A stretch of 64,000 nucleotides of DNA. Origin: Planctomycetaceae bacterium. GTDB lineage: Bacteria; Planctomycetota; Phycisphaerae; Phycisphaerales; SM1A02. Positions 1-64,000 of the stretch are shown piece by piece (within the stretch, counting starts at the first letter, position 1; every line of letters starts with the position of its first letter). The position numbers and the translations under genes were made by a program. The stretch spans positions 1 through 64,000 of the forward strand of contig CANLMX010000008.1 of the NCBI GenBank assembly GCA_947492385.1. Direction: 5' to 3'. A model generated the notes under the pieces. That model did no database searches, was not told where the DNA came from, and saw nothing but the letters and a program-made list of their open reading frames with translations.

Positions 1-1203
1 CAGCTGCTGCACTGCCACATGGGCAGCCAGATCCACGACATCCGCCAGGTGAACCAGGGCATCAACGAGCTCGCGCGCATCTACACCCAGCTGGCGAAGG
101 CCGGCGCGGGCATGCGCTACCTCGACATCGGGGGCGGCCTCGGCATCGACTACGACGGCAGCCAGACGAGCTTCGAGTTCTCGATGAACTACACGCTGCA
201 GGAGTACGCATCGAACGTCGTCTACAAGATCATGACGGTCTGCGACGAGGAGGGCGTGAAGCACCCGACCATCGTCAGCGAGTCGGGCCGCGCCATGGTG
301 GCCCAGCAGAGCGTGCTCATCTTCGACGTGCTCGGCGCGAACCGCCTGGACCGGTTCACCGTGCCCGCGCAGCTGCCGGCGCCCCCGAAGGGCGAGGAGC
401 TGCCGCGCCCGCTCGTCGACATCTACGACGTCCACCGCACGATCAGCGAGCGTCGGCTGGTCGAGAACTACAACGACCTCCTCGAGGACCGCGACGAGGC
501 ACTTCGCCTCTTCAGCGTGGGCCTCATGAGCCTCGAGCACCGTGCGCTGGTGGACAGCATCTTCTGGGCGAGCTGCGCCAAGGTGCGGGACATCGCGCGC
601 TCCATGAGCCGTCCGCCCGAGGAGCTCGGCGACCTCGAGAGCGCCCTCAGCGACACGTACTTCTGCAACCTCTCGATCTTCCAGAGCCTTCCGGACATCT
701 GGGCCATCAACCAGCTGTTCCCGATCGCGCCGATCCACCGGCTCGGCGAGCGCCCGACGCGCAAGGCGACCATCGCCGACCTCACGTGCGATTCCGACGG
801 CAAGATCGACCGGTTCGTCGACGACCACGACGTCAAGAAGTGGATCGAGGTGCACGACTTCGAGGATGGCGAGGAGTACCTGCTGGGCGCGTTCCTCGTC
901 GGTGCCTACCAGGAGACGCTCGGCGACCTCCACAACCTGTTCGGCGACACGCACGTCGCACACGTCAAGATCGACGAGCAGGGCGAGTGGTGGATCGACG
1001 AGGTCATCGAGGGCGACGCGGTGCGCGACGTCCTCAGCTACGTCCACTATGACCTGAGCAAGCTCTTCGGCGACATCCGCCGCGAGTGCGAGAAGGCCGT
1101 GGTGAACAAGCAGATGACGGTCGCCGAGAGCCAGGGCCTCCTGAAGGCCTACGAGGCGGGCTTGTCGGGGTACACCTACCTCGAGACCGAGAACCTGCGC
1201 TGA
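1..1203 (+). CDS. speA: Biosynthetic arginine decarboxylase, C-terminal part (5' end outside window)
   Basis: This PLP-dependent enzyme converts arginine to agmatine, the first step of one route to putrescine and spermidine. Only the last 400 residues are visible; the frame is open from base 1, and the ATG at 19 is internal. The fragment begins with the conserved HCHMGSQI segment of the alanine-racemase-like barrel. It continues with YLDIGGGLGIDYDGS (a glycine-rich PLP-phosphate loop) and ESGRAMVAQQ, then the long helical C-terminal extension typical of SpeA, ending in YTYLETENL. The N-terminal part carrying the PLP lysine is outside the window. The stop at 1201-1203 directly abuts the next reading frame. 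Family assignment is firm because these motifs separate SpeA from the shorter LysA and ornithine decarboxylases. Confidence 0.95.
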   Translation, partial: QLLHCHMGSQIHDIRQVNQGINELARIYTQLAKAGAGMRYLDIGGGLGIDYDGSQTSFEFSMNYTLQEYASNVVYKIMTVCDEEGVKHPTIVSESGRAMVAQQSVLIFDVLGANRLDRFTVPAQLPAPPKGEELPRPLVDIYDVHRTISERRLVENYNDLLEDRDEALRLFSVGLMSLEHRALVDSIFWASCAKVRDIARSMSRPPEELGDLESALSDTYFCNLSIFQSLPDIWAINQLFPIAPIHRLGERPTRKATIADLTCDSDGKIDRFVDDHDVKKWIEVHDFEDGEEYLLGAFLVGAYQETLGDLHNLFGDTHVAHVKIDEQGEWWIDEVIEGDAVRDVLSYVHYDLSKLFGDIRRECEKAVVNKQMTVAESQGLLKAYEAGLSGYTYLETENLR

Positions 1204-4200
1204 TTGCCGCAACCGGGGTGCGGCGCGCCGGTACCACCGGCGTTGACGCTCCGTTCCGCCTCCATCGCGGCGGTGGCTGTGGTCGTGGTCGGCCTCATGT
1301 GGGTCGGGCACGGGTTGTCGCTCGGCGTGCTGGGCCAGGGAGCCGGGGCGCCGTCCGGGGCGGACTCCGGATCGGCGGCGCTCGCGGTGATGGGTCCCGC
1401 GGACGGCGAGCCCCTGCGGTTCGGTCGCGACGTCCGTCCGATCCTGTCGGACCGATGCTTCCTGTGCCACGGACCTGACCGGGCCAAGCAGCAGGCGGGG
1501 CTGCGGCTCGACTCGTTCGAGGCGGCGACGGCGTCACGGCCGCACGGTGCGGCGATCGTCCCGGGCGACCCGGCCGCGTCCCTCGCGGTGCGTCGGCTGC
1601 TGACGCGCGACCCGGACGCCGTGATGCCCCCGCCCGACAGCGGCAAGCATGCGCTGAGCCAAGCGGAGCGCGCCACCCTCGTGCGGTGGATCCGAGAAGG
1701 CGCACGCTACGAGCCGCACTGGGCGTTCGAGGCGCCGCGCGCCGTGACGCCTCCCGAGTTGCGGGCGTCCCGCGGTGGCGGGTCGGCCGTCCCGGCCGCA
1801 CCGGCCGAAGCCGAGGCGCCTGGGAGTCCCATCGACCGGTTCGTGCACGCGCGGCTTGCGGCCGCCGGCGTGGCCCCGGGTCCCGAAGCCGACCGCGCCA
1901 CGCTCTGCCGACGCGTGTTCATCGACCTCACGGGGCTGCCCCCGACGCCCGAGGAACTGGGCGCGTTCCTCAAGGACGGCGCACCTGACGCCTTCGCGCG
2001 GCTCGTCGACCGCCTGCTCGGCGAGGAGCCGTACGCCACGCGGTACGCCGAGCGCATGGCGACGCCGTGGCTCGACGTCGCGCGCTATGCCGACACGTCG
2101 GGCATCCACATGGACGCGGGGCGCCAGATGTGGGCCTGGCGCGACTGGGTGATCGAGGCATTCCGGTCGAACATGCCCTACGACCGGTTCGTGGTCGAGC
2201 AGGTGGCGGGCGACCTGATTCCCGGCGCCACCGTCTCCCAGCGCGTGGCCAGCGGCTTCAACCGCGCCCACGTCACGAGCGACGAGGGCGGGGCCATCAA
2301 CGAGGAGTACCTGCTCGAGTACGCGGCTGACCGCACGCACACGGTGGGCGCCGCGTTCCTGGGCCTCACGATGAACTGCGCGCGCTGCCACGACCACAAG
2401 TTCGACCCGGTGACGCAGGAGGACTTCTACTCGCTGATGGCGTTCTTCAACTCGAACGAGGAGCCCGGGATCTACAGCCAGGTGCCCGACGCGAATCGCG
2501 CGTTCGAGCCGTCGATCGACGTGCCGACGCCCGCGCACGCCGAGCGCACGGGCGTACTTCGCGCGGCTGCGGAGTCCGCGCGCGCCGAGCGCGACCGCGT
2601 GGACGACTCCGAGCGCGAGGCATTCGAGGCGTTCGCGGCCTCGCTTCGCGGCGGCATCGCATGGGTGCCGTCGACCGTGGTGCGCGCGACAAGCGAGGGC
2701 GGTGCGACGCTCGTTCCCCAGGCCGACGGCAGCGTGCTGGCGTCCGGCACCAACCCCGACCACGACGTCCACGAGCTGGTGCTGCGCACCGACGGAACCG
2801 GGATGCGCGCGGTGCTGCTCGAGGCGCTCGCGGACCCGTCGCTTCCGGGAGGCCGCGTGGGACGCGCCGACAACGGCAACGCGGTGCTCGATGCGATCGA
2901 GGTCGAGGCGGTGTCGGTCGCGGACCCCTCGTTGCGGATGCCGGTGCCGCTCGCGTGGGCCTGGGCCGACGTCGAGCAGTCCAATGGCGACTTCCGGGTG
3001 ACGAACGCGCTCGTGGCGGACGGTCGCGTCTGGGCCGTCGATGCGCACGTGCGCCCGGGCGGGCGCACCGCGCTCTTCGTGTCGAGCGCGCCGTTCGGCT
3101 TCGATGGCGGCACCGAGCTGCGCGTGCGGCTGGTGACGCGATCGCCGTACGCGCGGCACGTGTTCGGGCGCGTGCGCGTGCGGCCGGGCACGGTGCCCGA
3201 CGCGCTGCTGACGCGGATGCCGCCCGCCACGGGTAACTGGTACATCTGCGGGCCGTTCCCGGCGTCCGGCGGCGCCGAGGCGTATGCCGCGCGCTACGGG
3301 CCCGAGACCCGCACGCGCCTGGACGTCGCCGAACGGTTTGGTTCGCGCGCGACCGGGGAGTTTGAGTGGCGGTACGCGCCCGGCGTGCTCGAGGCCACGC
3401 CCGTGCGGCTGGCCGAAGGCGTTGATGCCGAGTTCGTGGCGCGCGAGGCGTGGGTGCCGGTCGCGGGCTCGATGGAGCTCTCGCTCGGTTCCGACGACGG
3501 GCTGCAGGTGTTCGTCAACGGCGCCATGGTGCACGAACGCCGCATCGACCGCGCCGTCGCCCCCGACCAGGAACGCGTGACCGTCCCGCTCCAGGCCGGG
3601 GCGAACGCGATCGTCTGCAAGGTGGTGAACACGGGCGGGCAGGGCGGCTTCTACCACCGCGAACTCGACCGCCCGGGTGACGTGGCGCGCGACGCGCTGG
3701 TGCTCGCCATGCCCGCGGGCACGGTGGGCCCCGCCGCGGAGGCGGCCGCGCGCGACGCGTGGCGCGCGCACCACTCCGAGGGCTACAAGCAGCGCGCGGC
3801 GCGCGCGGCCGAGGCCGAAGCCGCGCTCGCCTCGCACGTGGCGGCGGCGCCGCGCACGATGGTGATGCAGGAGCGCATGGAACCCACGCCGACCTTCGTG
3901 CTCCGGCGCGGGCTCTACGACCAGGCCGACCGCGAGCGGCCGGTCGCGCGCGCGGTGCCGCGTGCCATCGGAACGCTGCCACCCGACGCCCCGCGCAACC
4001 GGCTCGGCCTCGCGCAGTGGCTGGTGGGTGATGCCAACCCGCTCACCGCGCGCGTGGTGGTCAATCGGTTCTGGGAGCAGTTCTTCGGCCGTGGCATCGT
4101 GCGCAGCACCGAGGACTTCGGGCTGCAGGGGGACTGGCCCACGCACCCCGAACTCCTCGATTGGCTGGCGGTCGACTTCCGCACGCACGGGTGGGACGTG

Positions 4201-4944
4201 AAGCGCCTCGTGCGCCAGATCGTCACCAGCGCGACCTACCGCCAGTCGTCCCGCGTGCGTCCCGACGTGGCGGATTGGGATGCCGAGAACCGGCTGCTTG
4301 CGTGGTACCCGCGCCAGCGGCTGGCGGCCGAGCAGATCCGCGACCAGGCGCTGTTCGTCGCGGGGCTGCTGCGCGAGCGCGCCGGCGGCCCGAGCGTGAA
4401 GCCGTACCAGCCTGCGGGCCTGTGGGAGGAGACGAGCATGCCGCAGAGCAACACGCGCAGCTATGCGCAGGGCACGGGCGACGACCTGTGGCGTCGAAGC
4501 CTCTACACGTACTGGAAGCGTGCCTCGCCGCCGCCCTCGATGCTGGCGCTCGACGCGCCGACGCGCGAGTTCTGCACCACGCGTCGCTTCACGACGAACA
4601 CGCCGCTCCAGGCGCTGGTGCTGTGGAACGACCCGCAGTTCGTCGAGGCCGCGCGCGTCGCCGCCGAGCGCACGCTGCGCGAGGCGGGCGACGACCGCGC
4701 GCGGCTGGGCCGCCTGTGGACCCGGATGACCGGCGAGCCGGCGGACGACATGCAGGTCGAGGTGCTCGCGGAAGCACTGGCCTCCGAACGCGCGCGCTGG
4801 GGGGCCGACGCGGAGTCGGCGGCGAGGCTGGTGCGCACGGGCGAGGCGCCGGTGCCGCAGGACGTGCCCGCGACGGAGCTCGCATCCTGGACCATGCTGT
4901 CGAACGCGATCCTCGCGAGCGACGCCGCAATCGTGAAGGACTGA
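1204..4944 (+). CDS. Planctomycete cytochrome PSCyt1/DUF1549/DUF1553 domain protein
   Basis: This 1246-residue exported protein belongs to a family greatly expanded in planctomycetes; its biochemical role is not established. A hydrophobic segment rich in Val/Ala lies near residues 20-35. A PSCyt1 c-type haem site, CFLCH, follows near residue 86. The DUF1549 region (about 205-420) ends with a second Cxx[14 protein letters not shown] central beta-rich region contains NWYICGPFP, a PA14/lectin-like feature. The C-terminal DUF1553 region (about 930-1210) has the hallmark [20 protein letters not shown]. The start is uncertain: TTG at 1204 follows the speA stop, and TTG at 1243 sits just before the hydrophobic segment. 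It is followed after 10 bases by the DUF1501 gene, the usual partner, so the two probably act together at the cell surface. Confidence 0.93.
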
Positions 4945-4954
4945 GGACCGCACC

Positions 4955-6493
4955 ATGCCCCGACCCGAACGCAGCGCATCTGCCGACCCGATGGAGGAGT
5001 ACCTCCTCAACCTCACCCGGCGGCGGTTCTTCGGCCGCATGGCGGGCACCATCGGCGCCGGGCTCGGTGGGCTCGCGCTCTCGGGGCTCGCGGGACGCCA
5101 CGCGATGGCCGCCGCGACGCGGCTCGATGCGGCCGGCGGTGCGGCGTCCGGTGTACCGGGGCCGGTGCAGTTGCCCTCGGGGGCGACCGGCCCGCACTTC
5201 GCGCCGAAGGCCAAGCGCGTCATCTACCTCCACATGGAGGGTGCGCCCAGCCAGCTCGACCTCTACGACCACAAGCCGGGGCTCGTCGCCCGCTTCAACG
5301 AGGACCTGCCCGACTCGATCCGCAACGGCCAGCGCATCACCACGATGACGAGCGGCCAGAGCCGATTTCCCGTCGCGCCGTCGGCGTTCCGGTTCGACCG
5401 CTACGCGAACAATCAAGATGGCGTGATGCTTTCGGAAGTGATCCCGCACACAGGCGGCGTCGCGAAGGACCTGTGCTTCGTGCACTCGCTCCACACGCAG
5501 GCGATCAACCACGAGCCGGGCATCACCTTCTTCCAGACCGGCTCCGAGCAGCCTGGCCGCGCCTCATTCGGAAGCTGGATGAGCTACGGGCTCGGCAGCA
5601 TGAACTCGAACCTTCCTGCATTCGTGGTCATGATCACGCAGGGGCCGGGGAACATGCAGGCCCTGAGCGCGCGGTTCTGGGGCAGCGGGTTCCTGCCGAG
5701 CGAGCACCAGGGCTGCCGCATCCGCGCAGGCCGTGACGCGGTGCTGCACCTGCGCGACCCCGAGGGCGTCACGCGCCAGGACCGCCGCCGGATGCTCGAC
5801 CTCCTGGTCAGGCTCAACGAGGAGGAGTTCGAGAGGAGCCTGGACCAGGAGACGCGCACGCGCATCGCCCAGCACGAGATGGCGTACCGGATGCAGATGT
5901 CGGTGCCCGAGCTCACGGATTTCTCGACCGAGAGCAAGGCCACGCTCGAGATGTACGGTCCCGACGTGCACGTTCCCGGCAGCTTCGCAGCCAACTGCCT
6001 GCTGGCCCGGCGGCTGGTGGAGCGCGACGTGCGCTTCGTGCAGCTCTACATGCGCGGATGGGACCAGCACAACAACCTCCCGGGCGAGATCCGCGCGCAG
6101 TGCCGCGCGGTGGACCAGCCGCAGGCGGCGCTCATCAAGGACCTCAAGCAGCGCGGCCTGCTCGACGACACGATCGTCCTGTGGAGCGGCGAGTTCGGGC
6201 GCACCGTCTACAGCCAGGGCCAGCTGACGAAGGACAACTACGGGCGCGACCATCACCCGCGGTGCTTCACGGCGTGGATGGCCGGCGGCGGCGTGAACGC
6301 GGGCACGTGCTACGGCAAGACCGACGACTACTCGTACAACGTCGCCGAGGATCCCGTCGAGGTGCACGACCTGCACGCGACGCTGCTGCACCTGCTCGGC
6401 TTCGACCACACGCAACTCACGTATCGGTTCCAGGGACGCGACTACCGGCTCACCGACGTGAAGGGGAGCGTGGTGAAGGGCCTGATCGCCTGA
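4955..6493 (+). CDS. DUF1501 family protein with Tat signal
   Basis: This 512-residue member of the DUF1501 family (sulfatase/alkaline-phosphatase-like fold) nearly always accompanies a PSCyt1/DUF1553 gene in planctomycetes, as here. The N-terminus carries a twin-arginine signal, LTRRRFFGRMAG, followed by a Gly/Ala/Leu hydrophobic stretch. Family-typical segments are YLHMEGAPSQLDLYDHKP, QAINHEPGITFFQTG, MRGWDQHNN, LWSGEFGRT and GRDHHPRCFTAWMAGGG. The ATG at 4955 is preceded by GAGGA; an in-frame ATG at 4991 would also keep the whole signal. Known family members are exported, and substrate and catalytic activity have not been demonstrated to my knowledge. The pair forms a two-gene unit immediately behind speA. 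Confidence 0.94.
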   Translation: MPRPERSASADPMEEYLLNLTRRRFFGRMAGTIGAGLGGLALSGLAGRHAMAAATRLDAAGGAASGVPGPVQLPSGATGPHFAPKAKRVIYLHMEGAPSQLDLYDHKPGLVARFNEDLPDSIRNGQRITTMTSGQSRFPVAPSAFRFDRYANNQDGVMLSEVIPHTGGVAKDLCFVHSLHTQAINHEPGITFFQTGSEQPGRASFGSWMSYGLGSMNSNLPAFVVMITQGPGNMQALSARFWGSGFLPSEHQGCRIRAGRDAVLHLRDPEGVTRQDRRRMLDLLVRLNEEEFERSLDQETRTRIAQHEMAYRMQMSVPELTDFSTESKATLEMYGPDVHVPGSFAANCLLARRLVERDVRFVQLYMRGWDQHNNLPGEIRAQCRAVDQPQAALIKDLKQRGLLDDTIVLWSGEFGRTVYSQGQLTKDNYGRDHHPRCFTAWMAGGGVNAGTCYGKTDDYSYNVAEDPVEVHDLHATLLHLLGFDHTQLTYRFQGRDYRLTDVKGSVVKGLIA

Positions 6494-6520
6494 GGCCGTG
6501 CGTGCCCGGGCGGGCGGGCG

Positions 6521-7363
6521 TCAGGGGCCGTCGGCGGGCCGTTCGAACCACACCAGGTGCTGCCACGGAAGCTGCGCGTCGGTGCGAACCCACCGGAAAC
6601 CCGCCGCCTCGAACTCGCGCCGGCACTGTGCCTCGGTCATCTTGTGGAGTCCCTTGATGGGCACCTCCGGGTCCTCCGCGCGGAACTCGACGAGCGCGAC
6701 GCGCCCCCCGGGCCGAAGCGCGCGCAGGATCGAGCGCGACATCTCCCACGGGTGGTCGAACTCGTGGTACGCGTCGACGAGGAGCACCAGGTCCACGCCC
6801 GATTCGGGAAGGTGGACGTCCTGCGTATCACCGAGGATGCCCTTGAGGTTCGACAGTCCCTCGGTGCGCGCGCGGGCCTCGAGGAAGGCGAGCATCTCGG
6901 GCTGGATGTCGGTGCCGTACGCGGTGCCGGGCGCGACGCGTCGCGCCATGGGCACCGTCAGGCGGCCGCTGCCTGCGCCGATGTCGGCGACGCACATCCC
7001 CGGACGCAGTCTGAGCGCGTCGAGCAGGGCGCTCGTGCGTTCCTCGGACTCGCGCGAGTCGCGCTCGAGCCACGGGATGCCGGCGTGGGACATGAAGTGC
7101 GCGATCTCTCGGCCGAAGTAGGTGCGACCGATGCCGTCGGGGGTGGGGTCGCACTCGCCGTATGCGCCGAGCGGCGGTGCGGACGTTGTCGCAGCGGCGG
7201 CCGCGTTCGTGGGCGATTCGGATGCCGGCGCACGGGACGGCGATGCCGACGGGGCCGGTGCGGGCGTGGGCGGCGGGGCGCACGCGGCGAGCGCCAGCGC
7301 GGCGCAGGCGATCGCGTGGGTGGCGATCGCGACGGGACGTCGCGCGGTCGATCGTTCAAGCAT
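6521..7363 (-). CDS. Putative lipoprotein with class I SAM-dependent methyltransferase domain
   Basis: This 280-residue protein starts at 7363, not at the longer in-frame 7423, because TACCCT lies six bases upstream and a signal sequence follows. The lipobox is ALAACAPP near residue 30, followed by an Ala/Pro/Ser-rich linker to about residue 65. The rest is a Rossmann-type methyltransferase: the SAM-binding motif I is ADIGAGSGRLTVPMA, followed by YGTDIQPEML and LVLLVDAYHEFDHP, and by GRVALVEFRAEDPEVP. Similar exported methyltransferases occur in planctomycetes and proteobacteria; their substrate is unknown. Carrying a SAM-binding domain on an outer-surface lipoprotein is odd because SAM is cytosolic, so the lipobox may be misread or the domain may have another role. 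It is divergent from the hydroxyacid oxidase gene with 29 bases between starts. Confidence 0.85.
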   Translation of the reverse strand: MLERSTARRPVAIATHAIACAALALAACAPPPTPAPAPSASPSRAPASESPTNAAAAATTSAPPLGAYGECDPTPDGIGRTYFGREIAHFMSHAGIPWLERDSRESEERTSALLDALRLRPGMCVADIGAGSGRLTVPMARRVAPGTAYGTDIQPEMLAFLEARARTEGLSNLKGILGDTQDVHLPESGVDLVLLVDAYHEFDHPWEMSRSILRALRPGGRVALVEFRAEDPEVPIKGLHKMTEAQCRREFEAAGFRWVRTDAQLPWQHLVWFERPADGP

Positions 7364-7369
7364 GTGGGA

Positions 7370-7375
7370 AGGGTA
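7370..7375 (-). promoter_or_regulatory. -10 hexamer TACCCT, 6 bases before the ATG at 7363
   Basis: On the minus strand TACCCT is followed by six bases and the ATG. This spacing puts the expected transcription start on the start codon, so the mRNA would be leaderless. It overlaps the plus-strand TAGGAT (7374-7379) of the divergent gene. Confidence 0.5.
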
Positions 7376-7379
7376 GGAT
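7374..7379 (+). promoter_or_regulatory. -10 hexamer TAGGAT of the hydroxyacid oxidase gene
   Basis: TAGGAT lies 13 bases upstream of ATG 7393, leaving a leader of about six bases. It shares two bases with the opposing hexamer at 7370-7375, so the two promoters of this 29-base region physically overlap. Confidence 0.4.
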
Positions 7380-7392
7380 TTCGGGCCCCGAC

Positions 7393-8496
7393 ATGGAACA
7401 TGGGAAACCACATCCCCGATCATGTTCGTCGCTCGACGAGGTCGAGCGGGTGGCGCTCGACGTGCTGCCCGTCACCGCGCGTGACTACTTCCGCAGCGGG
7501 GCCTGGGGCGAATCGACGCTCGCGGAGAACATCGCCGCGTGGGGGCGGCTGCGGCTCTGGCACCGCGTGATGCGCGACGTTTCCGCCCGGACCACCGAGT
7601 GCACGCTGCTCGACGGTCCGAGCGCGATGCCCGTCGGCATCGCGCCCACGGCGCTCCACCGGATGGCCCACCCGGACGGCGAACTCGCGACCGCCCGTGC
7701 CGCGGCCGCCGCCGACGTCCCGATGATCGTCTCGAGCCTGTCGACCACCACGATCGAGGACATCCGCGCCGCGGCCCGGTCCGTGCGGCCCGGCGCGCGC
7801 ACGTGGATGCAGATGTACGTCGGGCGCGACCGCGCGGCCGTGCGCGAACTCGCGCAGCGCGCGCATGCAGCCGGATGCGAAGCGCTGGTGCTCACGGTGG
7901 ACACGCCGGTCTGGGGCATCCGCGAGCGCGACGTGCGCAACGGCTTCCGCGTCCCGGAAGGCCTGCGCATCGTGCACCTGGAACGCCCGGGCGGCCCGAC
8001 CGGCCACGCCGGCAGCGGCATCCACGAAGCGCTCGCGTGGACCATCGACGCGAGCCTCACCTGGGCCGACTTCGAATGGCTGCGCGATTCGACTCCGCTG
8101 CCCGTGGTGCTCAAGGGCATCTGCCGGCCCGACGATGCGGCGCAAGGCGTGTCGCTCGGTGCGCGCGGCGTCATCGTCTCGAACCACGGCGGTCGTCAGC
8201 TCGACGGCGCGCCGCCCACGTGCGAGTCGCTGCCGTACGTCGCCGAAGCGGTCGCCGGTCGCGCGTCCGTCATGGTGGACGGTGGCATCCGCCGCGGCAT
8301 CGATGTCGTCCGGGCCCTGGCGCTCGGCGCGGACGCGGCGTTCGTCGGCCGCCCCGTGCTGTGGGGACTTGCGGCGGGCGGCGAGGAGGGCGTCGCGCAC
8401 GTGCTGGCGCTGCTGCGCACCGAACTCGACGTGGCGCTCGCGCTGTGCGGGTGCACGCGCCCGTCGGACGTCACCAGCGCGCTGCTTCGGCCGTGA
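7393..8496 (+). CDS. FMN-dependent alpha-hydroxyacid oxidase/dehydrogenase (glycolate/lactate oxidase family)
   Basis: This 367-residue TIM-barrel flavoenzyme oxidises a 2-hydroxyacid such as glycolate or L-lactate to the 2-oxoacid. Landmarks in order are DYFRSGAWGE (substrate-binding Tyr), APTALHRMAHPDGE, MQMYVGRDR (second active-site Tyr), LTVDTPVWG, LPVVLKGI (FMN lysine), SNHGGRQLDGAP (catalytic His and substrate Arg) and DGGIRRGIDVVRALALGADAA (flavin-phosphate binding). All residues expected for catalysis are present. The length matches the soluble glycolate oxidase group. The ATG at 7393 was chosen because the conserved fold begins soon after it; the longer frame to 7162 runs into the divergent methyltransferase gene. 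The substrate cannot be told from the sequence. Confidence 0.92.
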   Translation: MEHGKPHPRSCSSLDEVERVALDVLPVTARDYFRSGAWGESTLAENIAAWGRLRLWHRVMRDVSARTTECTLLDGPSAMPVGIAPTALHRMAHPDGELATARAAAAADVPMIVSSLSTTTIEDIRAAARSVRPGARTWMQMYVGRDRAAVRELAQRAHAAGCEALVLTVDTPVWGIRERDVRNGFRVPEGLRIVHLERPGGPTGHAGSGIHEALAWTIDASLTWADFEWLRDSTPLPVVLKGICRPDDAAQGVSLGARGVIVSNHGGRQLDGAPPTCESLPYVAEAVAGRASVMVDGGIRRGIDVVRALALGADAAFVGRPVLWGLAAGGEEGVAHVLALLRTELDVALALCGCTRPSDVTSALLRP

Positions 8497-8524
8497 TGCG
8501 CGGGGTGCGCCCTCGCGGCGCGCC

Positions 8525-11461
8525 CTATCGGTGCCCGCCCATGCCGCCGCGCATGCCGCCGAAGCCGCCCATCGTGCCCCACCCGCCGCGGGCTCCCGTC
8601 CAACCGCTCAGCGCGCCGTATCCGCGGTATCCGTTCGACCAGCCGGCGTAGTTGTAGCCGTAGGGATTCACGGGTCGGGACACCGTGCGGTCGTACCAGC
8701 CCGTGTCCTGGTTGAACCCCGGGATGCCGCGGTCGTAGTCGTTGCCCCAGCGCTGTGCATAGGTGCCGTACTGGTCGCTCACGCCCCAGCCGCCGCGCTC
8801 CCAGCCGCCGCGCTCCCAGCCGCCGCCGTTCCAGCTGCCCGTCCGCTGGCCCTGGTTCGCTGAGGCGGGCGCCTGCGCGGGGTTCATGCCCGCATCGCCA
8901 CGGTCCACGTAGTTGGTCTCGCCGCGTGCGAAGGCGCCGCGTGGGCTGCCGTCGTAGTTGTGGTTGGGGTCCGGGCGGAACCCGGCGTCCACGCCGCCGT
9001 CGCGCGTCACGGCATGCGCGTCGGTGCCGGGATCGCGCTCGACGAGCGTGGCCTCCGCATCACGCGGCTCGGCCGCGCCGCCGCGCGCGCCGCCTTCGGG
9101 GTCGCGCTGCCATGCGCCGTCGGTGCGGCGATACGTGCCCTCGGCGCGACGCTGCGTCACCTGCCCGTTGCGTCCGGCGTACACGTCGTTCGCCACGCCC
9201 GCGGCGTGGGCCCAACGCGCGCCGTTGCCCGACGCGATCGCTCCCGCGGCGCCCTTCGCCTCCGCTCGCGCGCCCGCACCGAGCGTGCCGTGCACCCCGG
9301 CGCGTGCTGCCGCATTCGCGTCGGTCATCGCGTGGTCCCACGTGCGGCGGGCGGTGCCTTGCCAGTGGTTGTTCCACCACCCGCTCCCGTCGCGCCATCC
9401 CCACGGGTGGTAGCCCCAGTCCCAAGCACCTGCGAAGCCCAGCCCGAGCGCGTAGCCGGTGCAGCATTCCCAGCCCGGTCCCCACCATCCGCTGCCGCAC
9501 CATGGTGCGCCGCACCACAGGCCCGCATCGGCCCAGCCCGGGAACGGCGAAAAGTTCCACGCCCCGAACTCGCACCCGTAGCTCGGCCAGTAGCCGTAGG
9601 TGATCGGCCATCCCGCGTACGGCCCCCACGTGGGATCGATCACGTCGTCGGTCGATGGCACGTCGCCCTGGTCAGTGGCGCCCGGGGTCGCGTACCCCGT
9701 GCCCCAGACCACGGTGCCGTCCTGCACGTAGCTGTTCATCGCGCCCGCGGTGAATGCGTACGTCACGGTGTCCGGCGACGAACCGGCCACTTCCACGAAC
9801 GTCGCGGGATACACGGGGCAGGTGGGCGGGATCGAACCGATGGCCTCCGGAAGCGCGTCGCATGGCGACCATGGTCCCGTCGCGGCGTCTGCCACGAACC
9901 ACGCGCCCCCTTGGCAGAGGTACCAGCGCCCGTCGCACGCGACCAGCGGATCGCTCGCGTTCGTCGCGTATCGCATCGACGTGCCTTCGATCGGGCGCAG
10001 CCTCGGCGTGCCCCCGAGGAACGAGACCTTCCCGTGCGCCGTCGCGCGCTCGAGCGTCGCCAGGTGCACGATCTGCTGCTGGTAGAGCGCATTCACCGCC
10101 TGCGGCGTGCCCGGGACGCTCGCGAGCACGTTGCCCCAGGGGCCATGGGGGTCGATCGACGCGAAGGCCTCCGGAAGCTCGGCGACCGGCACGGAGGCCC
10201 ACGGTCCCGCCATGAGGTCCGCGGTCGTGAACCAGCGCCCGGAGGCGACCAGCCACCATCGGTCTCCCGCGTCATTCGTGAACAGGTCGCAGCCGGCGTT
10301 GGCGACCGCGCGCACGCCGTCGGCGACGGCGACGGTGCGCGGCGATCCGTCGATGCTCACCAAGCACAGCGGCCGCGTGCTCACGATGACGTCGGGAGCG
10401 GTGCGCGGGCCTGCGCCGTCGGCGGTCGCCGTGGCGGTCCGTCCATCGCCGGGCGGGGTCGTGTCGCCGCGCTCGTTGCGCTTCGGGAGCGCGGACTCGA
10501 TCGCCGCGCGCTGGTCGGGCGTCGGGGTGCGGCCGGACGCGTAGGGCCCGCGGAACGCCGCGGAGTGCATCCACGTGCCGTCCGCGAGCCGCGTGAACCA
10601 CGTGCGCGACTCGCGGTCGAAGGCCAGGAGCGATGCGGTGTTCTGCGCAAGCCCCATCGACCCGTCGCCGACCGGGCGCAGCACGGGCGCCCCGTCGAGC
10701 AGCAGCAGCGTCGCGCGTCGCTGCACGACGCGGATCTCCGGCACGTCCCGCGAGAGGCGTGCCTGCGTCGAGGCGTGCCGCTTCGCGACCTGCATGTTCC
10801 GCATCACGCCGGCGCGGTTCGCGGTGAATCGCGCTCCCGAGATCATCGACTGCAACTCGGTGGCGGCGGCGTCGGCGTTGCGCCCGTCGGCGAGGGTTGC
10901 GCGCTGGACCTCGATGCCCGAGAGCACGATCGCACCGGACGGGCCGTCGTGGTCCACGCGGGCATCGAACGAGAACGTGCCGAAGGTGGGCGACTTCCCC
11001 GCATCCGCCATCGAGAAGGCGCATCGGGCGGTGGCGCGCGAAGGGTCGAGCGTCTCGAATTGCGGGGCGTAGAGGACGTACGTCACGCCGTCGACGGTCG
11101 CCTGCTGCGGCCAGAGCGTCTCGCCGTCGTCATGCGCGGGCGCGGGTGGTGCGTCCGGAGGCGGGACGAGCGCGGGCGGCGCGGCGGGCACCGGGCGGGT
11201 GGGAGCGGTGGATCCCGCGGCGGACGTCGCGTCGGCCGTGGGGGCGTTCGCCGGGGTCGCGGCCGGTGGTTCGGCGACGGGCGCGGCGGCGGCGGGCGGG
11301 GTGGGGGTGACCGCCGGTTGCGTCGCGGGTGCGGGGCGACGGGCGGGGAGGTCGATCGGCGTCGGGGCGTCGTCCTGGGCGGACGTGGGCACCGCCAGGG
11401 CAAGCGCGAGGGCGGTCGCGACGAGGACGGCGACAGGGCGAGGCCGGGCGTGCGTTTCCAT
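8525..11461 (-). CDS. Large secreted protein, resembling 'carbohydrate-binding family V/XII' annotated proteins, Trp/Gly-rich C-terminus
   Basis: This 978-residue exported protein has a signal peptide (ALALALAVPTSAQ), a Pro/Ala-rich linker to about residue 110, and a globular region to about residue 620. That region begins WPQQATVDGVTYVLYAPQFE, a layout seen in proteins often labelled carbohydrate-binding family V/XII. It holds at least two internal units of the pattern W(F/Y)-x-A-D-x-x-x-GPW followed by LPEA-(F/I)-x-(S/A)-I. The C-terminal third is very rich in Trp, Gly, Tyr and Asn (for example GWWGPGWECCTGYALGLG) and contains WERGGWERGGW, encoded by a 15-bp tandem repeat. A lone transcription unit is predicted from TACGCT eight bases before the ATG. 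The molecular function is not known; the label is by resemblance only. Confidence 0.72.
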   Translation of the reverse strand: METHARPRPVAVLVATALALALAVPTSAQDDAPTPIDLPARRPAPATQPAVTPTPPAAAAPVAEPPAATPANAPTADATSAAGSTAPTRPVPAAPPALVPPPDAPPAPAHDDGETLWPQQATVDGVTYVLYAPQFETLDPSRATARCAFSMADAGKSPTFGTFSFDARVDHDGPSGAIVLSGIEVQRATLADGRNADAAATELQSMISGARFTANRAGVMRNMQVAKRHASTQARLSRDVPEIRVVQRRATLLLLDGAPVLRPVGDGSMGLAQNTASLLAFDRESRTWFTRLADGTWMHSAAFRGPYASGRTPTPDQRAAIESALPKRNERGDTTPPGDGRTATATADGAGPRTAPDVIVSTRPLCLVSIDGSPRTVAVADGVRAVANAGCDLFTNDAGDRWWLVASGRWFTTADLMAGPWASVPVAELPEAFASIDPHGPWGNVLASVPGTPQAVNALYQQQIVHLATLERATAHGKVSFLGGTPRLRPIEGTSMRYATNASDPLVACDGRWYLCQGGAWFVADAATGPWSPCDALPEAIGSIPPTCPVYPATFVEVAGSSPDTVTYAFTAGAMNSYVQDGTVVWGTGYATPGATDQGDVPSTDDVIDPTWGPYAGWPITYGYWPSYGCEFGAWNFSPFPGWADAGLWCGAPWCGSGWWGPGWECCTGYALGLGFAGAWDWGYHPWGWRDGSGWWNNHWQGTARRTWDHAMTDANAAARAGVHGTLGAGARAEAKGAAGAIASGNGARWAHAAGVANDVYAGRNGQVTQRRAEGTYRRTDGAWQRDPEGGARGGAAEPRDAEATLVERDPGTDAHAVTRDGGVDAGFRPDPNHNYDGSPRGAFARGETNYVDRGDAGMNPAQAPASANQGQRTGSWNGGGWERGGWERGGWGVSDQYGTYAQRWGNDYDRGIPGFNQDTGWYDRTVSRPVNPYGYNYAGWSNGYRGYGALSGWTGARGGWGTMGGFGGMRGGMGGHR
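8785..8829. repeat. 15-bp tandem repeat, three copies
   Basis: The unit cccagccgccgcgct is repeated twice exactly, followed by a third copy altered at its end. On the minus strand it encodes the GGWER repeats in the C-terminus of the secreted protein. Confidence 0.8.
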
Positions 11462-11469
11462 CGAGGCGC

Positions 11470-11475
11470 AGCGTA
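11470..11475 (-). promoter_or_regulatory. -10 hexamer TACGCT, 8 bases before the ATG at 11461
   Basis: On the minus strand TACGCT is followed by GCGCCTCG and the ATG. The mRNA would have at most a one- or two-base leader. Confidence 0.45.
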
Positions 11476-11526
11476 GGTTTCTTGCGCTTGCGGCGGACCG
11501 AAGGCGTGCGCCATGCCTGACGGTGG

Positions 11527-11546
11527 TATCCTAACAAACACCGTAC
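11527..11546 (+). promoter_or_regulatory. Candidate damage-response operator/promoter of imuA, identical to one before dnaE2
   Basis: The sequence tatcctaacaaacaccgtac is identical over 20 bases to 15181-15200 upstream of dnaE2. It begins with TATCCT, a plausible -10 hexamer, and extends through the expected transcription start; ATG 11550 lies three bases downstream. Flanking bases differ on both sides, so the block itself is conserved. I see no match to the CTGT-N8-ACAG, GTTC/GAAC or other LexA boxes I know. Confidence 0.7.
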
Positions 11547-11549
11547 CGC

Positions 11550-12434
11550 ATGCGCCTTGAACGCCCCCATCTCCTGGCGGAGTGCATCGCCCGGCTCGAG
11601 CGCACGTGCGGCGAGCGGGGCGCGGGCGGTCCGCGTGTCGCCACCGGATGGCCTGCGATCGACGCGCATCTCGGCGGCGGCATCGCGTCCGCCGGGCTGC
11701 ATGAATGGTGGGGCGCGAGCGAGGACGTGCGTGCCGTGCTGGTGCAGCTTGCTTGGCGCGCCGTGCTGCAGGACGATGCCGAGCGGCCCGGGCAGTGCCG
11801 CCATGTGGCGTGGGTCGGCCGGGCCGCGTGGCCGTCTCCCGATCATCTGGTGCGGGGCCTGCGTGCACCCCTCGCCGGCATGTTCGGCGCGACGCGCATT
11901 CCTTCCTGGCCTGACGCGCGGCTGCACGACCGATCGATCCTCGTCGACGTGCCCGCGCATGACGACGGTGCGCGCCTGTGGGCCATCGAGCAGGCGGCCC
12001 GCTGCCCGGGCGTGTGTGCGGTGGTGGCCGACGGTCGCGGGTTCCCGATGCCGGCCACGCGTCGCCTGCAACTGGCGTCTTCGGGCACGCTGCTGCTGTC
12101 CATGCGTGGCCCCGAGCGCCGCGCCGGCGAGCGGCGCACCGTGCCCAGCGCGTGCGCCACGCGCTGGTGGGTGACGCCCGCCAGCGGCATCCGCGAGGTG
12201 CCATGGCTGCGCGCGATGCATGCGCTGGCTGCCCGCATCGTGCCCGAGCCTGCGTGGACCGTGCGTCTCGAGCGCGCCAAGGGCGTTGGCATCGACCCGG
12301 ATGCGTGCCCCGAGGCAGTCGCGACCGAGTGGTGGCGCACCGAGGGCGTGCCGGACGCGCCCGCGCGCGTGCGCCGCGTGCGCGCCCACCGCGTGGCGCG
12401 CGCGGCGTCGTTGCGCGAGGCGCGCGCATCCTGA
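11550..12434 (+). CDS. imuA: ImuA, RecA/SulA-like accessory protein of the ImuB-DnaE2 mutasome
   Basis: This 294-residue protein is the first gene of the imuA-imuB pair. ImuA proteins are RecA-like folds that work with ImuB and the error-prone polymerase DnaE2 in damage-induced mutagenesis. Family features are VATGWPAIDAHLGGGI followed by GLHEWWG near residues 30-55, an internal RecA-like beta-alpha region with SILVDVPAH and GVCAVVADGRGF, and TRRLQLASSGTLLLSM. As in other ImuA proteins, no classical Walker A GKT/S is seen where RecA has one. The C-terminus is Arg/Ala-rich. It is followed after nine bases by imuB. The upstream 20-bp motif shared with dnaE2 argues for co-regulation. Confidence 0.88.
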   Translation: MRLERPHLLAECIARLERTCGERGAGGPRVATGWPAIDAHLGGGIASAGLHEWWGASEDVRAVLVQLAWRAVLQDDAERPGQCRHVAWVGRAAWPSPDHLVRGLRAPLAGMFGATRIPSWPDARLHDRSILVDVPAHDDGARLWAIEQAARCPGVCAVVADGRGFPMPATRRLQLASSGTLLLSMRGPERRAGERRTVPSACATRWWVTPASGIREVPWLRAMHALAARIVPEPAWTVRLERAKGVGIDPDACPEAVATEWWRTEGVPDAPARVRRVRAHRVARAASLREARAS

Positions 12435-12443
12435 GGTGGCGTC

Positions 12444-13481
12444 ATGCACGCGCGTTCACAGCCATGGTTCGCGGCCATCGTGCCGGTGCGCCCGGCGCCG
12501 GGTCCCGCGGCGCTGCGTCGGATGGCCGAGCGGTGCCTGCGGTGGACGCCACGCGTCCATGCCGAGCACGTGGAGGGCGATTGGCCGCTCATCCTGCTCG
12601 ACCTGCGCGGGTGCCTGGAGGTGCACGGCGGTGCGCCGCGCCTGCGCGAGCGCATCGCGCGTGCATTCGCGCGGCGTGGCATCGAGCACGCATGCTGCAT
12701 GGACGCGTGTGCGGGAGCGGCCGCGGCGCGGGCCACGGCCCATGCGATCGAATTGAGCGCATCCCGCACGCCCGGCGCGGCGCTGCGCGTGCCGCTGGAT
12801 CGGCTCGCGATCGAGTCGCTCCGCATCGGTGCGGACGCGTGCGCCGCGCTGCGTGAAGTGAACGTGCGCTCCGTGGGCGAGCTGCGCGCGATCGGCCGTG
12901 CCGCGCTCGCCGACCGGTTCGGACCCACGGTGGGCATGCGGCTCGACCAAGCGTCGGGCGCACGCGCGTGGGACTTCGTGCCCATCCCGCATCCGGACCC
13001 GCCGCGCGCCGCATTCGAGTTCGCCTCACCGTGCGCGTGCCCCGAGGCGACGGCGCGCGCCACGCGCCATGCGCTCGAGGACCTGTGCACGGCGCTTGCC
13101 GCGCGCGCCCGCGGCGTCCGGGCCCTCGCGGTGCGCATGGAGCGCGCCGGGCTTCCGGCGGTGCGCGGCACCGTGCACCTGGGCGTGCCCACGCGCGACG
13201 CCGCGCACCTGTGGGCAGTGCTGCGGCCGCGCGTCGAGCGCATGCACCTGGGGCGCCATGAGCTGGGGCAGGGCGTCGAACGCATCGCGTTGGTCGCCCT
13301 GCGGACGGGGCGGGTGCCGGACGGGATGGGCGCGCTCGTCCCAGGCGTGGGGACGCGCGGCATGCCGGCGGCGCCCGGGGGCCCCGGCCCGGCCGATGCC
13401 GCGCGGCGTGCGCTCGGCGAACTCGTGGACCAGCTCGCGGCGCGCCTCGGCGACGATGCCGTGCGCCGGCCCGCGACGTGA
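12444..13481 (+). CDS. imuB: ImuB, Y-family polymerase-like protein, short form
   Basis: This 345-residue Y-family (DinB-like) protein is the hub that, in known systems, recruits DnaE2 to the beta clamp. Visible regions are WPLILLDLRGCLEVHGG and ARRGIEHACCMDACAGAAAARA (palm/fingers), PLDRLAIESLRIGADA (start of thumb), SVGELRAIGRAALADRFG (helix-hairpin-helix-like), and a little-finger region ending LGELVDQLAARLG. It is clearly shorter than the usual 450-500 residues. It ends soon after that segment, so the C-terminal tail that normally carries clamp-binding and DnaE2-interaction sequences is missing. No QLxLF/QLPLWG-type motif is seen. The acidic catalytic residues of active Y-family enzymes are also not evident, as expected for ImuB. 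The ATG is preceded by GAGGTGG. Confidence 0.85.
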   Translation: MHARSQPWFAAIVPVRPAPGPAALRRMAERCLRWTPRVHAEHVEGDWPLILLDLRGCLEVHGGAPRLRERIARAFARRGIEHACCMDACAGAAAARATAHAIELSASRTPGAALRVPLDRLAIESLRIGADACAALREVNVRSVGELRAIGRAALADRFGPTVGMRLDQASGARAWDFVPIPHPDPPRAAFEFASPCACPEATARATRHALEDLCTALAARARGVRALAVRMERAGLPAVRGTVHLGVPTRDAAHLWAVLRPRVERMHLGRHELGQGVERIALVALRTGRVPDGMGALVPGVGTRGMPAAPGGPGPADAARRALGELVDQLAARLGDDAVRRPAT

Positions 13482-13490
13482 TCGCGTCCC

Positions 13491-13496
13491 TACACT
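13491..13496 (+). promoter_or_regulatory. -10 hexamer TACACT, 6 bases before ATG 13503
   Basis: TACACT lies just behind the imuB stop and six bases before the ATG, predicting an independent leaderless transcript for the small lipoprotein gene. Confidence 0.5.
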
Positions 13497-13502
13497 CGCC
13501 GC

Positions 13503-14009
13503 ATGCGTGCCCACGTCCTCCCTGCCGTCGCGGGATTCGTCGCCTTCGGCGCGCTTGCCGGCTGCAACCCCTACCTCGAGCACTACGAGGGCGAGCGTTT
13601 CGCGCCGGTCGAAGCCGCGCGCATCGTCGAGGCACCGCCCGCCGACAGCGAGGCCCGCCTCATCGGGACCAGCGAGTTCCGCACCAGCGACACGGCGCTG
13701 CGCGAGCGCCACGTGCTCGACGCCGCGTGCGCCGTCGGTGCCGACCTCGCGACCTGGAGCGTGAAGTGGGACGGCCGCGAGACGCAGGTCGATGCCGACC
13801 CCATCATGCAGCGCGGCATCTCCGAGCGCGGCACGTTCGCGACGTACGTCCCGGTCGTGCGCACGCACGACGCATGGAAGCACGTCGCGCACTTCTACCG
13901 AAGCACCGGAGCCGTCAGCGCGGGGCCGGCGCAGGCGCCGGTGCCGGTGCCTGCGTCGCCGGTGCGTTCACCGGAGCCGCCGCCGCCGGTGCCGCCGCCG
14001 GGCCCGTGA
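13503..14009 (+). CDS. Small lipoprotein of unknown function
   Basis: This 168-residue protein has a signal peptide and a lipobox GALAGC near residue 20, then about 120 residues with no recognised domain (contains RTSDTALRERHVLDA and ISERGTFATYVPVVRTHDAW). A Pro/Val/Ala-rich tail ends PPPVPPPGP. The last 95 bases overlap the 3' end of the convergent YHS gene. Where the two overlap, both proteins have low-complexity Ala/Pro tails. It separates imuAB from dnaE2, but its leaderless-type promoter suggests it is not part of their regulon. Confidence 0.75.
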   Translation: MRAHVLPAVAGFVAFGALAGCNPYLEHYEGERFAPVEAARIVEAPPADSEARLIGTSEFRTSDTALRERHVLDAACAVGADLATWSVKWDGRETQVDADPIMQRGISERGTFATYVPVVRTHDAWKHVAHFYRSTGAVSAGPAQAPVPVPASPVRSPEPPPPVPPPGP

Positions 14010-15135
14010 CGATCGTGAGCTCGGGCCCCTTCGTGCCTTCCTTCTCGCCGGTGGGGTAGGTCACCCACTGCGTCGGCAGGCGCAGCGCCTGCGGGCCCGC
14101 ATCGCCGAGCGCGTCCATCGTGAGCGACATCACGCGCGACTGCGTGTCCCGGCCCATGGATCCCATCTGCACCATGCGGCCCGTGGCCTTGTCGATCGCC
14201 AGGTGCGTGGCGTTGCCCTCGAACCACGTCACCACGTAGTCGCAGTCGTAGGGCCCGAGCTTCCCGCCGCCGGTGCGGATGACGAGGAGCCCTGCCTCCG
14301 GCCGCACGCGCGCACGCAGGATGGACCACGGCAGGCGGTTGAGCTGGCGCTCGAACGCGGTCCGGCGCGTCCCGTAGAGCTCCTGTGCGCCGGGCCCCTC
14401 GGGGCCGATGATCGCGCGTTCGGGCGTGAGGATCGTCTCGATCACCGTGGGATCCGCCTGCGGATCGCCCACCTTGCGCCACGTGACGCGCTGGCGCGCG
14501 CGCGTGGGCCCGGTGATCTCGAGTTCCTCGATGCGGTCCCATTCGGCGCCGCTCGCCTGCACGCGCTCGGTCGACGTCTGGCGGTACGTCTCGGCCTTGC
14601 GGATCGCGTCCTTGCCGCCCGCGTACGCCACCCAGCGGTCGAACGCGGCCATGCCGTCGATCTGCGCGTCGGGAAGGCCTGACGGCAGCTGGTCGTAGGG
14701 CTCCATGTGGCCGTGCGGGTTCGCCTTGAACGTCGCCATGCACTCGGGCGACGCGAAGAAGTACAGGAGGCCTTCCTCGATCGCGTATCGCCGCGCATCG
14801 CCGAGCCCGCCGAGCGGACCCATGCGCCCGCACGCGCCGGCGTCCGTGGCGGCGTAGGTGCGCGGGTCGCGCATGAAGGTGTCGCGCGTGTCCTTGGTGG
14901 TGAACACGTAGGTGTTGCCTTCGAACGCCACCGCGAGCGATCGGTCTCCCGCAACGGCCTTGCCTTGCTTGAGCATCACCGGGTCGACCGGCAGCAGGCG
15001 GTCGGGGCGCACCATCTGCTGCACGGCGGGCGTGGCGCCCTCGGCCGGCAGCGAGACCGCCACGGGCTCGTTCTGCGCGAGGGCGGGGGCGGCGAGGATC
15101 AGCGTGAGCAGGGAGGTCGTGAGCTTGCGCGGCAT
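13915..15135 (-). CDS. Exported YHS-domain protein of unknown function
   Basis: This 406-residue protein has a cleavable signal (LTLILAAPALAQ). A YHS-like segment at about residues 55-135 (VMLKQGKAVAGD, AVAFEGNTYVFTTKDTRDTF and FFASPECMATFKANPHGH) resembles domains in metal-handling proteins. The second half looks like an outer-membrane-associated beta fold with WDRIEELEITGPTRARQRVTW and DYVVTWFEGNATHLAIDKATG. The C-terminus is an Ala/Pro repeat overlapping the convergent lipoprotein gene by 95 bases. The ATG at 15135 was chosen over an upstream in-frame codon at 15219 because the signal peptide follows it directly and 15219 lies inside dnaE2. Divergent from dnaE2 with 74 bases between starts. 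Confidence 0.78.
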   Translation of the reverse strand: MPRKLTTSLLTLILAAPALAQNEPVAVSLPAEGATPAVQQMVRPDRLLPVDPVMLKQGKAVAGDRSLAVAFEGNTYVFTTKDTRDTFMRDPRTYAATDAGACGRMGPLGGLGDARRYAIEEGLLYFFASPECMATFKANPHGHMEPYDQLPSGLPDAQIDGMAAFDRWVAYAGGKDAIRKAETYRQTSTERVQASGAEWDRIEELEITGPTRARQRVTWRKVGDPQADPTVIETILTPERAIIGPEGPGAQELYGTRRTAFERQLNRLPWSILRARVRPEAGLLVIRTGGGKLGPYDCDYVVTWFEGNATHLAIDKATGRMVQMGSMGRDTQSRVMSLTMDALGDAGPQALRLPTQWVTYPTGEKEGTKGPELTIVTGPAAAPAAAAPVNAPATQAPAPAPAPAPR

Positions 15136-15180
15136 GGCAGGAGCGCATTCGTACCCGGAGCCGGGCGCGGTTCCAGAGCA

Positions 15181-15200
15181 TATCCTAACAAACACCGTAC
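15181..15200 (+). promoter_or_regulatory. Candidate damage-response operator/promoter of dnaE2, identical to one before imuA
   Basis: The 20 bases tatcctaacaaacaccgtac match 11527-11546 exactly; ATG 15210 lies nine bases downstream. The TATCCT can serve as the -10 hexamer and the downstream AACAAACACC would cover the transcription start, a position suited to a repressor or damage-responsive activator. Confidence 0.7.
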
Positions 15201-15209
15201 AAGAACGCC

Positions 15210-18200
15210 ATGCCTGCATCGCCCACGTTCTGCGAACTGGCCGCCGCCAGCAACTTCTCGTTCCTTGACGGTGCCAGCCACCCCGAGGAAGTGGTCGCCC
15301 GCGCCGCCGAGCTTGGCATGCCTGCGGTCGCCATCGCCGATCGCCACACGATGGCCGGCGTCGTGCGCGCCCATGTGGCCGCGCGCGAGGGGCCGGTGCG
15401 GCTGGTGGTGGGCACGCGCTGCGAGTTCATCCTGGGTGCCGACGAGGAGCCTGCGCACGTCGAACTCGTCCTGCTTGCAGCCACGCCCGAGGGCTATGCG
15501 CGGCTCTGCCGGCTGCTGACTCTGGGCAAGCGCCGCGCCGGCTGGACGCTCGACCTCGAGGCCAGTGCGCTCGCTGCCGAGGGCGGCGTGCGCGGGCGCC
15601 AAGACGCACGCGACGCCACCGCGTGCCGACTGTGGCTGCATGACCTCGTCGACGCGTCGGTGCAGGCACTCGGCTCGGGCGAGCCCGGTGGCAGCGAACC
15701 GGGCGGGCGCGCGCCCGACGCGCCGCGCGCGATGGCACCGACGGCGCTCCCGGGCGTCGAGGCCATCGTGATGCCGCCCGAGGGCTACGGCGCGATGCAG
15801 CCGCGGTTCCTCGAGGCCCTGCGCTGGCTGCGCGGCGTGTTCGACGGCGACCGGCTGTCGCTCGGGTTCGTGCGGCGCCAGGGCCCCGACCACGCGCTGC
15901 GCCTGCTGCAGTTGGAATGGCTGTCGCAGGAAGCCGGCGTGCCGCTCGTGGCGACGAACGACCCGCGCTGCCACGATCCTGCGCGTCAGGACCTGCACGA
16001 GGTGCTGACGGCGATCCGCGCACGCCGCACGGTGGACGAGTTGCGGCGCCTGGAGCGTTCGCGCCCGGTGGACCTGGCGCACGGGTGCGCGTGGGACGGA
16101 CCGAGGCCTGCGCCCGGCGGCGCGCGCGCCATGGTGGGCCATGGCGGCATCGTGCGGATGCTCGACGGCGTGCCTGCGGACGTGGTCGCGCAGGCGATCG
16201 CACGATCGGTGGCCGTGGCCGGTCGCTGCGCGGGGTTCTCGATGGACATGCTGCGCTACCGGTGGCCGTCCGAGACGGTTCCCGCCGGCCGCACGCCCGA
16301 CGGCCACCTGCGTGCGCTGGTGGAGCACGGCGCGCGCGAGCGCTGGCCCGAGGCCGCGGGCGGCGTGCCCGCGCGCGTGCGCGCACAGCTCGAGCACGAG
16401 CTGTCGGTGATCGCGGACCTTGGCTATGCGCGCTACTTCCTCACGGTGCACGGGATCGTCGCCTTCGCGCGCGGCCGCGGCATCCTGTGCCAGGGCCGCG
16501 GCGCCGCGGCCAACAGCGCGGTGTGCTACTGCCTGGGGATCACGGCGGTCGATCCCTCGCGCGCCGAGATGCTCTTCGAGCGGTTCATCAGCCGCGAGCG
16601 CGACGAACCACCGGACATCGACGTCGACTTCGAGCACGAGCGCCGCGAGGAGGTGATCCAGCACGTCTACGCCACGTACGGCCGCGCGCGCGCGGCGCTC
16701 TGCGCGGAGGTCGCGTGCTGGCGCGGGCGCAGCGCCATCCGCGGCGTCGGCGCCGCGCTGGGGATGGACGACGGGCTGGTGGACCGGCTGGCACGCGCCG
16801 CGGACTGGTGGGGCGAGCTCGACGGCATCGAGGGCCTGCGCGGGCAGCGCGACGGGCGCTGGCGCGACCCGCCCGACCGCGCCGCACGGCTTCGCGAGCT
16901 GGGGCTCGACCCGGCGGATCCGTCGATCGCGCGCCTCTTCGGGCTCGCCGGGCAGCTGCTGGGCTTCCCCCGGCACCTGTCCCAGCACGTGGGCGGCTTC
17001 ATCGTCACCGACGCACCGCTCTGCGAACTGGTCCCCGTGCGCAACGCGGCCATGGAGGACCGCACCGTCATCGAGTGGGACAAGGACGACGCCGACGCCA
17101 TGGGCATGCTGAAGGTCGACGTCCTGGCGCTCGGGATGCTGACGGCGATCCGCAAGGCGATCGACCTCTGCAATGCGCATCCGGTGCCGGGCGTGCCGCG
17201 GCCGCTGACGTACCGCGACGTGCCCCCCGAGGACCCGGGCGTCTACGAGATGGTCTCGCGGGCCGACACGGTGGGGGTGTTCCAGATCGAGAGCCGTGCG
17301 CAGATGAGCATGCTGCCCAGGCTGCGGCCGCGCTGCTTCTACGACCTGGTGATCGAGGTGGCCATCGTCCGCCCCGGCCCCATCCAGGGCGACATGGTGC
17401 ACCCGTACCTACGCCGACGCGACGGCACCGATCCGGTCGAGTATCCGAGCGAGGCCGTGCGCGCGGTGCTCGGGCGCACGCTCGGCGTGCCGCTCTTCCA
17501 GGAGCAGGCCATGGCCATGGCGGTGGTGGCCGCGGGGTTCACGCCGGGCGAGGCCGACCGCCTGCGCCGCGCGATCGCGGCCTGGAAGCGTTCGGGCAAC
17601 CGGATCGCCGAGTTCGGCGCGCGCCTCGAGCGCGGCATGCTCGAGCGCGGCTACTCGCACGAGTTCGCGTGCCAGGTGTTCCGGCAGATCCAGGGATTCT
17701 CCGGGTACGGGTTCCCCGAGAGCCACGCGGCGAGCTTCGCGCTCCTGGTCTATGTGTCGGCGTGGATCAAGCTGCGCCACCCGGCGGCGTTCCTGGCGGC
17801 GATCCTCAACAGCCAGCCGATGGGCTTCTATGCGCCCGCGCAGCTGGTGCGCGACGCGCGCGAGCACGGCGTCGAGGTGCGGCCGGTCGACGTGCTCCGC
17901 AGCCGGTGGGACTGCACGCTCGAGGACGTCCCCGGCGCCATGCCCGCCGTGCGCCTGGGGATGCGCATGGTGGCGGGGCTTGCCGAGCACGAGGCGCGCG
18001 CGGTCGAGCAGGCGGTGCAGGAGCACCGGCCGCACGCGCGTGCCGCGCACACCGGACCCGACGCGGCCGCGCCCACCGTCGAGCGTCTGTGGCGCGCCTC
18101 GGGCTGCGGCGTGCGCGCGTTGCGGTGCCTGGCACGGGCCGATGCGTTTGCGGGGCTGGGCGTCCCGCGGCAGCAGGCGCTCTGGCAGGTGCGCGCCCTG

Positions 18201-18716
18201 CGCGGGCTCGCCGAACCCGTGCTCGACCATGCGGCAGGAGAGGGTGCCACGCTCTTCGACCTGGCACCGCAGCCCTTGCCCGCGGTGAACCCGCTGCGTG
18301 CGGTGGTGGCCGACTACGCGGGCACGGGGCTCTCGCTGCGGGCGCACCCCGTGTCGTTCGTGCGCGACGGGCTCGCGCGCCGCGGCGCGGTGGAGTGTGC
18401 GCGCATGGCGGCCTTCCGCCGCGCGACAGTGGGCGGGCTGGTGACGTGCCGTCAGCGGCCATCCACGGCGTCAGGCATCCTGTTTGTCACGCTCGAGGAC
18501 GAGACGGGCGTGGCCAACCTCATCGTGCGGCCGCGCACCTACGCGCGGTTCCGTGCAGTGGCGCGCCATGCGTCCGCGCTGGTCGCCGAGGGCCGCGTGG
18601 AGCACCGGTCGGGCGTCACGCACCTCATCGTGCGAAGTCTCGCGGACCTGGGCCCGGACCTCGCCCGCGCCGCCGAGGGCGAGGCGGTGGCGCGGCGATC
18701 ACGGGACTTTCGATGA
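15210..18716 (+). CDS. dnaE2: Error-prone DNA polymerase III alpha subunit DnaE2
   Basis: This 1168-residue C-family polymerase performs translesion synthesis with ImuA and ImuB. Domains in order are an N-terminal PHP domain beginning with CELAAASNFSFLDGASHPEE and ADRHTMAGVVRAH, the polymerase core with CQGRGAAANSAVCYCLGI, and the catalytic aspartates in PDIDVDFEHERREE. Next come GFPRHLSQHVGGFIVTD, VGVFQIESRAQMSMLPRL, VRPGPIQGDMVHPYLRRR and the tandem helix-hairpin-helix region with GYGFPESHAASFALLVY. A C-terminal OB-fold has VTCRQRPSTASGILFVTLED. The opening and the domain set distinguish DnaE2 from the replicative DnaE1. The stop overlaps the convergent Cys-rich gene by 18 bases. Confidence 0.96.
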   Translation: MPASPTFCELAAASNFSFLDGASHPEEVVARAAELGMPAVAIADRHTMAGVVRAHVAAREGPVRLVVGTRCEFILGADEEPAHVELVLLAATPEGYARLCRLLTLGKRRAGWTLDLEASALAAEGGVRGRQDARDATACRLWLHDLVDASVQALGSGEPGGSEPGGRAPDAPRAMAPTALPGVEAIVMPPEGYGAMQPRFLEALRWLRGVFDGDRLSLGFVRRQGPDHALRLLQLEWLSQEAGVPLVATNDPRCHDPARQDLHEVLTAIRARRTVDELRRLERSRPVDLAHGCAWDGPRPAPGGARAMVGHGGIVRMLDGVPADVVAQAIARSVAVAGRCAGFSMDMLRYRWPSETVPAGRTPDGHLRALVEHGARERWPEAAGGVPARVRAQLEHELSVIADLGYARYFLTVHGIVAFARGRGILCQGRGAAANSAVCYCLGITAVDPSRAEMLFERFISRERDEPPDIDVDFEHERREEVIQHVYATYGRARAALCAEVACWRGRSAIRGVGAALGMDDGLVDRLARAADWWGELDGIEGLRGQRDGRWRDPPDRAARLRELGLDPADPSIARLFGLAGQLLGFPRHLSQHVGGFIVTDAPLCELVPVRNAAMEDRTVIEWDKDDADAMGMLKVDVLALGMLTAIRKAIDLCNAHPVPGVPRPLTYRDVPPEDPGVYEMVSRADTVGVFQIESRAQMSMLPRLRPRCFYDLVIEVAIVRPGPIQGDMVHPYLRRRDGTDPVEYPSEAVRAVLGRTLGVPLFQEQAMAMAVVAAGFTPGEADRLRRAIAAWKRSGNRIAEFGARLERGMLERGYSHEFACQVFRQIQGFSGYGFPESHAASFALLVYVSAWIKLRHPAAFLAAILNSQPMGFYAPAQLVRDAREHGVEVRPVDVLRSRWDCTLEDVPGAMPAVRLGMRMVAGLAEHEARAVEQAVQEHRPHARAAHTGPDAAAPTVERLWRASGCGVRALRCLARADAFAGLGVPRQQALWQVRALRGLAEPVLDHAAGEGATLFDLAPQPLPAVNPLRAVVADYAGTGLSLRAHPVSFVRDGLARRGAVECARMAAFRRATVGGLVTCRQRPSTASGILFVTLEDETGVANLIVRPRTYARFRAVARHASALVAEGRVEHRSGVTHLIVRSLADLGPDLARAAEGEAVARRSRDFR

Positions 18717-21700
18717 GTTCGCGGGCAGCGCCGCGGGCTTGCCCGGAGCGGGCGCGGACACTGGCGCGATCGTTGCCGGGGCCGGGCGCCGTCGCGGCGG
18801 CACGGGCTGCTTCGGGCGGGCCGGGACCGTCACGCCCGGCGGAGGCGCGACGGGCTCGCGGATCGGGATGAGCGGCATCGCCGTGGGCGGCACGCTCGGC
18901 GGGTTGCGGAACCGGCCTGGCTTCACGTCGCCCGTCGGGTCGAGTCCCTTGATCACGCCCTCGAAGGGCGCGCCGCAGAAGATGGTCGCGAGCTTGACGC
19001 ACGACGAATCCCACGAGTCGTCGCAGCAGTCCGGATCCGCCGCGCACACGAACTGGCAGCAGCCGCCGTCGCTGCAGCCCGGGTTCAAGTGCTCGGTGAA
19101 GCAGCTGCCGCTGGCCGGGTCTCCGCACACGCCGATCTCGCACTCGCACGACGGGGTCTTGCGCGCCTGCTCGACGCAGTTGGCGTCCCAGCGTGTCTCG
19201 CAGCAGAAGGAGTCGAGCGCACACACGGCGGTGCAGCACGCCTCGTTCGAGCAGTGCGGCACGGGGCTTGCGACGCAGCAGTTCGGAAGTTCATCGCTGC
19301 CGCAGGTCGGCGCCGGGCAGGCCTCGTCCTGGCCGTCGCAGAACTGGCGTGCCGTCGAGGCGCAGTCGCCGTCCCACACGTTGTCGCAGCAGAACGGGTC
19401 GATCTTGCAGACCGTGTCGCAGCAGTCGGCGTCGTCGCACCCACCGTTGTCGTGCGCGCTGCAGCAGTTGCCTGCGCACGGATCGCCGCAGGTGAAGCCG
19501 CACCCGCAGTCCGGGATGGCGCGCGCCTCGTCGACGCAGTTGATGTCCCAGGTGGTGTCGCAGCAGAACGGGTCGATCTTGCAGACCGCGTCGCAGCAGG
19601 TGGCATTGGTCGACGCGGGGTCGGCGTGGACGCGGCAGGGCGGGCCCGCCGTCTCGTCGCCGCACTGGGGCAGCACGCACACGTCGGCGTTCTGGGGGTC
19701 CTTGGCGAGCGCGACGCACTCGTTGTCCCACTCGATGGTGCAGCACTCGGGCCGCAGCTTGCAGATCGTCCCGCAGCACTGGGGCTGGTTGCAGCCGGGC
19801 GTCTCGTGGAAGTCGAACGGCGTGCCGGCGTCCTGCATGCCGCAGGACCCCGCGCACCGGCGCGCGGCGATCTCGACGCACAGCGCGTCCCACGCGAACT
19901 CGCAGCAGGTGATGTCCTCGGCGCACACCGTGGCGCAGCAGTTGGGGTCGTCGCAGAAGGGCTCCGCATGGAGCTCGAGGCAGGGCTTGTTGCAGCCCGA
20001 GCCGCATCCCACCGGGCCGCAGCAGTGCAGGCGCGCCAGGCTCACGCACTCCTGGTCCCAGTCGTTCTCGCAGCAGGTCGGGCTGATGTTGCACACGACC
20101 GTGCAGCACGTGCCGCGGTCGCACCCCGGGTTGTCGTGCGCGCTGAAGCAGTCGCCCGCGCACGGGCACGGCCACGGCTCGCCGGACTGCTGCTGGCACC
20201 GCTGGCGCGCGATCTGGACGCAGTTGGTGTCCCACTCACCGTTGCAGCAGATGGGGTCGACGATGCAGGTCGCGTTGCAGCAGGACGGGTCGTCGCAGCC
20301 GGGATTCTGGTGCGCGGCGAAGCAGTCGCCGTCGCTCGGGCACGAGCCCGGCGACACGCAGATGCCGGCGGCTCGCGTCGCGCACTCCTGGTCCCATGCG
20401 TCGGTGCAGCACCGCGGCGAGACGCTGCACACGGTCCGCATGCACTGCGCCGACGCGCAGCCCGGGCTCTCGTGCGCATCGAGGCAGCCCTCGCGGCCGA
20501 TCTGCGTGGGGAACGTCGCGGTGCAGAGCTCGTCCGCCTGGTACGCGCAGACCGAGTCCCAGCGCGTCTCGCAGCAGTAGGGGTCGATGAACTCGCAGAT
20601 CTTCTCGCAGCACGCCTGCTGGCTGCAGCCGCTGGACCAGTAGCTGCCCACCCAGCAGCTGCGCGGGGACTCGCCGCAGGTATCGCCGGGGGCGTCGCAC
20701 TGGGCGTTGGCCAGCGCGACGCAGATGTCGTCCCACGCCTTGCCGCAGCAGATTGGGTCGAGGGCGCACACCTTCTGGCAGCAGGCCTCGTCGGAGCAGT
20801 TCGGGGTCCCGTGCGGTTCGAAGCAGCTCCCGGAGAAGAGGTCGCCGCAGGAGTCGCACGTCTGGGCCGCCAGCTTGGCGCACTCGGCCGACCACTCGAT
20901 GTCGCAGCAGGTCGGGTCGATCTTGCACACCGCGTCGCAGCAGCCGGGCCGGTCGCACCCGGGGGTCGCATGCTCCACGAAGCAGCTGCCGGTCACGGGC
21001 AGCACGCCGTCAGGCTGCAGCACGCACGCGCGGTTGATGGTGCAGAGCTGGTTGGCGCCGTCGACGCAGACGCTGTCCCACGCGACGAAGCAGCAGTAGG
21101 GGTCGCGCTGGCAGATGATCTGGCAGCAGTACGGGTCGCCGCAGCCGCCCTCGCGCTGCTCCTCGAAGCAGCTCACGGGTGGCTCGCCCGGGTCGGGCAG
21201 CCGGCACACGCAGCGCTGGTCGCTGCACTGCGGCGTGGTCACCGCCAGCAAGGTGCAGTTGAGGTCCCAGGCGTTCTCGCAGCAGAAGGGGTCACGTTCA
21301 CAGACGGCCTCGCAGCAGTCGCCGTCGTTGCAATACGGAGTCGGGTGGATGATGCAGCAGCTTCCGGCGGAATCCGAGCCGCATCCGGAGCAGCGCTGCG
21401 ACGCCAGGTTGACGCAGACCTGGTCCCACGTCACCGAGCAGCAGTCGGGGCTGATCTCGCAGACCGTTTCGCAGCAGGCTTCGTTGGAGCAGTACGGGTT
21501 CTCGTGCACCTCGTCGCAGTCGCCGGCGACCACCTTGCCGCAGGCCAGGCACCGCTCGGCCGCGAGGTCGGCGCAGTTTGCGTCCCAGCGGACGGAGCAG
21601 CACGACGGGTCGAACTTGCAGACCAGGTCGCAGCACGTCTGGTCGTTGCATCCGGCGGTGTCGTGCGGCTCGAGGCAGCTTGCGTCGGTGAGGCCGCACT

Positions 21701-23096
21701 GGTTGCAGCGGGCGTCGGCGAGGTCGGCGCACTGCTGGTCCCACACCTGCGAGCAGCAGGTCGGGTCGACCTCGCACACCGTCGTGCAGCAGTCGGCGTC
21801 CGTGCATCCGCGGCCCGCAGGCTGGGCCTGGAAGCAGTTGCGGGTGGAACCGTCGGGATTGAATTCGCCGCAACCGGTCTGCACCGTGCCGCACGTGGGG
21901 TTGCGCACGAAGGGCGTGTCGCTGACGGCGGTGATCGTGAACAGGCCGTTGGTCATCCGGTTGGCGATCACCGGGTTCGAGGCCGAGCGGCAGCGGTACG
22001 GGTGGATCGGCGACACCTGCGTGCCGCCGGAGCCGATCGGGCCGAGTTCGTTCTTGTCGCCGCGGTCGGCGAAGATGCACCCGTACGACGAGACCTGCTC
22101 GCCGCGGATCAGGGTCATCGCATCGACGATCGCGTCCCACGGGGGCAGGGAACCCGAGCCGGGCACGAGCCACGGAAGGGCGCACTGGGTGTCGGGGTCG
22201 TTGAATGCGCCGCTCACGCGCTGGCCGACCGCCGGGAGGGCGCGCGTGTTCGCGGGATCGGGGTCGCGGTAGACGATCAGGTGCGTGACGTTGGTGCTGA
22301 TCTCGTTGGGGAACGTGATGCCGCCCACCGTCCCCGGCAGGGCGAGCGATCCACCCGGCGGCAGGGGGAACTCCCACTGGCGCGAGTTCAGCGGGACCGC
22401 GTCGGGCACCGGCGTCGCCGGCACGAACGAGCTGTCCGTGACGAGGGAGAGACCCGAGGAGAAGTCGGCGTTGACCGGGTCATTCACCCACGGCATGCCC
22501 TCGAGGTCGACGACGACGCCGATGGTGCCGTACAGCGCCGTGGCGCTCGTGCTGCGCGCGACCTTGAGATAGAACCATCCCTCCCCGTAGAGCCGCGTCG
22601 AGTTGGTCGGGTCCGCCGGGTTCGGCAGGTCGATCGTGGGGAACGCGCCCGCAGGTGCGTTGAGCGGCGTGCGGATCTCGACGTACCTCGACTGCGGGAT
22701 CGCCGGGTTCGTCTGCGACGCCGGCTTCGCGACGCGCACCTCCGAGATGATCGTCCGCGGCAGCTTGCCGATCGCGGGGTTGGCCGCCATCTGCACCAGG
22801 CGCTCGAGGTAGTTGAGGTCGTTCTGGTCGATCAGTCCGTCGTAATTGAAGTCGCCCCACTGGCAGTAGACGCCGGACGCAGCCAGGTTGTCGCGAATGC
22901 ACGCGGCCCAGAAGTCGACGTCGTCGGCGTTGACCCGCTGGTCGTTGTTCAGGTCACCGAGGAACAGAGACTCCCGCGCGAGGTTGCACGCACCCGCCGG
23001 GTCCGCACACTGCGCACGCGCACCGCTCACCGCGCCGAGGAGGCTTGCGACGAGGGCGAAGGCGATCAGGAACAGCGGGCGAACTTCACGAACCAT
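18699..23096 (-). CDS. Giant secreted protein: dockerin-like calcium loops, lamin-tail-like region and 17 Cys-rich repeats
   Basis: This 1465-residue exported protein starts at 23096, where a signal peptide follows (LIAFALVASLLGAVSGARAQ). Residues about 46-100 contain two dockerin/EF-hand-like calcium loops, LGDLNNDQRVNADDVDFW and WGDFNYDGLIDQNDL. Residues about 110-390 form a beta-rich region beginning IISEVRVAKP, resembling a lamin-tail domain. Residues 420-1374 are 17 tandem repeats of 45-70 residues. The core is C-F-x-x-H-x-x-P-G-C-x-x-x-x-C-C-x-x-V-C-x-x-D-P-x-C-C-x-x-x-W-D-x-x-C-V-x-x-A, with about ten cysteines each. A 90-residue Pro-rich tail ends the protein. Heavy disulfide bonding and surface or extracellular location are inferred; function unknown. 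An upstream TATCTATCC may be its promoter. In-frame extension to 23783 runs through uppS and is rejected. Confidence 0.9.
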   Translation of the reverse strand: MVREVRPLFLIAFALVASLLGAVSGARAQCADPAGACNLARESLFLGDLNNDQRVNADDVDFWAACIRDNLAASGVYCQWGDFNYDGLIDQNDLNYLERLVQMAANPAIGKLPRTIISEVRVAKPASQTNPAIPQSRYVEIRTPLNAPAGAFPTIDLPNPADPTNSTRLYGEGWFYLKVARSTSATALYGTIGVVVDLEGMPWVNDPVNADFSSGLSLVTDSSFVPATPVPDAVPLNSRQWEFPLPPGGSLALPGTVGGITFPNEISTNVTHLIVYRDPDPANTRALPAVGQRVSGAFNDPDTQCALPWLVPGSGSLPPWDAIVDAMTLIRGEQVSSYGCIFADRGDKNELGPIGSGGTQVSPIHPYRCRSASNPVIANRMTNGLFTITAVSDTPFVRNPTCGTVQTGCGEFNPDGSTRNCFQAQPAGRGCTDADCCTTVCEVDPTCCSQVWDQQCADLADARCNQCGLTDASCLEPHDTAGCNDQTCCDLVCKFDPSCCSVRWDANCADLAAERCLACGKVVAGDCDEVHENPYCSNEACCETVCEISPDCCSVTWDQVCVNLASQRCSGCGSDSAGSCCIIHPTPYCNDGDCCEAVCERDPFCCENAWDLNCTLLAVTTPQCSDQRCVCRLPDPGEPPVSCFEEQREGGCGDPYCCQIICQRDPYCCFVAWDSVCVDGANQLCTINRACVLQPDGVLPVTGSCFVEHATPGCDRPGCCDAVCKIDPTCCDIEWSAECAKLAAQTCDSCGDLFSGSCFEPHGTPNCSDEACCQKVCALDPICCGKAWDDICVALANAQCDAPGDTCGESPRSCWVGSYWSSGCSQQACCEKICEFIDPYCCETRWDSVCAYQADELCTATFPTQIGREGCLDAHESPGCASAQCMRTVCSVSPRCCTDAWDQECATRAAGICVSPGSCPSDGDCFAAHQNPGCDDPSCCNATCIVDPICCNGEWDTNCVQIARQRCQQQSGEPWPCPCAGDCFSAHDNPGCDRGTCCTVVCNISPTCCENDWDQECVSLARLHCCGPVGCGSGCNKPCLELHAEPFCDDPNCCATVCAEDITCCEFAWDALCVEIAARRCAGSCGMQDAGTPFDFHETPGCNQPQCCGTICKLRPECCTIEWDNECVALAKDPQNADVCVLPQCGDETAGPPCRVHADPASTNATCCDAVCKIDPFCCDTTWDINCVDEARAIPDCGCGFTCGDPCAGNCCSAHDNGGCDDADCCDTVCKIDPFCCDNVWDGDCASTARQFCDGQDEACPAPTCGSDELPNCCVASPVPHCSNEACCTAVCALDSFCCETRWDANCVEQARKTPSCECEIGVCGDPASGSCFTEHLNPGCSDGGCCQFVCAADPDCCDDSWDSSCVKLATIFCGAPFEGVIKGLDPTGDVKPGRFRNPPSVPPTAMPLIPIREPVAPPPGVTVPARPKQPVPPRRRPAPATIAPVSAPAPGKPAALPANSSKVP
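18974..21839 (-). repeat. DNA encoding 17 divergent Cys-rich protein repeats
   Basis: The repeats diverge at the DNA level, but recurring pieces such as gtcgatcttgcagacc and cagcagaacgggtcgat (read on the plus strand) show recent duplication of some units, notably the two around 19380-19600 that both encode CKIDPFCCD. The arrangement also creates long spurious plus-strand reading frames. Confidence 0.75.
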
Positions 23097-23188
23097 GGGG
23101 GTGCTGCGTCCGGATAGATATACGATCGTCGGGGCTCGGCACGGGCAGGGGAACCGCCGGATTTTGCAAGATTCCCGGACCTTGCGGA

Positions 23189-23926
23189 TCACGGGGCGGG
23201 GGCGTTCCGGGCCAGGCCGCCGAACGTGCGGTGGCGCGCGCCGAAGTCCTCCAGCGCCGCCCGAAGCTCGGGCACGCGGAACTCGGGCCAGAGCACGTCC
23301 GTCACATGGAGCTCGGCGTAGCTCAGCTGCCACAGCAGGAAGTTGGAGAGGCGTCGCTCGCCTGCCGTCCGGACCAGCAGGTCGGGATCCGGCAGCCCGC
23401 GCGTGTCGAGCGCTCCCGAGATCGCGTCCTCGTCGATCGCCTCCGGGTCGAGCCCGCCGCGGCGGACCCGCTGCGCAAGTGCACGCACGGCGTCGACCAG
23501 TTCCTGGCGCGCCCCGTAGTTCATCGCCAGGCACAGCGTCATGCCCCGGCAACGGCTCGTCTCGTCCTCGGTGCGGTCGAGCTCCGCGAGCACCGGTGCA
23601 GGCAGCCCCTCGCGCCGACCGATCCGCCGGAAGCGCACGTCGTTGGCGAGCATCATCTGGCGCTCGAGCTGCAGGTGGTGGCGGGCGAGCTCCATGAGCG
23701 CCGCCACCTCGTCCTCGGGGCGCTTCCAGTTCTCGCTCGAGAACGAGTAGAGCGTGAGCGCCTCGACCCCCAGCCGTGCGCACTCCTCGACCACCCCGCG
23801 CACGCGCCGCGCGCCCTCGCGATGTCCCGCGATGCGCGGCAGCCCCCGCGATTCGGCCCAGCGGCCGTTGCCGTCCATGATGATCGCCACGTGGCGGGGG
23901 ATGCGCGCCGGGGCGTCGTCAGGCAT
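23189..23926 (-). CDS. uppS: Isoprenyl (undecaprenyl) diphosphate synthase
   Basis: This 245-residue cis-prenyltransferase makes the polyprenyl diphosphate used as lipid carrier for cell-wall and surface glycan synthesis. Hallmarks are HVAIIMDGNGRWAESRGLPR (catalytic Asp binding the magnesium-pyrophosphate), GHREGARRV, LTLYSFSSENWKRPEDEV, the basic and aromatic residues of the second substrate site in DLLVRTAGERRLSNFLLWQ, and YAELHVTDVLWPEF. All conserved regions are intact and the length is normal. The start codon overlaps the end of purA by eight bases, indicating a purA-uppS operon. Confidence 0.96.
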   Translation of the reverse strand: MPDDAPARIPRHVAIIMDGNGRWAESRGLPRIAGHREGARRVRGVVEECARLGVEALTLYSFSSENWKRPEDEVAALMELARHHLQLERQMMLANDVRFRRIGRREGLPAPVLAELDRTEDETSRCRGMTLCLAMNYGARQELVDAVRALAQRVRRGGLDPEAIDEDAISGALDTRGLPDPDLLVRTAGERRLSNFLLWQLSYAELHVTDVLWPEFRVPELRAALEDFGARHRTFGGLARNAPAP

Positions 23927-25280
23927 GCGCCAGCGCCGCGGCGCGGCGGCCTCCCACCAGCGTCTGCGTGCGCTCGGGCCCCAGGCTCACCACCTCGACC
24001 GGGATGCCGACGACCGCCTCGATGCGTGCCAGGTACGCGCGCGCGGCCTCCGGAAGCGAGTCGCGGTCCGGCGCCTCGCGGATGTCCTCGTGCCAGCCCG
24101 GCAGCGTCTCGTACACGGGCTCGACTCCCTCGAGCCGGTGCGCGTCGGGGATGAACCGGTCGGTGACGGTGCCGTCGGGCAGCCGGTACGCGGTGCAGAT
24201 GCGCACCTCGTCGAGCCCGGCCAGCACGTCGAACAGCGTGCACGCGATGCCGGTCGCGCCGCACACCATGGCGCTGTATCGGACGGCCACCAGGTCGAGC
24301 CATCCGCAGCGGCGCGGGCGGCCGGTGGTGGTGCCGTACTCGCGGCCACGCTCGCGGATCCGCTGCCCCAGCTCGTTGTCGAGCTCGGTGGGGAACGGTC
24401 CCGCACCGACGCGCGTCGAGTAGGCCTTCATGATGCCGAGCACGCGCCCGATGGCGTGGCCCGGCACGCCGGTGCCCGAGGGGATCCCGAGCGTCGAGCA
24501 GTTGCTGCTCGTGACGTAGGGGAACGTCCCGTGGTCAATGTCGAGGAGGCTGGCGTTCGCGCCTTCGAAGAGCAGGCTGCGCCCGGCGAGCATCGCGTCG
24601 TGCAGCGCGTACACCGAGTCGACCACGTGCGGGCGCAGGCGTTCGCCGAATGCTGCGTACTGCGTGGCAAGGGCGTCGGGGTCGAGCGGCGCGGTGCGCA
24701 CGCCCAGCGCCTCGAGCTCCGCGGTGCGCAGCGTGCAGATGACGTGCAGGCGGCTCCGCAGGTAGTCGGGGTCGAGCAGGTCGCCCACGCGGATCGCCGT
24801 CGAGCGGCGGATCTTGTCCGCGTATGCGGGTCCGATGCCGCGACGCGTGGTGCCGATCGACAGGTTGCCTCGGGCCGAGGCGGTCTTTGCGCCGAGGTAT
24901 TCCTCGAGCGCGGCGTCCTGCTCCTTGTGGTACGGCATGACGACGTGCGCACGGTCGCTGATCCGAAGGTTGTCCGCGACGCGCACGCCCCGCGCGCGGA
25001 GCGCGTCGATCTCCTGGAGCAGCTTCTCGGGGTCGACGACGACGCCGTTGCCGACGACGCACTCCTTGTCGGGATAGAGGATGCCGGACGGGATCAGGTG
25101 CAGCGCGTAGCGCTCGCTGCCCACGACCACCGTGTGGCCGGCGTTCGCGCCGCCGTTGTAGCGGACGATGACGTCGTGTTCCGAGGTCAGGAGGTCGACG
25201 ATCTTGCCCTTGCCCTCGTCGCCCCATTGGAGGCCGACGATGGCGGTGTGCGGAGGGCGTTCGTTCGGGCGTCGGGTCAT
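23919..25280 (-). CDS. purA: Adenylosuccinate synthetase
   Basis: This 453-residue GTP-dependent enzyme joins IMP and aspartate to form adenylosuccinate, the committed step to AMP. The GTP-binding loop and catalytic residues are in GLQWGDEGKGKIVDLL near the N-terminus. They are followed by YNGGANAGHTVVV (catalytic His), HLIPSGIL, TTRRGIGPAYADK, GTGVPGHAIGRVLGI and GRPRRCGWLDLVAVRYS. It is normal-sized and complete. The ATG at 25280 has a candidate -10 TACGAT about 30 bases upstream on the minus strand. It is divergent from hemW (55 bases between starts) and is followed by uppS with an eight-base overlap. Confidence 0.96.
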   Translation of the reverse strand: MTRRPNERPPHTAIVGLQWGDEGKGKIVDLLTSEHDVIVRYNGGANAGHTVVVGSERYALHLIPSGILYPDKECVVGNGVVVDPEKLLQEIDALRARGVRVADNLRISDRAHVVMPYHKEQDAALEEYLGAKTASARGNLSIGTTRRGIGPAYADKIRRSTAIRVGDLLDPDYLRSRLHVICTLRTAELEALGVRTAPLDPDALATQYAAFGERLRPHVVDSVYALHDAMLAGRSLLFEGANASLLDIDHGTFPYVTSSNCSTLGIPSGTGVPGHAIGRVLGIMKAYSTRVGAGPFPTELDNELGQRIRERGREYGTTTGRPRRCGWLDLVAVRYSAMVCGATGIACTLFDVLAGLDEVRICTAYRLPDGTVTDRFIPDAHRLEGVEPVYETLPGWHEDIREAPDRDSLPEAARAYLARIEAVVGIPVEVVSLGPERTQTLVGGRRAAALAHA

Positions 25281-25321
25281 GGGGCGCGGGTCCTCGGGGA
25301 GGCGAGTGATCGTACCGCCTC

Positions 25322-25327
25322 TAGGAT
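25322..25327 (+). promoter_or_regulatory. -10 hexamer TAGGAT, 8 bases before GTG 25336
   Basis: TAGGAT followed by eight bases and an in-frame GTG supports GTG 25336 as the hemW start, with a leaderless or nearly leaderless transcript. Confidence 0.45.
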
Positions 25328-25335
25328 TGCGTTCC

Positions 25336-26571
25336 GTGAAGGACGTCGCACTCCATCAGGCCGTCGGGGCAACGCGTGGCGGGGCCTCGACCGAATGCGC
25401 GGCCGATGCGCTCGCGGGCATCGAGGCCCGCTTCGAGGGCGCATACGTCCACGTGCCGTTCTGCTTTCACAAGTGCCACTACTGCGACTTCTACAGCTTC
25501 GTCGATTCCGAGGACCGCCAGGAGGCGTTCGTCGAACGGCTCGAGCGCGAGCTCTCCGCATTGGCACCATGGGTGCGCGCGCCGCTCTCCACGGTGTTCG
25601 TCGGCGGCGGCACGCCGACCCTGCTGCGGCCGCCGCTGCTCGCGCGGACGCTTCGCGCGGTGCGCGAGCGGCTCGGGACCGACCTGCGCGCCGAGTGGAC
25701 GGTCGAGGCGAATCCCGAGACGGTGAACGAAGAAGTGGCCGCCACGCTCGCCGCGTCCGGCGTCACGCGCGTCTCCCTCGGCGCGCAGAGCTTCGACCCG
25801 CGCCACCTGAAGACGCTCGAGCGGTGGCATGATCCGGCCAGCGTCGGGCGTGCGGTGGCGTTGCTGCGGGCGGCGGGCATCGGCCGCATCAGCCTCGATC
25901 TCATCTTCGGGATCCCGGGCCAGTCGGTCGAGGACTGGGAGCGCGACCTGGACGCCGCGCTCGCGCTCGGCCCCGATCACCTCAGCTGCTACGGGCTCAC
26001 GTACGAGCCGAATACCGCGATGACCGCGCGCCTGCGTCGTGGCGACTTCGAGCCCTGCGAGGACGCATCCGAGGCGCGCATGCTGGAGACCGCGTGCGCG
26101 CGGCTCGCGGCCGCCGGCTTCCGCCGCTACGAGGTGAGCAACTGGGCCCGCGTGCGCGACGGCGCACCCCGAGCCGAGGAGTGTGCGCACAACATGCTCT
26201 ACTGGCTCGACCACGACTGGCTGGCCGCGGGGCCGAGCGCGTCGGGCCATGCGGGAAACGTGCGTTGGAAGAACGTGCCGCGGTTGGGCGACTGGCTTGC
26301 GTCCGCAGGGACGAGCCCCGTGGTCGACGTCGAGCGGGCGACGCCCGACATGCAGGCCGGCGAGCGGCTCATGATGGGGCTGCGGCTCGTGGACGGGCTG
26401 CCCGAGGCCGAGATTGATGCGATCCTCTCGCTGGGCGAGCGGGGTGCCGTGCGGGCGCGCGCGATCGCGCGCGCGGTGGGCGCCGGCCTCATGGAACGGA
26501 CCGATGGCCGGCTTCGCTTCACGGAACGCGGCATGATGACCGCGAACGCGACGCTCGCCGACCTGGTGTGA
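25336..26571 (+). CDS. hemW: HemW-like radical SAM protein (coproporphyrinogen III oxidase-like, probable haem chaperone)
   Basis: This 411-residue radical SAM protein has the cluster motif CxxxCxxC in HVPFCFHKCHYCDFYSF. It continues with VFVGGGTPTLL, VEANPETVN, VTRVSLGAQSFDPRHLKTL, SLDLIFGIPGQSVEDW and YGLTYEPNTAMTARLRRGD, and a C-terminal HemW-type domain with YEVSNWAR. The extra Cys expected in true HemN (CxxxCxxCxC) is replaced by Phe in this CDFYSF context. That fits HemW, thought to deliver haem to acceptor proteins, rather than an oxidase. The GTG start is chosen from the TAGGAT spacing; longer in-frame starts enter purA. Convergent with sdhB. Confidence 0.88.
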   Translation: MKDVALHQAVGATRGGASTECAADALAGIEARFEGAYVHVPFCFHKCHYCDFYSFVDSEDRQEAFVERLERELSALAPWVRAPLSTVFVGGGTPTLLRPPLLARTLRAVRERLGTDLRAEWTVEANPETVNEEVAATLAASGVTRVSLGAQSFDPRHLKTLERWHDPASVGRAVALLRAAGIGRISLDLIFGIPGQSVEDWERDLDAALALGPDHLSCYGLTYEPNTAMTARLRRGDFEPCEDASEARMLETACARLAAAGFRRYEVSNWARVRDGAPRAEECAHNMLYWLDHDWLAAGPSASGHAGNVRWKNVPRLGDWLASAGTSPVVDVERATPDMQAGERLMMGLRLVDGLPEAEIDAILSLGERGAVRARAIARAVGAGLMERTDGRLRFTERGMMTANATLADLV

Positions 26572-26627
26572 GGTGCGCGCCGGCCCGGCCCAGGGTTCCG
26601 CGGGGGCGGATCCGGGGCGTGTCTCGC

Positions 26628-27428
26628 TCAGCCGCCGAGGTACCGCTTCACGCCGCGGATCGTCGACTGGCGGCCGATCTCGGCGATCGACTCGGTGAGC
26701 GGGATCTCCTTCGGGCACACCTTCACGCAGTTCTGCGCGTTGCCGCAGTCGGCGATGCCGCCCTCGCCCATGACGGCATCGAGCCGCTGGTTCGAGAGGG
26801 TGGCGCCGACCGCCTGCATGTTGAAGAGGCGGACCTGGTTCCAGACCTGCGCGCCCTGGAGGGCGGTGTCCCACTTCGCGGGGTCGTCCTCGAGCCCGAA
26901 CTGCGGGCATGCCTCGAGGCAGCAGCCGCAGGTCATGCAGGTGCTGAGGACGTAGCGCGTGTCCGCGTTCGCGGGCGCCTCGAGCGGGCCGCGCCCGAGC
27001 GACCACGTTCCGTCGATCGGCACCCACGCCTTCACGCGCGCGAGGTTGCGGAACATGCGCTCGCGGTCGACCGCGAGGTCACGCACGACGGGGAACTTCG
27101 ACATCGGCTCGAGGGTGATTGTGCCGTCGGCCTGGATGATGTTCGCGATGAGCGCCGAGCAGCTCTGGCGCACCCGTCCGTTGATGACCATGGTGCACGA
27201 GCCGCAGACCTCCTCGAGGCAGCCGGACTCCCACGCCACCGGGGTGGTGCGCTCGCCAGCGACGGTCACCGGGTTGGCGGCGATCCACTGGAGGACGCTG
27301 ATGACATTCGCGCCCTCGCCATAGGGCACCCGGAACTCCTCCCAGCGGGGGGCGGACTGCGGGGTGTCCTGACGCTTGACGCGGACGAGGACGGTCTGCT
27401 GGGCGACGGGGGCGTTCGGGGCGACCAT
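26628..27428 (-). CDS. sdhB: Succinate dehydrogenase/fumarate reductase iron-sulfur subunit
   Basis: This 266-residue subunit passes electrons from SdhA to the membrane anchor. The N-terminal [2Fe-2S] cysteines are C70, C75, C78 and C90. The C-terminal domain has C164-x2-C167-x2-C170-x3-C174-P and C228, C234, C238-P for the [4Fe-4S] and [3Fe-4S] clusters. The start at 27428 is chosen over 27590, which would run through the divergent prenyltransferase gene. TATCAT lies 11 bases upstream, so it has its own short-leader promoter. It is unusual that sdhB stands apart from sdhC-sdhA, with two unrelated genes between (27472-29933). Confidence 0.95.
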   Translation of the reverse strand: MVAPNAPVAQQTVLVRVKRQDTPQSAPRWEEFRVPYGEGANVISVLQWIAANPVTVAGERTTPVAWESGCLEEVCGSCTMVINGRVRQSCSALIANIIQADGTITLEPMSKFPVVRDLAVDRERMFRNLARVKAWVPIDGTWSLGRGPLEAPANADTRYVLSTCMTCGCCLEACPQFGLEDDPAKWDTALQGAQVWNQVRLFNMQAVGATLSNQRLDAVMGEGGIADCGNAQNCVKVCPKEIPLTESIAEIGRQSTIRGVKRYLGG

Positions 27429-27471
27429 TTGGGAACGAAATGATAGGCCCGATCCGATACTGGGGAGGCCC

Positions 27472-28413
27472 ATGCTCCCGGCCCCCCTCAAGCTCCTGCG
27501 CCCCGGCGACTGGGTGAAGAACGTGTTCGTGCTGGTGCCGCTGGTGTTCTGGCTGGCGGGCGACGGGCGGGGCGAGGCGGACGCCGCCACGCAGGTGATG
27601 CAGGCGCTTCTGACCGCGGCGGCCTTCTCGCTCGCGGGCAGCGGCTTCTACGCGATCAATGACGCGCTCGACGCCGAGGAGGATCGCCGCCACCCCGTGA
27701 AGCGCCGGCGTCCGGTGGCCTCGGGTGCGATCGCGCCCGGCACCGCGACCGCGATCGGCGTGGCGCTGGTGCTGGCGTCGCTTGCGATCGCGTGGTGGGT
27801 GCGGCCCGCGGTGCTCGCGGTCGTGGTCACGTACGTCGCGCTCCAGGTTGGCTACAACGCGAAGCTGAAGCGCGTCCGCCTCGTCGACGTGGCCACCGTG
27901 GCCACGGGGTTCGTGCTGCGAGCCATCGCCGGGGCGCTGGCGATCGGCATCGAGGTGTCGACGTGGCTCGTCGTGGTCGTGTTCGCGCTCACGCTCTATC
28001 TCGGGTTCGTGAAGCGGCTCGGCGACCTCCGCGCCGCGGAGCTCGAACGTTCGCGCGGCGATGGCGCGGGATGGAAGCCGCGCGCCGGCTACGACAGCGC
28101 CGAGGACCTGAACTGGCTGCTCGCGGTCACCGGCAGCGTGACCATGATGGCGTACCTGGTCTACGCACTGAGCGACCATGCGCGCGGCATCTTCGGCGTC
28201 CGGGCGACCGGGTTCGCGCTGCTTGCGCCCCTGGTGTTCGTGGTCATCCACCGGATGTACCTGCGTGCCAACCTCGGCAAGGCCGACAGCCCGGTGGCGG
28301 CGGTGATCGCCGACCGGGGAGCGCGCGCGGCGACGGCGCTCTTCGTGATCGGCGTGCTGACGACGCTCTTCTGGCCGCCGGCGGCCGAGGCGCTCGACAA
28401 GGTGTTCAAGTAG
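27472..28413 (+). CDS. UbiA-family prenyltransferase, probably decaprenyl-phosphate phosphoribosyltransferase type
   Basis: This 313-residue integral membrane protein is of the UbiA superfamily with about eight or nine hydrophobic segments. It opens LRPGDWVKNVFVLVPLVFW, typical of the branch that transfers 5-phosphoribose to polyprenyl phosphate, and has the first Asp-rich motif NDALDAEEDRRHPVKRRRP. The second Asp site lies in GFVKRLGDLRAAE/DSAEDLNWLL. In actinobacteria this enzyme starts decaprenyl-phospho-arabinose synthesis; in other bacteria the acceptor pathway is less clear. No epimerase partner is next to it. The ATG is preceded by GGGGAGG. It is convergent with the AT-richer glycosyltransferase-like gene and divergent from sdhB (43 bases). 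Confidence 0.85.
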   Translation: MLPAPLKLLRPGDWVKNVFVLVPLVFWLAGDGRGEADAATQVMQALLTAAAFSLAGSGFYAINDALDAEEDRRHPVKRRRPVASGAIAPGTATAIGVALVLASLAIAWWVRPAVLAVVVTYVALQVGYNAKLKRVRLVDVATVATGFVLRAIAGALAIGIEVSTWLVVVVFALTLYLGFVKRLGDLRAAELERSRGDGAGWKPRAGYDSAEDLNWLLAVTGSVTMMAYLVYALSDHARGIFGVRATGFALLAPLVFVVIHRMYLRANLGKADSPVAAVIADRGARAATALFVIGVLTTLFWPPAAEALDKVFK

Positions 28414-28457
28414 GGTTCGGCGCCGGGGGGATCGGCACTCGTGGAACCGGGCGGTCT

Positions 28458-29933
28458 TCAGCGCTTGGCGTCGGGCAGCTTTCGGATTTCGGACAACTCA
28501 CGACTCTGGCGAGAATTCGGATTCGCTTGAATCCAAGCAGCATAGTGCCACGCATTTCGCTCTTCCTCGCTCAGGTGAAAGATCGCAGGTGGCTCAGTTC
28601 GGTCAATCCGCTCGGCCGACATGTTCGCATAGGTGAGTAGCGAAAGAACCGCGGTCAGCGTGCCAATCAGCACGATCCTTGATGTCGCCCGATGCCTGGA
28701 CTCGCTCCTCTTGGGTTGGAGCGACGCAAGAATGGCCAGAATCATCAACACGAATGGCTCGTGGTATCGCTGCCAAGAGTAGAACGTGCAGGTCATCGCG
28801 GAGGCAAATGCGACCAAGGCAATTGGGACAACGATTCGTGCCCGAGCATTGATGCCACTGATCGAGCTAGCAAGCAGCAACGCTCCCAAGGGCGCGAGCA
28901 ATACGATTGGAATCGAGCACCACCCGCCCCAAATTGGAAGTGCCTCAAGCAGGCGCCACCAGCCCGCAAAGCGTCCCCACTGCTCGCCCGGAGCAGTCCT
29001 CGGCAGTGATGCGATCAACAGTGCCGCTGAAGAAATGAAGATGGTGGTCCCTCGATGTCGGCGGACAAAGTCGATGCACGAGCCCCACAGCCATGGAAGA
29101 AAGAAGAAGCCCAGCGCGGCGAATTGAAAAAGCAGGAAAGCGGGCGTCGCAAGATTGAATCCGGACACGTCGGCTTGAAAGCGTGGCGGGGTCAATCCGC
29201 CCCACATTCGGGCAAACGCATAAACAAGGACGAAGGACGGAGCGACAACCACTAATGCAACGGATGCTCGTACCCCTAGGTTGCGCTGCGACTTCTCGAG
29301 GTCAGGCCAATCTCCCATCATCGCGGAGATCGCAACGATTGAAGCCATCCAAATGTTCACCTGCCTTACAGCGACGGCCGCGACAAGGAGCGTTCCGCTG
29401 ATGAACATCGTGCGTAAGAACGGCCCCCGGCTTAGGATCGAAGTCATGCACAGCAGGACGAGTAGCCAGCTGATGTTGTCTGGCAGTAGCCATGCCGACG
29501 CGCCGAGGACGTACGAGCAAGCTGCAAGCGGCATGCAAAGCAGCAGTCCGTTGCGAGCGCCGGCCCATCTCCCCATGGTCAGCGCGGCGAGCACGAGAAA
29601 TGCTGTTCCGATTCCGAGATTGACCAGTCGCAGGGCGGTCGGATCCCCTGTGAAGAATCGCGAGAATGCCGCAAGCAGGACGTGGTACCCAGGGATCGTC
29701 GTCGTAAGCGGATTTTTGAGGTTTAGATCCGGCCAGTTCAGTGCGTAGTCCCGAATCACTCGTTCGTGGTAGATGATGGAGTCGTAGGCGGCGCGTCCGC
29801 CGTTTGCGTCCATGAGAATGAGCGTGAGTGGCGGAATCACCGCCAGCATGAGAAAGACGACCCACCATGCGGTGACAGCCCATCTCTCGCGGACATGGTT
29901 CGTCAAGAGCGCGCCATTTCCGTCGAGCATCAT
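28458..29933 (-). CDS. Multi-pass membrane protein, glycosyltransferase-like (ALG10/GT-C-like N-terminus)
   Basis: This 491-residue protein has roughly ten hydrophobic segments and a soluble C-terminal tail. Its N-terminal loop reads AAYDSIIYHERVIRDYA followed by LKNPLTTTIPGYHVLLAAFSR and RLVNLGIG. This arrangement resembles the first lumenal loop of ALG10-type dolichyl-phosphate-glucose transferases: an acidic pair, then TTPPGLY-like and RLVN motifs. The match is by pattern only and moderate. The gene is visibly AT-richer than everything around it and uses codons ending in A/T far more often, suggesting acquisition by transfer. It begins 29 bases after the sdhA stop on the same strand, in the position where sdhB would be expected. 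It could instead be an uncharacterised surface-glycan enzyme. Confidence 0.6.
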   Translation of the reverse strand: MMLDGNGALLTNHVRERWAVTAWWVVFLMLAVIPPLTLILMDANGGRAAYDSIIYHERVIRDYALNWPDLNLKNPLTTTIPGYHVLLAAFSRFFTGDPTALRLVNLGIGTAFLVLAALTMGRWAGARNGLLLCMPLAACSYVLGASAWLLPDNISWLLVLLCMTSILSRGPFLRTMFISGTLLVAAVAVRQVNIWMASIVAISAMMGDWPDLEKSQRNLGVRASVALVVVAPSFVLVYAFARMWGGLTPPRFQADVSGFNLATPAFLLFQFAALGFFFLPWLWGSCIDFVRRHRGTTIFISSAALLIASLPRTAPGEQWGRFAGWWRLLEALPIWGGWCSIPIVLLAPLGALLLASSISGINARARIVVPIALVAFASAMTCTFYSWQRYHEPFVLMILAILASLQPKRSESRHRATSRIVLIGTLTAVLSLLTYANMSAERIDRTEPPAIFHLSEEERNAWHYAAWIQANPNSRQSRELSEIRKLPDAKR

Positions 29934-29962
29934 TGAGAGCTGCCCTCGTTGCGCATTTCAGC

Positions 29963-31840
29963 TCACCGCCCCGCCGCCGCCGGCTCCTTCTTCGCCGGGG
30001 CGCCGTCCTTCTTCCCATACGTGCGCGCGCGCGGCGCCACGAGGGGGGCCTCGACGGTCTCCCAGCCCACGATGCACCGCTGCGTGGCGGGATCGAAGCG
30101 CGCCATCGACGTCTTCATGAACTCCGCGTCGTTGCGCTCGGGGAAGTCCGCGCGATAGTGGCTGCCGCGGCTCTCGCGGCGCGCCTCGCCGCAGGCGAGC
30201 ATCGCGTCGGCGAGCGCCAGCATGTCGCCCAGCGCGCGCGCGTAGCACAGGTTCTGGTTGGTCCACGTGCCGGTGTCGCTGAGGCGGATGCGCGAGTAGC
30301 GCTCGCGCATGGACTCGAGGTTCTTCCGGGCGCGTGCCAGCCGCTCGCCGGTCTTCACCACGGTGCTCGCCTCGGTCATCTCCTCGCCGAGCTCGAAGCC
30401 GATCGCGTACGGGTTCTCGGTGCCGGTCGAATCCGTCAGCCGCCGCATCGCGTCCTCCTCGGCGCGCACGGCGTCGTCGAAGAGCGAGGCGGGCGCATCG
30501 GCGTCGGATGCATGCTCACGCGCGTAGTTCACGATCGAGAATCCGCCGTAGAGGCCATCGAACGTGCACGAGAGCAGGGCGTTCGCGCCGAGGCGGTTCG
30601 CGCCGTGGTACTGGTAGTTGCACTCGCCGAGCGCGTAGAGGCCCTCGACGTTGGTCATCAGGTTGCGGCTTGCGCCCTGGACCAGGCCCTTCATGTCGGG
30701 CTTCGCCTCGTACTGCACGTACATGCCGCCCATCGAGTAGTGGACGCCGGGGAAGATGCGCATCGGCACCTCCGCCGGGTCCTCGCCGACGAACTTGCGG
30801 TAGATCTCGATGATGCCGCCGAGCTTGCGCTCGATGTACCCGCGCTCGAGGTGCGAGAGGTCCAGGTAGACCTGCCGCTTGCCACCGACGCCCATCCCGT
30901 CCTCGACGCACACGTTGAAGATCTCGCGCGTGGCGATGTCGCGGGGAACCAGGTTGCCGTACGAGGGATAGCGCTCCTCGAGGAAGTACCACCGCTCGGC
31001 GTCGGGGATCTGGCGCGGGTCGCGCGTGTCGCCCTTCTTTCGGGGGACCCAGACGCGCCCGCCCTCGCCGCGCGCGCTCTCGGACATCAGCCGGAGCTTG
31101 TCGGCGCCCGGGATCGCGGTCGGATGCACCTGGACGAACTCGCTGTTGGCGAAGGCCACGCCGTGGCGGTAGCAGCGGCCGGAGGCCGCGCCGTTGCACA
31201 TGATGCTGTTGGTGCTCTTGCCGAAGACGAGGCCGAGCCCGCCGTTGGCCATCGCGACCGCATCCGCGCGGAATGCGCGCACCTGCATGGTGCGCTGGTC
31301 CTGCGCCACGATGCCGCGGCAGCGGCCGTCGGCGTCGACGATCGGGCGGAGGAACTCCCAGTGGATCCACTGGGTGATCTTCCCCTCATCGGTGGCGCGG
31401 CGCGCCTGCTCGTCCAGCGAGTACAGGAGCTGCTGGCCGGTCGTGGCGCCCGCGAAGTGCGTGCGCTTGTAGAGCGAGCCACCGAAGAGGCGCAGGTCGT
31501 GCCGGCCCTCGGACGTCCGGTTGAAGGGCACGCCCATGCGGTCGAACAGGTCGATGATCCGCGGCGCCCAGTGCGCCATCTCGTACACGGGGGGCTGCTG
31601 CGCCAGGAAGTCGCCGCCGTAGACGGTCTCCTGGAAGTGCTCCCACTCGCTGAAGCCCTGCTGCCGGGCGACGTCGTTGCAGGCGTTGATGCCGCCCTGG
31701 GCGCACACCGAGTGGCTGCGCTTCACGGGGACGACGCTGAAGAGGTCGACCTGCATGCCGAGCTCGGCGCACTTGACTGCGCCCGCGAGGCCCGCGAGCC
31801 CGCCTCCGACGATGATGACGCGCTGGTTCTTGGTGGACAT
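29963..31840 (-). CDS. sdhA: Succinate dehydrogenase flavoprotein subunit
   Basis: This 625-residue FAD subunit oxidises succinate to fumarate. The dinucleotide fold is RVIIVGGGLAGLAGAVKCAE. The covalent FAD histidine region is KRSHSVCAQGGINA. Active-site segments include FVQVHPTAI and SESARGEGGRVWVP, followed by MGGMYVQYEA, LYALGECNYQYHGANRLGAN, and a C-terminal helical region ending in a Lys/Ala-rich tail. The layout (single long SdhC anchor gene upstream, three-subunit type) matches the Bacteroidetes/Firmicutes-like class. The start at 31840 is set by the family N-terminus MSTKNQRVII. It lies 34 bases after sdhC. Confidence 0.96.
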   Translation of the reverse strand: MSTKNQRVIIVGGGLAGLAGAVKCAELGMQVDLFSVVPVKRSHSVCAQGGINACNDVARQQGFSEWEHFQETVYGGDFLAQQPPVYEMAHWAPRIIDLFDRMGVPFNRTSEGRHDLRLFGGSLYKRTHFAGATTGQQLLYSLDEQARRATDEGKITQWIHWEFLRPIVDADGRCRGIVAQDQRTMQVRAFRADAVAMANGGLGLVFGKSTNSIMCNGAASGRCYRHGVAFANSEFVQVHPTAIPGADKLRLMSESARGEGGRVWVPRKKGDTRDPRQIPDAERWYFLEERYPSYGNLVPRDIATREIFNVCVEDGMGVGGKRQVYLDLSHLERGYIERKLGGIIEIYRKFVGEDPAEVPMRIFPGVHYSMGGMYVQYEAKPDMKGLVQGASRNLMTNVEGLYALGECNYQYHGANRLGANALLSCTFDGLYGGFSIVNYAREHASDADAPASLFDDAVRAEEDAMRRLTDSTGTENPYAIGFELGEEMTEASTVVKTGERLARARKNLESMRERYSRIRLSDTGTWTNQNLCYARALGDMLALADAMLACGEARRESRGSHYRADFPERNDAEFMKTSMARFDPATQRCIVGWETVEAPLVAPRARTYGKKDGAPAKKEPAAAGR

Positions 31841-31874
31841 GGTGTGTGGTGTCGTTCGGGGGTTCGTGGGTGCG

Positions 31875-32684
31875 TCAGCGTGGCGCTTCGGCGGCGCCTT
31901 CCGCGCCCAGCATCTTGGCCTCGGTCTCCCGGGCGGTCGCGATGTCGAGGGTCGAGAACCCGTACACCGAGAGGACGGCGGCGACCGCAAGCGTGGCTCC
32001 GATGCCGGCGCAGACGTGGCCCCAGCGCTTCATCGCGGGGGCACTCAGTGTGAGGCCCCACGTGATGCCGGCGGTCCAGAGCCCGTTGGCGAAATGGAAG
32101 ACGATGGCCAGCGTGGCCACGAGGTAGAAGGCCGCCAGCGCCAGGCCGAACGTGCCTTGCTGGAAGTGCGAGGCCGTGGTCGACGCCGCATGGTGGGCGT
32201 CGAAGGTCGGGAACGCGCCGCCGTACGTCCACCCCCAGCGCAGGCTCGAGACGTGCATGAAGATGAACACGAACGCGGCGTACCCCGTGATGCGCTGCCA
32301 GACGTATCGCCAGTTGTCCTGGTACGCGTAGCGCTGGGTGTTGTACTTGGCCTGCGCAGCGAAGTAGAAGCCGAACGCCGCATGGAAGAGAAGCGGCAGC
32401 CAGATGCCGAAGAGCTCGATCAGGAAGAGGAACGGCGTCGAATGGATGAAGTTGACCTCTTCCTGGAACGTCTCGATGCCGCGCACCACCGGCGCGACGG
32501 TGGACGTGGGGCTGGTCCAGCGCGCCCACATGATCGAGCTGTTCGTGAAGAGGTGCGGGAAGAGGAACACGCCGATCGGCACGATCCCGGTCAGCGAGTG
32601 CAGCCGGCGCAGCGCGAAGTAGTGCTTCGAGAGCATCGATCCGCCGGTCGCGGCGGGCTGGTCATGGTTGGCCAGGGTGGTCAC
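31875..32684 (-). CDS. sdhC: Succinate dehydrogenase cytochrome b subunit, single-anchor type
   Basis: This 269-residue di-haem-type membrane anchor has five predicted transmembrane helices. It begins after a short polar stretch with LSKHYFALRRLHSLTGIVPIG. Candidate haem histidines are in RLHSLTG, PHLFTNSS, LFHAAFGFYF, FIFMHVSS and VFHFANGLWT. This single fused anchor is used instead of separate SdhC and SdhD, as in Bacillus- and Bacteroides-type complexes. The GTG start at 32684 is preceded by AAGGA at good spacing, which decides the start. It is the first gene of sdhC-sdhA, directly downstream of the DUF1844 gene. Confidence 0.93.
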   Translation of the reverse strand: MTTLANHDQPAATGGSMLSKHYFALRRLHSLTGIVPIGVFLFPHLFTNSSIMWARWTSPTSTVAPVVRGIETFQEEVNFIHSTPFLFLIELFGIWLPLLFHAAFGFYFAAQAKYNTQRYAYQDNWRYVWQRITGYAAFVFIFMHVSSLRWGWTYGGAFPTFDAHHAASTTASHFQQGTFGLALAAFYLVATLAIVFHFANGLWTAGITWGLTLSAPAMKRWGHVCAGIGATLAVAAVLSVYGFSTLDIATARETEAKMLGAEGAAEAPR

Positions 32685-32751
32685 GGTGCGGGGTCCTTCT
32701 CTTCTTCGTGTCTTCGTGCGGGTCGGGGTTTCGTGGTCGCGCGTGCGCGCG

Positions 32752-33300
32752 TCAGGGGATGATCAGCTTGCTTGCGGCCGTCGAGGGCTTCGATGCGGGC
32801 GCGGGCATCGCCGCGGGTCCGCCTGTCGCTGCGGGCGACGTCGCGCCGGGGGCGGCCATGCGCACGGATCCGGGGTCGCGGGCCATCTGCTCGGCCACCA
32901 TGCGGGCGATCGCGCCGAACCGCATGCGCAACTCGCGCAGCACTTCGTCGAGTTCACCCGACTCCTCGGGCGTGAGGTTGCCCTTGGTCTTGTCCTGGAG
33001 CACCTGGAGCAGGTCGAGCGCGAACTTCGATCCCTCCAGGTCCACGACGACGCGTCCCTGCGGGTCGGCCATCGTTCCGAGGCCCATCACGGACTGGGAC
33101 GCGAGCAGCCCGACCAGGCTGCGGAACTCCGCCGGGGGAAGCTGGTCGGGACCGGCACCGGGACCGCCGCGGGCCGCCGCCGCGGCCTCCTTCTCGGCGA
33201 GCCGCGCGCGCTCCGCCTCGGCCTGCGCCTTCCAGTCGGAATCGACGTGGATCCCGGAGGCGGCGGCGTCGGACGGATTCGTCGGGGTCGATTCGGTCAT
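32752..33300 (-). CDS. DUF1844 domain protein
   Basis: This 182-residue soluble protein has a charged N-terminal helix rich in Ala/Glu/Arg, then the DUF1844 core (about residues 55-130): FRSLVGLLASQSVMGLG, then DLEGSKFALDLLQVLQDKTKG and LTPEESGELDEVLRELRMRF. The tail is Ala/Pro-rich. The family is widespread in planctomycetes and related phyla; its role is unknown. A TATACT hexamer on the minus strand about 23 bases upstream and AAGGA near the start indicate a normal leadered transcript. It stands upstream of sdhC and is divergent from the parvulin-like gene. Confidence 0.88.
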   Translation of the reverse strand: MTESTPTNPSDAAASGIHVDSDWKAQAEAERARLAEKEAAAAARGGPGAGPDQLPPAEFRSLVGLLASQSVMGLGTMADPQGRVVVDLEGSKFALDLLQVLQDKTKGNLTPEESGELDEVLRELRMRFGAIARMVAEQMARDPGSVRMAAPGATSPAATGGPAAMPAPASKPSTAASKLIIP

Positions 33301-33343
33301 GGGGTCCTTGGGTGGACCCCGAAGTATAGGACGGCACCGGGGC

Positions 33344-33349
33344 TACACT
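33344..33349 (+). promoter_or_regulatory. -10 hexamer TACACT, 9 bases before ATG 33359
   Basis: The hexamer sits inside an inverted repeat GGGGCT/AGCCCC (33340-33345 and 33353-33358) that directly abuts the ATG. With transcription starting near 33356 the mRNA would be almost leaderless and the repeat would act only as DNA. Confidence 0.45.
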
Positions 33350-33358
33350 CGCAGCCCC

Positions 33359-34702
33359 ATGGACGGGCTCCCCGCAGCGATTCTGAGCGCGATCACGGCC
33401 CCGCTGTCCGGGGTGCTCGTCGCGAGCCTGGCCGTCGGCTGCACGACGGGCCACGAGGACGAGCGCGTGATCCGCGACGTCGACGTCCGGTCCTTCTCGA
33501 AGCCGTCCGCGGGTGCGGGAATCGAGGTGGTGGCGACGCCCATGGAGGTCGTCCAGGCCCCATCGGTGCGCGAGGTCACCGAGACCGAGGTGATGGCCGA
33601 TGGCACCGCCATCACCAAGCGTTCGACCGAGGTCACCGCGGTCAACCCCGCCACCAACACGCCGCAGACCGACGTCATGGATGGGGGCGAGTCGCCGGTG
33701 CTGCGGGTCGGGCAGCGGTGGCCGGTCGAGAGCCTGATCGGCCAGATCAACGGCCGCCCGATCTTCGCCGAAGAGGTCTTCTCGCGCGTCGAGGCAGAGG
33801 TGATGCTCGCCGCGCAGAACCCGAACCCCGAGCAGGCGCGCGCCGGCGTCGACGCGACGGTCCGCCGCGCGTTCCGCCAGCAGGTGGAGTCGGAACTCAT
33901 CCTGGCCGAGGCGGAGAGCCGGCTGTCGCCCGAGATGAAGCAGGGGCTCCTCGGCTGGCTTCGTGACCTCCAGGAGACCACCATCGCGCAGCGGGGCGGC
34001 AACCGCGCCGCCGCCGAGGACGCGCTGCGCGACGAGATGCGCATGTCGGTGGAGGAGTTCGTCGAGTTCCGCAAGAACACCGAGCTCACGCGCGACATCC
34101 TCCGCCGGAAGGTCGAGCCCCGCGTGGTCGTGAGCTGGCGCGACGTCGAGCGCCTCTACGCGCAGCGCCAGGCCGCATACGCACCGAACCCGGAGATGCG
34201 GGTCGGGCGCATCCGGTTGGTCAAGGAGGGGCAGCAGGACAAGATCGACGAGGCGAAGCGGCTCTTCGCCGAGGGCAAGCCGTTCGTCGAGGTCGCGCGC
34301 ACGGTCGGCGTCGAGAAGGACGGGTTCTGGCGCAGCGTCCCGACGCAGGATGGCCAGATGAACGTGTCGGACCTCACCGACGACCTGCAGGCCGTGCTTC
34401 GGCCCCTGAAGCCGGGCGAAGTGTCCGCGCCGTTCGAGCAGCGCTCGTCGGTCACGTGGTTCGCGGTGCTCGGGGTCGACGCGCAGCAGGGGATCTCCAT
34501 CTTCGATCCCGACCTCCAGCTGGCGCTTCGGGGCGAGCTGCAGGCGACGCAGGAGCGCATCGAGCAGGGTCGCTACATCCAGTCGCTCCAGAAGCGATGG
34601 CTCGGTGCGAGCATCGCGAAGATGGAGCTGCGACTCGTGCAGATGGCCCGCGAGCGCTACCTCGACCCGATGAAGCAGTTGCAGTCCGCGCCGCGCAGGT
34701 GA
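33359..34702 (+). CDS. Lipoprotein with parvulin-like (SurA-type) peptidyl-prolyl isomerase domain
   Basis: This 447-residue exported chaperone-like protein has a lipobox-like VASLAVGC near residue 28 and a low-complexity stretch to about residue 115. A SurA-type N-terminal helical region follows (GQINGRPIFAEEVFSRVEAE, then ARAGVDATVRRAFRQQVESE). The parvulin domain is at about residues 275-385: MRVGRIRLVKEGQQDKID, AKRLFAEGKPFVEVARTV, and LKPGEVSAPFEQRSSVTWFAVLGV. Such proteins assist folding of outer-membrane or secreted proteins. Key parvulin active-site residues are not all evident, so isomerase activity is uncertain. The start is chosen because the signal peptide follows immediately. Confidence 0.82.
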   Translation: MDGLPAAILSAITAPLSGVLVASLAVGCTTGHEDERVIRDVDVRSFSKPSAGAGIEVVATPMEVVQAPSVREVTETEVMADGTAITKRSTEVTAVNPATNTPQTDVMDGGESPVLRVGQRWPVESLIGQINGRPIFAEEVFSRVEAEVMLAAQNPNPEQARAGVDATVRRAFRQQVESELILAEAESRLSPEMKQGLLGWLRDLQETTIAQRGGNRAAAEDALRDEMRMSVEEFVEFRKNTELTRDILRRKVEPRVVVSWRDVERLYAQRQAAYAPNPEMRVGRIRLVKEGQQDKIDEAKRLFAEGKPFVEVARTVGVEKDGFWRSVPTQDGQMNVSDLTDDLQAVLRPLKPGEVSAPFEQRSSVTWFAVLGVDAQQGISIFDPDLQLALRGELQATQERIEQGRYIQSLQKRWLGASIAKMELRLVQMARERYLDPMKQLQSAPRR

Positions 34703-34740
34703 CGGGGGCGCGTCGGGCGCGATCGATGTGCGCCCGGGAC

Positions 34741-34746
34741 TAGACT
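34741..34746 (+). promoter_or_regulatory. -10 hexamer TAGACT, 6 bases before ATG 34753
   Basis: TAGACT-ccgtgg-ATG is the canonical spacing for a leaderless transcript. Confidence 0.5.
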
Positions 34747-34752
34747 CCGTGG

Positions 34753-35964
34753 ATGCCTTCCTTCGCCCTCCCGGCGTCGCTTGCGATTTCCGCACTGCTG
34801 CTGGCGCTGCAGTCGGCGCCCCAGGCGCCGACCGCGCCGAAGGCACCACCCGCGCCAAAGGCGCCCGCCTCGCCGAAGGCACCCGCCAAGCCCGGATCGG
34901 AGCAGGATGGAAGCGCCTCGAAGTCGAAGACCGTGCGCGCGGCGGGGTTCTGGTACGGCGTGCCGAAGGCCCCGGAGAAGAAGAAGGGCGCGATCCGCGT
35001 CGCTGCCTACAACGTCGAGAACGTCTTCGACGGGGTCGACGACCCGTCGCTCCAGGGCGAATACGACGACATCAAGATGACCACGAAGCCCGGTCGGCTC
35101 GAGGCCATCGCCGACGCGATCAGGCGCCTTGACGCGGACGTCCTGTGCATCGAGGAGATCGAGGGCCTGGACTGCCTGAAGTGGTTCCGCGACACCTACC
35201 TGAAGGGCATGGGGTACGACCACGCCATCAGCGAGGACGTCGGCTACTACCGCGGCGTCGAGCAGGCGTGCCTGAGCCGCTTCCCGATCATCTCGCACGC
35301 GACCTACGTGCAGGAAGATCTCTCCGACATGGACGCGAAGCGCGTCGGTTCGGGGTGGGCCGGCCGCAAGGCCGACCAGGGCGCGAAGTTCCAGCGCTCG
35401 CCGCTTCGCGTCGACATCGACGTTAACGGCTACCGGCTGACCCTGTTCTCGGTGCACTTCAAGGCCGGCGGCAAGGAGTTCAGCTACCACCGCGAGAGCG
35501 AGGCGCTGCAGGTCATGCAGTTCATCGACGAGATCCTCGCGAAGGATCCGGCCGCGAACGTCGCCGTGCTCGGAGACTTCAATGCGTCGCCCTCCGACAA
35601 GACCCCGAAGGTGTTCGCCGAGGCGGGAATGCGCGGCGCGTACGACTTCCGCGGCACCAAGAAGGGGAACACGAAGGACCTCTACACGACGCACGATTCC
35701 GGTCGCGTGATCGACTACGTCTACATGACCAAGGGGATGGCCGATGACGTCGTCGACTCGAGCTTCTTCGTCCTGAGCACGGTGCATCCGGCCAGCGACT
35801 ACGACTGGCGCAAGGATCCCGACAAGACGAAGATCCCGGCGGGGTACGCGAGCGACCACTACCCGATCGCGATCGACCTGATGCCGGCCAAGGGCGGCAT
35901 CGGCGGGTCAGGCGGCGCGGGCACGAAGGGCGGAAGTGGACCCACGGACACGCAGGCGAAATGA
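34753..35964 (+). CDS. Exported endonuclease/exonuclease/phosphatase-family hydrolase
   Basis: This 403-residue protein has a signal peptide (LAISALLLALQSAPQA), a repetitive Ala-Pro-Lys linker (PTAPKAPPAPKAPASPKAPA), and an EEP (DNase I-like) domain from about residue 80. Catalytic-type motifs are RVAAYNVENVFD (Asn), LCIEEIEGLD (metal Glu), LTLFSVHFKAGG (His), VAVLGDFNASPSD (Asp/Asn) and ASDHYPIAIDL (Asp-His pair). All are intact. The substrate may be nucleic acid, a phospholipid or a phospho-sugar; export suggests nutrient scavenging or extracellular DNA turnover, which is inference. The C-terminus is Gly-rich. A strong hairpin follows four bases after the stop. Confidence 0.87.
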   Translation: MPSFALPASLAISALLLALQSAPQAPTAPKAPPAPKAPASPKAPAKPGSEQDGSASKSKTVRAAGFWYGVPKAPEKKKGAIRVAAYNVENVFDGVDDPSLQGEYDDIKMTTKPGRLEAIADAIRRLDADVLCIEEIEGLDCLKWFRDTYLKGMGYDHAISEDVGYYRGVEQACLSRFPIISHATYVQEDLSDMDAKRVGSGWAGRKADQGAKFQRSPLRVDIDVNGYRLTLFSVHFKAGGKEFSYHRESEALQVMQFIDEILAKDPAANVAVLGDFNASPSDKTPKVFAEAGMRGAYDFRGTKKGNTKDLYTTHDSGRVIDYVYMTKGMADDVVDSSFFVLSTVHPASDYDWRKDPDKTKIPAGYASDHYPIAIDLMPAKGGIGGSGGAGTKGGSGPTDTQAK

Positions 35965-35967
35965 AGC

Positions 35968-35993
35968 GGGCGCGGTCCGTGCGGACCGCGCCC
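35968..35993. terminator. Bidirectional terminator hairpin between the EEP hydrolase gene and tsf
   Basis: A perfect 11-bp stem, gggcgcggtcc pairing with ggaccgcgccc around the loop gtgc, begins four bases after the plus-strand stop and 31 bases beyond the tsf stop. There is no T-tract on either side, as is common in very GC-rich genomes. Confidence 0.75.
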
Positions 35994-36024
35994 GTGGTGA
36001 CTCACGCGTGGTGGTGGCGCCGGT

Positions 36025-36831
36025 TCAGTGCTGCCCGACCGTCATGCGCACGAAGTTCGTGACCGTGACGCCGGCGGGGAGGATCTCCTTGATCGCCTTC
36101 TTGTCGTCGCGGACGTACTTCTGGCCGAGGAGGGTGATCTCCTCGAAGAACTTGCGCATCTTGCCCTTGGCCATCTGCTCGGCGATCTGCGCCGGCTTGC
36201 CGGAGGCCTTCGCCTCTTCGACGGCTTCGGCCTCCTTCTTGGCCTTGACGTCTGCGGGAACGCCGGCCTCATCGACCGCGATCGGGGCGGGGGAGGCCGC
36301 CACGATGTGCTGGCAGATGCCGGTGCCCGTGTCGGCGTCGAGCGTGCCGGTGTACGAGATCAGCGCGCCCTTCTTGCCGTCATGATGCACGTAGTGCGCG
36401 AAGCCCGCGCCCTCGAGCACGATGCCGCCGCCGAACGAGAGGTTCTCGCCGGTCTTGATGCGGACCTCGTCGAGGCGCTTCTTCATCGCGTCGGTGTTCA
36501 CGGCCGCGCCGGCGGCGCCGGCGGCGGCCATCTTCGCCAGCTCGTGGGCCATGTCGCGGAACTCGGGGTTGCGCGCCGTGAAGTCGGTCTCGGCGCGGAC
36601 CTCGCAGATGGCGGCCTTGGAGCCGACCACCGCGACCGCGATGCAGCCTTCGCCGGCGGCGCGGTCGGTGCGGGTGTCCATCTTGCCCTTGAGCTTCTCG
36701 CGCAGGCGCTCCTCGGCGAGCTTGGCGTCGCCGTTGGCCTCGATCAGGGCGGCCTTGCAGTCCATCATTCCGAGTCCGGTGCGCTCGCGCAGGGACATCA
36801 CGTCCTTCGAGCTGATGTTGGCGGTGGTCAT
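36025..36831 (-). CDS. tsf: Translation elongation factor Ts
   Basis: This 268-residue guanine-nucleotide exchange factor for EF-Tu has an N-terminal UBA-like region with ISSKDVMSLRERTGLGMMDCKAAL, the conserved TDFTARN segment (TDFVARN in most bacteria), and dimerisation-core subdomains ending KFFEEITLLGQKYV. The start is the ATG at 36831: AAGGAGAG lies nine bases upstream, whereas the in-frame GTG at 36840 overlaps that ribosome-binding site. It is 54 bases downstream of rpsB, the classic rpsB-tsf operon. These two genes use clear Shine-Dalgarno sequences, unlike many others here. Confidence 0.97.
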   Translation of the reverse strand: MTTANISSKDVMSLRERTGLGMMDCKAALIEANGDAKLAEERLREKLKGKMDTRTDRAAGEGCIAVAVVGSKAAICEVRAETDFTARNPEFRDMAHELAKMAAAGAAGAAVNTDAMKKRLDEVRIKTGENLSFGGGIVLEGAGFAHYVHHDGKKGALISYTGTLDADTGTGICQHIVAASPAPIAVDEAGVPADVKAKKEAEAVEEAKASGKPAQIAEQMAKGKMRKFFEEITLLGQKYVRDDKKAIKEILPAGVTVTNFVRMTVGQH

Positions 36832-36885
36832 TGCGTTCACCTCTCCTTTGGGGGTGCGGGTGGGGGTCCTGGATGGTGGCGCGCG

Positions 36886-37749
36886 TCAGGCGCCGGGCGA
36901 GGGCGCCGGCTCGCTGCGCGGGGCATCGGCGCTGGCCGAGCGTCCGTCGGCGCGGAACTGGCTGCGGCTCGAGCGGCGTGCCGGGCGCGGGGCATTCGGC
37001 GCGTCGGCATCGATGCCCGCGGCGGCCGCGGCACCCATGTCCTCGGGGGACGCGTTCGAACGGTGGCCCAGGCCCTCCGCGGCGGCGGCGCACAGCTCGC
37101 GGATGACGATGTCGATGGAACGCATCGAGTCGTCGTTGCCGGGCAGCGGGATGTCGGCGAGGTCGGGGTTGCCGTCGGTGTCGATCAGGCAGATCGTCGG
37201 GATGCCGAGGGCCTTGGCTTCAAGCAGCGCGTTCAGCTCGCGGGTGGTGTCCACGATCACGAGCGCTCCGGGCAGCTTGGTCATGCCGCGCAGGCCGTGC
37301 AGGTTCCGGTGAATCTTCTTCTGCTCGCGCGCGAGCTGCGATTCCATCTTCTTCGAGTAGTTGCGGATGCTGCCGGTCTCGCCCAGCTTCTCGAGCTCAT
37401 CGAGGCGGCGCAGGCGCTCGCGGATGGTGCGGAAGTTGGTCAGGGTGCCGCCGAGCCAGCGCTCGGTGACGAAGGGCATGCGGCAGCCGGCGCAGTGCTG
37501 CTCGATGGCGCCGCGCGCCTGGCGCTTGGTGCCGACGAAGCACACGTCCTTGCCGCTCGCGACGGTCTTGGCGATGAACTTCTTCGCCAGGAGGAGTCCC
37601 TTGATGGTCTCCTTGATGTCGATGATGGAGATCCCGTTCTTCGTGCCGTAGATGTACGGCTTCATCTTCGGGTTCCACTGGGAGCGACGCTGTCCGAAGA
37701 TGACTCCGGCTTCGACGAGTTCCTTCGCGAGCGACTTCTGGTCCGACAT
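36886..37749 (-). CDS. rpsB: Ribosomal protein S2
   Basis: This 287-residue small-subunit protein has LVEAGVIFGQRRSQWNPKMK, then FVGTKRQARGAIEQHC and RWLGGTLTNFRTIRERLRRL. It also has PGALVIVDTTRELNALLEA, ALGIPTICLIDTDGNPDLAD and PGNDDSMRSIDIVI, all diagnostic of S2. The usual first-helix H-G-F/H of LLEAGVHFGH is replaced by VIFGQ. A C-terminal extension rich in Ala/Arg/Pro/Ser (about residues 235-287) goes beyond the core. The ATG at 37749 has AAGGAGAG just upstream. In-frame extension to 38001 lacks S2 homology. The 5' region contains several stable hairpins. Confidence 0.97.
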   Translation of the reverse strand: MSDQKSLAKELVEAGVIFGQRRSQWNPKMKPYIYGTKNGISIIDIKETIKGLLLAKKFIAKTVASGKDVCFVGTKRQARGAIEQHCAGCRMPFVTERWLGGTLTNFRTIRERLRRLDELEKLGETGSIRNYSKKMESQLAREQKKIHRNLHGLRGMTKLPGALVIVDTTRELNALLEAKALGIPTICLIDTDGNPDLADIPLPGNDDSMRSIDIVIRELCAAAAEGLGHRSNASPEDMGAAAAAGIDADAPNAPRPARRSSRSQFRADGRSASADAPRSEPAPSPGA

Positions 37750-38063
37750 GGGGGCTCTCCTTGCGAGCGACTGCAGCGACACCGCGGGCACGGCCGGTGG
37801 ACGCCGGAGGTTCCGGCGGCCGTCCCGATCCAAGGGCGCTTGGAACGAGGACGGGGACTCCCTGGAGGGAGGCCCCTTCGGCGCGGTGTCCACCTGAGGT
37901 CCGCGCCGCCCCGCATCGGCGGGGGGAAACGGAAGAGGGTACGGGTTTCGGGAGGTCCACGCAATGCGCGAGGCGCTGCGTGGACGGTCCGTCGGCGTCA
38001 AATCCCGTCGGGCGAGCCGGGCGGGGGTCCACGACGGGCGTTATCGGCGCCCGCAAACAACCA

Positions 38064-38098
38064 CTCGCCCCCGCGCGCCATCGGCGCGCAGGGGCGAG
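38064..38098 (-). terminator. Terminator-like hairpin downstream of the PEP-CTERM gene
   Basis: Nested stems ctcgcccc/ggggcgag and gcgcgcc/ggcgcgc around the loop atc, with one mismatch between them. On the minus strand the hairpin is followed by the T-rich TGGTTGTTTG, as expected of an intrinsic terminator. Confidence 0.65.
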
Positions 38099-38107
38099 GA
38101 GTGTGGT

Positions 38108-38126
38108 CGTCGGCCGAAGGCCGACG
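38108..38126 (-). terminator. Second hairpin downstream of the PEP-CTERM gene
   Basis: Perfect 8-bp stem cgtcggcc/ggccgacg with loop gaa, 20 bases beyond the gene's stop and just before the larger hairpin at 38064-38098; the two may work in tandem. Confidence 0.55.
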
Positions 38127-38145
38127 GAGATGCGCAGGGTAAGAG

Positions 38146-38805
38146 TCAGCGCCGGCGGCGCGCGCCGACGATGCCGGCCACGCCGAGGAGCGCGAGCGCG
38201 CCGGGGGCGGGGACGACGCCGGTGGTCACCGCGGCTCCGGTGTCGTCATAGACGAAGCGGACGATGGTGCCTTCCTGCTTCGAGCCGGAGTTGAGGGCCA
38301 GTTCGCCCCAGGCGTAGCGGACCTGGCCGGCGGCGTTCTTGAACTGGAAGCCGAAGTAGCCGGTGCTGCCGGACGTCCATTCGTAGGCACCGCCCGTCTG
38401 GGTGTTCAGCGAGATGCCCTGGCCGTAGCCCAAGCCACTTGCGAGCGAGCCACCGATCGTCGCTCCGCTGGCCAGCCTCGCGATGCCGACGCTCGGCATG
38501 ACCAACCCATTCGTCGGATCAAAGGTGGTGATTCCCAGCTTGCTCCCCTGGTTCGGCTGGAACAACAGATCCCAGTTGGTGAGACCGCCCCCGTTGTTGC
38601 CGACGTTTCCGGCAGCGGTGTCATTGTTGTACCGCTGCGTCTCGACGTTCACGTTGAGCCCGTAGTTGTACGACCCGCTGACGTACTTGCTCACCGCGAT
38701 GTTGCAGTTCCACACCACCAGCGCACCCTCCGCCGCGTTCGTCGCACCGAGGGTTCCGCCGAAGAGCAGCGCGCCGGTCGAGGCGGCCTTGATTGCGTTT
38801 CGCAT
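38146..38805 (-). CDS. PEP-CTERM sorting domain protein
   Basis: This 219-residue exported protein carries a signal peptide (AASTGALLFGGTLGATNAAEG) and a beta-rich body with Asn/Gly-rich loops. The C-terminal anchor reads VPAPGALALLGVAGIVGARR: a Pro-rich motif, a hydrophobic helix and an Arg cluster, the signature recognised by exosortases. The motif is VPAPG rather than PEP, the common planctomycete variant. The ATG at 38805 is chosen because AAGGAT lies at proper distance; the ATG at 38814 overlaps that site. A short hairpin ggggc-aac-gcccc (38819-38831) sits just upstream of the ribosome-binding site. The middle of the gene is less GC-rich than its surroundings. Confidence 0.88.
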   Translation of the reverse strand: MRNAIKAASTGALLFGGTLGATNAAEGALVVWNCNIAVSKYVSGSYNYGLNVNVETQRYNNDTAAGNVGNNGGGLTNWDLLFQPNQGSKLGITTFDPTNGLVMPSVGIARLASGATIGGSLASGLGYGQGISLNTQTGGAYEWTSGSTGYFGFQFKNAAGQVRYAWGELALNSGSKQEGTIVRFVYDDTGAAVTTGVVPAPGALALLGVAGIVGARRRR

Positions 38806-38995
38806 CGTGAACATCCTTGGGGCAACGCCCCATCTGAGGCCCACACTCCCGTGCAGGCACGTGACACGCCGAAACCGTCGGCGGGCGTCCCCGATGCCGA
38901 AATCCCGTGCCGGGGTTCGGATCGACTCCCGCACCATGGGTCCCGACGCGAGGGTCGGTTGCACGCATGGTGCTCCGCCCTCGTCAACGCGGTTT

Positions 38996-39017
38996 CGGGC
39001 CGGGAGCCATCGGCCCG
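38996..39017 (-). terminator. Possible pyk terminator hairpin
   Basis: Stem cgggccg/cggcccg with an 8-base loop, flanked by the outer pair cgcggt/accgcg, 70-100 bases beyond the pyk stop. No T-run follows. The rest of the 285-base region 38806-39089 holds nothing else I can name. Confidence 0.4.
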
Positions 39018-39089
39018 GAGCCGCGACCGCGTGAATCGCAGACGCGCTATCACCTCTTCATGTGTCGGGTACCGGGGAACCGGCGCCGC

Positions 39090-40574
39090 CTACACCGCCC
39101 GCGCCCCGACCTGGCGCAGCCACAGGCGCTCCGTGCCGCGCCCGGCGAATCCCGTGGCGACCACGATGCGGTCGCCCGCGGCCAACGCGCGCTGGGCCCG
39201 CAGCAGCCGCTCGGCCGTGCGGACGAAGACGCGCGAGTCGCGCGGGTGCGGGATGCGCACCGCCCGCACGCCGCGAAGCAGCGAGAGCGTGCGCAGCTCC
39301 GTATCGCTCGACCCGAATGCGTAGATCGGCACGTTCACGTCGGTCTGGCTGATGAAGCGCACCGAGCGCGGGTCGGTGAACGCGACGATCGCGCGGGCAT
39401 GTCCGGCGGTCGCCATCTGCGCCATGCTGCGCGCCAGGACGGCCGCGGGCTCGCTGCTCTCCGCGAGCTCCGTGGCGCGCAGCGAGCGCGCGGGCTGCGC
39501 GGCCACCCAGCGCTCGGTCTCGACGGCGATGCGGCGCATGGCGTCGACCGACTCGCGCGGATACCGGCCGGCGGCGGTCTCGCCGCTCAGCATCACGGCG
39601 TCGGCGCCGCCGAAGATCGCGCTCGCGACGTCGGATGCCTCGGCGCGGGTGGGAAGGGGCGCCTCCATCATGCTCTGGAGCATCTGCGTCGCCACGATGC
39701 ACGGGATCGCGTGGCGCTCGCAGGCGGCCTGGATGCGGCGCTGCTCGGCGGGGACGCGGGCGAAGTCGAGCTCGATCGCGAGGTCGCCGCGCGCCACCAT
39801 CATGGCGTCGCACTCGGCGGCGAGTTCATCGAGGCAGCCCAGCGCGACGGGGCGCTCGATCTTGGCGACGATCGCGGGGACGCGCGCGCGTGCGGTGCGG
39901 GCGCTCCGCTCGAGCGAGCGTCGCAGCGCGCGCAGGTCGGCCCCGCGCTGCACGAAGGAGAGCGCCACGAAGTCCGCACCCTGGCGCACGGCCCAGTCGG
40001 CCAGGCGGCGGTCGCGCGCGGTGGGCGCGGTGAGGCTGACGGCCGTCTCGGGCAGGTTCACGCCCTTGCGGCCGGAGAGCGTGCCGCCCACCTCGCAGCT
40101 GCACTCGACCGTTCCGCGGCGGTTCGAGCGCACGCGCAGCTGCACGGCGCCGTCGTCGATGAGGACGCGGTCGCCCGGGCGGACGTCGGCGGCGAAGCGC
40201 GAGTAGTCGACGTGGAGCGTGACGGGGCTTGACTCGGGGTCGATGGGCGCGGTCCCCGCACGAACATGGATGCGCTGGCCGTGACGGACGCGGATGGTCT
40301 CGCCGCCGTCGATCGTCGTGAGCCGGATCTTGGGTCCGGGCAGGTCCGCGAGGACGCCGACCTCGGTTCCCGCGGTCCGAGCCACGCGGCGGATGGCTGC
40401 CAGCGTGCGCGCGTGCGTGGCCGGGTCGCCGTGGCTCATGTTGAGGCGAAACACGCTGACGCCCGCGCGCAGGAGCCGCGCGAGCATGGTGGGCGATGCG
40501 CTTGCCGGGCCGACCGTGGCCACGATGCGGGTCAGGCTGCGGTCGTTCCCCTGGTGGCGGCGGGCGGCTGGCAT
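39090..40574 (-). CDS. pyk: Pyruvate kinase
   Basis: This 494-residue glycolytic enzyme converts phosphoenolpyruvate and ADP to pyruvate and ATP. Motifs in order are RIVATVGPASASPTML, VFRLNMSHGDPATH (substrate Arg and metal Asn/Ser), LADLPGPKIRL, a B-domain with VLIDDGAVQL, ALSFVQRGADLRALR, AIVAKIERPVALGCLDEL (catalytic Lys), DAMMVARGDLAIEL (metal Glu/Asp) and the C-terminal ATQMLQSMMEAPLPTRAEASDVA and AVMLSGETAAGRYP. All active-site residues are present. The ATG at 40574 is preferred over 40640 because TAGTAT lies seven bases upstream. Divergent from the phosphohexomutase gene with 46 bases between. Confidence 0.96.
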   Translation of the reverse strand: MPAARRHQGNDRSLTRIVATVGPASASPTMLARLLRAGVSVFRLNMSHGDPATHARTLAAIRRVARTAGTEVGVLADLPGPKIRLTTIDGGETIRVRHGQRIHVRAGTAPIDPESSPVTLHVDYSRFAADVRPGDRVLIDDGAVQLRVRSNRRGTVECSCEVGGTLSGRKGVNLPETAVSLTAPTARDRRLADWAVRQGADFVALSFVQRGADLRALRRSLERSARTARARVPAIVAKIERPVALGCLDELAAECDAMMVARGDLAIELDFARVPAEQRRIQAACERHAIPCIVATQMLQSMMEAPLPTRAEASDVASAIFGGADAVMLSGETAAGRYPRESVDAMRRIAVETERWVAAQPARSLRATELAESSEPAAVLARSMAQMATAGHARAIVAFTDPRSVRFISQTDVNVPIYAFGSSDTELRTLSLLRGVRAVRIPHPRDSRVFVRTAERLLRAQRALAAGDRIVVATGFAGRGTERLWLRQVGARAV

Positions 40575-40581
40575 GGGCGGG

Positions 40582-40587
40582 ATACTA
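40582..40587 (-). promoter_or_regulatory. -10 hexamer TAGTAT, 7 bases before the pyk ATG
   Basis: Minus-strand TAGTAT-CCCGCCC-ATG predicts a leaderless pyk transcript. On the plus strand an overlapping TACGAT (40586-40591) could serve the divergent phosphohexomutase gene, whose ATG is about 30 bases further on. Confidence 0.5.
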
Positions 40588-40620
40588 CGATTCCGGGCCC
40601 CGCATCCCGCGGCACACACC

Positions 40621-42015
40621 ATGCTCAGCAAGATCTTCAAGGCCTACGACGTCCGCGGCATCTACCCCGAGCCCCTCAACGAGAAGGACGCGTGGCAGAT
40701 CGGCTACGGGTGCGCGCGTTTCCTGCTGACGGAGGCGCAGAAGGACGGCCGCACCGACGCGGGCGCGCGCACGATCGTGGTGGGCCGCGACATGCGCAAG
40801 AGCTCCCCGAGCCTGGCGCGCAGCCTGAAGGACGGTATGCGCGAGGGCGGTGCCCACGTGGTCGATGTCGGCATGGTCGACACGCCGTTCACGTACTTCG
40901 CGGCAAACCACCTGAAGTCGGCGGGCGCGGTGCAGACGACCGCGAGCCACAATCCGGCGCAGTACAACGGGTTCAAGGTGTCCGGTGCGGGCGCGAAGCC
41001 GGTCGGACAGGACACCGGGCTCACGACCATCAAGGCGCATGCCGAGGCGGCGTCGCCGGGTGCAGGACCAGGCGGCGGCGGCGAGGAGCAGCGCGATCTG
41101 TGGGCGGAGTACCGCGCGCACCTGCTGCGGTTCCTGCCGAAGGAGGTGCTCGACGGCACTCGCACGCTGCACGTGGTGATCGATGCGTCGAACGGCATGG
41201 CCGGCACGATGGTGCCGAAGGTCTTCGGCGACGTGAAGGGGCTGCGGATCACCGCGATCAACTTCGACAACTCGACCGGCGAGTTCGTGCACGAGCCGAA
41301 TCCCCTGGTGGAGGCGAACCTGGCGCCGACGCGCGAGGGCGTGCGCGCGCTGAAGGCCGATTTCGGCGTGTGCTTCGATGGCGATGCGGACCGATGCATG
41401 GTGATCGATGAGCGCGGCGAGCCGGTGGGCTGCGACCTGCTCACGGCGTGGCTCGCGCAGGGATGGCTGAAGGCGCATCCCGGCGCGTCGATCGTCTACG
41501 ACCTGCGTTCCACGCGCAGCGTGGCCGAGGCCGTGCGCGAGGCAGGCGGGGTGCCGGTCGAGGGCCGCGTGGGCCACGTCTTCATGAAGCAGAAGCTGCG
41601 CGAGACGGGGGCGCCGTTCGGCGGCGAGCTGAGCGGCCACTTCTACTTCGGTGACATGTGGTGCACCGACAGCGGCGCGCGCGCGTTCGCCAACGTGGTG
41701 GCGGCGCTGGTGGCGGCCGGAAAGCCGATGTCCGAGTGCATCCGGCCGTTCCGGCGCTACTGCCAGAGCGGCGAGATCAACTTCGAGAACGACGACAAGC
41801 AGGGCGCCCTCGACGCGCTGCGGACGAAGTACCCGCATGCGAAGTTCCACACGCTCGACGGCCTCAGCATGGACTGCGGCGACTGGTGGGCGAACATCCG
41901 CATGTCGAACACCGAGCCGCTCCTGCGCCTGAACCTCGAGGCGCGCGATGCGGCGACCGTCGCGGCGAAGGTGCGCGAGCTCGAGCCGGTGCTCGGCCAC
42001 CGCGTCGAGCACTGA
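40621..42015 (+). CDS. Phosphomannomutase/phosphoglucomutase
   Basis: This 464-residue alpha-D-phosphohexomutase interconverts hexose 6- and 1-phosphates for nucleotide-sugar synthesis. Domains are recognisable by FKAYDVRGIYP, TIVVGRDMRKSSP, the phosphoserine loop VQTTASHNPAQYNGFKVS, and the metal-binding loop CFDGDADRCMVID. The sugar-binding GGELSGHFYF and the phosphate-binding C-terminal RMSNTEPLLRLNLEA complete the set. All are intact, and the length suits the AlgC/ManB group. Substrate preference cannot be fixed from motifs. No Shine-Dalgarno is evident before ATG 40621. A perfect hairpin overlaps its end. Confidence 0.93.
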   Translation: MLSKIFKAYDVRGIYPEPLNEKDAWQIGYGCARFLLTEAQKDGRTDAGARTIVVGRDMRKSSPSLARSLKDGMREGGAHVVDVGMVDTPFTYFAANHLKSAGAVQTTASHNPAQYNGFKVSGAGAKPVGQDTGLTTIKAHAEAASPGAGPGGGGEEQRDLWAEYRAHLLRFLPKEVLDGTRTLHVVIDASNGMAGTMVPKVFGDVKGLRITAINFDNSTGEFVHEPNPLVEANLAPTREGVRALKADFGVCFDGDADRCMVIDERGEPVGCDLLTAWLAQGWLKAHPGASIVYDLRSTRSVAEAVREAGGVPVEGRVGHVFMKQKLRETGAPFGGELSGHFYFGDMWCTDSGARAFANVVAALVAAGKPMSECIRPFRRYCQSGEINFENDDKQGALDALRTKYPHAKFHTLDGLSMDCGDWWANIRMSNTEPLLRLNLEARDAATVAAKVRELEPVLGHRVEH

Positions 42016-42045
42016 AATTCGTCCCGGAGGAACGGGACGAATTTA
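42014..42045. terminator. Shared bidirectional terminator of the phosphohexomutase and thiG genes
   Basis: Perfect 12-bp stem: aaattcgtcccg pairs with cgggacgaattt around the six-base loop gaggaa. It begins at the phosphohexomutase stop (42013-42015) and ends inside the thiG stop (42043-42045). The A/T ends provide U-tracts in both directions, so one hairpin can terminate both convergent genes. Confidence 0.85.
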
Positions 42046-42900
42046 CTCGCCCGGGATGTGCGTGATCACGCCCTCCCACGGGCTGCTCGCGTTCGCGTAC
42101 AGCTTGCGCGGGATGCGTCCGGCACGCGCGGTATGCCAGCCGGCGTCCAGCGCCAAGCGCATCGCGTGGGCCATGCGGACGGGGTCCTGGGCATGCGCGA
42201 TCCCGGTGTTCAGCAGTACGCCGTCCGCGCCCAGCTCCATCGCGTGCACGATGTCGCTCGCCGTTCCCACGCCTGCGTCGACGATCACCGGGTAGTCCGC
42301 CGCGCCGCCCTGGTCCGGCAGCTTCAGCCGGTCGATCACCATGCGGATGGCCGCCGGGTTGGCGATGCCGCGCCCGCTGCCGATGGGGCTGCCTGCCGGC
42401 ATCACGCTCGCGGCGCCCGCGTCGCGCAGCCGCGCGGCCACGATCGGGTCGTCGCTCGAATAGCAGAGCACCGTGAACCCATCCTTCACGAGTTCATTGC
42501 ACGCCTCGATGGTCCCCACCGGATCCGGCAGCAGGGTGGTGCGGTCGCCGAGCACCTCGAGCTTCACCCACCCCGCGCCGGGGTTGCCGAGCTGCTCCAG
42601 GATCTCGCGCCCCAGCCGGCTCACGCGCACCGCGTCCTCGGCGGTGAAGCATCCGGCCGTGTTCGGCAGGATGGTCAGGCGGTCGAGCGGCAGGAAGTCG
42701 AGGATCGAGCGCCCCTGCGCGTCGACCAAGCGCTCGCGACGCACCGCCACCGTCACGCAGTCGGCACCCGAGGCGTCGATCGCCGCCTGCATCGTGGGAT
42801 AGTCGCGGTACTTGCCGGTGCCGACCACCAGGCGGCTGCGGAGCGTGAACCCGCCGATGGTGATGGGCGGGATGATGGGAGCGGCGGCTTCGGCGTGCAT
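42043..42900 (-). CDS. thiG: Thiazole synthase
   Basis: This 285-residue TIM-barrel enzyme forms the thiazole ring of thiamine from deoxyxylulose phosphate, dehydroglycine or glycine-derived imine and ThiS thiocarboxylate. Diagnostic segments are [18 protein letters not shown] with an early Lys, [87 protein letters not shown] and [15 protein letters not shown]. It is complete. The ATG at 42900 is 25 bases after thiS, forming a thiS-thiG unit. The stop codon lies within the shared hairpin with the convergent gene. Confidence 0.96.
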
Positions 42901-42925
42901 GGTGGTTCGGGTCCTCGGGACGGCC

Positions 42926-43126
42926 TCAGCCGCCCCCGACGAGCGTGACGACCTCGACCCGGTCGCCCTCGGCAAGCGGATGCGCGGCATGCTCGGACTT
43001 GCGGACGAGCCGCGCGTTCACCTCGACCGCGCAGGCCGAGCGTTCGAGCCCGAGGGTCCGCACCAGATCCGCGACGGTCGGGGAACCGTCGAGGTCGCGC
43101 GGCGCTCCGTTCAGTTCGATGCGCAT
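42926..43126 (-). CDS. thiS: Sulfur carrier protein ThiS
   Basis: This 66-residue ubiquitin-like sulfur carrier for thiazole formation begins [12 protein letters not shown], has the beta-grasp core ([34 protein letters not shown]) and ends in the Gly-Gly needed for adenylation and thiocarboxylation (here GGG). Its ThiF-type activating enzyme is not in the window. TACAAT seven bases before the ATG supports this start over the upstream in-frame codon at 43150. It leads thiS-thiG. Confidence 0.94.
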
Positions 43127-43133
43127 CGGGGCG

Positions 43134-43139
43134 ATTGTA
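43134..43139 (-). promoter_or_regulatory. -10 hexamer TACAAT, 7 bases before the thiS ATG
   Basis: TACAAT-CGCCCCG-ATG on the minus strand predicts a leaderless thiS-thiG mRNA. This leaves no room for a TPP riboswitch, and none of its conserved sequences is seen. Confidence 0.5.
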
Positions 43140-43153
43140 GGGCGCGGCACGGC

Positions 43154-43159
43154 TACGAT
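43154..43159 (+). promoter_or_regulatory. -10 hexamer TACGAT, 6 bases before GTG 43166
   Basis: TACGAT-caggcc-GTG favours the GTG at 43166 over the ATG at 43172 as the start of the lipoprotein gene. Only 39 bases separate the two divergent start codons. Confidence 0.5.
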
Positions 43160-43165
43160 CAGGCC

Positions 43166-44092
43166 GTGCCGATGCTGCGATCCCCGCTTCCACCCTTTGC
43201 CCTCGCCGCGGCCGTGGCGCTGGCCCTTGCCCTCGGCGGGTGCCGAAAGCCGCGGTACGACACCTCGACCCCCGAGGCGGCCATCGACTCGATGGCGCGC
43301 ATGGTGCAGGACGGCCGGGTCGAGATGCTGCCGACGATGCTGTTCGTGGAGGCACGCGACGTGGAGTTCGCCGACGGCGTGACCGAGGCGAGCGCGATCG
43401 AGGACGTGAAGGGCAAGGCGGGCGACATGCTGGCCCGGCTGTGGCGCGTGTCGATGAAGCTGAAGAAGCGCTACCCGGCCGACGTCGACCGCGAGCTCGC
43501 CAAGGGCGGGTCGTGGGCCACCCGCAGCGGTTTCGGCGACGTCTTCACCGCGGTGATGGCCGATCCGTTCGGATGGCTGGACGCGAATCGGTCGCGCCTG
43601 GCGGTCGAGGACCTCGGCGACGGAACCGCCACGTTCGAAATCGACGGCAAGCCCGCGCTCGGTGGTGCGCTCTCGATGCGCGAGACGCCGGAGGGCTGGC
43701 GCGTCGCGGTGCCGATCGAGCTCGCCCGCTCGAGCGGCTACTTCCCCGACACCCGCGAGGAGTGGGCCGTGCTCGCGTACATGATGCTTGCGGTCGAGAA
43801 TGCGCTCGTCGATTTCGAGCGCGAGCTCGACTCCGGCAAGTTCCGCGACCTGCGCGCCGCCAGCGAGCGCGCCGGGCGGATGGTCTCCGAGAGCGCCGCC
43901 GCTCAGGCGGTCATCTTCGCCATGATGCAGCAGAACGACCCGTCCAAGCCGGGGGACGCCGCCGCGGGCGGGAAGGGCGGCGCACTCGAGGTGAATGCCG
44001 GCAAGGTGAACGTGCGCATCGGCGGGGACGTGCCGGTCGAGCAGGACCTCGGGCGCGCGGGCGACCTGATGCGCCAGCAGGCTGAGCCGTAG
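43166..44092 (+). CDS. Lipoprotein of unknown function
   Basis: This 308-residue exported lipoprotein has a hydrophobic signal ending ALALGGC near residue 28. The body is about 240 residues of mixed helix and strand (TPEAAIDSMARMVQDGRVEM, then VMADPFGWLDANRSRLAVED, then YFPDTREEWAVLAYMMLAVE) with no recognised domain. The C-terminal Gly/Ala-rich part ends GRAGDLMRQQAEP. The GTG at 43166 is inferred from the TACGAT spacing; the ATG at 43172 is the alternative. It is convergent with the transporter gene. Its neighbours give no hint of function. Confidence 0.75.
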   Translation: MPMLRSPLPPFALAAAVALALALGGCRKPRYDTSTPEAAIDSMARMVQDGRVEMLPTMLFVEARDVEFADGVTEASAIEDVKGKAGDMLARLWRVSMKLKKRYPADVDRELAKGGSWATRSGFGDVFTAVMADPFGWLDANRSRLAVEDLGDGTATFEIDGKPALGGALSMRETPEGWRVAVPIELARSSGYFPDTREEWAVLAYMMLAVENALVDFERELDSGKFRDLRAASERAGRMVSESAAAQAVIFAMMQQNDPSKPGDAAAGGKGGALEVNAGKVNVRIGGDVPVEQDLGRAGDLMRQQAEP

Positions 44093-44149
44093 CGTGCGTG
44101 CCGGGGCCGTCGCGGGGGCGTGCTGCCGCGACCCGGCCTCCTCCGCGGG

Positions 44150-45490
44150 TCACCAGCACACGACGGTCACCAGCGCGAAGATCGGCAGCAGCACCGCGCC
44201 CGACCACAGCATGTACCCGAAGAACGTGGGCATCGGGACGCCCTCCTCGCGCGCGATCGCCGCGACCATCAGGTTGGGCCCGTTGCCGATGTAGGTGTTG
44301 GCGCCCATCAAGACCGCGCCGCAGCTCACCGCCGCCAGCAGCGCCGGATCGACCGGGTGCCCGGAGTACGGCACCCCGCCCACGAAGCCGTCGGGCGTCA
44401 CCGTGCGGGCAACGTCGGCGAACACCAGGTACGTGGGCGCGTTGTCGAGGAAGCTCGAGAGCAGGCCGGTGGCCCAGAAGAACTGCGCCGGGGTCCGTAG
44501 CCCCAGCTCCGCGCCGCGCGCGGTCAGCAGCTCAAGCGCCGGCTGCATGGCCACGAAGAGCCCGGAGAACAGCGCCGCGACCTCGACGATCGGCACGAAG
44601 TTGAATCGGTTCTGCGCTCGGATCGCCTTCGGGGTCCGCCACAGGCTCATCCCTGCGCACGCGACCATCACCGCCTCGCGCGCGCCGTTCGGGATCACGA
44701 CGCCCGTCGCGCCCAGCGTCCGTCCCGGTACCAGGAACGCCGCGGCGCCGATCACGCCGGCGAGCCACACCAGGTTCTCCGCGCCCGAGACCCGCACGGT
44801 CGGCACGGGCGGCTCGGTCATCTCCTCGGTGTGCTCGGGCGCGATGCCCTCGCGCCGCGCCAGCGTCCGGTCGACCGCGTAGAACGCACCCAGCACCAGG
44901 AGATTCACGGCCAGCCACTCGCCCCACAGCCCGAGCGTCCAGCCGAACGGGACGCCGCGGAGGTAGCCCAGGAAGAGCGGGGGATCGCCGATGGGAAGGA
45001 GCAGCCCGCCGGTGTTGCTGACCATGAAGATGAAGAAGACGACCACGTGCGCGCGGTGCCTGCGGCCCTGGTTCGCGCGCAGGATTGGCCGGATGAGCAG
45101 CATGCTCGCACCCGTGGTGCCGAGCACGTTCGCCACCAACGCGCCGAACATCAGGATCGACGCATTGATCCGTGGCGTGCCTCGGAGGTCGCCGGTCACG
45201 AGGATCCCGCCCGAGATCGCGAACAGGGAAAACAGCAGCACGATGAACGGCACGAACTCCGCCATCGCGTGGCCGAACGCCGTTCCCGCGGCGGTGGGCC
45301 CGTGCAGCAGGGCGATGGACGCGAGCGCCACGATCCCGCAGCTCGCCGAGACCAGGAACTTGCTTCCGTTGGATTCCCACCAGTGGGCCGTCCGCCGGAC
45401 CAGGGGAAGCACGGCGATCGCTCCGAGGAGCGCAACGAACGGCACGACGGTCCAGGCGGGCAGGGCTGCGCTGGCAGCGGCTTCGGGCAT
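44150..45490 (-). CDS. Sodium:proton antiporter-like transporter (NhaD/ArsB ion transporter superfamily)
   Basis: This 446-residue integral membrane protein has about eleven hydrophobic segments. Characteristic stretches are PRINASILMFGALVANVLGT, RPILRANQ, VVFFIFMVSNTGGLLLPIGD (an Asn-Thr-Gly loop between half-helices) and LLSSFLDNAPTYLVFADVA (the second SFLDNAPT helix-break motif of the NhaD/ArsB superfamily). MGANTYIGNGPNLMVAAIA completes the set. This superfamily includes sodium:proton antiporters and citrate or arsenite carriers; the FLDNAPT and NTYIGNGPN motifs favour the antiporter-like branch. The start at 45490 has TACGCT seven bases upstream. Longer in-frame extension (to 46672) overlaps the divergent gene and is rejected. 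Confidence 0.86.
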   Translation of the reverse strand: MPEAAASAALPAWTVVPFVALLGAIAVLPLVRRTAHWWESNGSKFLVSASCGIVALASIALLHGPTAAGTAFGHAMAEFVPFIVLLFSLFAISGGILVTGDLRGTPRINASILMFGALVANVLGTTGASMLLIRPILRANQGRRHRAHVVVFFIFMVSNTGGLLLPIGDPPLFLGYLRGVPFGWTLGLWGEWLAVNLLVLGAFYAVDRTLARREGIAPEHTEEMTEPPVPTVRVSGAENLVWLAGVIGAAAFLVPGRTLGATGVVIPNGAREAVMVACAGMSLWRTPKAIRAQNRFNFVPIVEVAALFSGLFVAMQPALELLTARGAELGLRTPAQFFWATGLLSSFLDNAPTYLVFADVARTVTPDGFVGGVPYSGHPVDPALLAAVSCGAVLMGANTYIGNGPNLMVAAIAREEGVPMPTFFGYMLWSGAVLLPIFALVTVVCW

Positions 45491-45497
45491 GACGCGG

Positions 45498-45503
45498 AGC
45501 GTA
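45498..45503 (-). promoter_or_regulatory. -10 hexamer TACGCT, 7 bases before the transporter ATG
   Basis: TACGCT-CCGCGTC-ATG on the minus strand. It forms an inverted repeat with the plus-strand TACGCT at 45512-45517, separated by eight bases. Confidence 0.5.
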
Positions 45504-45511
45504 GCGGTCCG

Positions 45512-45517
45512 TACGCT
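45512..45517 (+). promoter_or_regulatory. -10 hexamer TACGCT, 6 bases before GTG 45524
   Basis: TACGCT-tgtggc-GTG sets the GTG at 45524 as the probable start. Both promoters fit inside a 33-base intergenic region. Confidence 0.5.
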
Positions 45518-45523
45518 TGTGGC

Positions 45524-47923
45524 GTGGTGCCGTTCGCCCGCCGTCCCCGTGCATGGTGTTGCGTCGCGTTTGCGTGCGCGCTGCCGACGCTCGCATGCGC
45601 CGGATCCGCCCGTGCCTGCGCGCCGCGCGTGCACGCCGATGCGGGTGCGCGCGACGCCGGATGGGGCGTCCCCCTCGCCACCTTCGACGCGCTCGACGAC
45701 GTGCGCGCGGCGCTCCCCGCGCTCGACGGGTCCATCATCGCCGCGCTCGGGCCCGGCGGCGTCGTGCACGTCGCGAAGGACGGAACGCGTCGCGTGATCG
45801 TCGCACCGTGGCCTGCCGGCGGCATCCTCGAGGCCGTGTGCCTGGCGCGCATGCCCGACGGCCGGATCGCCGTCGTCGACCGTGCCGGCGGTACGGTGGC
45901 CTTCGTGGCCGAGGACGCCGCGGTCCCGCCGGTCCGCCTCGTGCCGCGCACCGGCGACGCGCGCGCGATGCGGCCCGTCGGCGTCGCGTTCGACGGCACC
46001 ACGGCCTTCGTGGCCGATGGCGCAAGCCCGGTCGTCGCGGTGTGCGATTCGAGCGGCACGGTGGTGCGACGCATCACCCTGCCTTCGCCCGCGGATGGCC
46101 TTCCGCCCGCAGTGAGCGACGTGGCCTTCGCGGCGGGCACGCTGGCCATCACCGACGCCGCGAACCACCGGATCACGTTCCTCGCGCCCGCGAACGGCAG
46201 CGTGACCGCCTCGCGCGGTGATCGCGGCGCGTTCCCTGGCATGTGGCAAACGCCCGTGGGCATCGCCTCGGACGGCTCGGCCTTCTTCGTCACCGACCAG
46301 TACAACCACCGCGTCGTGCGGGTCGATTCGCGCGGTGAGACGCTCGACCAATGGGGCCAGCACGCGGTGAAGCCGCGTGAGGGCAACGGGCGCATCCACT
46401 ATCCCGTGCGCGCGATCCACGGCGGCGGAGACGGCCCGTCGCACGCGCCCCGCGTCGCCGTCGCCGAGCCGTTCGAACGCCGCGTGCAGGTCTTCGGACC
46501 GAACGACCCGTCCGCCGCTGCCGCGCCGCGGATGACCCCGCTTCCCTCGATGGACGGCGTCGCGAGCCACTTCAGCACGGAACTCGCGCTCGACGGGCGG
46601 ACCCTGGCGGTGTACGAGCCGGAGTCCGCGTCCATGCTGGTCTTCGACCTGCGCCACGAGCCACCGATCCACGTCACGACGATCGGCGGGCCCGGGCGCA
46701 CGATGGGACAGTTCGGGCAGGTGTCCGCGATTGCGGTCGACGAGGCCGCGAACCGCCTGTGGGCGATCGACCCGGTGCGAGGCGTGATCGCGGAGTTCGC
46801 GCTGGTGCGCGACGGTCGCGCGCCGCGCTTCGACCCGTTCATGCCGCGGGCGGTGCGCGAAGCGTCGCTCGCCGCGATCGCGCGCTCGGCGGCGGCCGCA
46901 TCACCGGCGCTCCCGGCGTCGATCCATCCGGTCGACATGGTGCGGCTGCCCGGAGGCGGTTTCGTCCTGCTCGACCGGACCGGACCACGGCTGATCGGGA
47001 TCGATCGCGACCTTCGCTTCGCGTGGTGCGCGCACGGATGGACCGACGGAGGTGCCATGGGGCTTCCGGTGCAGTGTGCGCTCGATGCGGCGGGACGGCT
47101 GCTGGTCACGGATGCCGCGGAGCCGGTCGTGCGCGCGTACTCCGTGTCGGACGGTGCGTTCCTGCAGGCGTGGACCGTCCCGGGCTCGCGGCGCCTCTTC
47201 GGGATCGCGTCGGTGCCATCCGGCGTTGCGGTCACGGATGCGGGCCGTGACACGGTGTACGCCATCACGCTCGGGGCATCGGGTGCCGCGACGATCGTCG
47301 CGACCGGCGGTTCCACCGGATCGAAGCCCGGCGAGCTCTGGCAGCCCGCGTCCCTGGCGTGGGGTGCCGCGGACGCGCGTCTCTACGTCGCCGACCACGG
47401 CAACCACCGCCTGCAGTGCTTCACGGACCGCGCGACGTGGGAGTCGAGCTTCGGCATCGGGCGCGCATGGGTGCGCCCGCGCGACCCGAACGCGACCGCG
47501 CCCGTGAACCCTCCGTCCAAGCTGCCTTCGGCGGAGGGCGCCGCCGACACCCGTGCCCAGTTTCCCGCGCCGGTCGATTCGGGCGATGGCTGGCGCACCG
47601 TGCATGCCAACTCGGGCGCGTTTGTCGTGCGGTGGCGATGGGCGGGCGGGGCGGTCAAGGTGCGCGATCCGTTCGGCGTCGAGGTCGAGGCACGTGCGGT
47701 CGACGGGTCGCCCGTCGCGGCATCGCTGCGGTTCGATGCCGTCATGCCGCATCACGGCCACGGCATGAACGTGGTTCCCTCGGTCGAGGAAGCCGGCCCC
47801 GGTGCGTGGCGCGTGCGCAACGGGCTGATGCACATGCCCGGCAGGTGGGAGCTGCACTTCGACCTCACGATGCCCGACGGCCTTCGGACCGAGCGTGCGC
47901 AGGACGTGGTGGAACTGCCGTGA
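45524..47923 (+). CDS. Exported NHL-repeat beta-propeller protein with YtkA-like C-terminal domain
   Basis: This 799-residue protein has a signal ending near CALPTLACAGSA. It then has NHL-type propeller blades, for example ITDAANHRITFLAP, VTDQYNHRVVRVDSRGETLDQW and YVADHGNHRLQCF, across about residues 60-660. The last about 110 residues (VKVRDPFGVEVEARAVDG, then RFDAVMPHHGHGMN and MHMPGRWELHFDLTM) match the FixH/YtkA-like fold, whose His/Met-rich loop suggests metal binding, perhaps copper. The stop codon overlaps the peroxidase start as GTGA, so the two are translationally coupled. A redox or metal-related periplasmic pair is inferred; the exact role is unknown. Confidence 0.8.
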   Translation: MVPFARRPRAWCCVAFACALPTLACAGSARACAPRVHADAGARDAGWGVPLATFDALDDVRAALPALDGSIIAALGPGGVVHVAKDGTRRVIVAPWPAGGILEAVCLARMPDGRIAVVDRAGGTVAFVAEDAAVPPVRLVPRTGDARAMRPVGVAFDGTTAFVADGASPVVAVCDSSGTVVRRITLPSPADGLPPAVSDVAFAAGTLAITDAANHRITFLAPANGSVTASRGDRGAFPGMWQTPVGIASDGSAFFVTDQYNHRVVRVDSRGETLDQWGQHAVKPREGNGRIHYPVRAIHGGGDGPSHAPRVAVAEPFERRVQVFGPNDPSAAAAPRMTPLPSMDGVASHFSTELALDGRTLAVYEPESASMLVFDLRHEPPIHVTTIGGPGRTMGQFGQVSAIAVDEAANRLWAIDPVRGVIAEFALVRDGRAPRFDPFMPRAVREASLAAIARSAAAASPALPASIHPVDMVRLPGGGFVLLDRTGPRLIGIDRDLRFAWCAHGWTDGGAMGLPVQCALDAAGRLLVTDAAEPVVRAYSVSDGAFLQAWTVPGSRRLFGIASVPSGVAVTDAGRDTVYAITLGASGAATIVATGGSTGSKPGELWQPASLAWGAADARLYVADHGNHRLQCFTDRATWESSFGIGRAWVRPRDPNATAPVNPPSKLPSAEGAADTRAQFPAPVDSGDGWRTVHANSGAFVVRWRWAGGAVKVRDPFGVEVEARAVDGSPVAASLRFDAVMPHHGHGMNVVPSVEEAGPGAWRVRNGLMHMPGRWELHFDLTMPDGLRTERAQDVVELP

Positions 47924-49209
47924 GCGCCCGGCCGTGGTCCGTCCCGCCGTGCCGCGCCACGATTGTTGTGGCCGGCGTCGTCGCAAGCGCCGCGGCATGC
48001 ACGCCGATCCAGCGGGCGCCCGAGGCCACCGCATCCGGACCGCGTCCTGGCGGGTGGCTCGATGCTGTGACCGCCGCGCGCGTGGCGCGCAATCCACCGT
48101 TGCCGCCCGTGCCCCCCGACCCGACCAATCGCTGGGCCGACGATGCCGCGGCGGCGCACCTGGGGCACCTCCTCTTCTTCGACGTCGGGCTTTCGGCGAC
48201 CCAGACCGTGAATTGCGCCACGTGCCACGCGCCCGCGTACGGATTCTCCGATCGCCGCGCGCTCGCGGTCGGGGTCGGGACCGGGACGCGGCATTCGATG
48301 ACGGTCCTCAATGCCGCCCACCAGCGGTGGTTCACGTGGGACGGGCGCGCGGACACGCTTTGGAGCCAGGCCACGCAGCCGTTCGAGTCGCCGGCGGAGA
48401 TGGCCACGCCGCGCGCCACGGTGCTTGCGCACGTGCTCGAGGACCCGGAGCTGCTCGAAGCATGGACGCGCGCCTTCGGTGGGCCGCCCGCGGTCGCCAC
48501 CCGCAACGAGGTCGATGCATCGTTCGCGCAGCTCGGCAAGGCGATCGCGGCGTACGAACGCCGGCTGGTCACGGGGCCGTCGGCGTATGACCGGTGGTGG
48601 ACGCGCCGCGCCGCCGGTGACCCGCGCGCCGACGAGGAACTCACGGACGACCAGCGCCGTGGGCTCGCCTTGTTCTTCGGCAAGGCCAACTGCTTCCAGT
48701 GCCACCACGGTCCGAACTTCTCTGACGGAGAGTTCCACATGCTGGGCCTTCCCGAGCCGGACGGCGGCCCGCCACGCGACCCCGGCCGCTACGCCGTGAT
48801 CGACCGCGTGCGCACGGACCCGATGAACGCCGCCGGACCGCATTCGGACGATCCGCGCGGGCCGATCGCCCAGGTCTCGGCCTCGCTTGCGCGCTCGCCG
48901 GATCGGTGGGGCGAGTTCCGCACGCCCAGCCTGCGCAACGTGGCGGAGACGCCGCCCTACATGCACGCGGGGCAGTTCGCGTCGCTCGAGGACGTCGTGC
49001 GGTTCTACTCGACGCTCGATGGCGCGGTGGCGCTCGACCACCACCGTGAGTCGGTCCTGGTGCGGCTCGACCTCACCGCGCGCGAGCGGCGCGATCTGGT
49101 GGCATTCCTCGGTGCACTGACGGGAACGGCACCGCCCATGCCCTGGGGCGACGCGCCCGAGCGCCGCCGACCCGCGCCGGACCCGGACGCCCGCAACCCG
49201 GGCCACTGA
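47920..49209 (+). CDS. Di-haem cytochrome c peroxidase/MauG family protein
   Basis: This 429-residue periplasmic protein has a lipobox-like SAAAC near residue 27 and two c-type haem sites, CATCHAP and CFQCHHGPNFSDGEFH. Family segments include LGHLLFFDVGLSATQTVNCA, then YGFSDRRALAVGVG, RWFTWDGRADTLWSQATQP and FRTPSLRNVAETPPYMHAGQF. Family members reduce hydrogen peroxide or carry out oxidative protein modification. The Met or Tyr that distinguishes peroxidases from MauG-like enzymes cannot be fixed by eye. The GTG start overlaps the NHL gene stop by four bases; no separate ribosome-binding site is needed if coupled. Confidence 0.88.
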   Translation: MSARPWSVPPCRATIVVAGVVASAAACTPIQRAPEATASGPRPGGWLDAVTAARVARNPPLPPVPPDPTNRWADDAAAAHLGHLLFFDVGLSATQTVNCATCHAPAYGFSDRRALAVGVGTGTRHSMTVLNAAHQRWFTWDGRADTLWSQATQPFESPAEMATPRATVLAHVLEDPELLEAWTRAFGGPPAVATRNEVDASFAQLGKAIAAYERRLVTGPSAYDRWWTRRAAGDPRADEELTDDQRRGLALFFGKANCFQCHHGPNFSDGEFHMLGLPEPDGGPPRDPGRYAVIDRVRTDPMNAAGPHSDDPRGPIAQVSASLARSPDRWGEFRTPSLRNVAETPPYMHAGQFASLEDVVRFYSTLDGAVALDHHRESVLVRLDLTARERRDLVAFLGALTGTAPPMPWGDAPERRRPAPDPDARNPGH

Positions 49210-49215
49210 TTCCGG

Positions 49216-49221
49216 TACCGT
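49216..49221 (+). promoter_or_regulatory. -10 hexamer TACCGT, 7 bases before ATG 49229
   Basis: TACCGT-ttctgcc-ATG follows directly behind the peroxidase stop, predicting a separate leaderless transcript for the SUMF1-like gene and the two oxidoreductases behind it. Confidence 0.45.
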
Positions 49222-49228
49222 TTCTGCC

Positions 49229-50113
49229 ATGCTTTCCTTGGCTTCGATCGTCGCCGCATCGCTCGTGCTCGACGCGGTGCCTCCCGCGTTCGTCGAACGC
49301 GTGGCCGGGACGGCCGTGACGGTCGACCTCATGCGCATCCCGGGAAACGAAGGGGTCAAGCCCTTCTATGCGGCGCGCACCGAGGTCCCGTGGGAGCTCT
49401 TCGACGCATTCATCTACGGACTCGACGCGAAGGCAGGGCAGTCCACGCCCGAGGCGGACGCCGTCACGCGCCCGACGAAACCCTACGTCTCGGTCGATCG
49501 AGGCTTCGGGCACCAAGGGTGGCCCGCGATCAGCATGAGCTCGAAGGGTGCGGTCCAGTTCTGCGAGTGGCTGTCGCGCAAGACCGGCCGCACGTACCGG
49601 CTTCCGACGATCGCGGAGTGGAAGTGCATGGCCAAGGCGTCCGGCGTGACCGCCGAATCGATGGCGCGCCACGCGTGGACCGACGCCGACGCCGACGTGC
49701 GCACGCACCGGTGCGGCGAGAAGCCGGCGGATGCTGCGGGCCTGGTCGACCTGTGGGGCAACGCGGCCGAGTGGTGCATCGCCGAGGGCGGCGGATTCTG
49801 CATTCTCGGCGGCAGCTATCGCGACGAGCGCATCGACCCGGCAGCGATGAAGCCGGTTCCCGAGACGCCATCGTGGAACGACAGCGATCCGCAGTTTCCC
49901 AAGAGCGTGTGGTGGCTGGTCGATGGCCCGTTCGTCGGGATGCGCGTCGTGACGAGCGACGGGCCGGACGCCGCGAAGCCCGGGGGCGCCACTCCATCCG
50001 CCGCGCAGGCCGCGCCCGCGGCGCCGAGCGCACCCGCCGCACCCGCCACGCCCGCCGCGCCGAGCGCACCCGCCCCCGCACCGAGTTCCACCGCACCGAA
50101 GGATCCCCGATGA
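49229..50113 (+). CDS. SUMF1/formylglycine-generating-enzyme-fold protein lacking the catalytic Cys pair
   Basis: This 294-residue exported protein has a short signal-like N-terminus and a C-type-lectin/SUMF1 fold: ARTEVPWELFDAF, HQGWPAISMSSKGAVQFCEW, GRTYRLPTIAEWKCMAKASG, GLVDLWGNAAEWCIAEGG, ILGGSYRDERID and GPFVGMRVV. In formylglycine-generating enzymes two cysteines follow the GGSY segment and do the chemistry; here that stretch has none, so a binding or structural role is more likely. The last 60 residues are an Ala/Pro tail with an 18-bp DNA repeat. The stop overlaps the next gene's start as ATGA, linking it to two exported oxidoreductases. Confidence 0.82.
   Translation: MLSLASIVAASLVLDAVPPAFVERVAGTAVTVDLMRIPGNEGVKPFYAARTEVPWELFDAFIYGLDAKAGQSTPEADAVTRPTKPYVSVDRGFGHQGWPAISMSSKGAVQFCEWLSRKTGRTYRLPTIAEWKCMAKASGVTAESMARHAWTDADADVRTHRCGEKPADAAGLVDLWGNAAEWCIAEGGGFCILGGSYRDERIDPAAMKPVPETPSWNDSDPQFPKSVWWLVDGPFVGMRVVTSDGPDAAKPGGATPSAAQAAPAAPSAPAAPATPAAPSAPAPAPSSTAPKDPR
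50021..50074. repeat. 18-bp direct repeat in the Ala/Pro tail of the SUMF1-like gene
   Basis: gcgccgagcgcacccgcc occurs at 50021-50038 and 50057-50074, a 36-bp period, encoding APSAPA repeats. Typical slippage-prone low-complexity coding sequence. Confidence 0.75.
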
Positions 50114-51423
50114 ACGAACCATTCCATGTCCCCGGCCTCACGCGCCGTGACTTCGTCGCCGCAGGCACCGCAGTCGGCATCGCGCTCGCCGCTGCGCCGC
50201 GCGCCTCGGCCGCGCAGGATGCTTCGAAGCCGCCCCTCAAGGTCGCGCTCATTGGTTGCGGTGGCCGCGGCACGGGCGCCGCCGACCAGGCGCTGCGGGC
50301 GGATCCAGGCGTCATCCTGTGGGCCGTGGCCGACGTCTTCCCGGACCGGATGGACGCGTGCCTCGCGCAGTTCGCATCGCACGAGGCGAAGGATCGCGTC
50401 CAGGTCCCCGCGGAACGTCGCTTCGCCGGGTTCGACGGCTACAAGGCGGCAATCGCCTCGGGCGTCGATGTGGTGCTCCTCTGCAGCGCACCGCACTTCC
50501 GCCCCATGCACCTTGCCGAGGCCGTCGCTGCGGGCAAGCACATCTTCTGCGAGAAGCCGATGTTCGTCGATGCGCCGGGCTATCGCAGCGTGCTCGAGAG
50601 CGTGAAGGGCGCGCGCGCGAAGAAGCTGAACCTGGTGTCCGGCTTCTGCTGGCGCCGAAGCAATCCCGAACGCGCCACCTTCGCCGAGCTCGAGAAGGGC
50701 ACGCTGGGCACGCCGATGGCGATGTATTCGTGCTACTACACGGGGCCGCTCGGCACCAATGCGCGCAAGCCGGGCTGGAGCGACATGGAGTTCCAGGTCC
50801 GCAACTGGCAGCACTTCACGTGGCTCTCGGGCGATCAGATCGTCGAGCAGGCGGTGCATTCGATCGACAAGATCAACTGGTGCTTCCGCAACGAGCCCCC
50901 GAAGAGCGCCGTCGGCATGGGCGGTCGCCAGCTGCGCGAGGCCATTCCCGAGCGCGGCGACGTGTACGACCACTTCGCGATCGTCTACGAGTGGGCCGAC
51001 GGCCGGCGCGCGTTCCTCAACTGCCGCCAGCAGCCCGACTGCTACTTCGAGAACACCGACTGGATCGCGGGCACCAAGGGCCAGTGCTTCATCAACGGGT
51101 GGGGCCCGACGCACTGGATGAAGGACCCCGCAGGCAAGGTGATCTGGCGCTATCCCACCAACGGGCCGAAGAACAACATGTACCAGGAGGAGCACGACGA
51201 GCTCTTCCGCGCCATCCGGGCAGGGCAGGTGATCGACGACGGCGACTGGATGGCGACGAGCTGCATGATGGCGGTGCTCGGCCGCATGGCCGCCTACAGC
51301 GGGCAGCAGGTGACGTGGGAGCAGGCGATCGCTTCCACCGAATCGCTGGCGCCGGCGAAGTACGAGATGGGCGAACTTCCGATGCCAGGCGAGAAGAAGC
51401 CGGGCCAGTACAAGGTGGGGTGA
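50110..51423 (+). CDS. Tat-exported Gfo/Idh/MocA family oxidoreductase (first copy)
   Basis: This 437-residue NAD(P)-dependent dehydrogenase-fold protein has a twin-arginine signal, LTRRDFVAAGTAVGIALAA. The Rossmann fold is VALIGCGGRGTGAADQAL, followed by AVADVFPDRMDAC, VDVVLLCSAPHFRPMHLAEA, and AGKHIFCEKPMFVD (the conserved EKP). A C-terminal substrate domain has QHFTWLSGDQIVEQAVHSID. Planctomycetes carry many such exported proteins, whose substrates are probably sugars and unknown here. The ATG overlaps the upstream stop by four bases (ATGA) and the second copy follows after three bases. The two copies are recognisably related, sharing NW-x-HFTWLSGD/NWLYHTWLSGD and VGMGGRQ/TGGRQ. Confidence 0.9.
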   Translation: MNEPFHVPGLTRRDFVAAGTAVGIALAAAPRASAAQDASKPPLKVALIGCGGRGTGAADQALRADPGVILWAVADVFPDRMDACLAQFASHEAKDRVQVPAERRFAGFDGYKAAIASGVDVVLLCSAPHFRPMHLAEAVAAGKHIFCEKPMFVDAPGYRSVLESVKGARAKKLNLVSGFCWRRSNPERATFAELEKGTLGTPMAMYSCYYTGPLGTNARKPGWSDMEFQVRNWQHFTWLSGDQIVEQAVHSIDKINWCFRNEPPKSAVGMGGRQLREAIPERGDVYDHFAIVYEWADGRRAFLNCRQQPDCYFENTDWIAGTKGQCFINGWGPTHWMKDPAGKVIWRYPTNGPKNNMYQEEHDELFRAIRAGQVIDDGDWMATSCMMAVLGRMAAYSGQQVTWEQAIASTESLAPAKYEMGELPMPGEKKPGQYKVG

Positions 51424-51426
51424 ACC

Positions 51427-52752
51427 ATGGGCGAACGCAACCGTCGTGACTTCCTGGCCGCATCGGCGCTCGTGGTTCCGACCATCCTCGCCGCACGCTG
51501 CGCCACGGCACGCGCTCCTTCGGACCTCGCCCCGCGCCAGGCCTCCGAATCCCGCGGGCGCCCGTTGCGCGTGGGCGTCATCGGCTGCGGGGGCCGCGGC
51601 GGCGGCGCGGCGTTCGACGCACTGCGCGCGAGTCCCGACACGCGGCTGGTGGCGCTCGGCGACGTCTTCGGCGACCGTGTGCAGGGCGTCGCGGCGGGGC
51701 TCGCCAAGGAGTTCGGCACGCGCGGCGAGGTTCCCGAATCCGCGCGCTTTTCTGGCTTCGACGCGTATCGCAAGGTGCTGGCCACCGACTGCGACGTGGT
51801 GATCCTGACCACCGCGCCCGGCTTCCGCCCGGCGCACTTCGCGGCCGCCGTGGACGCCGGCAAGCATGTCTTCCTCGAGAAGCCGGTGGCGGTCGACCCA
51901 ACCGGCGTCCGCACCGTGATCGAGGCGAGCCAGCGCGCCGCGGCACGGAAGCTGTGCGTGGTCGCCGGCACGCAGCGCCGGCACGAGCGCTGCTACCTGC
52001 AGGCGATGGCGATGATCCGCGACGGCGCCATCGGCCAGCCCGTGGCCGCGCGCGTGTACTGGAACCAGGGCGGGCTCTGGTCGAAGGAGCCGGATCCGGC
52101 GCGCTCCGACATCGAGAACCAGGTGCGCAACTGGCTGTACCACACGTGGCTCTCCGGCGACCACGTCGTCGAGCAGCACGTCCACAACATCGACGTGATG
52201 AACTGGGCGTTCGATGCGCTCCCCGTGCGCTGCACGGCGACCGGCGGCCGCCAGGTGCGAACGCAGCCGATTTACGGCGCGATCAACGATCACTTTTCGA
52301 TCCACTACGTCTTCGACGGCGGCCCGGCCGGCGAGCGGCTCGGCGCGTCAATGTGCCGCCAGCAGGACGGCACCGACGGTTCGGTGGAGGAGGTGATCAT
52401 CGGAACCGAGGGCACGATGCGGCTCTCGAGCGGCAGCGCTCGCTGCACCGGTCGCGTGAAGTGGGCGTTCGAGGGTCCGAACCCGAATCCCTACGTGCAG
52501 GAGCACGTCGACCTGCAGGAGTCGATCCGTGGTCACGCGCCGTACGTCAACGAGGGGCGCCGCATCGCCGAGAGCACGATGACGGCCATCATGGGCCGTA
52601 TGGCGGCGTACACCGGCAAGGACCTGTCGTGGGACGCCGCGCTCAACGACCCGATGGACCTTGTGCCGAAGGACCCGCGCCCCGGTCCGGGCCCGGTGGA
52701 GCGGGTGGCGATGCCGGGCCAGGAGCCGGCCGCGTCAGCGAAGCCGGCGTGA
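51427..52752 (+). CDS. Tat-exported Gfo/Idh/MocA family oxidoreductase (second copy)
   Basis: This 441-residue paralogue of the gene before it has a Tat signal NRRDFLAASALVVPTILAA, the nucleotide-binding VGVIGCGGRGGGAAFDAL, ALGDVFGDRVQG, AGKHVFLEKPVAVDPTG, and the C-terminal part with NWLYHTWLSGDHVVEQHVHN and MNWAFDALPVRCTATGGRQV. It ends in a Pro/Ala-rich segment (GPVERVAMPGQEPAASAKPA) whose DNA overlaps the 3' end of the convergent apbE gene by 110 bases. The pair may act on the same exported sugar substrate, an inference from tandem arrangement only. Confidence 0.9.
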   Translation: MGERNRRDFLAASALVVPTILAARCATARAPSDLAPRQASESRGRPLRVGVIGCGGRGGGAAFDALRASPDTRLVALGDVFGDRVQGVAAGLAKEFGTRGEVPESARFSGFDAYRKVLATDCDVVILTTAPGFRPAHFAAAVDAGKHVFLEKPVAVDPTGVRTVIEASQRAAARKLCVVAGTQRRHERCYLQAMAMIRDGAIGQPVAARVYWNQGGLWSKEPDPARSDIENQVRNWLYHTWLSGDHVVEQHVHNIDVMNWAFDALPVRCTATGGRQVRTQPIYGAINDHFSIHYVFDGGPAGERLGASMCRQQDGTDGSVEEVIIGTEGTMRLSSGSARCTGRVKWAFEGPNPNPYVQEHVDLQESIRGHAPYVNEGRRIAESTMTAIMGRMAAYTGKDLSWDAALNDPMDLVPKDPRPGPGPVERVAMPGQEPAASAKPA

Positions 52753-53746
52753 CCGCAGGCGCGGGCGCACCTGCGCCTGCGGGTGTTCCGTCTGGCCATG
52801 ACCACGTGGCGGTCCATTCCGGGTGCCCCGCGAGCAGCGCGCGGCCGCGCTCCGGACCCATCACGCACAGCGCCGTCGCCAGCGCGTCGGCCTCGGTGGC
52901 GGTGGGGGCGATCACCATCACCTGGACGCGCGTCGTCACCGGCCAGCCCGTGGTGGGGTCGAGCACGTGGCTCAGGCGTTCGCCGCCGGAGTCGAGGTGC
53001 TGCTCGCGGTCGCCGCTCGTCGTCACGGCCTGGTTGCGCAGGAAGAGCGTCGTGCCGCGGCCGTCGTCCGCGGCGATCACCCACGCACGGCGTCCGGGCG
53101 GCGGATCGCCCGCCAGGACGTCGCCCGACAGGTCGACGAGCGCGCTCCGCACGCCCTCAGCCCGGATCGCGGCCATGGCCGCGTCGGCGCCGATTCCCTG
53201 GCCGATCGCGCCGAAGTCGAGCCGGAGGCCATCGACGGCGGCCGCATAGGTCCGAGCGGATGCATCGAAGCGCACGTGGCGCCACCCGCATCGCGCGAGC
53301 AGGGCGCGTGCTTCGGCCGGGTCGAGCGGCTTCCCCGCCGCCCGTGCGCTGCGCCACGCGGACGTGAGCGCTCCAAGCGTCGCGTCGAACGCCCCGTCGG
53401 TGCGGTCGCTCCATGCAAGCGATGCGGCAATTGCGGTTGCCAGGTTGTCCCCGACCGGGACCCGCTCGCCCGCGCGCATCGGCAGGCGGCGGACCTCGCT
53501 TGCCACCATCCAGTCGCTGAGCGCCTCCTCCACCTCCGCCAACCGTCGGAATGCGGCGACCGCGGCGCGGTCCGCCGTCGACTCATCCGCGCACAGCAGG
53601 ATGCGGCACTCCGCGCCCATCACGATGCGCCGGTACTCGCGCACATCGCAGGCACAGCCCGCAAGCAGGCATGCCGCGACCGCCGGCAGCGCCATGATGC
53701 GTGCGCGCGCCGCTGCGGCCGTATGGCGCGCCGCGGCAGCCCGCAT
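52643..53746 (-). CDS. apbE: FAD:protein FMN transferase, lipoprotein form
   Basis: This 367-residue enzyme attaches FMN covalently to Ser/Thr of target flavoproteins outside the cytoplasm. A lipobox LLAGCAC lies near residue 30. Family motifs are RRIVMGAECRILLCAD, AFRRLAEVEEALSDW, SLAWSDRTDGAFDATLGAL, LRLDFGAIGQGIGAD, ALVDLSGDVLAGDPP and the metal-site RLSHVLDPTTGWPV with TEADALATALCVMG. No obvious substrate flavoprotein is adjacent. The ATG overlaps the stop of the REC-PP2C gene by one base (TGATG), so it looks like the last cistron of the chemosensory operon. An alternative start at 53692 would still include the lipobox. The Pro/Ala tail overlaps the convergent oxidoreductase gene by 110 bases. 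Confidence 0.88.
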   Translation of the reverse strand: MRAAAARHTAAAARARIMALPAVAACLLAGCACDVREYRRIVMGAECRILLCADESTADRAAVAAFRRLAEVEEALSDWMVASEVRRLPMRAGERVPVGDNLATAIAASLAWSDRTDGAFDATLGALTSAWRSARAAGKPLDPAEARALLARCGWRHVRFDASARTYAAAVDGLRLDFGAIGQGIGADAAMAAIRAEGVRSALVDLSGDVLAGDPPPGRRAWVIAADDGRGTTLFLRNQAVTTSGDREQHLDSGGERLSHVLDPTTGWPVTTRVQVMVIAPTATEADALATALCVMGPERGRALLAGHPEWTATWSWPDGTPAGAGAPAPAVTPASLTRPAPGPASPPAPPGPDRGAGPSAQGPSGR

Positions 53747-54921
53747 CACGGGAACATGACCTCGAGCACGCTGACGTCGTCCTCGAAGTCGTCGCGCCCG
53801 CGCCATGCCTGGCTGCGGCGCACGAGCCGCTCGACCGCGCCGTCCGGTCCGCGCGCTTCCTGCGAGACGCCCGCGAGGTACTCCTCGAGCGTCCAGAGCG
53901 TGCCGTCGGCGCGGATCAGCTCGTGGATGCCGTCGCTGTAGACATACAGGCGGGAGCCCGCGGGAAGCGGCACCTCGGCCGATTCGTAGGGCAGCCCCGG
54001 GAATGCGCCGATCATGGGTCCCGACACGGGCTCGTTGCCGCCGAGCTCGCGGTCGGCGCCATCGGGCATGGCCAGGAGCGCCGGCGGGTGCCCGCCGCTG
54101 CCGTAGCGCAGCGTCCGTGCACCGAGGTCGGCCACGCCGTACCACATCGTGAAGAACATCCCGTTGTGCTTGGACATCGGGAAGAGTTCGTTGAGCGACG
54201 TGAGCACCGCTCCCGGGTCGCGCGGGTCGGCGCCGCCGAGCGCGTTCACGTGGAGCGCGTTCATGACGCTCACCGAGAGCAGGGCGGGGCCGACGCCGTG
54301 ACCGCACACGTCGAGCAGGTAGATCGCCAGCCGGTCGTCGTCGAGCCAGTGGTACCCGAACGAGTCGCCGCCGAGGCTGGCCGACGGCACGAACGACCAA
54401 CGGGTGCGCACGCGGCCGTCCATCGGTTCGGGAATGAGGGTGCGGACGTAGGCCGCCGCGCTGTCGAGCTCGGCGCGGAGCGCGTTGAAGGCCTCGTCGC
54501 GCTCCTTCTGGGCGCGGTTGGCGCGCGCGTGGTAGCGGATGCGCGCGACCAGCTCCACGGGGTCGGGGAGCTTCACTAGGTAGTCGTTCGCCCCGCGCGC
54601 GAATGCATCGGCCTTCGTGGCGGGCTCCTCCTTCGCGCTCAGCACGATGAGCGGGGTGCGCGCGAGTTCGGGGTCCCGTCGATAGGCACTGACGAGCTCG
54701 AGGCCGTCGGCGTCGGGCATGACCAGGTCCTGGAGGATGACGTCAGGCTTCACCTCCGCGACCTTGGCCTGCGCCTCGGCGCCCTTGGTGCATGCGACCA
54801 GCTGGATGTCCGGGTGCGGCAGCAGCATGCGACGCACCGCTTCCGCGATGAGCGCCTGGTCGTCGACGATGAGCACGCGCATCGGCGCGTCGGCCGGCAG
54901 GCCTGCGGAAGCGCCGCTCAT
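53746..54921 (-). CDS. Response regulator with PP2C (SpoIIE/RsbU-type) phosphatase output
   Basis: This 391-residue output protein has a receiver domain at residues 14-135: acidic pair D20-D21 in VLIVDDQAL, phospho-acceptor D65 in VILQDLVMPD, then LIVLSAKEE with the conserved Lys. A coiled-coil linker (ANRAQKERDEAFNALRAELD) follows, then a PP2C domain with SASLGGDSFGYHWLDDDR, IYLLDVCGHGVGPALLS, LRYGSGGHPPALL, LYVYSDGIHEL and the terminal DDFEDDVSVLEV. The metal-binding aspartates are present. Such proteins dephosphorylate anti-sigma-factor antagonists in partner-switching. It occupies the position of WspR in Wsp operons but has no GGDEF domain. It overlaps cheB by four bases. Confidence 0.92.
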   Translation of the reverse strand: MSGASAGLPADAPMRVLIVDDQALIAEAVRRMLLPHPDIQLVACTKGAEAQAKVAEVKPDVILQDLVMPDADGLELVSAYRRDPELARTPLIVLSAKEEPATKADAFARGANDYLVKLPDPVELVARIRYHARANRAQKERDEAFNALRAELDSAAAYVRTLIPEPMDGRVRTRWSFVPSASLGGDSFGYHWLDDDRLAIYLLDVCGHGVGPALLSVSVMNALHVNALGGADPRDPGAVLTSLNELFPMSKHNGMFFTMWYGVADLGARTLRYGSGGHPPALLAMPDGADRELGGNEPVSGPMIGAFPGLPYESAEVPLPAGSRLYVYSDGIHELIRADGTLWTLEEYLAGVSQEARGPDGAVERLVRRSQAWRGRDDFEDDVSVLEVMFP

Positions 54922-55994
54922 CGCGCGCCTCCCGTGCGCCGTGCGGCCGCCGCCTGGACGAGCGCCGGACCGATCTCCCGGAGCGGGAGCACCTGCTGCG
55001 CGGCGCCCAGCTGCGACGCCGCGCCCGGCATGCCCCAGACCACGCTGGTCGCCTGGTCCTGCACCACCGTGTGCCAGCCGGCCGATCGCATGGCCAGCAT
55101 GCCTTCGGCGCCGTCCTTGCCCATGCCCGTGAGCAGCACTGCGAACCCGGGTGCGGAACGGCACTGGGCCAGGCTGTGGAAAAGCGCGTTCACGGACGGT
55201 CGGTGGATGGCCGCCGGATCGCCCTCGACGTACTCGAGCGCGCCCTGCGGGGTCAGCACCAACTGCCGCGGCTCACCCGCGATGAGCACCGTGCCCGCCT
55301 CGGGGCGCTCGCCCGCACGTGCGAGACGCACCGGCCGTTCCGTGTGGGATCCGAGCCAGGTGGCCATCCCGGGCAGGAAGTTCGCGTCCATGTGCTGGAC
55401 CACGATGATTGAGAAGGGTGCGGGCGACGGCAGCGCCCCGATCAGCGTGGCAAGCGCCTGCGGTCCTCCGGTGCTTGCGCCGATCGCGAGGATCGGCGCA
55501 GTCCCGGACCGTTCCTGCGCCACCGCCTCCGCGGCACGCGCGACCGGCGAGGGCGTGGGAACCGGTGCAGTCGCCGCGCGAGGCGTCATCACGTCCTCGG
55601 TGCGCATGCGCCGCACTGCGTTCACCTTCTCGACCAGGGCCCTGTCTCCCTGCGCGCCCGTGGGCCCGAGCCTCGGCGTCTCGACCGCGTCGAGCGCCCC
55701 CGCGCCGATCGCGTCGTAGACGCGCGACGCATTGCCTTCGACCGTCGCGGTGACCACCACGATCGGGCAGGGCGCCTCGGCCATGACGCGGCGCGTGCAT
55801 TCCACGCCGTCCATCACGGGCATGATGAGGTCCATGAGCACCAGGTCGGGCCGATCCGCCTTCGCGCGCTGGAGCGCCTCGAGCCCGTCGTTCGCGGTCC
55901 ACGCGAGGCTCGTGCCGGGAATCGACAGCACCACGCGACGCAGCGCTTCGCGGGCCATGGCGAGGTCATTGACGATGGCGACTCGGAATCCCAT
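54918..55994 (-). CDS. CheB/WspF-type receptor methylesterase
   Basis: This 358-residue receptor methylesterase/glutamine amidohydrolase resets receptor sensitivity. The receiver domain has D55 in LVLMDLIMPVMDG. After a linker (about 110-165) the catalytic domain shows a complete Ser-His-Asp set: S174 in IGASTGGPQA, H201 in VVQHMDANFLPGM and D294 in LLTGMGKDGAEGM. WGMPGAA near the C-terminus is also typical. In Wsp systems this position is WspF, loss of which locks the pathway on. It starts 28 bases after cheA, the only sizeable gap in the operon, and overlaps the next gene by ATGA. Confidence 0.94.
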   Translation of the reverse strand: MGFRVAIVNDLAMAREALRRVVLSIPGTSLAWTANDGLEALQRAKADRPDLVLMDLIMPVMDGVECTRRVMAEAPCPIVVVTATVEGNASRVYDAIGAGALDAVETPRLGPTGAQGDRALVEKVNAVRRMRTEDVMTPRAATAPVPTPSPVARAAEAVAQERSGTAPILAIGASTGGPQALATLIGALPSPAPFSIIVVQHMDANFLPGMATWLGSHTERPVRLARAGERPEAGTVLIAGEPRQLVLTPQGALEYVEGDPAAIHRPSVNALFHSLAQCRSAPGFAVLLTGMGKDGAEGMLAMRSAGWHTVVQDQATSVVWGMPGAASQLGAAQQVLPLREIGPALVQAAAARRTGGAR

Positions 55995-56022
55995 GGTTCG
56001 GTCCGTGGAGGGTACGCGCCGC

Positions 56023-58311
56023 TCAGGGCGCGCCGACCAGCCCCGTGATCGTGGCCACGAAGCTCTGGTCCTGGAAACTGCCCTTCGTGAGGTAGGCGTT
56101 CGCGCCCGCGTCGAGTCCCGCCCGGCGGTCCTCCTCGCGGTCCTTGTAGCTGACCACCGCGATCGGCAGGTGCGCGAAGCGCGCGTCCGCGCGGACGAGC
56201 CGCACCAGCTCGATGCCGTTCATGCGAGGCATGTCGATATCCGTCACGAGCATGTCGAAGCGCCCGGCGCGCAGCTGGTTCCAGGCGTCCATGCCGTCGA
56301 CCGCCACGGCGACCTCGTAGCCGAGCCGCACCAGCAGCTGGCGCTCGACCTCGCGCACGGTGATCGAGTCCTCGGCCACCAGGATGCGCTTCGTGGCGCG
56401 CGCCGCCGACGCCGTGCGCTCGGACTGCCCGAGCCCGCGGAAGGTCCCCTCCGCGAGCGTCTTGCGGAGCGTGGCCAGCGTGTCGTCGACATCGACCACC
56501 AGCACCGGGTTGCCGTCGTCCAGGATCGCGGCGCTGGCGACGTGCGGCACCTTGCCGAGCCGTGGGTCGAGCGTCCGGACCACCAGGTCCTGCTCTCCGA
56601 GGAACCGCGAGACCACCACGCCCACGCGGCCCGACTCGTCTCCGAGCACCACGACGCTGGCCGCACCCTCGACGCCCGACTTCCCGAGTGCGAGCAGCGC
56701 CGCGCCATCGATGAGCCCGGTGGCGTGCCCGTCCACGTCGCACTGAAGCCGGCCCTGGACGGATCCGATGGCCCCCGGCTCGACGCGCATCACGCGATCG
56801 ATCCGGGAGAGCGGGAAGGCGAACGGCTCGCCGGCGACCTCGACCAGCGCCGCGCGCACCACGCTCAGCGTCACGGGCAGCTGCATCGCGAACGTCGTCC
56901 CCGCGCCCGGCCGGCTCTCGACGCGCACGGTGCCTCCGGTGGAGGTCACCATCTGGTGCACCACGTCGAGCCCGACACCCCGGCCCGAGATCTCGGTCAC
57001 CTTGCTCGCGGTGCTGAAGCCGGGCAGGAACAGGAAGTCGAAGAGCTCGCGCTCGCCCAGCTGGGCCGCAAGCTCGGGCGACTGCATGCCGCGCTCGACG
57101 ACCTTGCGGCGGATCGACTCGGGGTCGATGCCGCGCCCGTCGTCGGTCACGCGCACCTGGAGGTGCCCTGCATGGTGACGCGCCTCGAGCATGACGCGCG
57201 CCTGCTCGGGCTTCCCGCGCGACCGCCGCTCCTCGGGCGCCTCGATCCCGTGGTCGAGGGCATTCCGGATGATGTGGTTGAGCGGTGCCTCGAGCTTCGC
57301 GAGGATGTCGCGGTCGACCGGGACCTCGCCGCCCGCGATGTCGAAGCGCACCTGCTTGCCGAGCTGGCGGGCGACGTCACGCACCATCCGCGGGAATCCC
57401 GAGACTCCCTCGGAGAACGGGCGCATGCGGCTGCCGATCACCTCGTGGTAGAGCGCGGTGGACACTTCTTCGGTGCGCCGGAAGAACGCCTCGAGTTCCA
57501 AGAGGCGCGCGGAGAGCGCGGTTTCCGCCCGCGCCACCGCGTCGCGCGCCTGCACGATGCGTGCGGAGTCACCGCGGCGGAGGGCGCCCTCGAGCGATTC
57601 GCGTGCTGCGCTGAGATCGGATCGCACCGCGGCGAGCGAGCGCCTGAGTGCGGGAGATCGCCGGCCCTCGACCATCGACTCGCCCGCGAGCTGCATCATG
57701 CGGTCGAGGTTGTCGGCGTTCACCCGCACCGCACGCGTCTCGACGACGGGCGCGGCGCTTGCGGCAGGCTCGGCCGCCGGCATCGGGCGCTGCACGACGG
57801 CGTCAACCGTTCGGGCGGGTTCGGCAACTCGCGCCGGGACGTCGATCACGGGCGCGGGCTCGACGACGGGCGCCTGCGCGGGTGCAGGCGCAGGGGCGGC
57901 TGCGGGCGCGTCCGGCACCGGGGCCGCCAGCGCGGTGGTCAGTGCGTTCACCTCGCCCGCGTGCTCAGCGGACCACGCGGCGATCCCGGCCTCGGGGACC
58001 TGTGCGATCCGAGCCAGGAAGTCGGTGCCTTCGAGCAGCTGGTCGATGCGGGTGCGCGCCGTGCGCTCCTGGCCCTTCTGGATGCGGACGAACACGTCCT
58101 CCATGTGGTGGGCCACGGCGACCGCGGCATCGATGCCCACGATCCGGGCCGCGCCCTTCACCGAGTGGGCGGCTCGCATCAATGCCTGGATCGGCGAAAC
58201 GTCCGCCGGGTCGCGCTCCAGCACCAGTAGGCCCTCGGAGAGGGCGGCGCAGTGCGTCTCGACCTCGGCCTTGAACAGCTCGTGCATCGAGAATCCACCG
58301 AGGTCGGTCAT
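56023..58311 (-). CDS. Hybrid chemotaxis-type histidine kinase CheA-REC (WspE-like)
   Basis: This 762-residue kinase has an N-terminal HPt domain with phospho-H49 in RAAHSVKGAARIVG and an Ala/Pro linker (about 120-190) without an evident P2 CheY-binding domain. A dimerisation helix with AVRVNADNLDRMMQLAGE follows. The HATPase domain has NHIIRNALDHGIEAPEER, VTDDGRGIDPESIR and ISGRGVGLDVVHQMV. A CheW-like domain follows, then a C-terminal receiver domain with VTDIDMPRMNGIELVR. This domain order matches WspE of Pseudomonas. It starts with a four-base ATGA overlap on the second cheW. Confidence 0.94.
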   Translation of the reverse strand: MTDLGGFSMHELFKAEVETHCAALSEGLLVLERDPADVSPIQALMRAAHSVKGAARIVGIDAAVAVAHHMEDVFVRIQKGQERTARTRIDQLLEGTDFLARIAQVPEAGIAAWSAEHAGEVNALTTALAAPVPDAPAAAPAPAPAQAPVVEPAPVIDVPARVAEPARTVDAVVQRPMPAAEPAASAAPVVETRAVRVNADNLDRMMQLAGESMVEGRRSPALRRSLAAVRSDLSAARESLEGALRRGDSARIVQARDAVARAETALSARLLELEAFFRRTEEVSTALYHEVIGSRMRPFSEGVSGFPRMVRDVARQLGKQVRFDIAGGEVPVDRDILAKLEAPLNHIIRNALDHGIEAPEERRSRGKPEQARVMLEARHHAGHLQVRVTDDGRGIDPESIRRKVVERGMQSPELAAQLGERELFDFLFLPGFSTASKVTEISGRGVGLDVVHQMVTSTGGTVRVESRPGAGTTFAMQLPVTLSVVRAALVEVAGEPFAFPLSRIDRVMRVEPGAIGSVQGRLQCDVDGHATGLIDGAALLALGKSGVEGAASVVVLGDESGRVGVVVSRFLGEQDLVVRTLDPRLGKVPHVASAAILDDGNPVLVVDVDDTLATLRKTLAEGTFRGLGQSERTASAARATKRILVAEDSITVREVERQLLVRLGYEVAVAVDGMDAWNQLRAGRFDMLVTDIDMPRMNGIELVRLVRADARFAHLPIAVVSYKDREEDRRAGLDAGANAYLTKGSFQDQSFVATITGLVGAP

Positions 58312-58910
58312 CCCATCGCCCCCCGGAAGATCGAGGCGAGCCCGTGGACATCGATGAGCGCGGCCTCGCCCGACTCGGTCTGCGCAAGCCGCGCGACGCA
58401 CCCGTTGCGCGACGCCGTCACGGTGACCGGGGCCTCGCGCGAGGCGCCCTCGGCGACGTCGAGCACGCCGACCACCTCGTCCACTTCGAAGGCCCACCGG
58501 TCACGCACGTCACCGATCACGGCGAGCGCGGGCTTCGCGCGCGCCTCCGAGCGGGCAATCCCGAGCGCGGCCTCCAGCGACATACAAAGCAGCAGTTCGC
58601 CGTCATGGTTCGCGATGCCGAGGAGCACCTCGTTCGACCGGTGCGGCACGCGGTGCACCCGTGCGGGCGGCACCACCTTCGCGACGTCCACCGACGGGAT
58701 CGCGAACAGCTCGCCGCCCACGCGGACCGCCAGCACGCTCATGGCGCGACGTGCACGGGCCGCGATCGGCGCCGCAAGCTCTCCGGTGGCGCGGTCGAGG
58801 TCGGCCTCCGCGAGCGGGCGTGCCAGGAGCTCGTCAAGCCCCGCATCGGCACGCGCGAGCGCACCCGCACCGCGGTCCGGCGCCGCGTCGTTTCGCGCAG
58901 GCTGGCTCAT
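58308..58910 (-). CDS. CheW-like adaptor (WspD position)
   Basis: This 200-residue adaptor would couple the receptor array to the kinase. About 60 N-terminal residues are Ala/Arg/Asp-rich and probably disordered. The CheW fold follows: MSVLAVRVGGELFAIPSVDV, KVVPPARVHRVPHRSNEVLL, GIANHDGELLLCMSLEAALG and RWAFEVDEVVGVLDV. Two different CheW proteins flanking CheR is the Wsp arrangement, where WspB and WspD have distinct roles. Start and stop codons both overlap neighbours by four bases (with cheR and cheA). Confidence 0.9.
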   Translation of the reverse strand: MSQPARNDAAPDRGAGALARADAGLDELLARPLAEADLDRATGELAAPIAARARRAMSVLAVRVGGELFAIPSVDVAKVVPPARVHRVPHRSNEVLLGIANHDGELLLCMSLEAALGIARSEARAKPALAVIGDVRDRWAFEVDEVVGVLDVAEGASREAPVTVTASRNGCVARLAQTESGEAALIDVHGLASIFRGAMG

Positions 58911-60130
58911 CCGGTGCTCCTTGCCGCGCGCATGCGGTACCGGGTTGCCAATCCGTGATCGCCTCGCGCCTCGGCCAGCAGCGCCAGCTGGACCAGCGCC
59001 TCGGGATGCGAAGGTGCGAGGTAGACGGCCTGGCGCAGCCATGCCTCCGCCTCGGCCGGGCGTCCCAACGCGGCCTCGACCGTGCCGAGCAGGTGGAACA
59101 GCTCGACCGACCGTTCGCCCGCCGCGTGCATCGCGATCGCGGACGCGCGCGCATCCTCCAGCCTCCCCGCGTCCGCGGCAGCCCGTGCATCGCCGAGGGT
59201 CGCGCGCGCCGGCGGCATGGGCGTGCGCTGGGCACCGGACGGCGTCGACGGGACGGGTGCCCGTGCCGCAGCCGTGCGGTCTCGTCGCGCGCCGGGGAGG
59301 ATGGCCGCACGGTGTTCGGGTTCCGCACGCGGCGCGGCCGCGCGCATCACGGGAGCGCGCGCCCACGCGAACGCGCCGTGCGACTGCTCGCATGCGGGCG
59401 CGAAGCGATCTCCGAGCCCAAATGCCGCCGGTCGTTCGGCATGCCCCACGAACAGGAGCCCGTCCTCGGCGAGCACGCGGTCGAGCTCTCTCCCGATCGC
59501 GGCGCGCGCGTCCGCGGAGAGGTAGATCGCGAGGTTCCTGCAGAACACGGCGTCGCTCGAACCGGTTGGGAACGCCGCGGTCGCGCCCGGGGCGGAGCCT
59601 TGGTGGAGGTGCACGCAGCGCCGAACGTCCTCGCCGACCGTCACGCCGTCTTCGTCCACGCGGAACATGTCGCTCGCCCACCCCGGGATCCCGCCGCGCA
59701 CGGCCATCCGCCCGAGCCGGCCGGTGGATGCCCGGGCGATCGCCTCGGGGTTCGGGTCGACGGCATCCACGCGCACGCGCTCGGCCGGGAGGCCCGCGGC
59801 CAGGGCCGTCGCGGCGATGGAGAACGGCTCGGCACCCGTCGCGCATGCCACCGAGAGCGCGCGGAATCCGGCGCGTCCCGCGATCCGCGTGCGAAGCAGT
59901 TCGAACGCCGCGGGGTAGCGGAACAGCCAGGTCTCCGGGACCGCGATCCGCTCGCGGAGCCGCGCGAGCTCGTCCGGGTCGCGCTCGAGCCGCACTGCGT
60001 ATGCATCGAGGTCACCGCCGACCTCGCGCCGGCGCTCGTCGACGATGCCCGCGATCGCATCCTCGCGCGCGAGCGACGGGTCGATCTGCGCCCGCGTCAG
60101 CAGGTCGGAGATGCGCGCGAGCGCCCTCAC
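58907..60130 (-). CDS. CheR-type receptor methyltransferase with C-terminal TPR region (WspC-like)
   Basis: This 407-residue enzyme is expected to methylate glutamates of the adjacent receptor. The CheR N-terminal helical part includes DAYAVRLERDPDELARLRER and ETWLFRYPAAFELLR. The SAM-binding core has LSVACATGAEPFSIAATAL, VDAVDPNPEAIARA, and AVFCRNLAIYLSADARAAI. After an Ala/Arg/Pro linker, a TPR-like segment follows (EDARASAIAMHAAGERSVEL, then HLLGTVEAALGRPAEAEAWL, then AVYLAPSHPEALVQLALLAE). CheR-TPR fusions are characteristic of WspC and of Frz-type systems. The GTG at 60130 overlaps the cheW stop as GTGA. Confidence 0.92.
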   Translation of the reverse strand: MRALARISDLLTRAQIDPSLAREDAIAGIVDERRREVGGDLDAYAVRLERDPDELARLRERIAVPETWLFRYPAAFELLRTRIAGRAGFRALSVACATGAEPFSIAATALAAGLPAERVRVDAVDPNPEAIARASTGRLGRMAVRGGIPGWASDMFRVDEDGVTVGEDVRRCVHLHQGSAPGATAAFPTGSSDAVFCRNLAIYLSADARAAIGRELDRVLAEDGLLFVGHAERPAAFGLGDRFAPACEQSHGAFAWARAPVMRAAAPRAEPEHRAAILPGARRDRTAAARAPVPSTPSGAQRTPMPPARATLGDARAAADAGRLEDARASAIAMHAAGERSVELFHLLGTVEAALGRPAEAEAWLRQAVYLAPSHPEALVQLALLAEARGDHGLATRYRMRAARSTG

Positions 60131-60600
60131 GGCAGCGCCTTCCCGGGAGCGTGCACGGCCACCGGCGCCGCGAGCTGCCGGTGCGCCTCGGCGAGCGACG
60201 CGGGCTCGAACCGCTGCACGGCGTGGCCCGCATGCTGCACGACCGACCCGAGCCACGCGACGGTCCCCGCTCCGGCGCGCCAGGCGCCGTCGTCGTCGAG
60301 CGTCGCGGCGTCGAGCACCCGGTCCACCGCGAGCGCGAAGCGTGCGCGTGGTCCCGTGCCGATGCCCGTGTCGAGCAGCATCACCCGCGCACCGAGCGTC
60401 GGCCGCACGGAACCGGAGCCGCGCATCAGCGCCACGGCGTCGACCATCGGGACGAACTCGCCGTGCACGTCGATGACGCCCGCGAGCCAGGGCGGTGCGC
60501 CCGGCACGTGACGCGCCCGCACCAACGGATGCACGGCCTCGACGCACGCGGCGTCGACTGCGTATCGCGCTCCGTCGGCGATGAACACGAAGGCGCGCAC
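60127..60600 (-). CDS. CheW-like adaptor (WspB position)
   Basis: This 157-residue CheW-fold protein has almost no N-terminal extension: VRAFVFIADGARYAVDAACV, EAVHPLVRARHVPGAPPWLA, GVIDVHGEFVPMVDAVALM, RVMLLDTGIG and ARFALAVDRVLDAATL. The GTG at 60600 is chosen because the fold begins immediately and it lies seven bases after the receptor stop; an upstream ATG at 60681 would be inside the receptor gene. No clear Shine-Dalgarno is seen, so coupling to receptor translation is likely. Confidence 0.88.
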   Translation of the reverse strand: MRAFVFIADGARYAVDAACVEAVHPLVRARHVPGAPPWLAGVIDVHGEFVPMVDAVALMRGSGSVRPTLGARVMLLDTGIGTGPRARFALAVDRVLDAATLDDDGAWRAGAGTVAWLGSVVQHAGHAVQRFEPASLAEAHRQLAAPVAVHAPGKALP

Positions 60601-60607
60601 GTGGTGG

Positions 60608-62662
60608 TCAGCCGCGGAGGTGGAAGGCCGCGATCGCGGACTTGAGCATGCCGATCGCGCGCTGCAGGTCCTCGGCCGCACGCCCGAACTCGCGCACCGC
60701 CTCGCCGGTCGCCTTGGCGTTCGACGTGAGCGTGGTCATCGCGTCGGAGATCTGTGCCGCGCCCGACGCCTGGCTCTGCATTCCCTCGCGCACGGTGCCG
60801 AAGCTGCGCGAGGTCTCGGCGACGCTTCCGATGATCTCGTTCATGCTGCGTCCGATCGTGCGTACGTCGGTGACGTTCCGGCGAACCTGCTCGCTGAATC
60901 GGTCCATCTCCATGACGCCGCTCGAGACCGCTCCCTGCATCTCCTTCACCATGCGTTCGATGTCGAGCGTGGCCTGGCCGGTCTGGTCGGCGAGCCGCCG
61001 GATCTCGCGGGCCACCACCAGGAACCCGCGCCCGTATTCCCCGGCCTTCTCGGCCTCGATCGCGGCATTCACCGAGAGCAGGTTCGTCTGTTCGGCGACC
61101 TTGGTGATCGTGGTGACGACGCCGCCGATGTTTACGGCCTTCTCGTTGATCGCGGCCAACCGGTCTGCCACGCCCGCGGTCGCGGTGTCGAGTGACTGCA
61201 TGGCGCCCTCCATTGACTCGAGCTGCACGCGCCCGTCCTGCGCCAGCCGCGTGGTGGACGTGGCCACGTCGTTGACGTGGTCCATCTCGCGGGCCAGTTC
61301 CTGGCCGGTCGCGGTGATCTGCCGGACGGCCGCGGCGATCTGCGTGGTGCTGGCGCCGAAGCTGGCGGCGACCTCCTCCTGGCGCCGCGAGGTGGTGGCG
61401 AGCTCCGTGCTGGTGGTGCTCAGCTGCACGCCCGCCGAGCGGACCTGCCCGACCAGCGAGTTGAGGTCGTCGGTCATCGAGTCGAGCGCCCGCAGCAGGT
61501 CACCGGTCTCGTCCGGGCAGTCCGAGCGGATCGGGGCCCGGGTCAGGTCGCCGGCCGCCACCTGCTGCGCCGCGCTCGCCGCGATGTCGATGCGCGCCAC
61601 CAGGCGCCGCGACGGTACCCACAGGAGCACCGCCATCACGCCGGTTCCCAGCGCAGCGAAGCCGAGCGTCGTTGCGATGTCGGCCGTGATGGGGCCCGTC
61701 ACGGTGGAACGCGGCACGCTCATCACCAACGTCCACTTCCCGGTCGCGACGCGGGCCACCGCGAAGTACGACATGCCACCCGCGCCGGGATCTTCCTGTT
61801 CTTCGGCGAAACCGGATTCGGACAACTGGATGTAGCGTCGGAACACGCTGGCCATCGGCGTCTTGTCCACTGACATCATGCGCCATTCGTTGGGGTCGTT
61901 CGCATACTGCCGCCCCGTTCCGTCGGACGCGACGACCACGTTCCCTTCGCTCGTCACGAGGAAGATGTCGACGTCGTCCAGTTCCGCCCGCTTGTCGACC
62001 TCGGCCTGGAGGTCCGCCAAGGCATGGTCGCAGCAAACCGTGCCCTTGAACTCGCCGTCGATGATGATGGGCCAGCAGTACGAGACCATCACCTTGCCTT
62101 CGTAGTCGTAGGGCTGGGTCACCAGTCGCTCGATCACCTTGCGCTGCCGCCAGTTGCGCTCGGGAGTGACGTAGTACTCCTGGTCTTCCATGCCGGTCAG
62201 CGGCTTGGGGCGGATGGCGTCACCCTTGGTCCAGTCGCGGAACCAGTACACGAGGAAGCGCCCGTCGGGGCCGATCCCGTTCTCGGGGACCATGGTCGCG
62301 TCGTTGCCGTCGGCGTTGGGTTCGTAGCCGGAGCACAACCCCGTGAACTGAGGCGATGCCTCGAGCAGCGCGCGCATCGCATCGGACGCCATCTGCCGCC
62401 TCCCGAACATCGCCGTCTGGGCCAATGCGAGCGACTTCGCGGACTCCATCCCCGACGCATTCATCGTCTCGACCCACCCCGCGAGCCCTTCGGCCCGCAG
62501 CGCGAGCTGCTCCTTCGCGTTGTCCACCATCAGGTGGTACTTGCGCAAAGCGTTCGTTCCCACCAGCGCCAGGAGCACCAGCGTCGCCGGAACGATTGTG
62601 GCCAGCACCATGCGTGCGAGCAGGCCTTGCGTGAACGTCCGCGTCCGGGGTCCGCTGGTCAT
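60608..62662 (-). CDS. Methyl-accepting chemotaxis-type receptor (WspA-like), dCache sensor
   Basis: This 684-residue membrane receptor has a transmembrane segment at about 16-38, an extracytoplasmic double-Cache-like sensor to about residue 330, including YWFRDWTKGDAIRPKPLTGM and VMVSYCWPIIIDGEFKGTVC, a second membrane segment, and a HAMP region. The signalling coiled coil has the hairpin tip VAEQTNLLSVNAAIEAEKAG, then GRGFLVVAREIRRLADQTGQ and ATLDIERMVKEMQGAVSSG. This tip and the following helix closely follow the WspA pattern. It is the first gene of the operon. The ATG at 62662 has TATCCT six bases upstream, defining a leaderless-type promoter. Confidence 0.94.
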   Translation of the reverse strand: MTSGPRTRTFTQGLLARMVLATIVPATLVLLALVGTNALRKYHLMVDNAKEQLALRAEGLAGWVETMNASGMESAKSLALAQTAMFGRRQMASDAMRALLEASPQFTGLCSGYEPNADGNDATMVPENGIGPDGRFLVYWFRDWTKGDAIRPKPLTGMEDQEYYVTPERNWRQRKVIERLVTQPYDYEGKVMVSYCWPIIIDGEFKGTVCCDHALADLQAEVDKRAELDDVDIFLVTSEGNVVVASDGTGRQYANDPNEWRMMSVDKTPMASVFRRYIQLSESGFAEEQEDPGAGGMSYFAVARVATGKWTLVMSVPRSTVTGPITADIATTLGFAALGTGVMAVLLWVPSRRLVARIDIAASAAQQVAAGDLTRAPIRSDCPDETGDLLRALDSMTDDLNSLVGQVRSAGVQLSTTSTELATTSRRQEEVAASFGASTTQIAAAVRQITATGQELAREMDHVNDVATSTTRLAQDGRVQLESMEGAMQSLDTATAGVADRLAAINEKAVNIGGVVTTITKVAEQTNLLSVNAAIEAEKAGEYGRGFLVVAREIRRLADQTGQATLDIERMVKEMQGAVSSGVMEMDRFSEQVRRNVTDVRTIGRSMNEIIGSVAETSRSFGTVREGMQSQASGAAQISDAMTTLTSNAKATGEAVREFGRAAEDLQRAIGMLKSAIAAFHLRG

Positions 62663-62668
62663 GTGCGC

Positions 62669-62674
62669 AGGATA
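62669..62674 (-). promoter_or_regulatory. -10 hexamer TATCCT of the chemosensory operon, 6 bases before ATG 62662
   Basis: On the minus strand TATCCT-GCGCAC-ATG lies in the 47-base gap after the HD-GYP gene. It provides the operon with its own promoter and predicts a leaderless mRNA starting at the receptor ATG. Confidence 0.5.
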
Positions 62675-62709
62675 CGGGCGGGACGGACGCGCCCGTCCTC
62701 AGCGCCGCC

Positions 62710-64000
62710 TCAGTCGCCGGCGTGCGCGGTCCGCACCGTGCGCATCGCCTCGAGCTGCGCGAACAGGATGTCGACGAGTTCCGGGTCGAACTGGCGCCCG
62801 CGCTCGGCCTGGATGAACTCGAGCGCCTGCTCCTCGCTCCACGCCTCCTTGTAGGCGCGGCGGCTGGTCAGCGCGTCGAAGACGTCCGCGATGCACACGA
62901 TGCGGGCGAAGAGCGGGATGTCCTCGGCCCGCTTGCCTCCCGACTTCGGCAGGCCGGTCGCGGGATCGATCAACGGGCGCCCGTCGAGGTCAACGTAGCC
63001 CGGGTAGCCGCCGCCGTCCCAGCGCTCGTGGTGGTTCAGGACCACCTCCCGGGCCGTCTCGTCGAACTGGGTGGGGCTGTCCGCGAAGAGCCGGGCGCCG
63101 ATCACCGTGTGCTGTTGCATCTGGCGCATCTCGTCGGGGTCGAGCCGGCCAGGCTTCTTGAGGATGGCGTCGCTGATCCCGATCTTTCCGACGTCGTGCA
63201 GCTTCGCCGCGATGCGCAGCCGGTCGCGCTGGCGCTCGAAGCCCGCGCCCTCGAACCCTCGGCGGCGCGCCCACTCGTCGAACACGACGCACGAGTAGCC
63301 GGCGACGCGCTCGATGTGCGGTCCGGTCTCGGCCGGATCGCGCACCTCGGCCATGCGGATCATGCGCAGGATCACGCTCTCGGTGAGCTGGGCGCGCTCG
63401 ATGACCACGGTCGCCATGGAGGCGAAGTGCTCGACCAGCCGTTCGTCCTCGCGCGTGAAGCGCCCGGGAGCGCCGTCGGGGGTGCCCGGCGCGTTCAGCA
63501 GCTGGAGCACCCCCAGCACCACGTCCGCCGCGTTGCGCAGCGGAACGGTGATCACCGAGCGCGTGCGGTAGCCCGTCACCGCGTCATAGCTTCGGTCGAA
63601 CGCGTAGGGCGCCGACGGGTCGATCGTGTAGGCGTCGACCACGTTGACGATCTCGCCGCTCATGGCCGACCAGCCCGCGATCGAGCGCGCGCTCACCGGC
63701 ACTACCAGGCTGGAGAATCGGGTCGTCGAGTGCCTGCCCGGCTGCTCGAGCGTGTCGTTCTGGCTGAACGCGAAGCGCAGCGCGTCGCCCTCGCGCGTGT
63801 AGATGGTGCCGGCGTCGGCGCCGCACAGCGCGCGTGCCTCGGTGAGGATCCGCTCCATGAGGAGGTGGAAGTCGTGGATGCGGCTCAGCTCCACGCCCAG
63901 GCGCGTGAGCGAGTCGACGCGCGCCTGCCAGCCGAGCAGGTGATCGGCGCCTGGCACCTCGCTGGCCGCCACGCGCCGCGCCTCCTCGGCATCGCGCACC
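62710..64000 (-). CDS. GAF-HD-GYP domain protein, probable cyclic-di-GMP phosphodiesterase (5' end at or beyond window edge)
   Basis: At least 429 residues are visible. A GAF domain (about 30-190) includes RILTEARALCGADAGTIYT, SVITVPLRNAADVVLGVLQL and EHFASMATVVIERAQL. The C-terminal HD-GYP domain has IAAKLHDVGKIGISDAILKK (HD pair), MQQHTVIGARLFAD, NHHERWDGGGYPG (the HHE and GYP motifs), and IVCIADVFDALTSRRAYKEA. These metal-binding residues are complete, so hydrolysis of cyclic di-GMP or a related dinucleotide is likely. A GTG at 63999 could be the start, but the frame is open to the edge. It is on the same strand, immediately upstream of the Wsp-like operon. Confidence 0.9.
   Translation of the reverse strand, partial: VRDAEEARRVAASEVPGADHLLGWQARVDSLTRLGVELSRIHDFHLLMERILTEARALCGADAGTIYTREGDALRFAFSQNDTLEQPGRHSTTRFSSLVVPVSARSIAGWSAMSGEIVNVVDAYTIDPSAPYAFDRSYDAVTGYRTRSVITVPLRNAADVVLGVLQLLNAPGTPDGAPGRFTREDERLVEHFASMATVVIERAQLTESVILRMIRMAEVRDPAETGPHIERVAGYSCVVFDEWARRRGFEGAGFERQRDRLRIAAKLHDVGKIGISDAILKKPGRLDPDEMRQMQQHTVIGARLFADSPTQFDETAREVVLNHHERWDGGGYPGYVDLDGRPLIDPATGLPKSGGKRAEDIPLFARIVCIADVFDALTSRRAYKEAWSEEQALEFIQAERGRQFDPELVDILFAQLEAMRTVRTAHAGD

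Follow-up and report, generated by a model that had tools for sequence, protein, structure and literature searches.

A 20-base block that occurs twice in the window (the whole 64-kb stretch of DNA analysed) is, on comparative sequence evidence, a real SOS (DNA-damage) operator of its planctomycete order, standing before recA, lexA, imuA and dnaE2, and it is very probably the binding site of the LexA repressor. The basis for this reading is the sequence itself, its conservation, the membership of the regulon, a direct-repeat architecture and the canonical LexA of relatives, from which we infer LexA binding, repression and damage induction at the block. The two copies, TATCCTAACAAACACCGTAC, are located at 11527-11546 and 15181-15200, both on the forward strand, and a sequence-only reading had placed them there, unique in the window and upstream of both units of the error-prone mutasome. 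This was confirmed: no further match with up to 3 mismatches was present in the 64-kb window, where 100 dinucleotide shuffles gave an expectation of 0, nor elsewhere in the 2.07 Mb bin of the same genome (G000), in which a reversed-pattern control also gave 0. The gene calls for imuA and dnaE2 hold by their profile scores, the DnaE2 assignment being firm (NF004225, 1253.9 bits against a cut-off of 939) and the ImuA match weak but significant, while ImuB yielded only sub-threshold Y-family matches in Pfam and NCBIfam. The imuA start codon (ATG at 11550) lies 3 bases after the end of the first 20-mer and that of dnaE2 (ATG at 15210) 9 bases after the end of the second. The features are listed in Table 1.

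Table 1 Features around the two copies of the block, in window coordinates
Feature	Position	Strand	Evidence or remark
Putative SOS box of the imuA-imuB unit	11527..11547	+	TATCCT (-10-like) overlapping direct repeat
imuA (294 aa)	11550..12434	+	NF033429, E=1.2e-8, below curated cut-off
imuB (345 aa), short and diverged Y-family-like protein	12444..13481	+	Weak Pol IV / IMS_C matches; position after imuA
Predicted lipoprotein gene, between imuB and dnaE2	13503-14009	+	
YHS-like exported protein gene, between imuB and dnaE2	about 13915-15135	-	
Putative SOS box of dnaE2	15181..15201	+	TATCCT overlapping direct repeat
dnaE2 / imuC, error-prone DNA polymerase (1168 aa)	15210..18716	+	NF004225

In the other genera in which both genes could be read, dnaE2 follows directly after imuB, and the box, where found, stands before imuA. 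In this genus two other genes (13503-15135 in the window) part imuB from dnaE2, and dnaE2 has a box of its own; what other genera have as a single imuA-imuB-dnaE2 operon is here divided into two units with one box each. The identity of the two copies over 20 bases might point to a recent duplication on the spot or to a repeat arisen by chance, but their flanking sequences are unrelated, the chance expectation is 0, and other genomes of the genus keep each copy separately with its own small differences, as the sequence-only reading had argued from the flanks; order-wide conservation already refutes this explanation, and it can practically be dismissed. The reverse strand carries a very long ORF of 1694 aa at 18699-23783, in which a dockerin-like segment occurs together with numerous Cys-rich repeats (CCxxVCxxDPxCCxxxWDxxC).

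Within the genus, the block stands before imuA, before dnaE2 or before both in nine other members, chiefly as TATNCTAACAAANACCGTAC (the form in G008 is weaker), and a wider search yielded more copies, including those before dnaE2 in G013 and before imuA in G004, G005 and G009. A third site, CCTACCAAACACCGAACA, precedes recA in the genome of the window (G000:C10:53596-53613) and, by a relaxed pattern, in most genus members, which places the same type of site before three damage genes (imuA, dnaE2 and recA) of one genome. Many 2-mismatch matches in AT-richer members of the genus were chance matches inside genes, with controls equally frequent. Across 151 genomes of the order, CCTNACAAANACCGWACA with at most 1 mismatch gave about 95 matches, against about 10 for the reversed control. 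Outside the genus, coordinates put 28 of the 64 matches upstream of recA, imuA-imuB-dnaE2 or the lexA operon, one further match precedes an ImuA-like ORF in G050, and many of the remainder are chance or unplaced. That the block is conserved upstream of imuA and dnaE2 within the genus, and that across the order it also precedes recA, imuA operons and the lexA operon, supports the earlier proposal of a damage-response promoter/operator block, and the search of the own bin and of relatives that had been suggested with it located sites before recA, the lexA operon, imuA and dnaE2. Single boxes were also seen before a DprA-like gene (G093:C6:128712, L339) and a small regulator-like gene (G150:C111:5556, L312), both possible extra members of the regulon. 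A phylum-wide search outside the class showed no overall enrichment (36 matches and 34 controls, counted by hand), and families f21 and f70 there may carry the box. At eight dnaE2 loci of other planctomycetes the direct-repeat matrix found nothing convincing, apart from a single site in L007, some 2.9 kb upstream of dnaE2.

The same motif was recovered independently of the window. An EM motif search that was blind to the block, given the upstream regions of 59 recA genes of relatives outside the genus, returned ATCCTAACAaAtACCGAACA (23.5 bits), also written ATCCTAACAAATACCGAACA, which is the motif of the window block. In a three-fold hold-out, 51 of the 59 held-out recA regions scored at least 10 bits compared with 1 of 59 reversed regions; 7 of the 59 were without a good site. 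With the recA matrix, sites of at least 16 bits were present in 11 of 18 independent imuA loci and in none of the reversed controls, the background of the matrix being about 0-1 sites per 1.06 Mb. A scan of contigs with DnaE2, which returned mostly other phyla, was used as alphaproteobacterial control and background only. Applied to the window (64 kb scanned), the matrix gave 22.7 bits for the dnaE2 box, CCTAACA (15184-15190) - N4 - CCGTACA (15195-15201), which is the top site, 14.0 bits for the imuA box, CCTAACA (11530-11536) - N4 - CCGTACC (11541-11547), and 4.1 bits for the next-best site.

The self-similarity of the motif matrix is 0.67 at a shift of 11 and at most 0.30 at the other shifts from 3 to 13, and no inverted symmetry was found, so the motif is a direct repeat, CCTAACA-N4-CCGWACA, and not a palindrome, as had been noted from the window. 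The recA promoters across the order have the form TTGACA-N16/17-[TC]ATCCT, with the box covering the -10 and the start region, and the earlier description of TATCCT as -10-like fits this arrangement. In 23 of the 59 recA regions a second box lies exactly 47-48 bp further upstream, immediately ahead of the -35, and this geometry would fit repression by occlusion. The paired boxes, 47-48 bp apart, flank the -35 TTGACA (recA regions L249-L276 and L347-L386). In neither window copy is a -35 recognisable, and if TATCCT is the -10, both leaders in the window would be very short. It is highly improbable that the copies merely share a core promoter, in other words a pattern of -10 and start region with no specific regulator: the TATCCT/TATACT hexamer is -10-like and lies 16-17 bp from TTGACA in recA promoters, but the conserved half CCGWACA falls outside the -10, the second box stands upstream of the -35, the order-wide matches cluster before damage genes in about tenfold numbers over controls (about 95 and about 10), and the whole own bin holds only the two matches at up to 3 mismatches.

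The alphaproteobacterial LexA box is GTTC-N7-GTTC (PMC8565304; PMC3323433), which on the opposite strand reads GAAC-N7-GAAC. In the control set, GAAC-N7-GAAC was found upstream in 30 of 30 alphaproteobacterial dnaE2 loci (31 sites), and the matrix of the order aligned in register with the matrix from these sites, an alignment equalled by 9 of 1000 column shuffles. Shared by the two are the direct repeat with a period of 11 bp, the A-rich spacer and the position before imuA-imuB-dnaE2, and some genera of the order even have exact GAAC-N7-GAAC (recA regions of G046, G050 and G057). The half-sites of the order differ in being TAAC and then GWAC rather than GAAC, with CC before each, and the host lineage is unrelated; the window copies, being TAAC-N7-GTAC, do not match GAAC-N7-GAAC exactly. 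We take the recognition helix of LexA here (TKVTVFEHVEAL) to be unlike the alphaproteobacterial one. From the in-register alignment, the reading that suits the block best, as regards its form, is that of a LexA box of the alphaproteobacterial kind that has diverged, and the statement that it matches no known type of LexA box was not upheld.

Other known damage boxes are less similar. The Gram-positive LexA box (GAAC-N4-GTTC) shares the CGAAC half-site, but it is a palindrome that the window block does not match, and the order-wide motif, like the block, is without inverted symmetry. Upstream of recA in G018 (L269), a perfect palindrome of the Gram-positive type, CCGAACAGATGTTCGG, lies between the -35 and the -10 beside the direct-repeat box, and a like arrangement occurs in G030, G066 and G089, so that both arrangements of the CGAAC half-site coexist. 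With the E. coli LexA box (CTGT-N8-ACAG) the regulon logic is shared (recA, lexA, error-prone polymerases), whereas that box is a palindrome of other bases and is not matched by the block. The PafBC / RecA-NDp promoters of mycobacteria have the same TANNNT form of -10 hexamer, but their upstream feature, a TTGTCRGTG-like element, is found at neither window block. Seventeen kinds of LexA box were counted in 2021, with strong change between bacterial groups (PMC8565304), and no LexA box for this lineage appeared in the papers searched.

LexA (PF01726) was detected in 145 of the 151 genomes of the order and in 10 of the 14 of the genus. The LexA of genus member G006 scores 162 bits with TIGR00498 (cut-off 111), and in alignment with E. 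coli LexA it has the Ala-Gly site, the Ser and the Lys at matching positions. Neither LexA nor an S24 peptidase was found in four bins of the genus, namely the bin of the window itself (G000, 69% complete), G004 (97% complete), G009 and G013. The boxes are nevertheless conserved in all four, and because they are intact there the missing LexA is likely to reflect gaps in these assemblies (MAGs). The box also precedes the lexA operon, in G067, G090, G063, G031, G102, G061 and members of the genus, about 280-920 bp before lexA and upstream of a co-directed ORF; these sites are weaker than the recA sites, mostly about 10-18 bits, and the forms in the genus are weaker ones. The undescribed SOS repressor or activator that the sequence-only reading had proposed is not needed, given a canonical LexA in most relatives.

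Control of recA, imuA and dnaE2 could in principle lie with a damage regulator distinct from LexA, be it an activator or a further repressor, for example of XRE or WYL type, and the four bins that keep boxes with no LexA or S24 peptidase detected, one of them 97% complete, the non-palindromic motif and the weaker sites upstream of lexA would all suit it. We consider such a regulator unlikely, since in several genera the lexA operon itself has the box in front of it, as is usual for LexA boxes, the motif agrees with the alphaproteobacterial LexA box both in its half-site and in its direct repeat of 11-bp period, LexA was detected in 145 of the 151 genomes of the order, and the surroundings of the boxes showed no other regulator gene that was conserved. 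In the favoured LexA reading, a LexA dimer would bind both half-sites from the same side of the helix, and LexA bound over the -10 and the start would exclude RNA polymerase, keeping recA, lexA and the imuA-imuB/dnaE2 mutasome low. Upon DNA damage, RecA filaments would lead LexA to cleave itself, and all copies of the box would be released together; a copy for each of the split units would keep the parts of the mutasome co-induced.

The ORF that precedes lexA in relatives starts downstream of the box, usually with the conserved terminus PLVxLGPGG[DS][FY], and runs in the +2 frame across the LexA start and the whole helix-turn-helix region. The loci with this overlap, all in relatives and outside the window, are L149-L178, L239, L343 and L344 (e.g. 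L157 in G067, L163 in G043 and L154 in G006). In every one of the 30 loci examined the +2 frame stays open through the overlap, with its stop at nt 200-221 of lexA. It contains 0 stops in the overlap, compared with 60.4 +- 7.2 in synonymous simulations, and 84 in the rest of lexA against 126 expected, while frame +1 has 72 stops in the overlap against 99 expected. Synonymous variation is reduced, the same codon being used 1.42 times as often as expected within the overlap and 1.13 times as often in the rest of lexA. A terminal QxxLF, which has the form of a sliding-clamp-binding motif, contributes its Q, L and F to the most strongly constrained sites of the overlap. These patterns suggest that the SOS operon contains a hidden gene overlapping lexA. 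On balance we favour the combined proposal that the box controls an order-wide SOS regulon and that the lexA operon hides, in another frame, a second protein ending in QxxLF and thus resembling clamp-binding proteins.

With the box defined, the SOS regulon of these little-studied bacteria becomes predictable, and a direct-repeat operator resembling the alphaproteobacterial one in a distant lineage allows convergence and common origin to be compared. The mutasome operon, here split and provided with a second box, clearly illustrates the retention of a regulatory site when an operon breaks up. If the overlapping gene is real, a single stretch of bases would yield both LexA and a clamp-binding protein on SOS induction.

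Follow-up and report, generated by a model that had tools for sequence, protein, structure and literature searches.

A planctomycete Wsp-class chemosensory operon whose WspR-type receiver is fused to a PP2C phosphatase, with a probable partner-switch output

Introduction

Chemosensory systems of the Wsp kind serve in surface detection in other bacteria, and the Pseudomonas system ends in cyclic-di-GMP synthesis by WspR, in which a receiver and a coiled-coil linker carry a GGDEF domain. The idea that such an array can instead act through a protein phosphatase is partly in print. A 2012 survey (PMC3447774) described ACF clusters with CheR-TPR and, in the part cited here, named family-2C Ser/Thr phosphatases as one kind of domain that receivers are fused to; these clusters belong to the same class as the operon described below. 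That part of the survey gives domain counts and identifies neither a WspR receiver on a PP2C nor STAS partners. According to the cited parts of PMC9855816 and PMC7184735, Shewanella oneidensis Che1 with CrsR-CrsA and the F7 "stage 1" clusters are chemosensory clusters encoded together with a partner switch, as we propose here, but they are of the F7 class, use a separate CheY, and their CrsR has an anti-sigma domain of its own, whereas in our case the phosphatase sits directly on a WspR receiver. The receiver-helix-PP2C layout itself is shared with HsbR and CrsR (PMC6482189, in part) and with P. aeruginosa RssB (PDB 3f7a). The same part of PMC6482189 shows that HsbR, which an earlier sequence-only note on this DNA had called a REC-PP2C protein, carries, like CrsR, an additional kinase/anti-sigma domain, while our protein consists of REC and PP2C only by Pfam; the RssB receiver lies outside the WspR-type group that contains ours. 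The sections covered here of one Leptospira paper and one Geobacter paper yielded no precedent.

Results

The window, a stretch of 64,000 nucleotides of contig C8, contains a chemosensory gene set whose seven genes all lie on the minus strand in Wsp order, with Pfam support for all domains, as the earlier note had read it. The first gene encodes a methyl-accepting receptor of the WspA length class (60608..62662) with a dCache-like sensor (29 bits, below cut-off), HAMP and an MCP signalling domain (112 bits). It is followed by a CheW in the WspB position (60127..60600), a CheR methyltransferase with C-terminal TPR in the WspC position (58907..60130; CheR domain 80 bits), a CheW with an N-terminal extension in the WspD position (58308..58910; the two CheW domains score 51 and 67 bits), a hybrid CheA-REC kinase in the WspE position (56023..58311; Hpt, HATPase, CheW and REC domains) and a CheB methylesterase in the WspF position (54918..55994; REC and methylesterase domains, passing NCBIfam PRK12555 with 405 bits against a cut-off of 342). 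The WspR position is occupied by a receiver (77 bits) fused to a SpoIIE/RsbU-type PP2C phosphatase (133 bits; 53746..54921), and no GGDEF domain is present there. The CheR-TPR and CheA-REC fusions noticed earlier are both found by Pfam, the TPR matches being weak and below gathering cut-offs. The genes form a genuine, tightly coupled operon: four of the junctions between neighbours are 4-base overlaps, and the REC-PP2C stop overlaps by 1 base a gene for an ApbE-type FAD:protein FMN transferase (52643..53746, minus strand). The interval first proposed for the operon (52643-62662) covers the seven genes and also this ApbE gene, which went unmentioned. ApbE lies downstream of REC-PP2C in several relatives (L066, L268, L069, L103-L105), not in most, and its membership of the system is uncertain. 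A same-strand gene missed at the other end, 47 bases upstream of the receptor, encodes a REC-GAF-HD-GYP protein of the c-di-GMP phosphodiesterase type; it is cut by the window end (62710..64000 in the window, whole gene C8:62710-64434). Scans of the window for tRNAs and Rfam families gave no match.

Four lines of evidence support membership in the Wsp (ACF) class: the CheA tree, the receptor length class, the order of the genes and, most strongly, the receiver. In a CheA tree of 65 rows (manual curation had discarded 25 of the extracted rows as redundant or fragmentary), 50 rows (43 PP2C-type, 6 GGDEF-type and 1 other) form one group with 100/99 support and 15 other CheAs fall outside; the GGDEF-type references here are plasmid-borne Wsp operons and L177, and Pseudomonas WspE is not among the rows. 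Aligned with WspA-type receptors, the receptor hairpin shares with these references two 14-residue insertions that the E. coli receptor lacks; the length class of WspA is named 40H (PMC5907407). The earlier note had said that CheA and receptor phylogenies placing the cluster outside the Wsp class would refute it, and the CheA tree and receptor alignment place it within. The same gene set and order are annotated in the GGDEF-type reference operons, with domain maps of 5, and the combination of a CheR-TPR cluster with a multidomain response regulator is the one that defines the ACF class in the cited part of PMC3447774. The sensor differs: the WspA-type 4HB domain is absent from our receptor and present in all three plasmid-borne WspA-type reference receptors scanned. 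Compared with the Wsp system of Pseudomonas, then, the gene order, CheR-TPR, CheA-REC, hairpin length, CheA clade, receiver and linker are alike, whereas the PP2C in place of GGDEF, the dCache-like sensor and the extra HD-GYP and ApbE genes are different.

The receiver's two best PDB matches are WspR of P. aeruginosa (4.1e-44) and WspR of P. syringae (4.5e-41), and the next receiver-only match is PleD at 3e-17. In a receiver tree, REC-PP2C, WspR and REC-HD-GYP proteins and one REC-kinase group together with 97/97 support, apart from CheA, CheB, RssB and other receivers; its 53 rows were picked by hand, and L177_11169 and L073_17070 among them are not Wsp proteins despite their automatic label. 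Since the receiver is WspR's own, the response regulator can be described as a PP2C that carries the receiver and coiled-coil of WspR, which strengthens the output swap originally proposed for this position. D20, D21, D65 and K117, which we take to be the receiver active-site residues, and D186, D204, D330, D381 and D382, presumably the active-site and metal-binding residues of the PP2C, are invariant in 19/19 aligned REC-PP2C orthologues, in line with the earlier reading of a phosphatase with all metal aspartates. As the last gene codes for a protein phosphatase in place of a cyclic-di-GMP synthase, the signal is probably passed on to the cell along another path.

Between the two domains, a single connecting helix is predicted (residues 121-162, 54436..54561, minus strand), here in the short, 39-residue linker form. 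In 99/99 proteins measured (105 frames less 6 duplicates; 7 that the pattern missed were read individually, two by eye), receiver and phosphatase are separated by precisely 39 or 46 residues, lengths that differ by one heptad, and the length has changed between 39 and 46 at least 6 times on the tree. Rec-GGDEF cyclases likewise have heptad-discretised linkers, with WspR in length group 4 (PMC8041772); the same length rule is seen here with PP2C as the output.

The REC-PP2C fusion was recovered in 80 named loci (the best 80 of 589 relatives), mostly from Planctomycetota, and cheA and/or cheB stand beside it in 62 of these 80. Because the loci were retrieved with a REC-PP2C query, neither the frequency of PP2C relative to GGDEF outputs nor which of them is older can be inferred from this set. 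Within it, the neighbour survey suggested earlier, with counts taken from six-frame searches, found an RsbW-like HATPase_c_2 gene within 3 kb in 8 loci, 4 of which have STAS as well, and HATPase_c_2 at the operon head in 3 further loci; those checked were confirmed by Pfam. An orphan planctomycete orthologue (L084) directly adjoins STAS and HATPase. In the named strain Desulfoferrobacter suflitae (L119), the operon lies next to both a HATPase and a STAS gene. These neighbours support a partner-switch output, indirectly and in other organisms. The remaining 69 of these best 80 loci lack such a neighbour (68 without any match, and L121 with only a receiver-HATPase fusion), and in the window's own family no STAS or HATPase adjoins the operon in 10/10 full-length copies from stretches read in a 31-genome sample. 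Such empty neighbourhoods would suit a phosphatase whose substrate is not a STAS protein, for example the target of a Ser/Thr kinase, with no partner switch at all. We give this little credence: the closest folds of the PP2C are those of partner switches and stress regulators (RssB of P. aeruginosa, the best structural match, Rv1364c RsbU-RsbW, SiaA and SpoIIE), and such diagnostic neighbours as the orthologues do have are STAS/HATPase genes.

For the partner switch that we favor, partners would have to be encoded at a distance. As noted before for the window, no STAS or stand-alone HATPase_c_2 is found on contig C8; both are encoded elsewhere in the genome, unlinked to the operon, with five STAS proteins on contigs C38, C5, C40, C15 and C24. 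Elimination alone points to a STAS-HATPase pair encoded on C38 as the foremost candidate target in this organism; pairs of this type also occur in family members without the chemosensory system and are therefore not specific to it. As the recovered genome is 69% complete, partners may be missing from it. The STAS beside the orphan orthologue matches a single STAS on contig C5 of this genome (38% identity), which was rejected as a specific partner: it has no match at 1e-12 in G295, a genome of the same genus that has the system, or in the other listed family genomes, and a query with the corresponding HATPase gave no match in this genome.

We also considered whether a canonical Wsp system has its true WspR-GGDEF elsewhere, leaving REC-PP2C as a side branch. 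The incompleteness of the genome would allow this, and in L177 a GGDEF-type Wsp operon does lie side by side with a divergent REC-PP2C gene. It is nevertheless very improbable, as no WspR-receiver-GGDEF protein, which the earlier note had named as the partner that would refute its reading, appears at E<=1e-25 in the recovered genome (G000) or its near-complete relatives G295 and G376. At this threshold, the WspR-type receivers are on REC-PP2C and HD-GYP proteins only in G000 and G295, and on REC-PP2C only in G376. The recovered genome encodes just two GGDEF proteins, neither with a WspR receiver; in the tree, the receiver of its REC-GGDEF protein is not part of the WspR group.

A link to cyclic-di-GMP may exist all the same. 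The HD-GYP protein at the operon head has intact HD-GYP motifs and a receiver without one of the paired acidic residues, and contig C34 encodes a second WspR-receiver-GAF-HD-GYP protein with an intact receiver. The earlier contrast with cyclic-di-GMP was thus too strong: given these HD-GYP genes with WspR-type receivers, cyclic-di-GMP may still be an output. The PP2C path might even end there, if a STAS protein controlled a diguanylate cyclase or an HD-GYP phosphodiesterase, a detour to the Wsp output. SiaABC-SiaD of P. aeruginosa is a partner switch that ends in cyclic-di-GMP. HsbA-HsbD of the same species is another precedent, since it is phosphorylated HsbA that binds the cyclase HsbD (PMC6482189, cited part), and in Lysobacter WspR binds the HD-GYP protein RpfG (PMC9758175, cited part). 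We consider such a detour unlikely here, as the recovered genome has only the two GGDEF proteins and no STAS match was found on their contigs.

Discussion

Based on these findings, we propose that the operon encodes a Wsp-class (ACF) array in which the output regulator has retained the WspR receiver and coiled-coil linker, with PP2C replacing GGDEF and the output passing through a STAS partner switch, and we put the probability of this reading at roughly two in three. In this scheme, the dCache-like receptor and CheW would control CheA autophosphorylation, and CheA would phosphorylate the WspR-type receiver. The receiver dimer would then alter the packing of the connecting coiled-coil, so that the PP2C dimer is switched on, the direction of activation being our supposition. 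The PP2C would dephosphorylate a STAS protein, which would change partner and free (or capture) an RsbW-like HATPase together with its target, possibly a sigma factor or another protein. CheR-TPR and CheB would set the sensitivity.

More generally, the WspR receiver and its coiled-coil may be an exchangeable socket, into which a multi-phylum Wsp subfamily plugs PP2C: the same phosphorylation-driven coiled-coil switch would drive a sigma-factor-type partner switch, in contrast to the cyclic-di-GMP synthesis of Pseudomonas. To us this broader view is evenly balanced between true and false. This receiver clade also includes proteins with HD-GYP and histidine kinase outputs, and the organism studied here may use two outputs at once, PP2C and HD-GYP.

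If our proposal is true, Wsp-type arrays and RsbU-type partner switches would have been joined by the exchange of a single domain at a well-defined point, and the one-heptad linker rule offers a direct way to test the mechanism they share. Planctomycete operons that have been read by gene names as biofilm and c-di-GMP "Wsp" systems (PMC6461901, in the part cited) may then have been assigned the wrong output.

Results

At 52643-62662 on the minus strand, genes assigned with Pfam support encode, in order, a receptor (62662-60608, whose dCache-like sensor match falls under its cut-off), a first CheW (60600-60127), CheR-TPR (60130-58907; TPR matches weak), a second CheW (58910-58308), CheA-REC (58311-56023), CheB (55994-54918), REC-PP2C (54921-53746), in which a receiver is fused to a SpoIIE/RsbU-type PP2C phosphatase in the WspR position, and ApbE (53746-52643). 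Four junctions have 4-base overlaps and REC-PP2C overlaps ApbE by 1 base, as expected for one operon. The ApbE FMN transferase (52643-53746) is coupled to REC-PP2C, and ApbE also lies near REC-PP2C in several relatives (L066, L268, L069, L103-L105). Convergent with the operon are two tandem plus-strand genes (50126-52752) for exported Gfo/Idh-type oxidoreductases, identified by eye.

On the same strand, a REC-GAF-HD-GYP gene (62710-64434 of the 74,137-base contig C8, cut by the window end) lies upstream, its end 47 bases from the receptor gene. The HD-GYP motifs of its product are intact, but the receiver has TSD where other receivers have VDD, and the corresponding receiver in another genome (G360) is even more degenerate. 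Past the window, some 6 kb upstream of the receptor gene and on the opposite strand, lies a type IV pilus/type II secretion cluster (L017:8434-12713) with two T2SSE ATPases and one T2SSF protein (Pfam) and pilin-like genes recognized by eye.

The ACF classification is reportedly that of Wuichet and Zhulin in 2010. In our tree of 65 CheA rows, in which plasmid-borne operons and L177 stand in for Pseudomonas WspE as GGDEF-type references, a 50-row group (100/99) unites the window CheA with 42 others from PP2C operons, 6 from GGDEF-type Wsp systems (5 of them from L085-L089, plasmid-borne operons with an identical set of genes) and 1 from the operon at L060; the 15 other CheAs, including that of E. 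coli, fall outside. Aligned with WspA-type receptors, the receptor hairpin is 43-48% identical; compared with the E. coli receptor, it has two symmetrical 14-residue insertions, hence four heptads more. According to PMC5907407, WspA-like receptors are 40H and most other receptors in that genome 36H. The sensor differs from the Wsp references: the window receptor has a dCache-like domain, whereas all three reference receptors scanned have 4HB.

Judged by sequence, the receiver of the window REC-PP2C is WspR's. WspR takes the top two places among PDB matches, from P. aeruginosa (3bre, 4.1e-44) and from P. syringae (3i5a, 4.5e-41), each time spanning the receiver plus the beginning of the linker. 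Next comes RssB, itself a REC-PP2C protein, matching most of the sequence at 2.5e-27, and receiver-only matches after WspR stand near 3e-17. In a tree of 53 receivers, a 97/97 branch separates those of REC-PP2C, WspR, REC-HD-GYP and the L060 REC-histidine-kinase from those of CheA, CheB, RssB, another REC-GGDEF and other REC-PP2C proteins; inside the WspR-type group this tree gives no order of outputs. The earlier note's operon is real, and its assignment to the Wsp class is confirmed and strengthened by gene order, CheA tree, receptor hairpin and, above all, receiver. The Wsp-type operon at L060 (9257-10849) carries another output on that receiver, a WspR-receiver-HisKA-HATPase-REC protein in the WspR position. 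A REC-GGDEF on contig C4 (L022:5136-6375) adjoins a stand-alone Hpt-like protein and has a receiver outside the WspR group.

In an AlphaFold2 model of REC-PP2C (mean pLDDT 89.9), one helix (residues 121-162) runs from receiver to PP2C; structurally, P. aeruginosa RssB matches best and WspR ranks 7th. Across 99 distinct proteins, the distance between the KLP-type motif that closes the receiver and the A..Y motif that opens the PP2C takes two values only, 46 (74 proteins) and 39 (25 proteins); the window protein has the short form. An independent distance, KLP to GGD, is likewise bimodal among 92 pattern-caught proteins (67 or 68 in 24, 74 or 75 in 55, one each of 76 and 77; the pattern misread two, and nine gave no match). 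A tree of 92, built by a quick method, requires 7 switches between linker lengths, and supported branches force at least 6 of them. Six WspR-type GGDEF proteins have a KLP-to-DxLT distance of 53 (one counted by eye), and their helix sequence continues from the receiver as in REC-PP2C.

REC-PP2C finds some match at 1e-30 in 69 of 392 genomes from the phylum, in many cases to a single domain. In 20, our own counted, the match is full-length (2.5e-81 or better), and 18 of these have cheA and cheB beside it (exceptions L084 and L056). In the window's family, 10 genomes of a 31-genome sample have a full-length copy (1e-100 or better), always inside the operon or in its remnant where the contig ends. 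Named genome contigs, when scanned, yielded at least 589 relatives; the best 80 are mostly from Planctomycetota, with other record titles naming Desulfoferrobacter suflitae, Sulfidibacter corallicola, Ignavibacteria, Verrucomicrobia, Lentisphaerae, Elusimicrobia, Methylococcus and others. The fetched stretch contains cheA and/or cheB at 62 of these 80 loci, and contig ends cut some of the other 18.

RsbW-like HATPase_c_2 genes are located no more than 3 kb from REC-PP2C at 8 of the best 80 loci (L119, L124, L125, L143, L144, L157, L171, L172), four of which have STAS too. At L114, L152 and L168 such a gene stands at the operon head, immediately ahead of the gene for the receptor or the first CheW, with STAS nearby at L114; Pfam confirms the identity of the HATPase_c_2 and STAS proteins checked. 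By our own count and sum, the family genomes hold 50 stand-alone HATPase_c_2 matches of at least 70 bits in about 100.6 Mb, which predicts about 0.3 for the 0.55 Mb close to the 80 genes, a background drawn from other taxa than the 80 loci and one that PP2C genes generally may exceed by adjoining such genes. The orphan orthologue L084 directly adjoins STAS and HATPase genes. The 10 family copies all lack a STAS or HATPase neighbour. At L121 (8365-10956), a large receiver-HATPase_c_2 fusion lies a few kb downstream of the REC-PP2C gene.

Our own genome (2.07 Mb, 69% complete) encodes five STAS proteins above cut-off; its one clear stand-alone HATPase_c_2 forms a pair with a STAS on contig C38. 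In two near-complete relatives with the operon (G295, G376), the sole stand-alone HATPase_c_2 sits in the corresponding pair, which makes the C38 pair a candidate partner of REC-PP2C by elimination, not by linkage. This type of pair is present also in relatives without this chemosensory system.

Discussion

We propose a mechanism for REC-PP2C. PMC8041772 describes Rec-GGDEF linkers whose lengths differ by multiples of seven and attributes this to a switch of coiled-coil register, and PMC12143880 proposes that RsbU-type phosphatases are driven via dimeric coiled-coil linkers within an exchangeable toolkit that includes receivers. The simplest reading, we infer, is that PP2C was plugged into the WspR coiled-coil and would be driven by a switch of the same kind.

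The earlier note inferred that output runs through anti-sigma-antagonist dephosphorylation, a partner switch, rather than cyclic-di-GMP synthesis. A partner-switch output is likely; cyclic-di-GMP is probably still in the picture. On contig C34 of our genome (L065:5415-7196), away from the operon, a second WspR-receiver-GAF-HD-GYP protein has an intact receiver and is possibly a remote second output of the same CheA.

Parts of this picture are on record: a 2012 survey of CheR-TPR clusters lists family-2C phosphatases among receiver-fused domains (PMC3447774), chemosensory clusters with a partner switch are already known from the F7 class, Che1 of Shewanella oneidensis with CrsR-CrsA among them (PMC9855816, PMC7184735), and planctomycete Wsp genes are recorded by name (PMC6461901, PMC9119077). 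In the open-access literature, as far as its text was available, we found no description of a WspR receiver on PP2C or of its heptad rule. The joint between receiver and PP2C is so cleanly defined and testable that we consider the finding of moderate to good interest.
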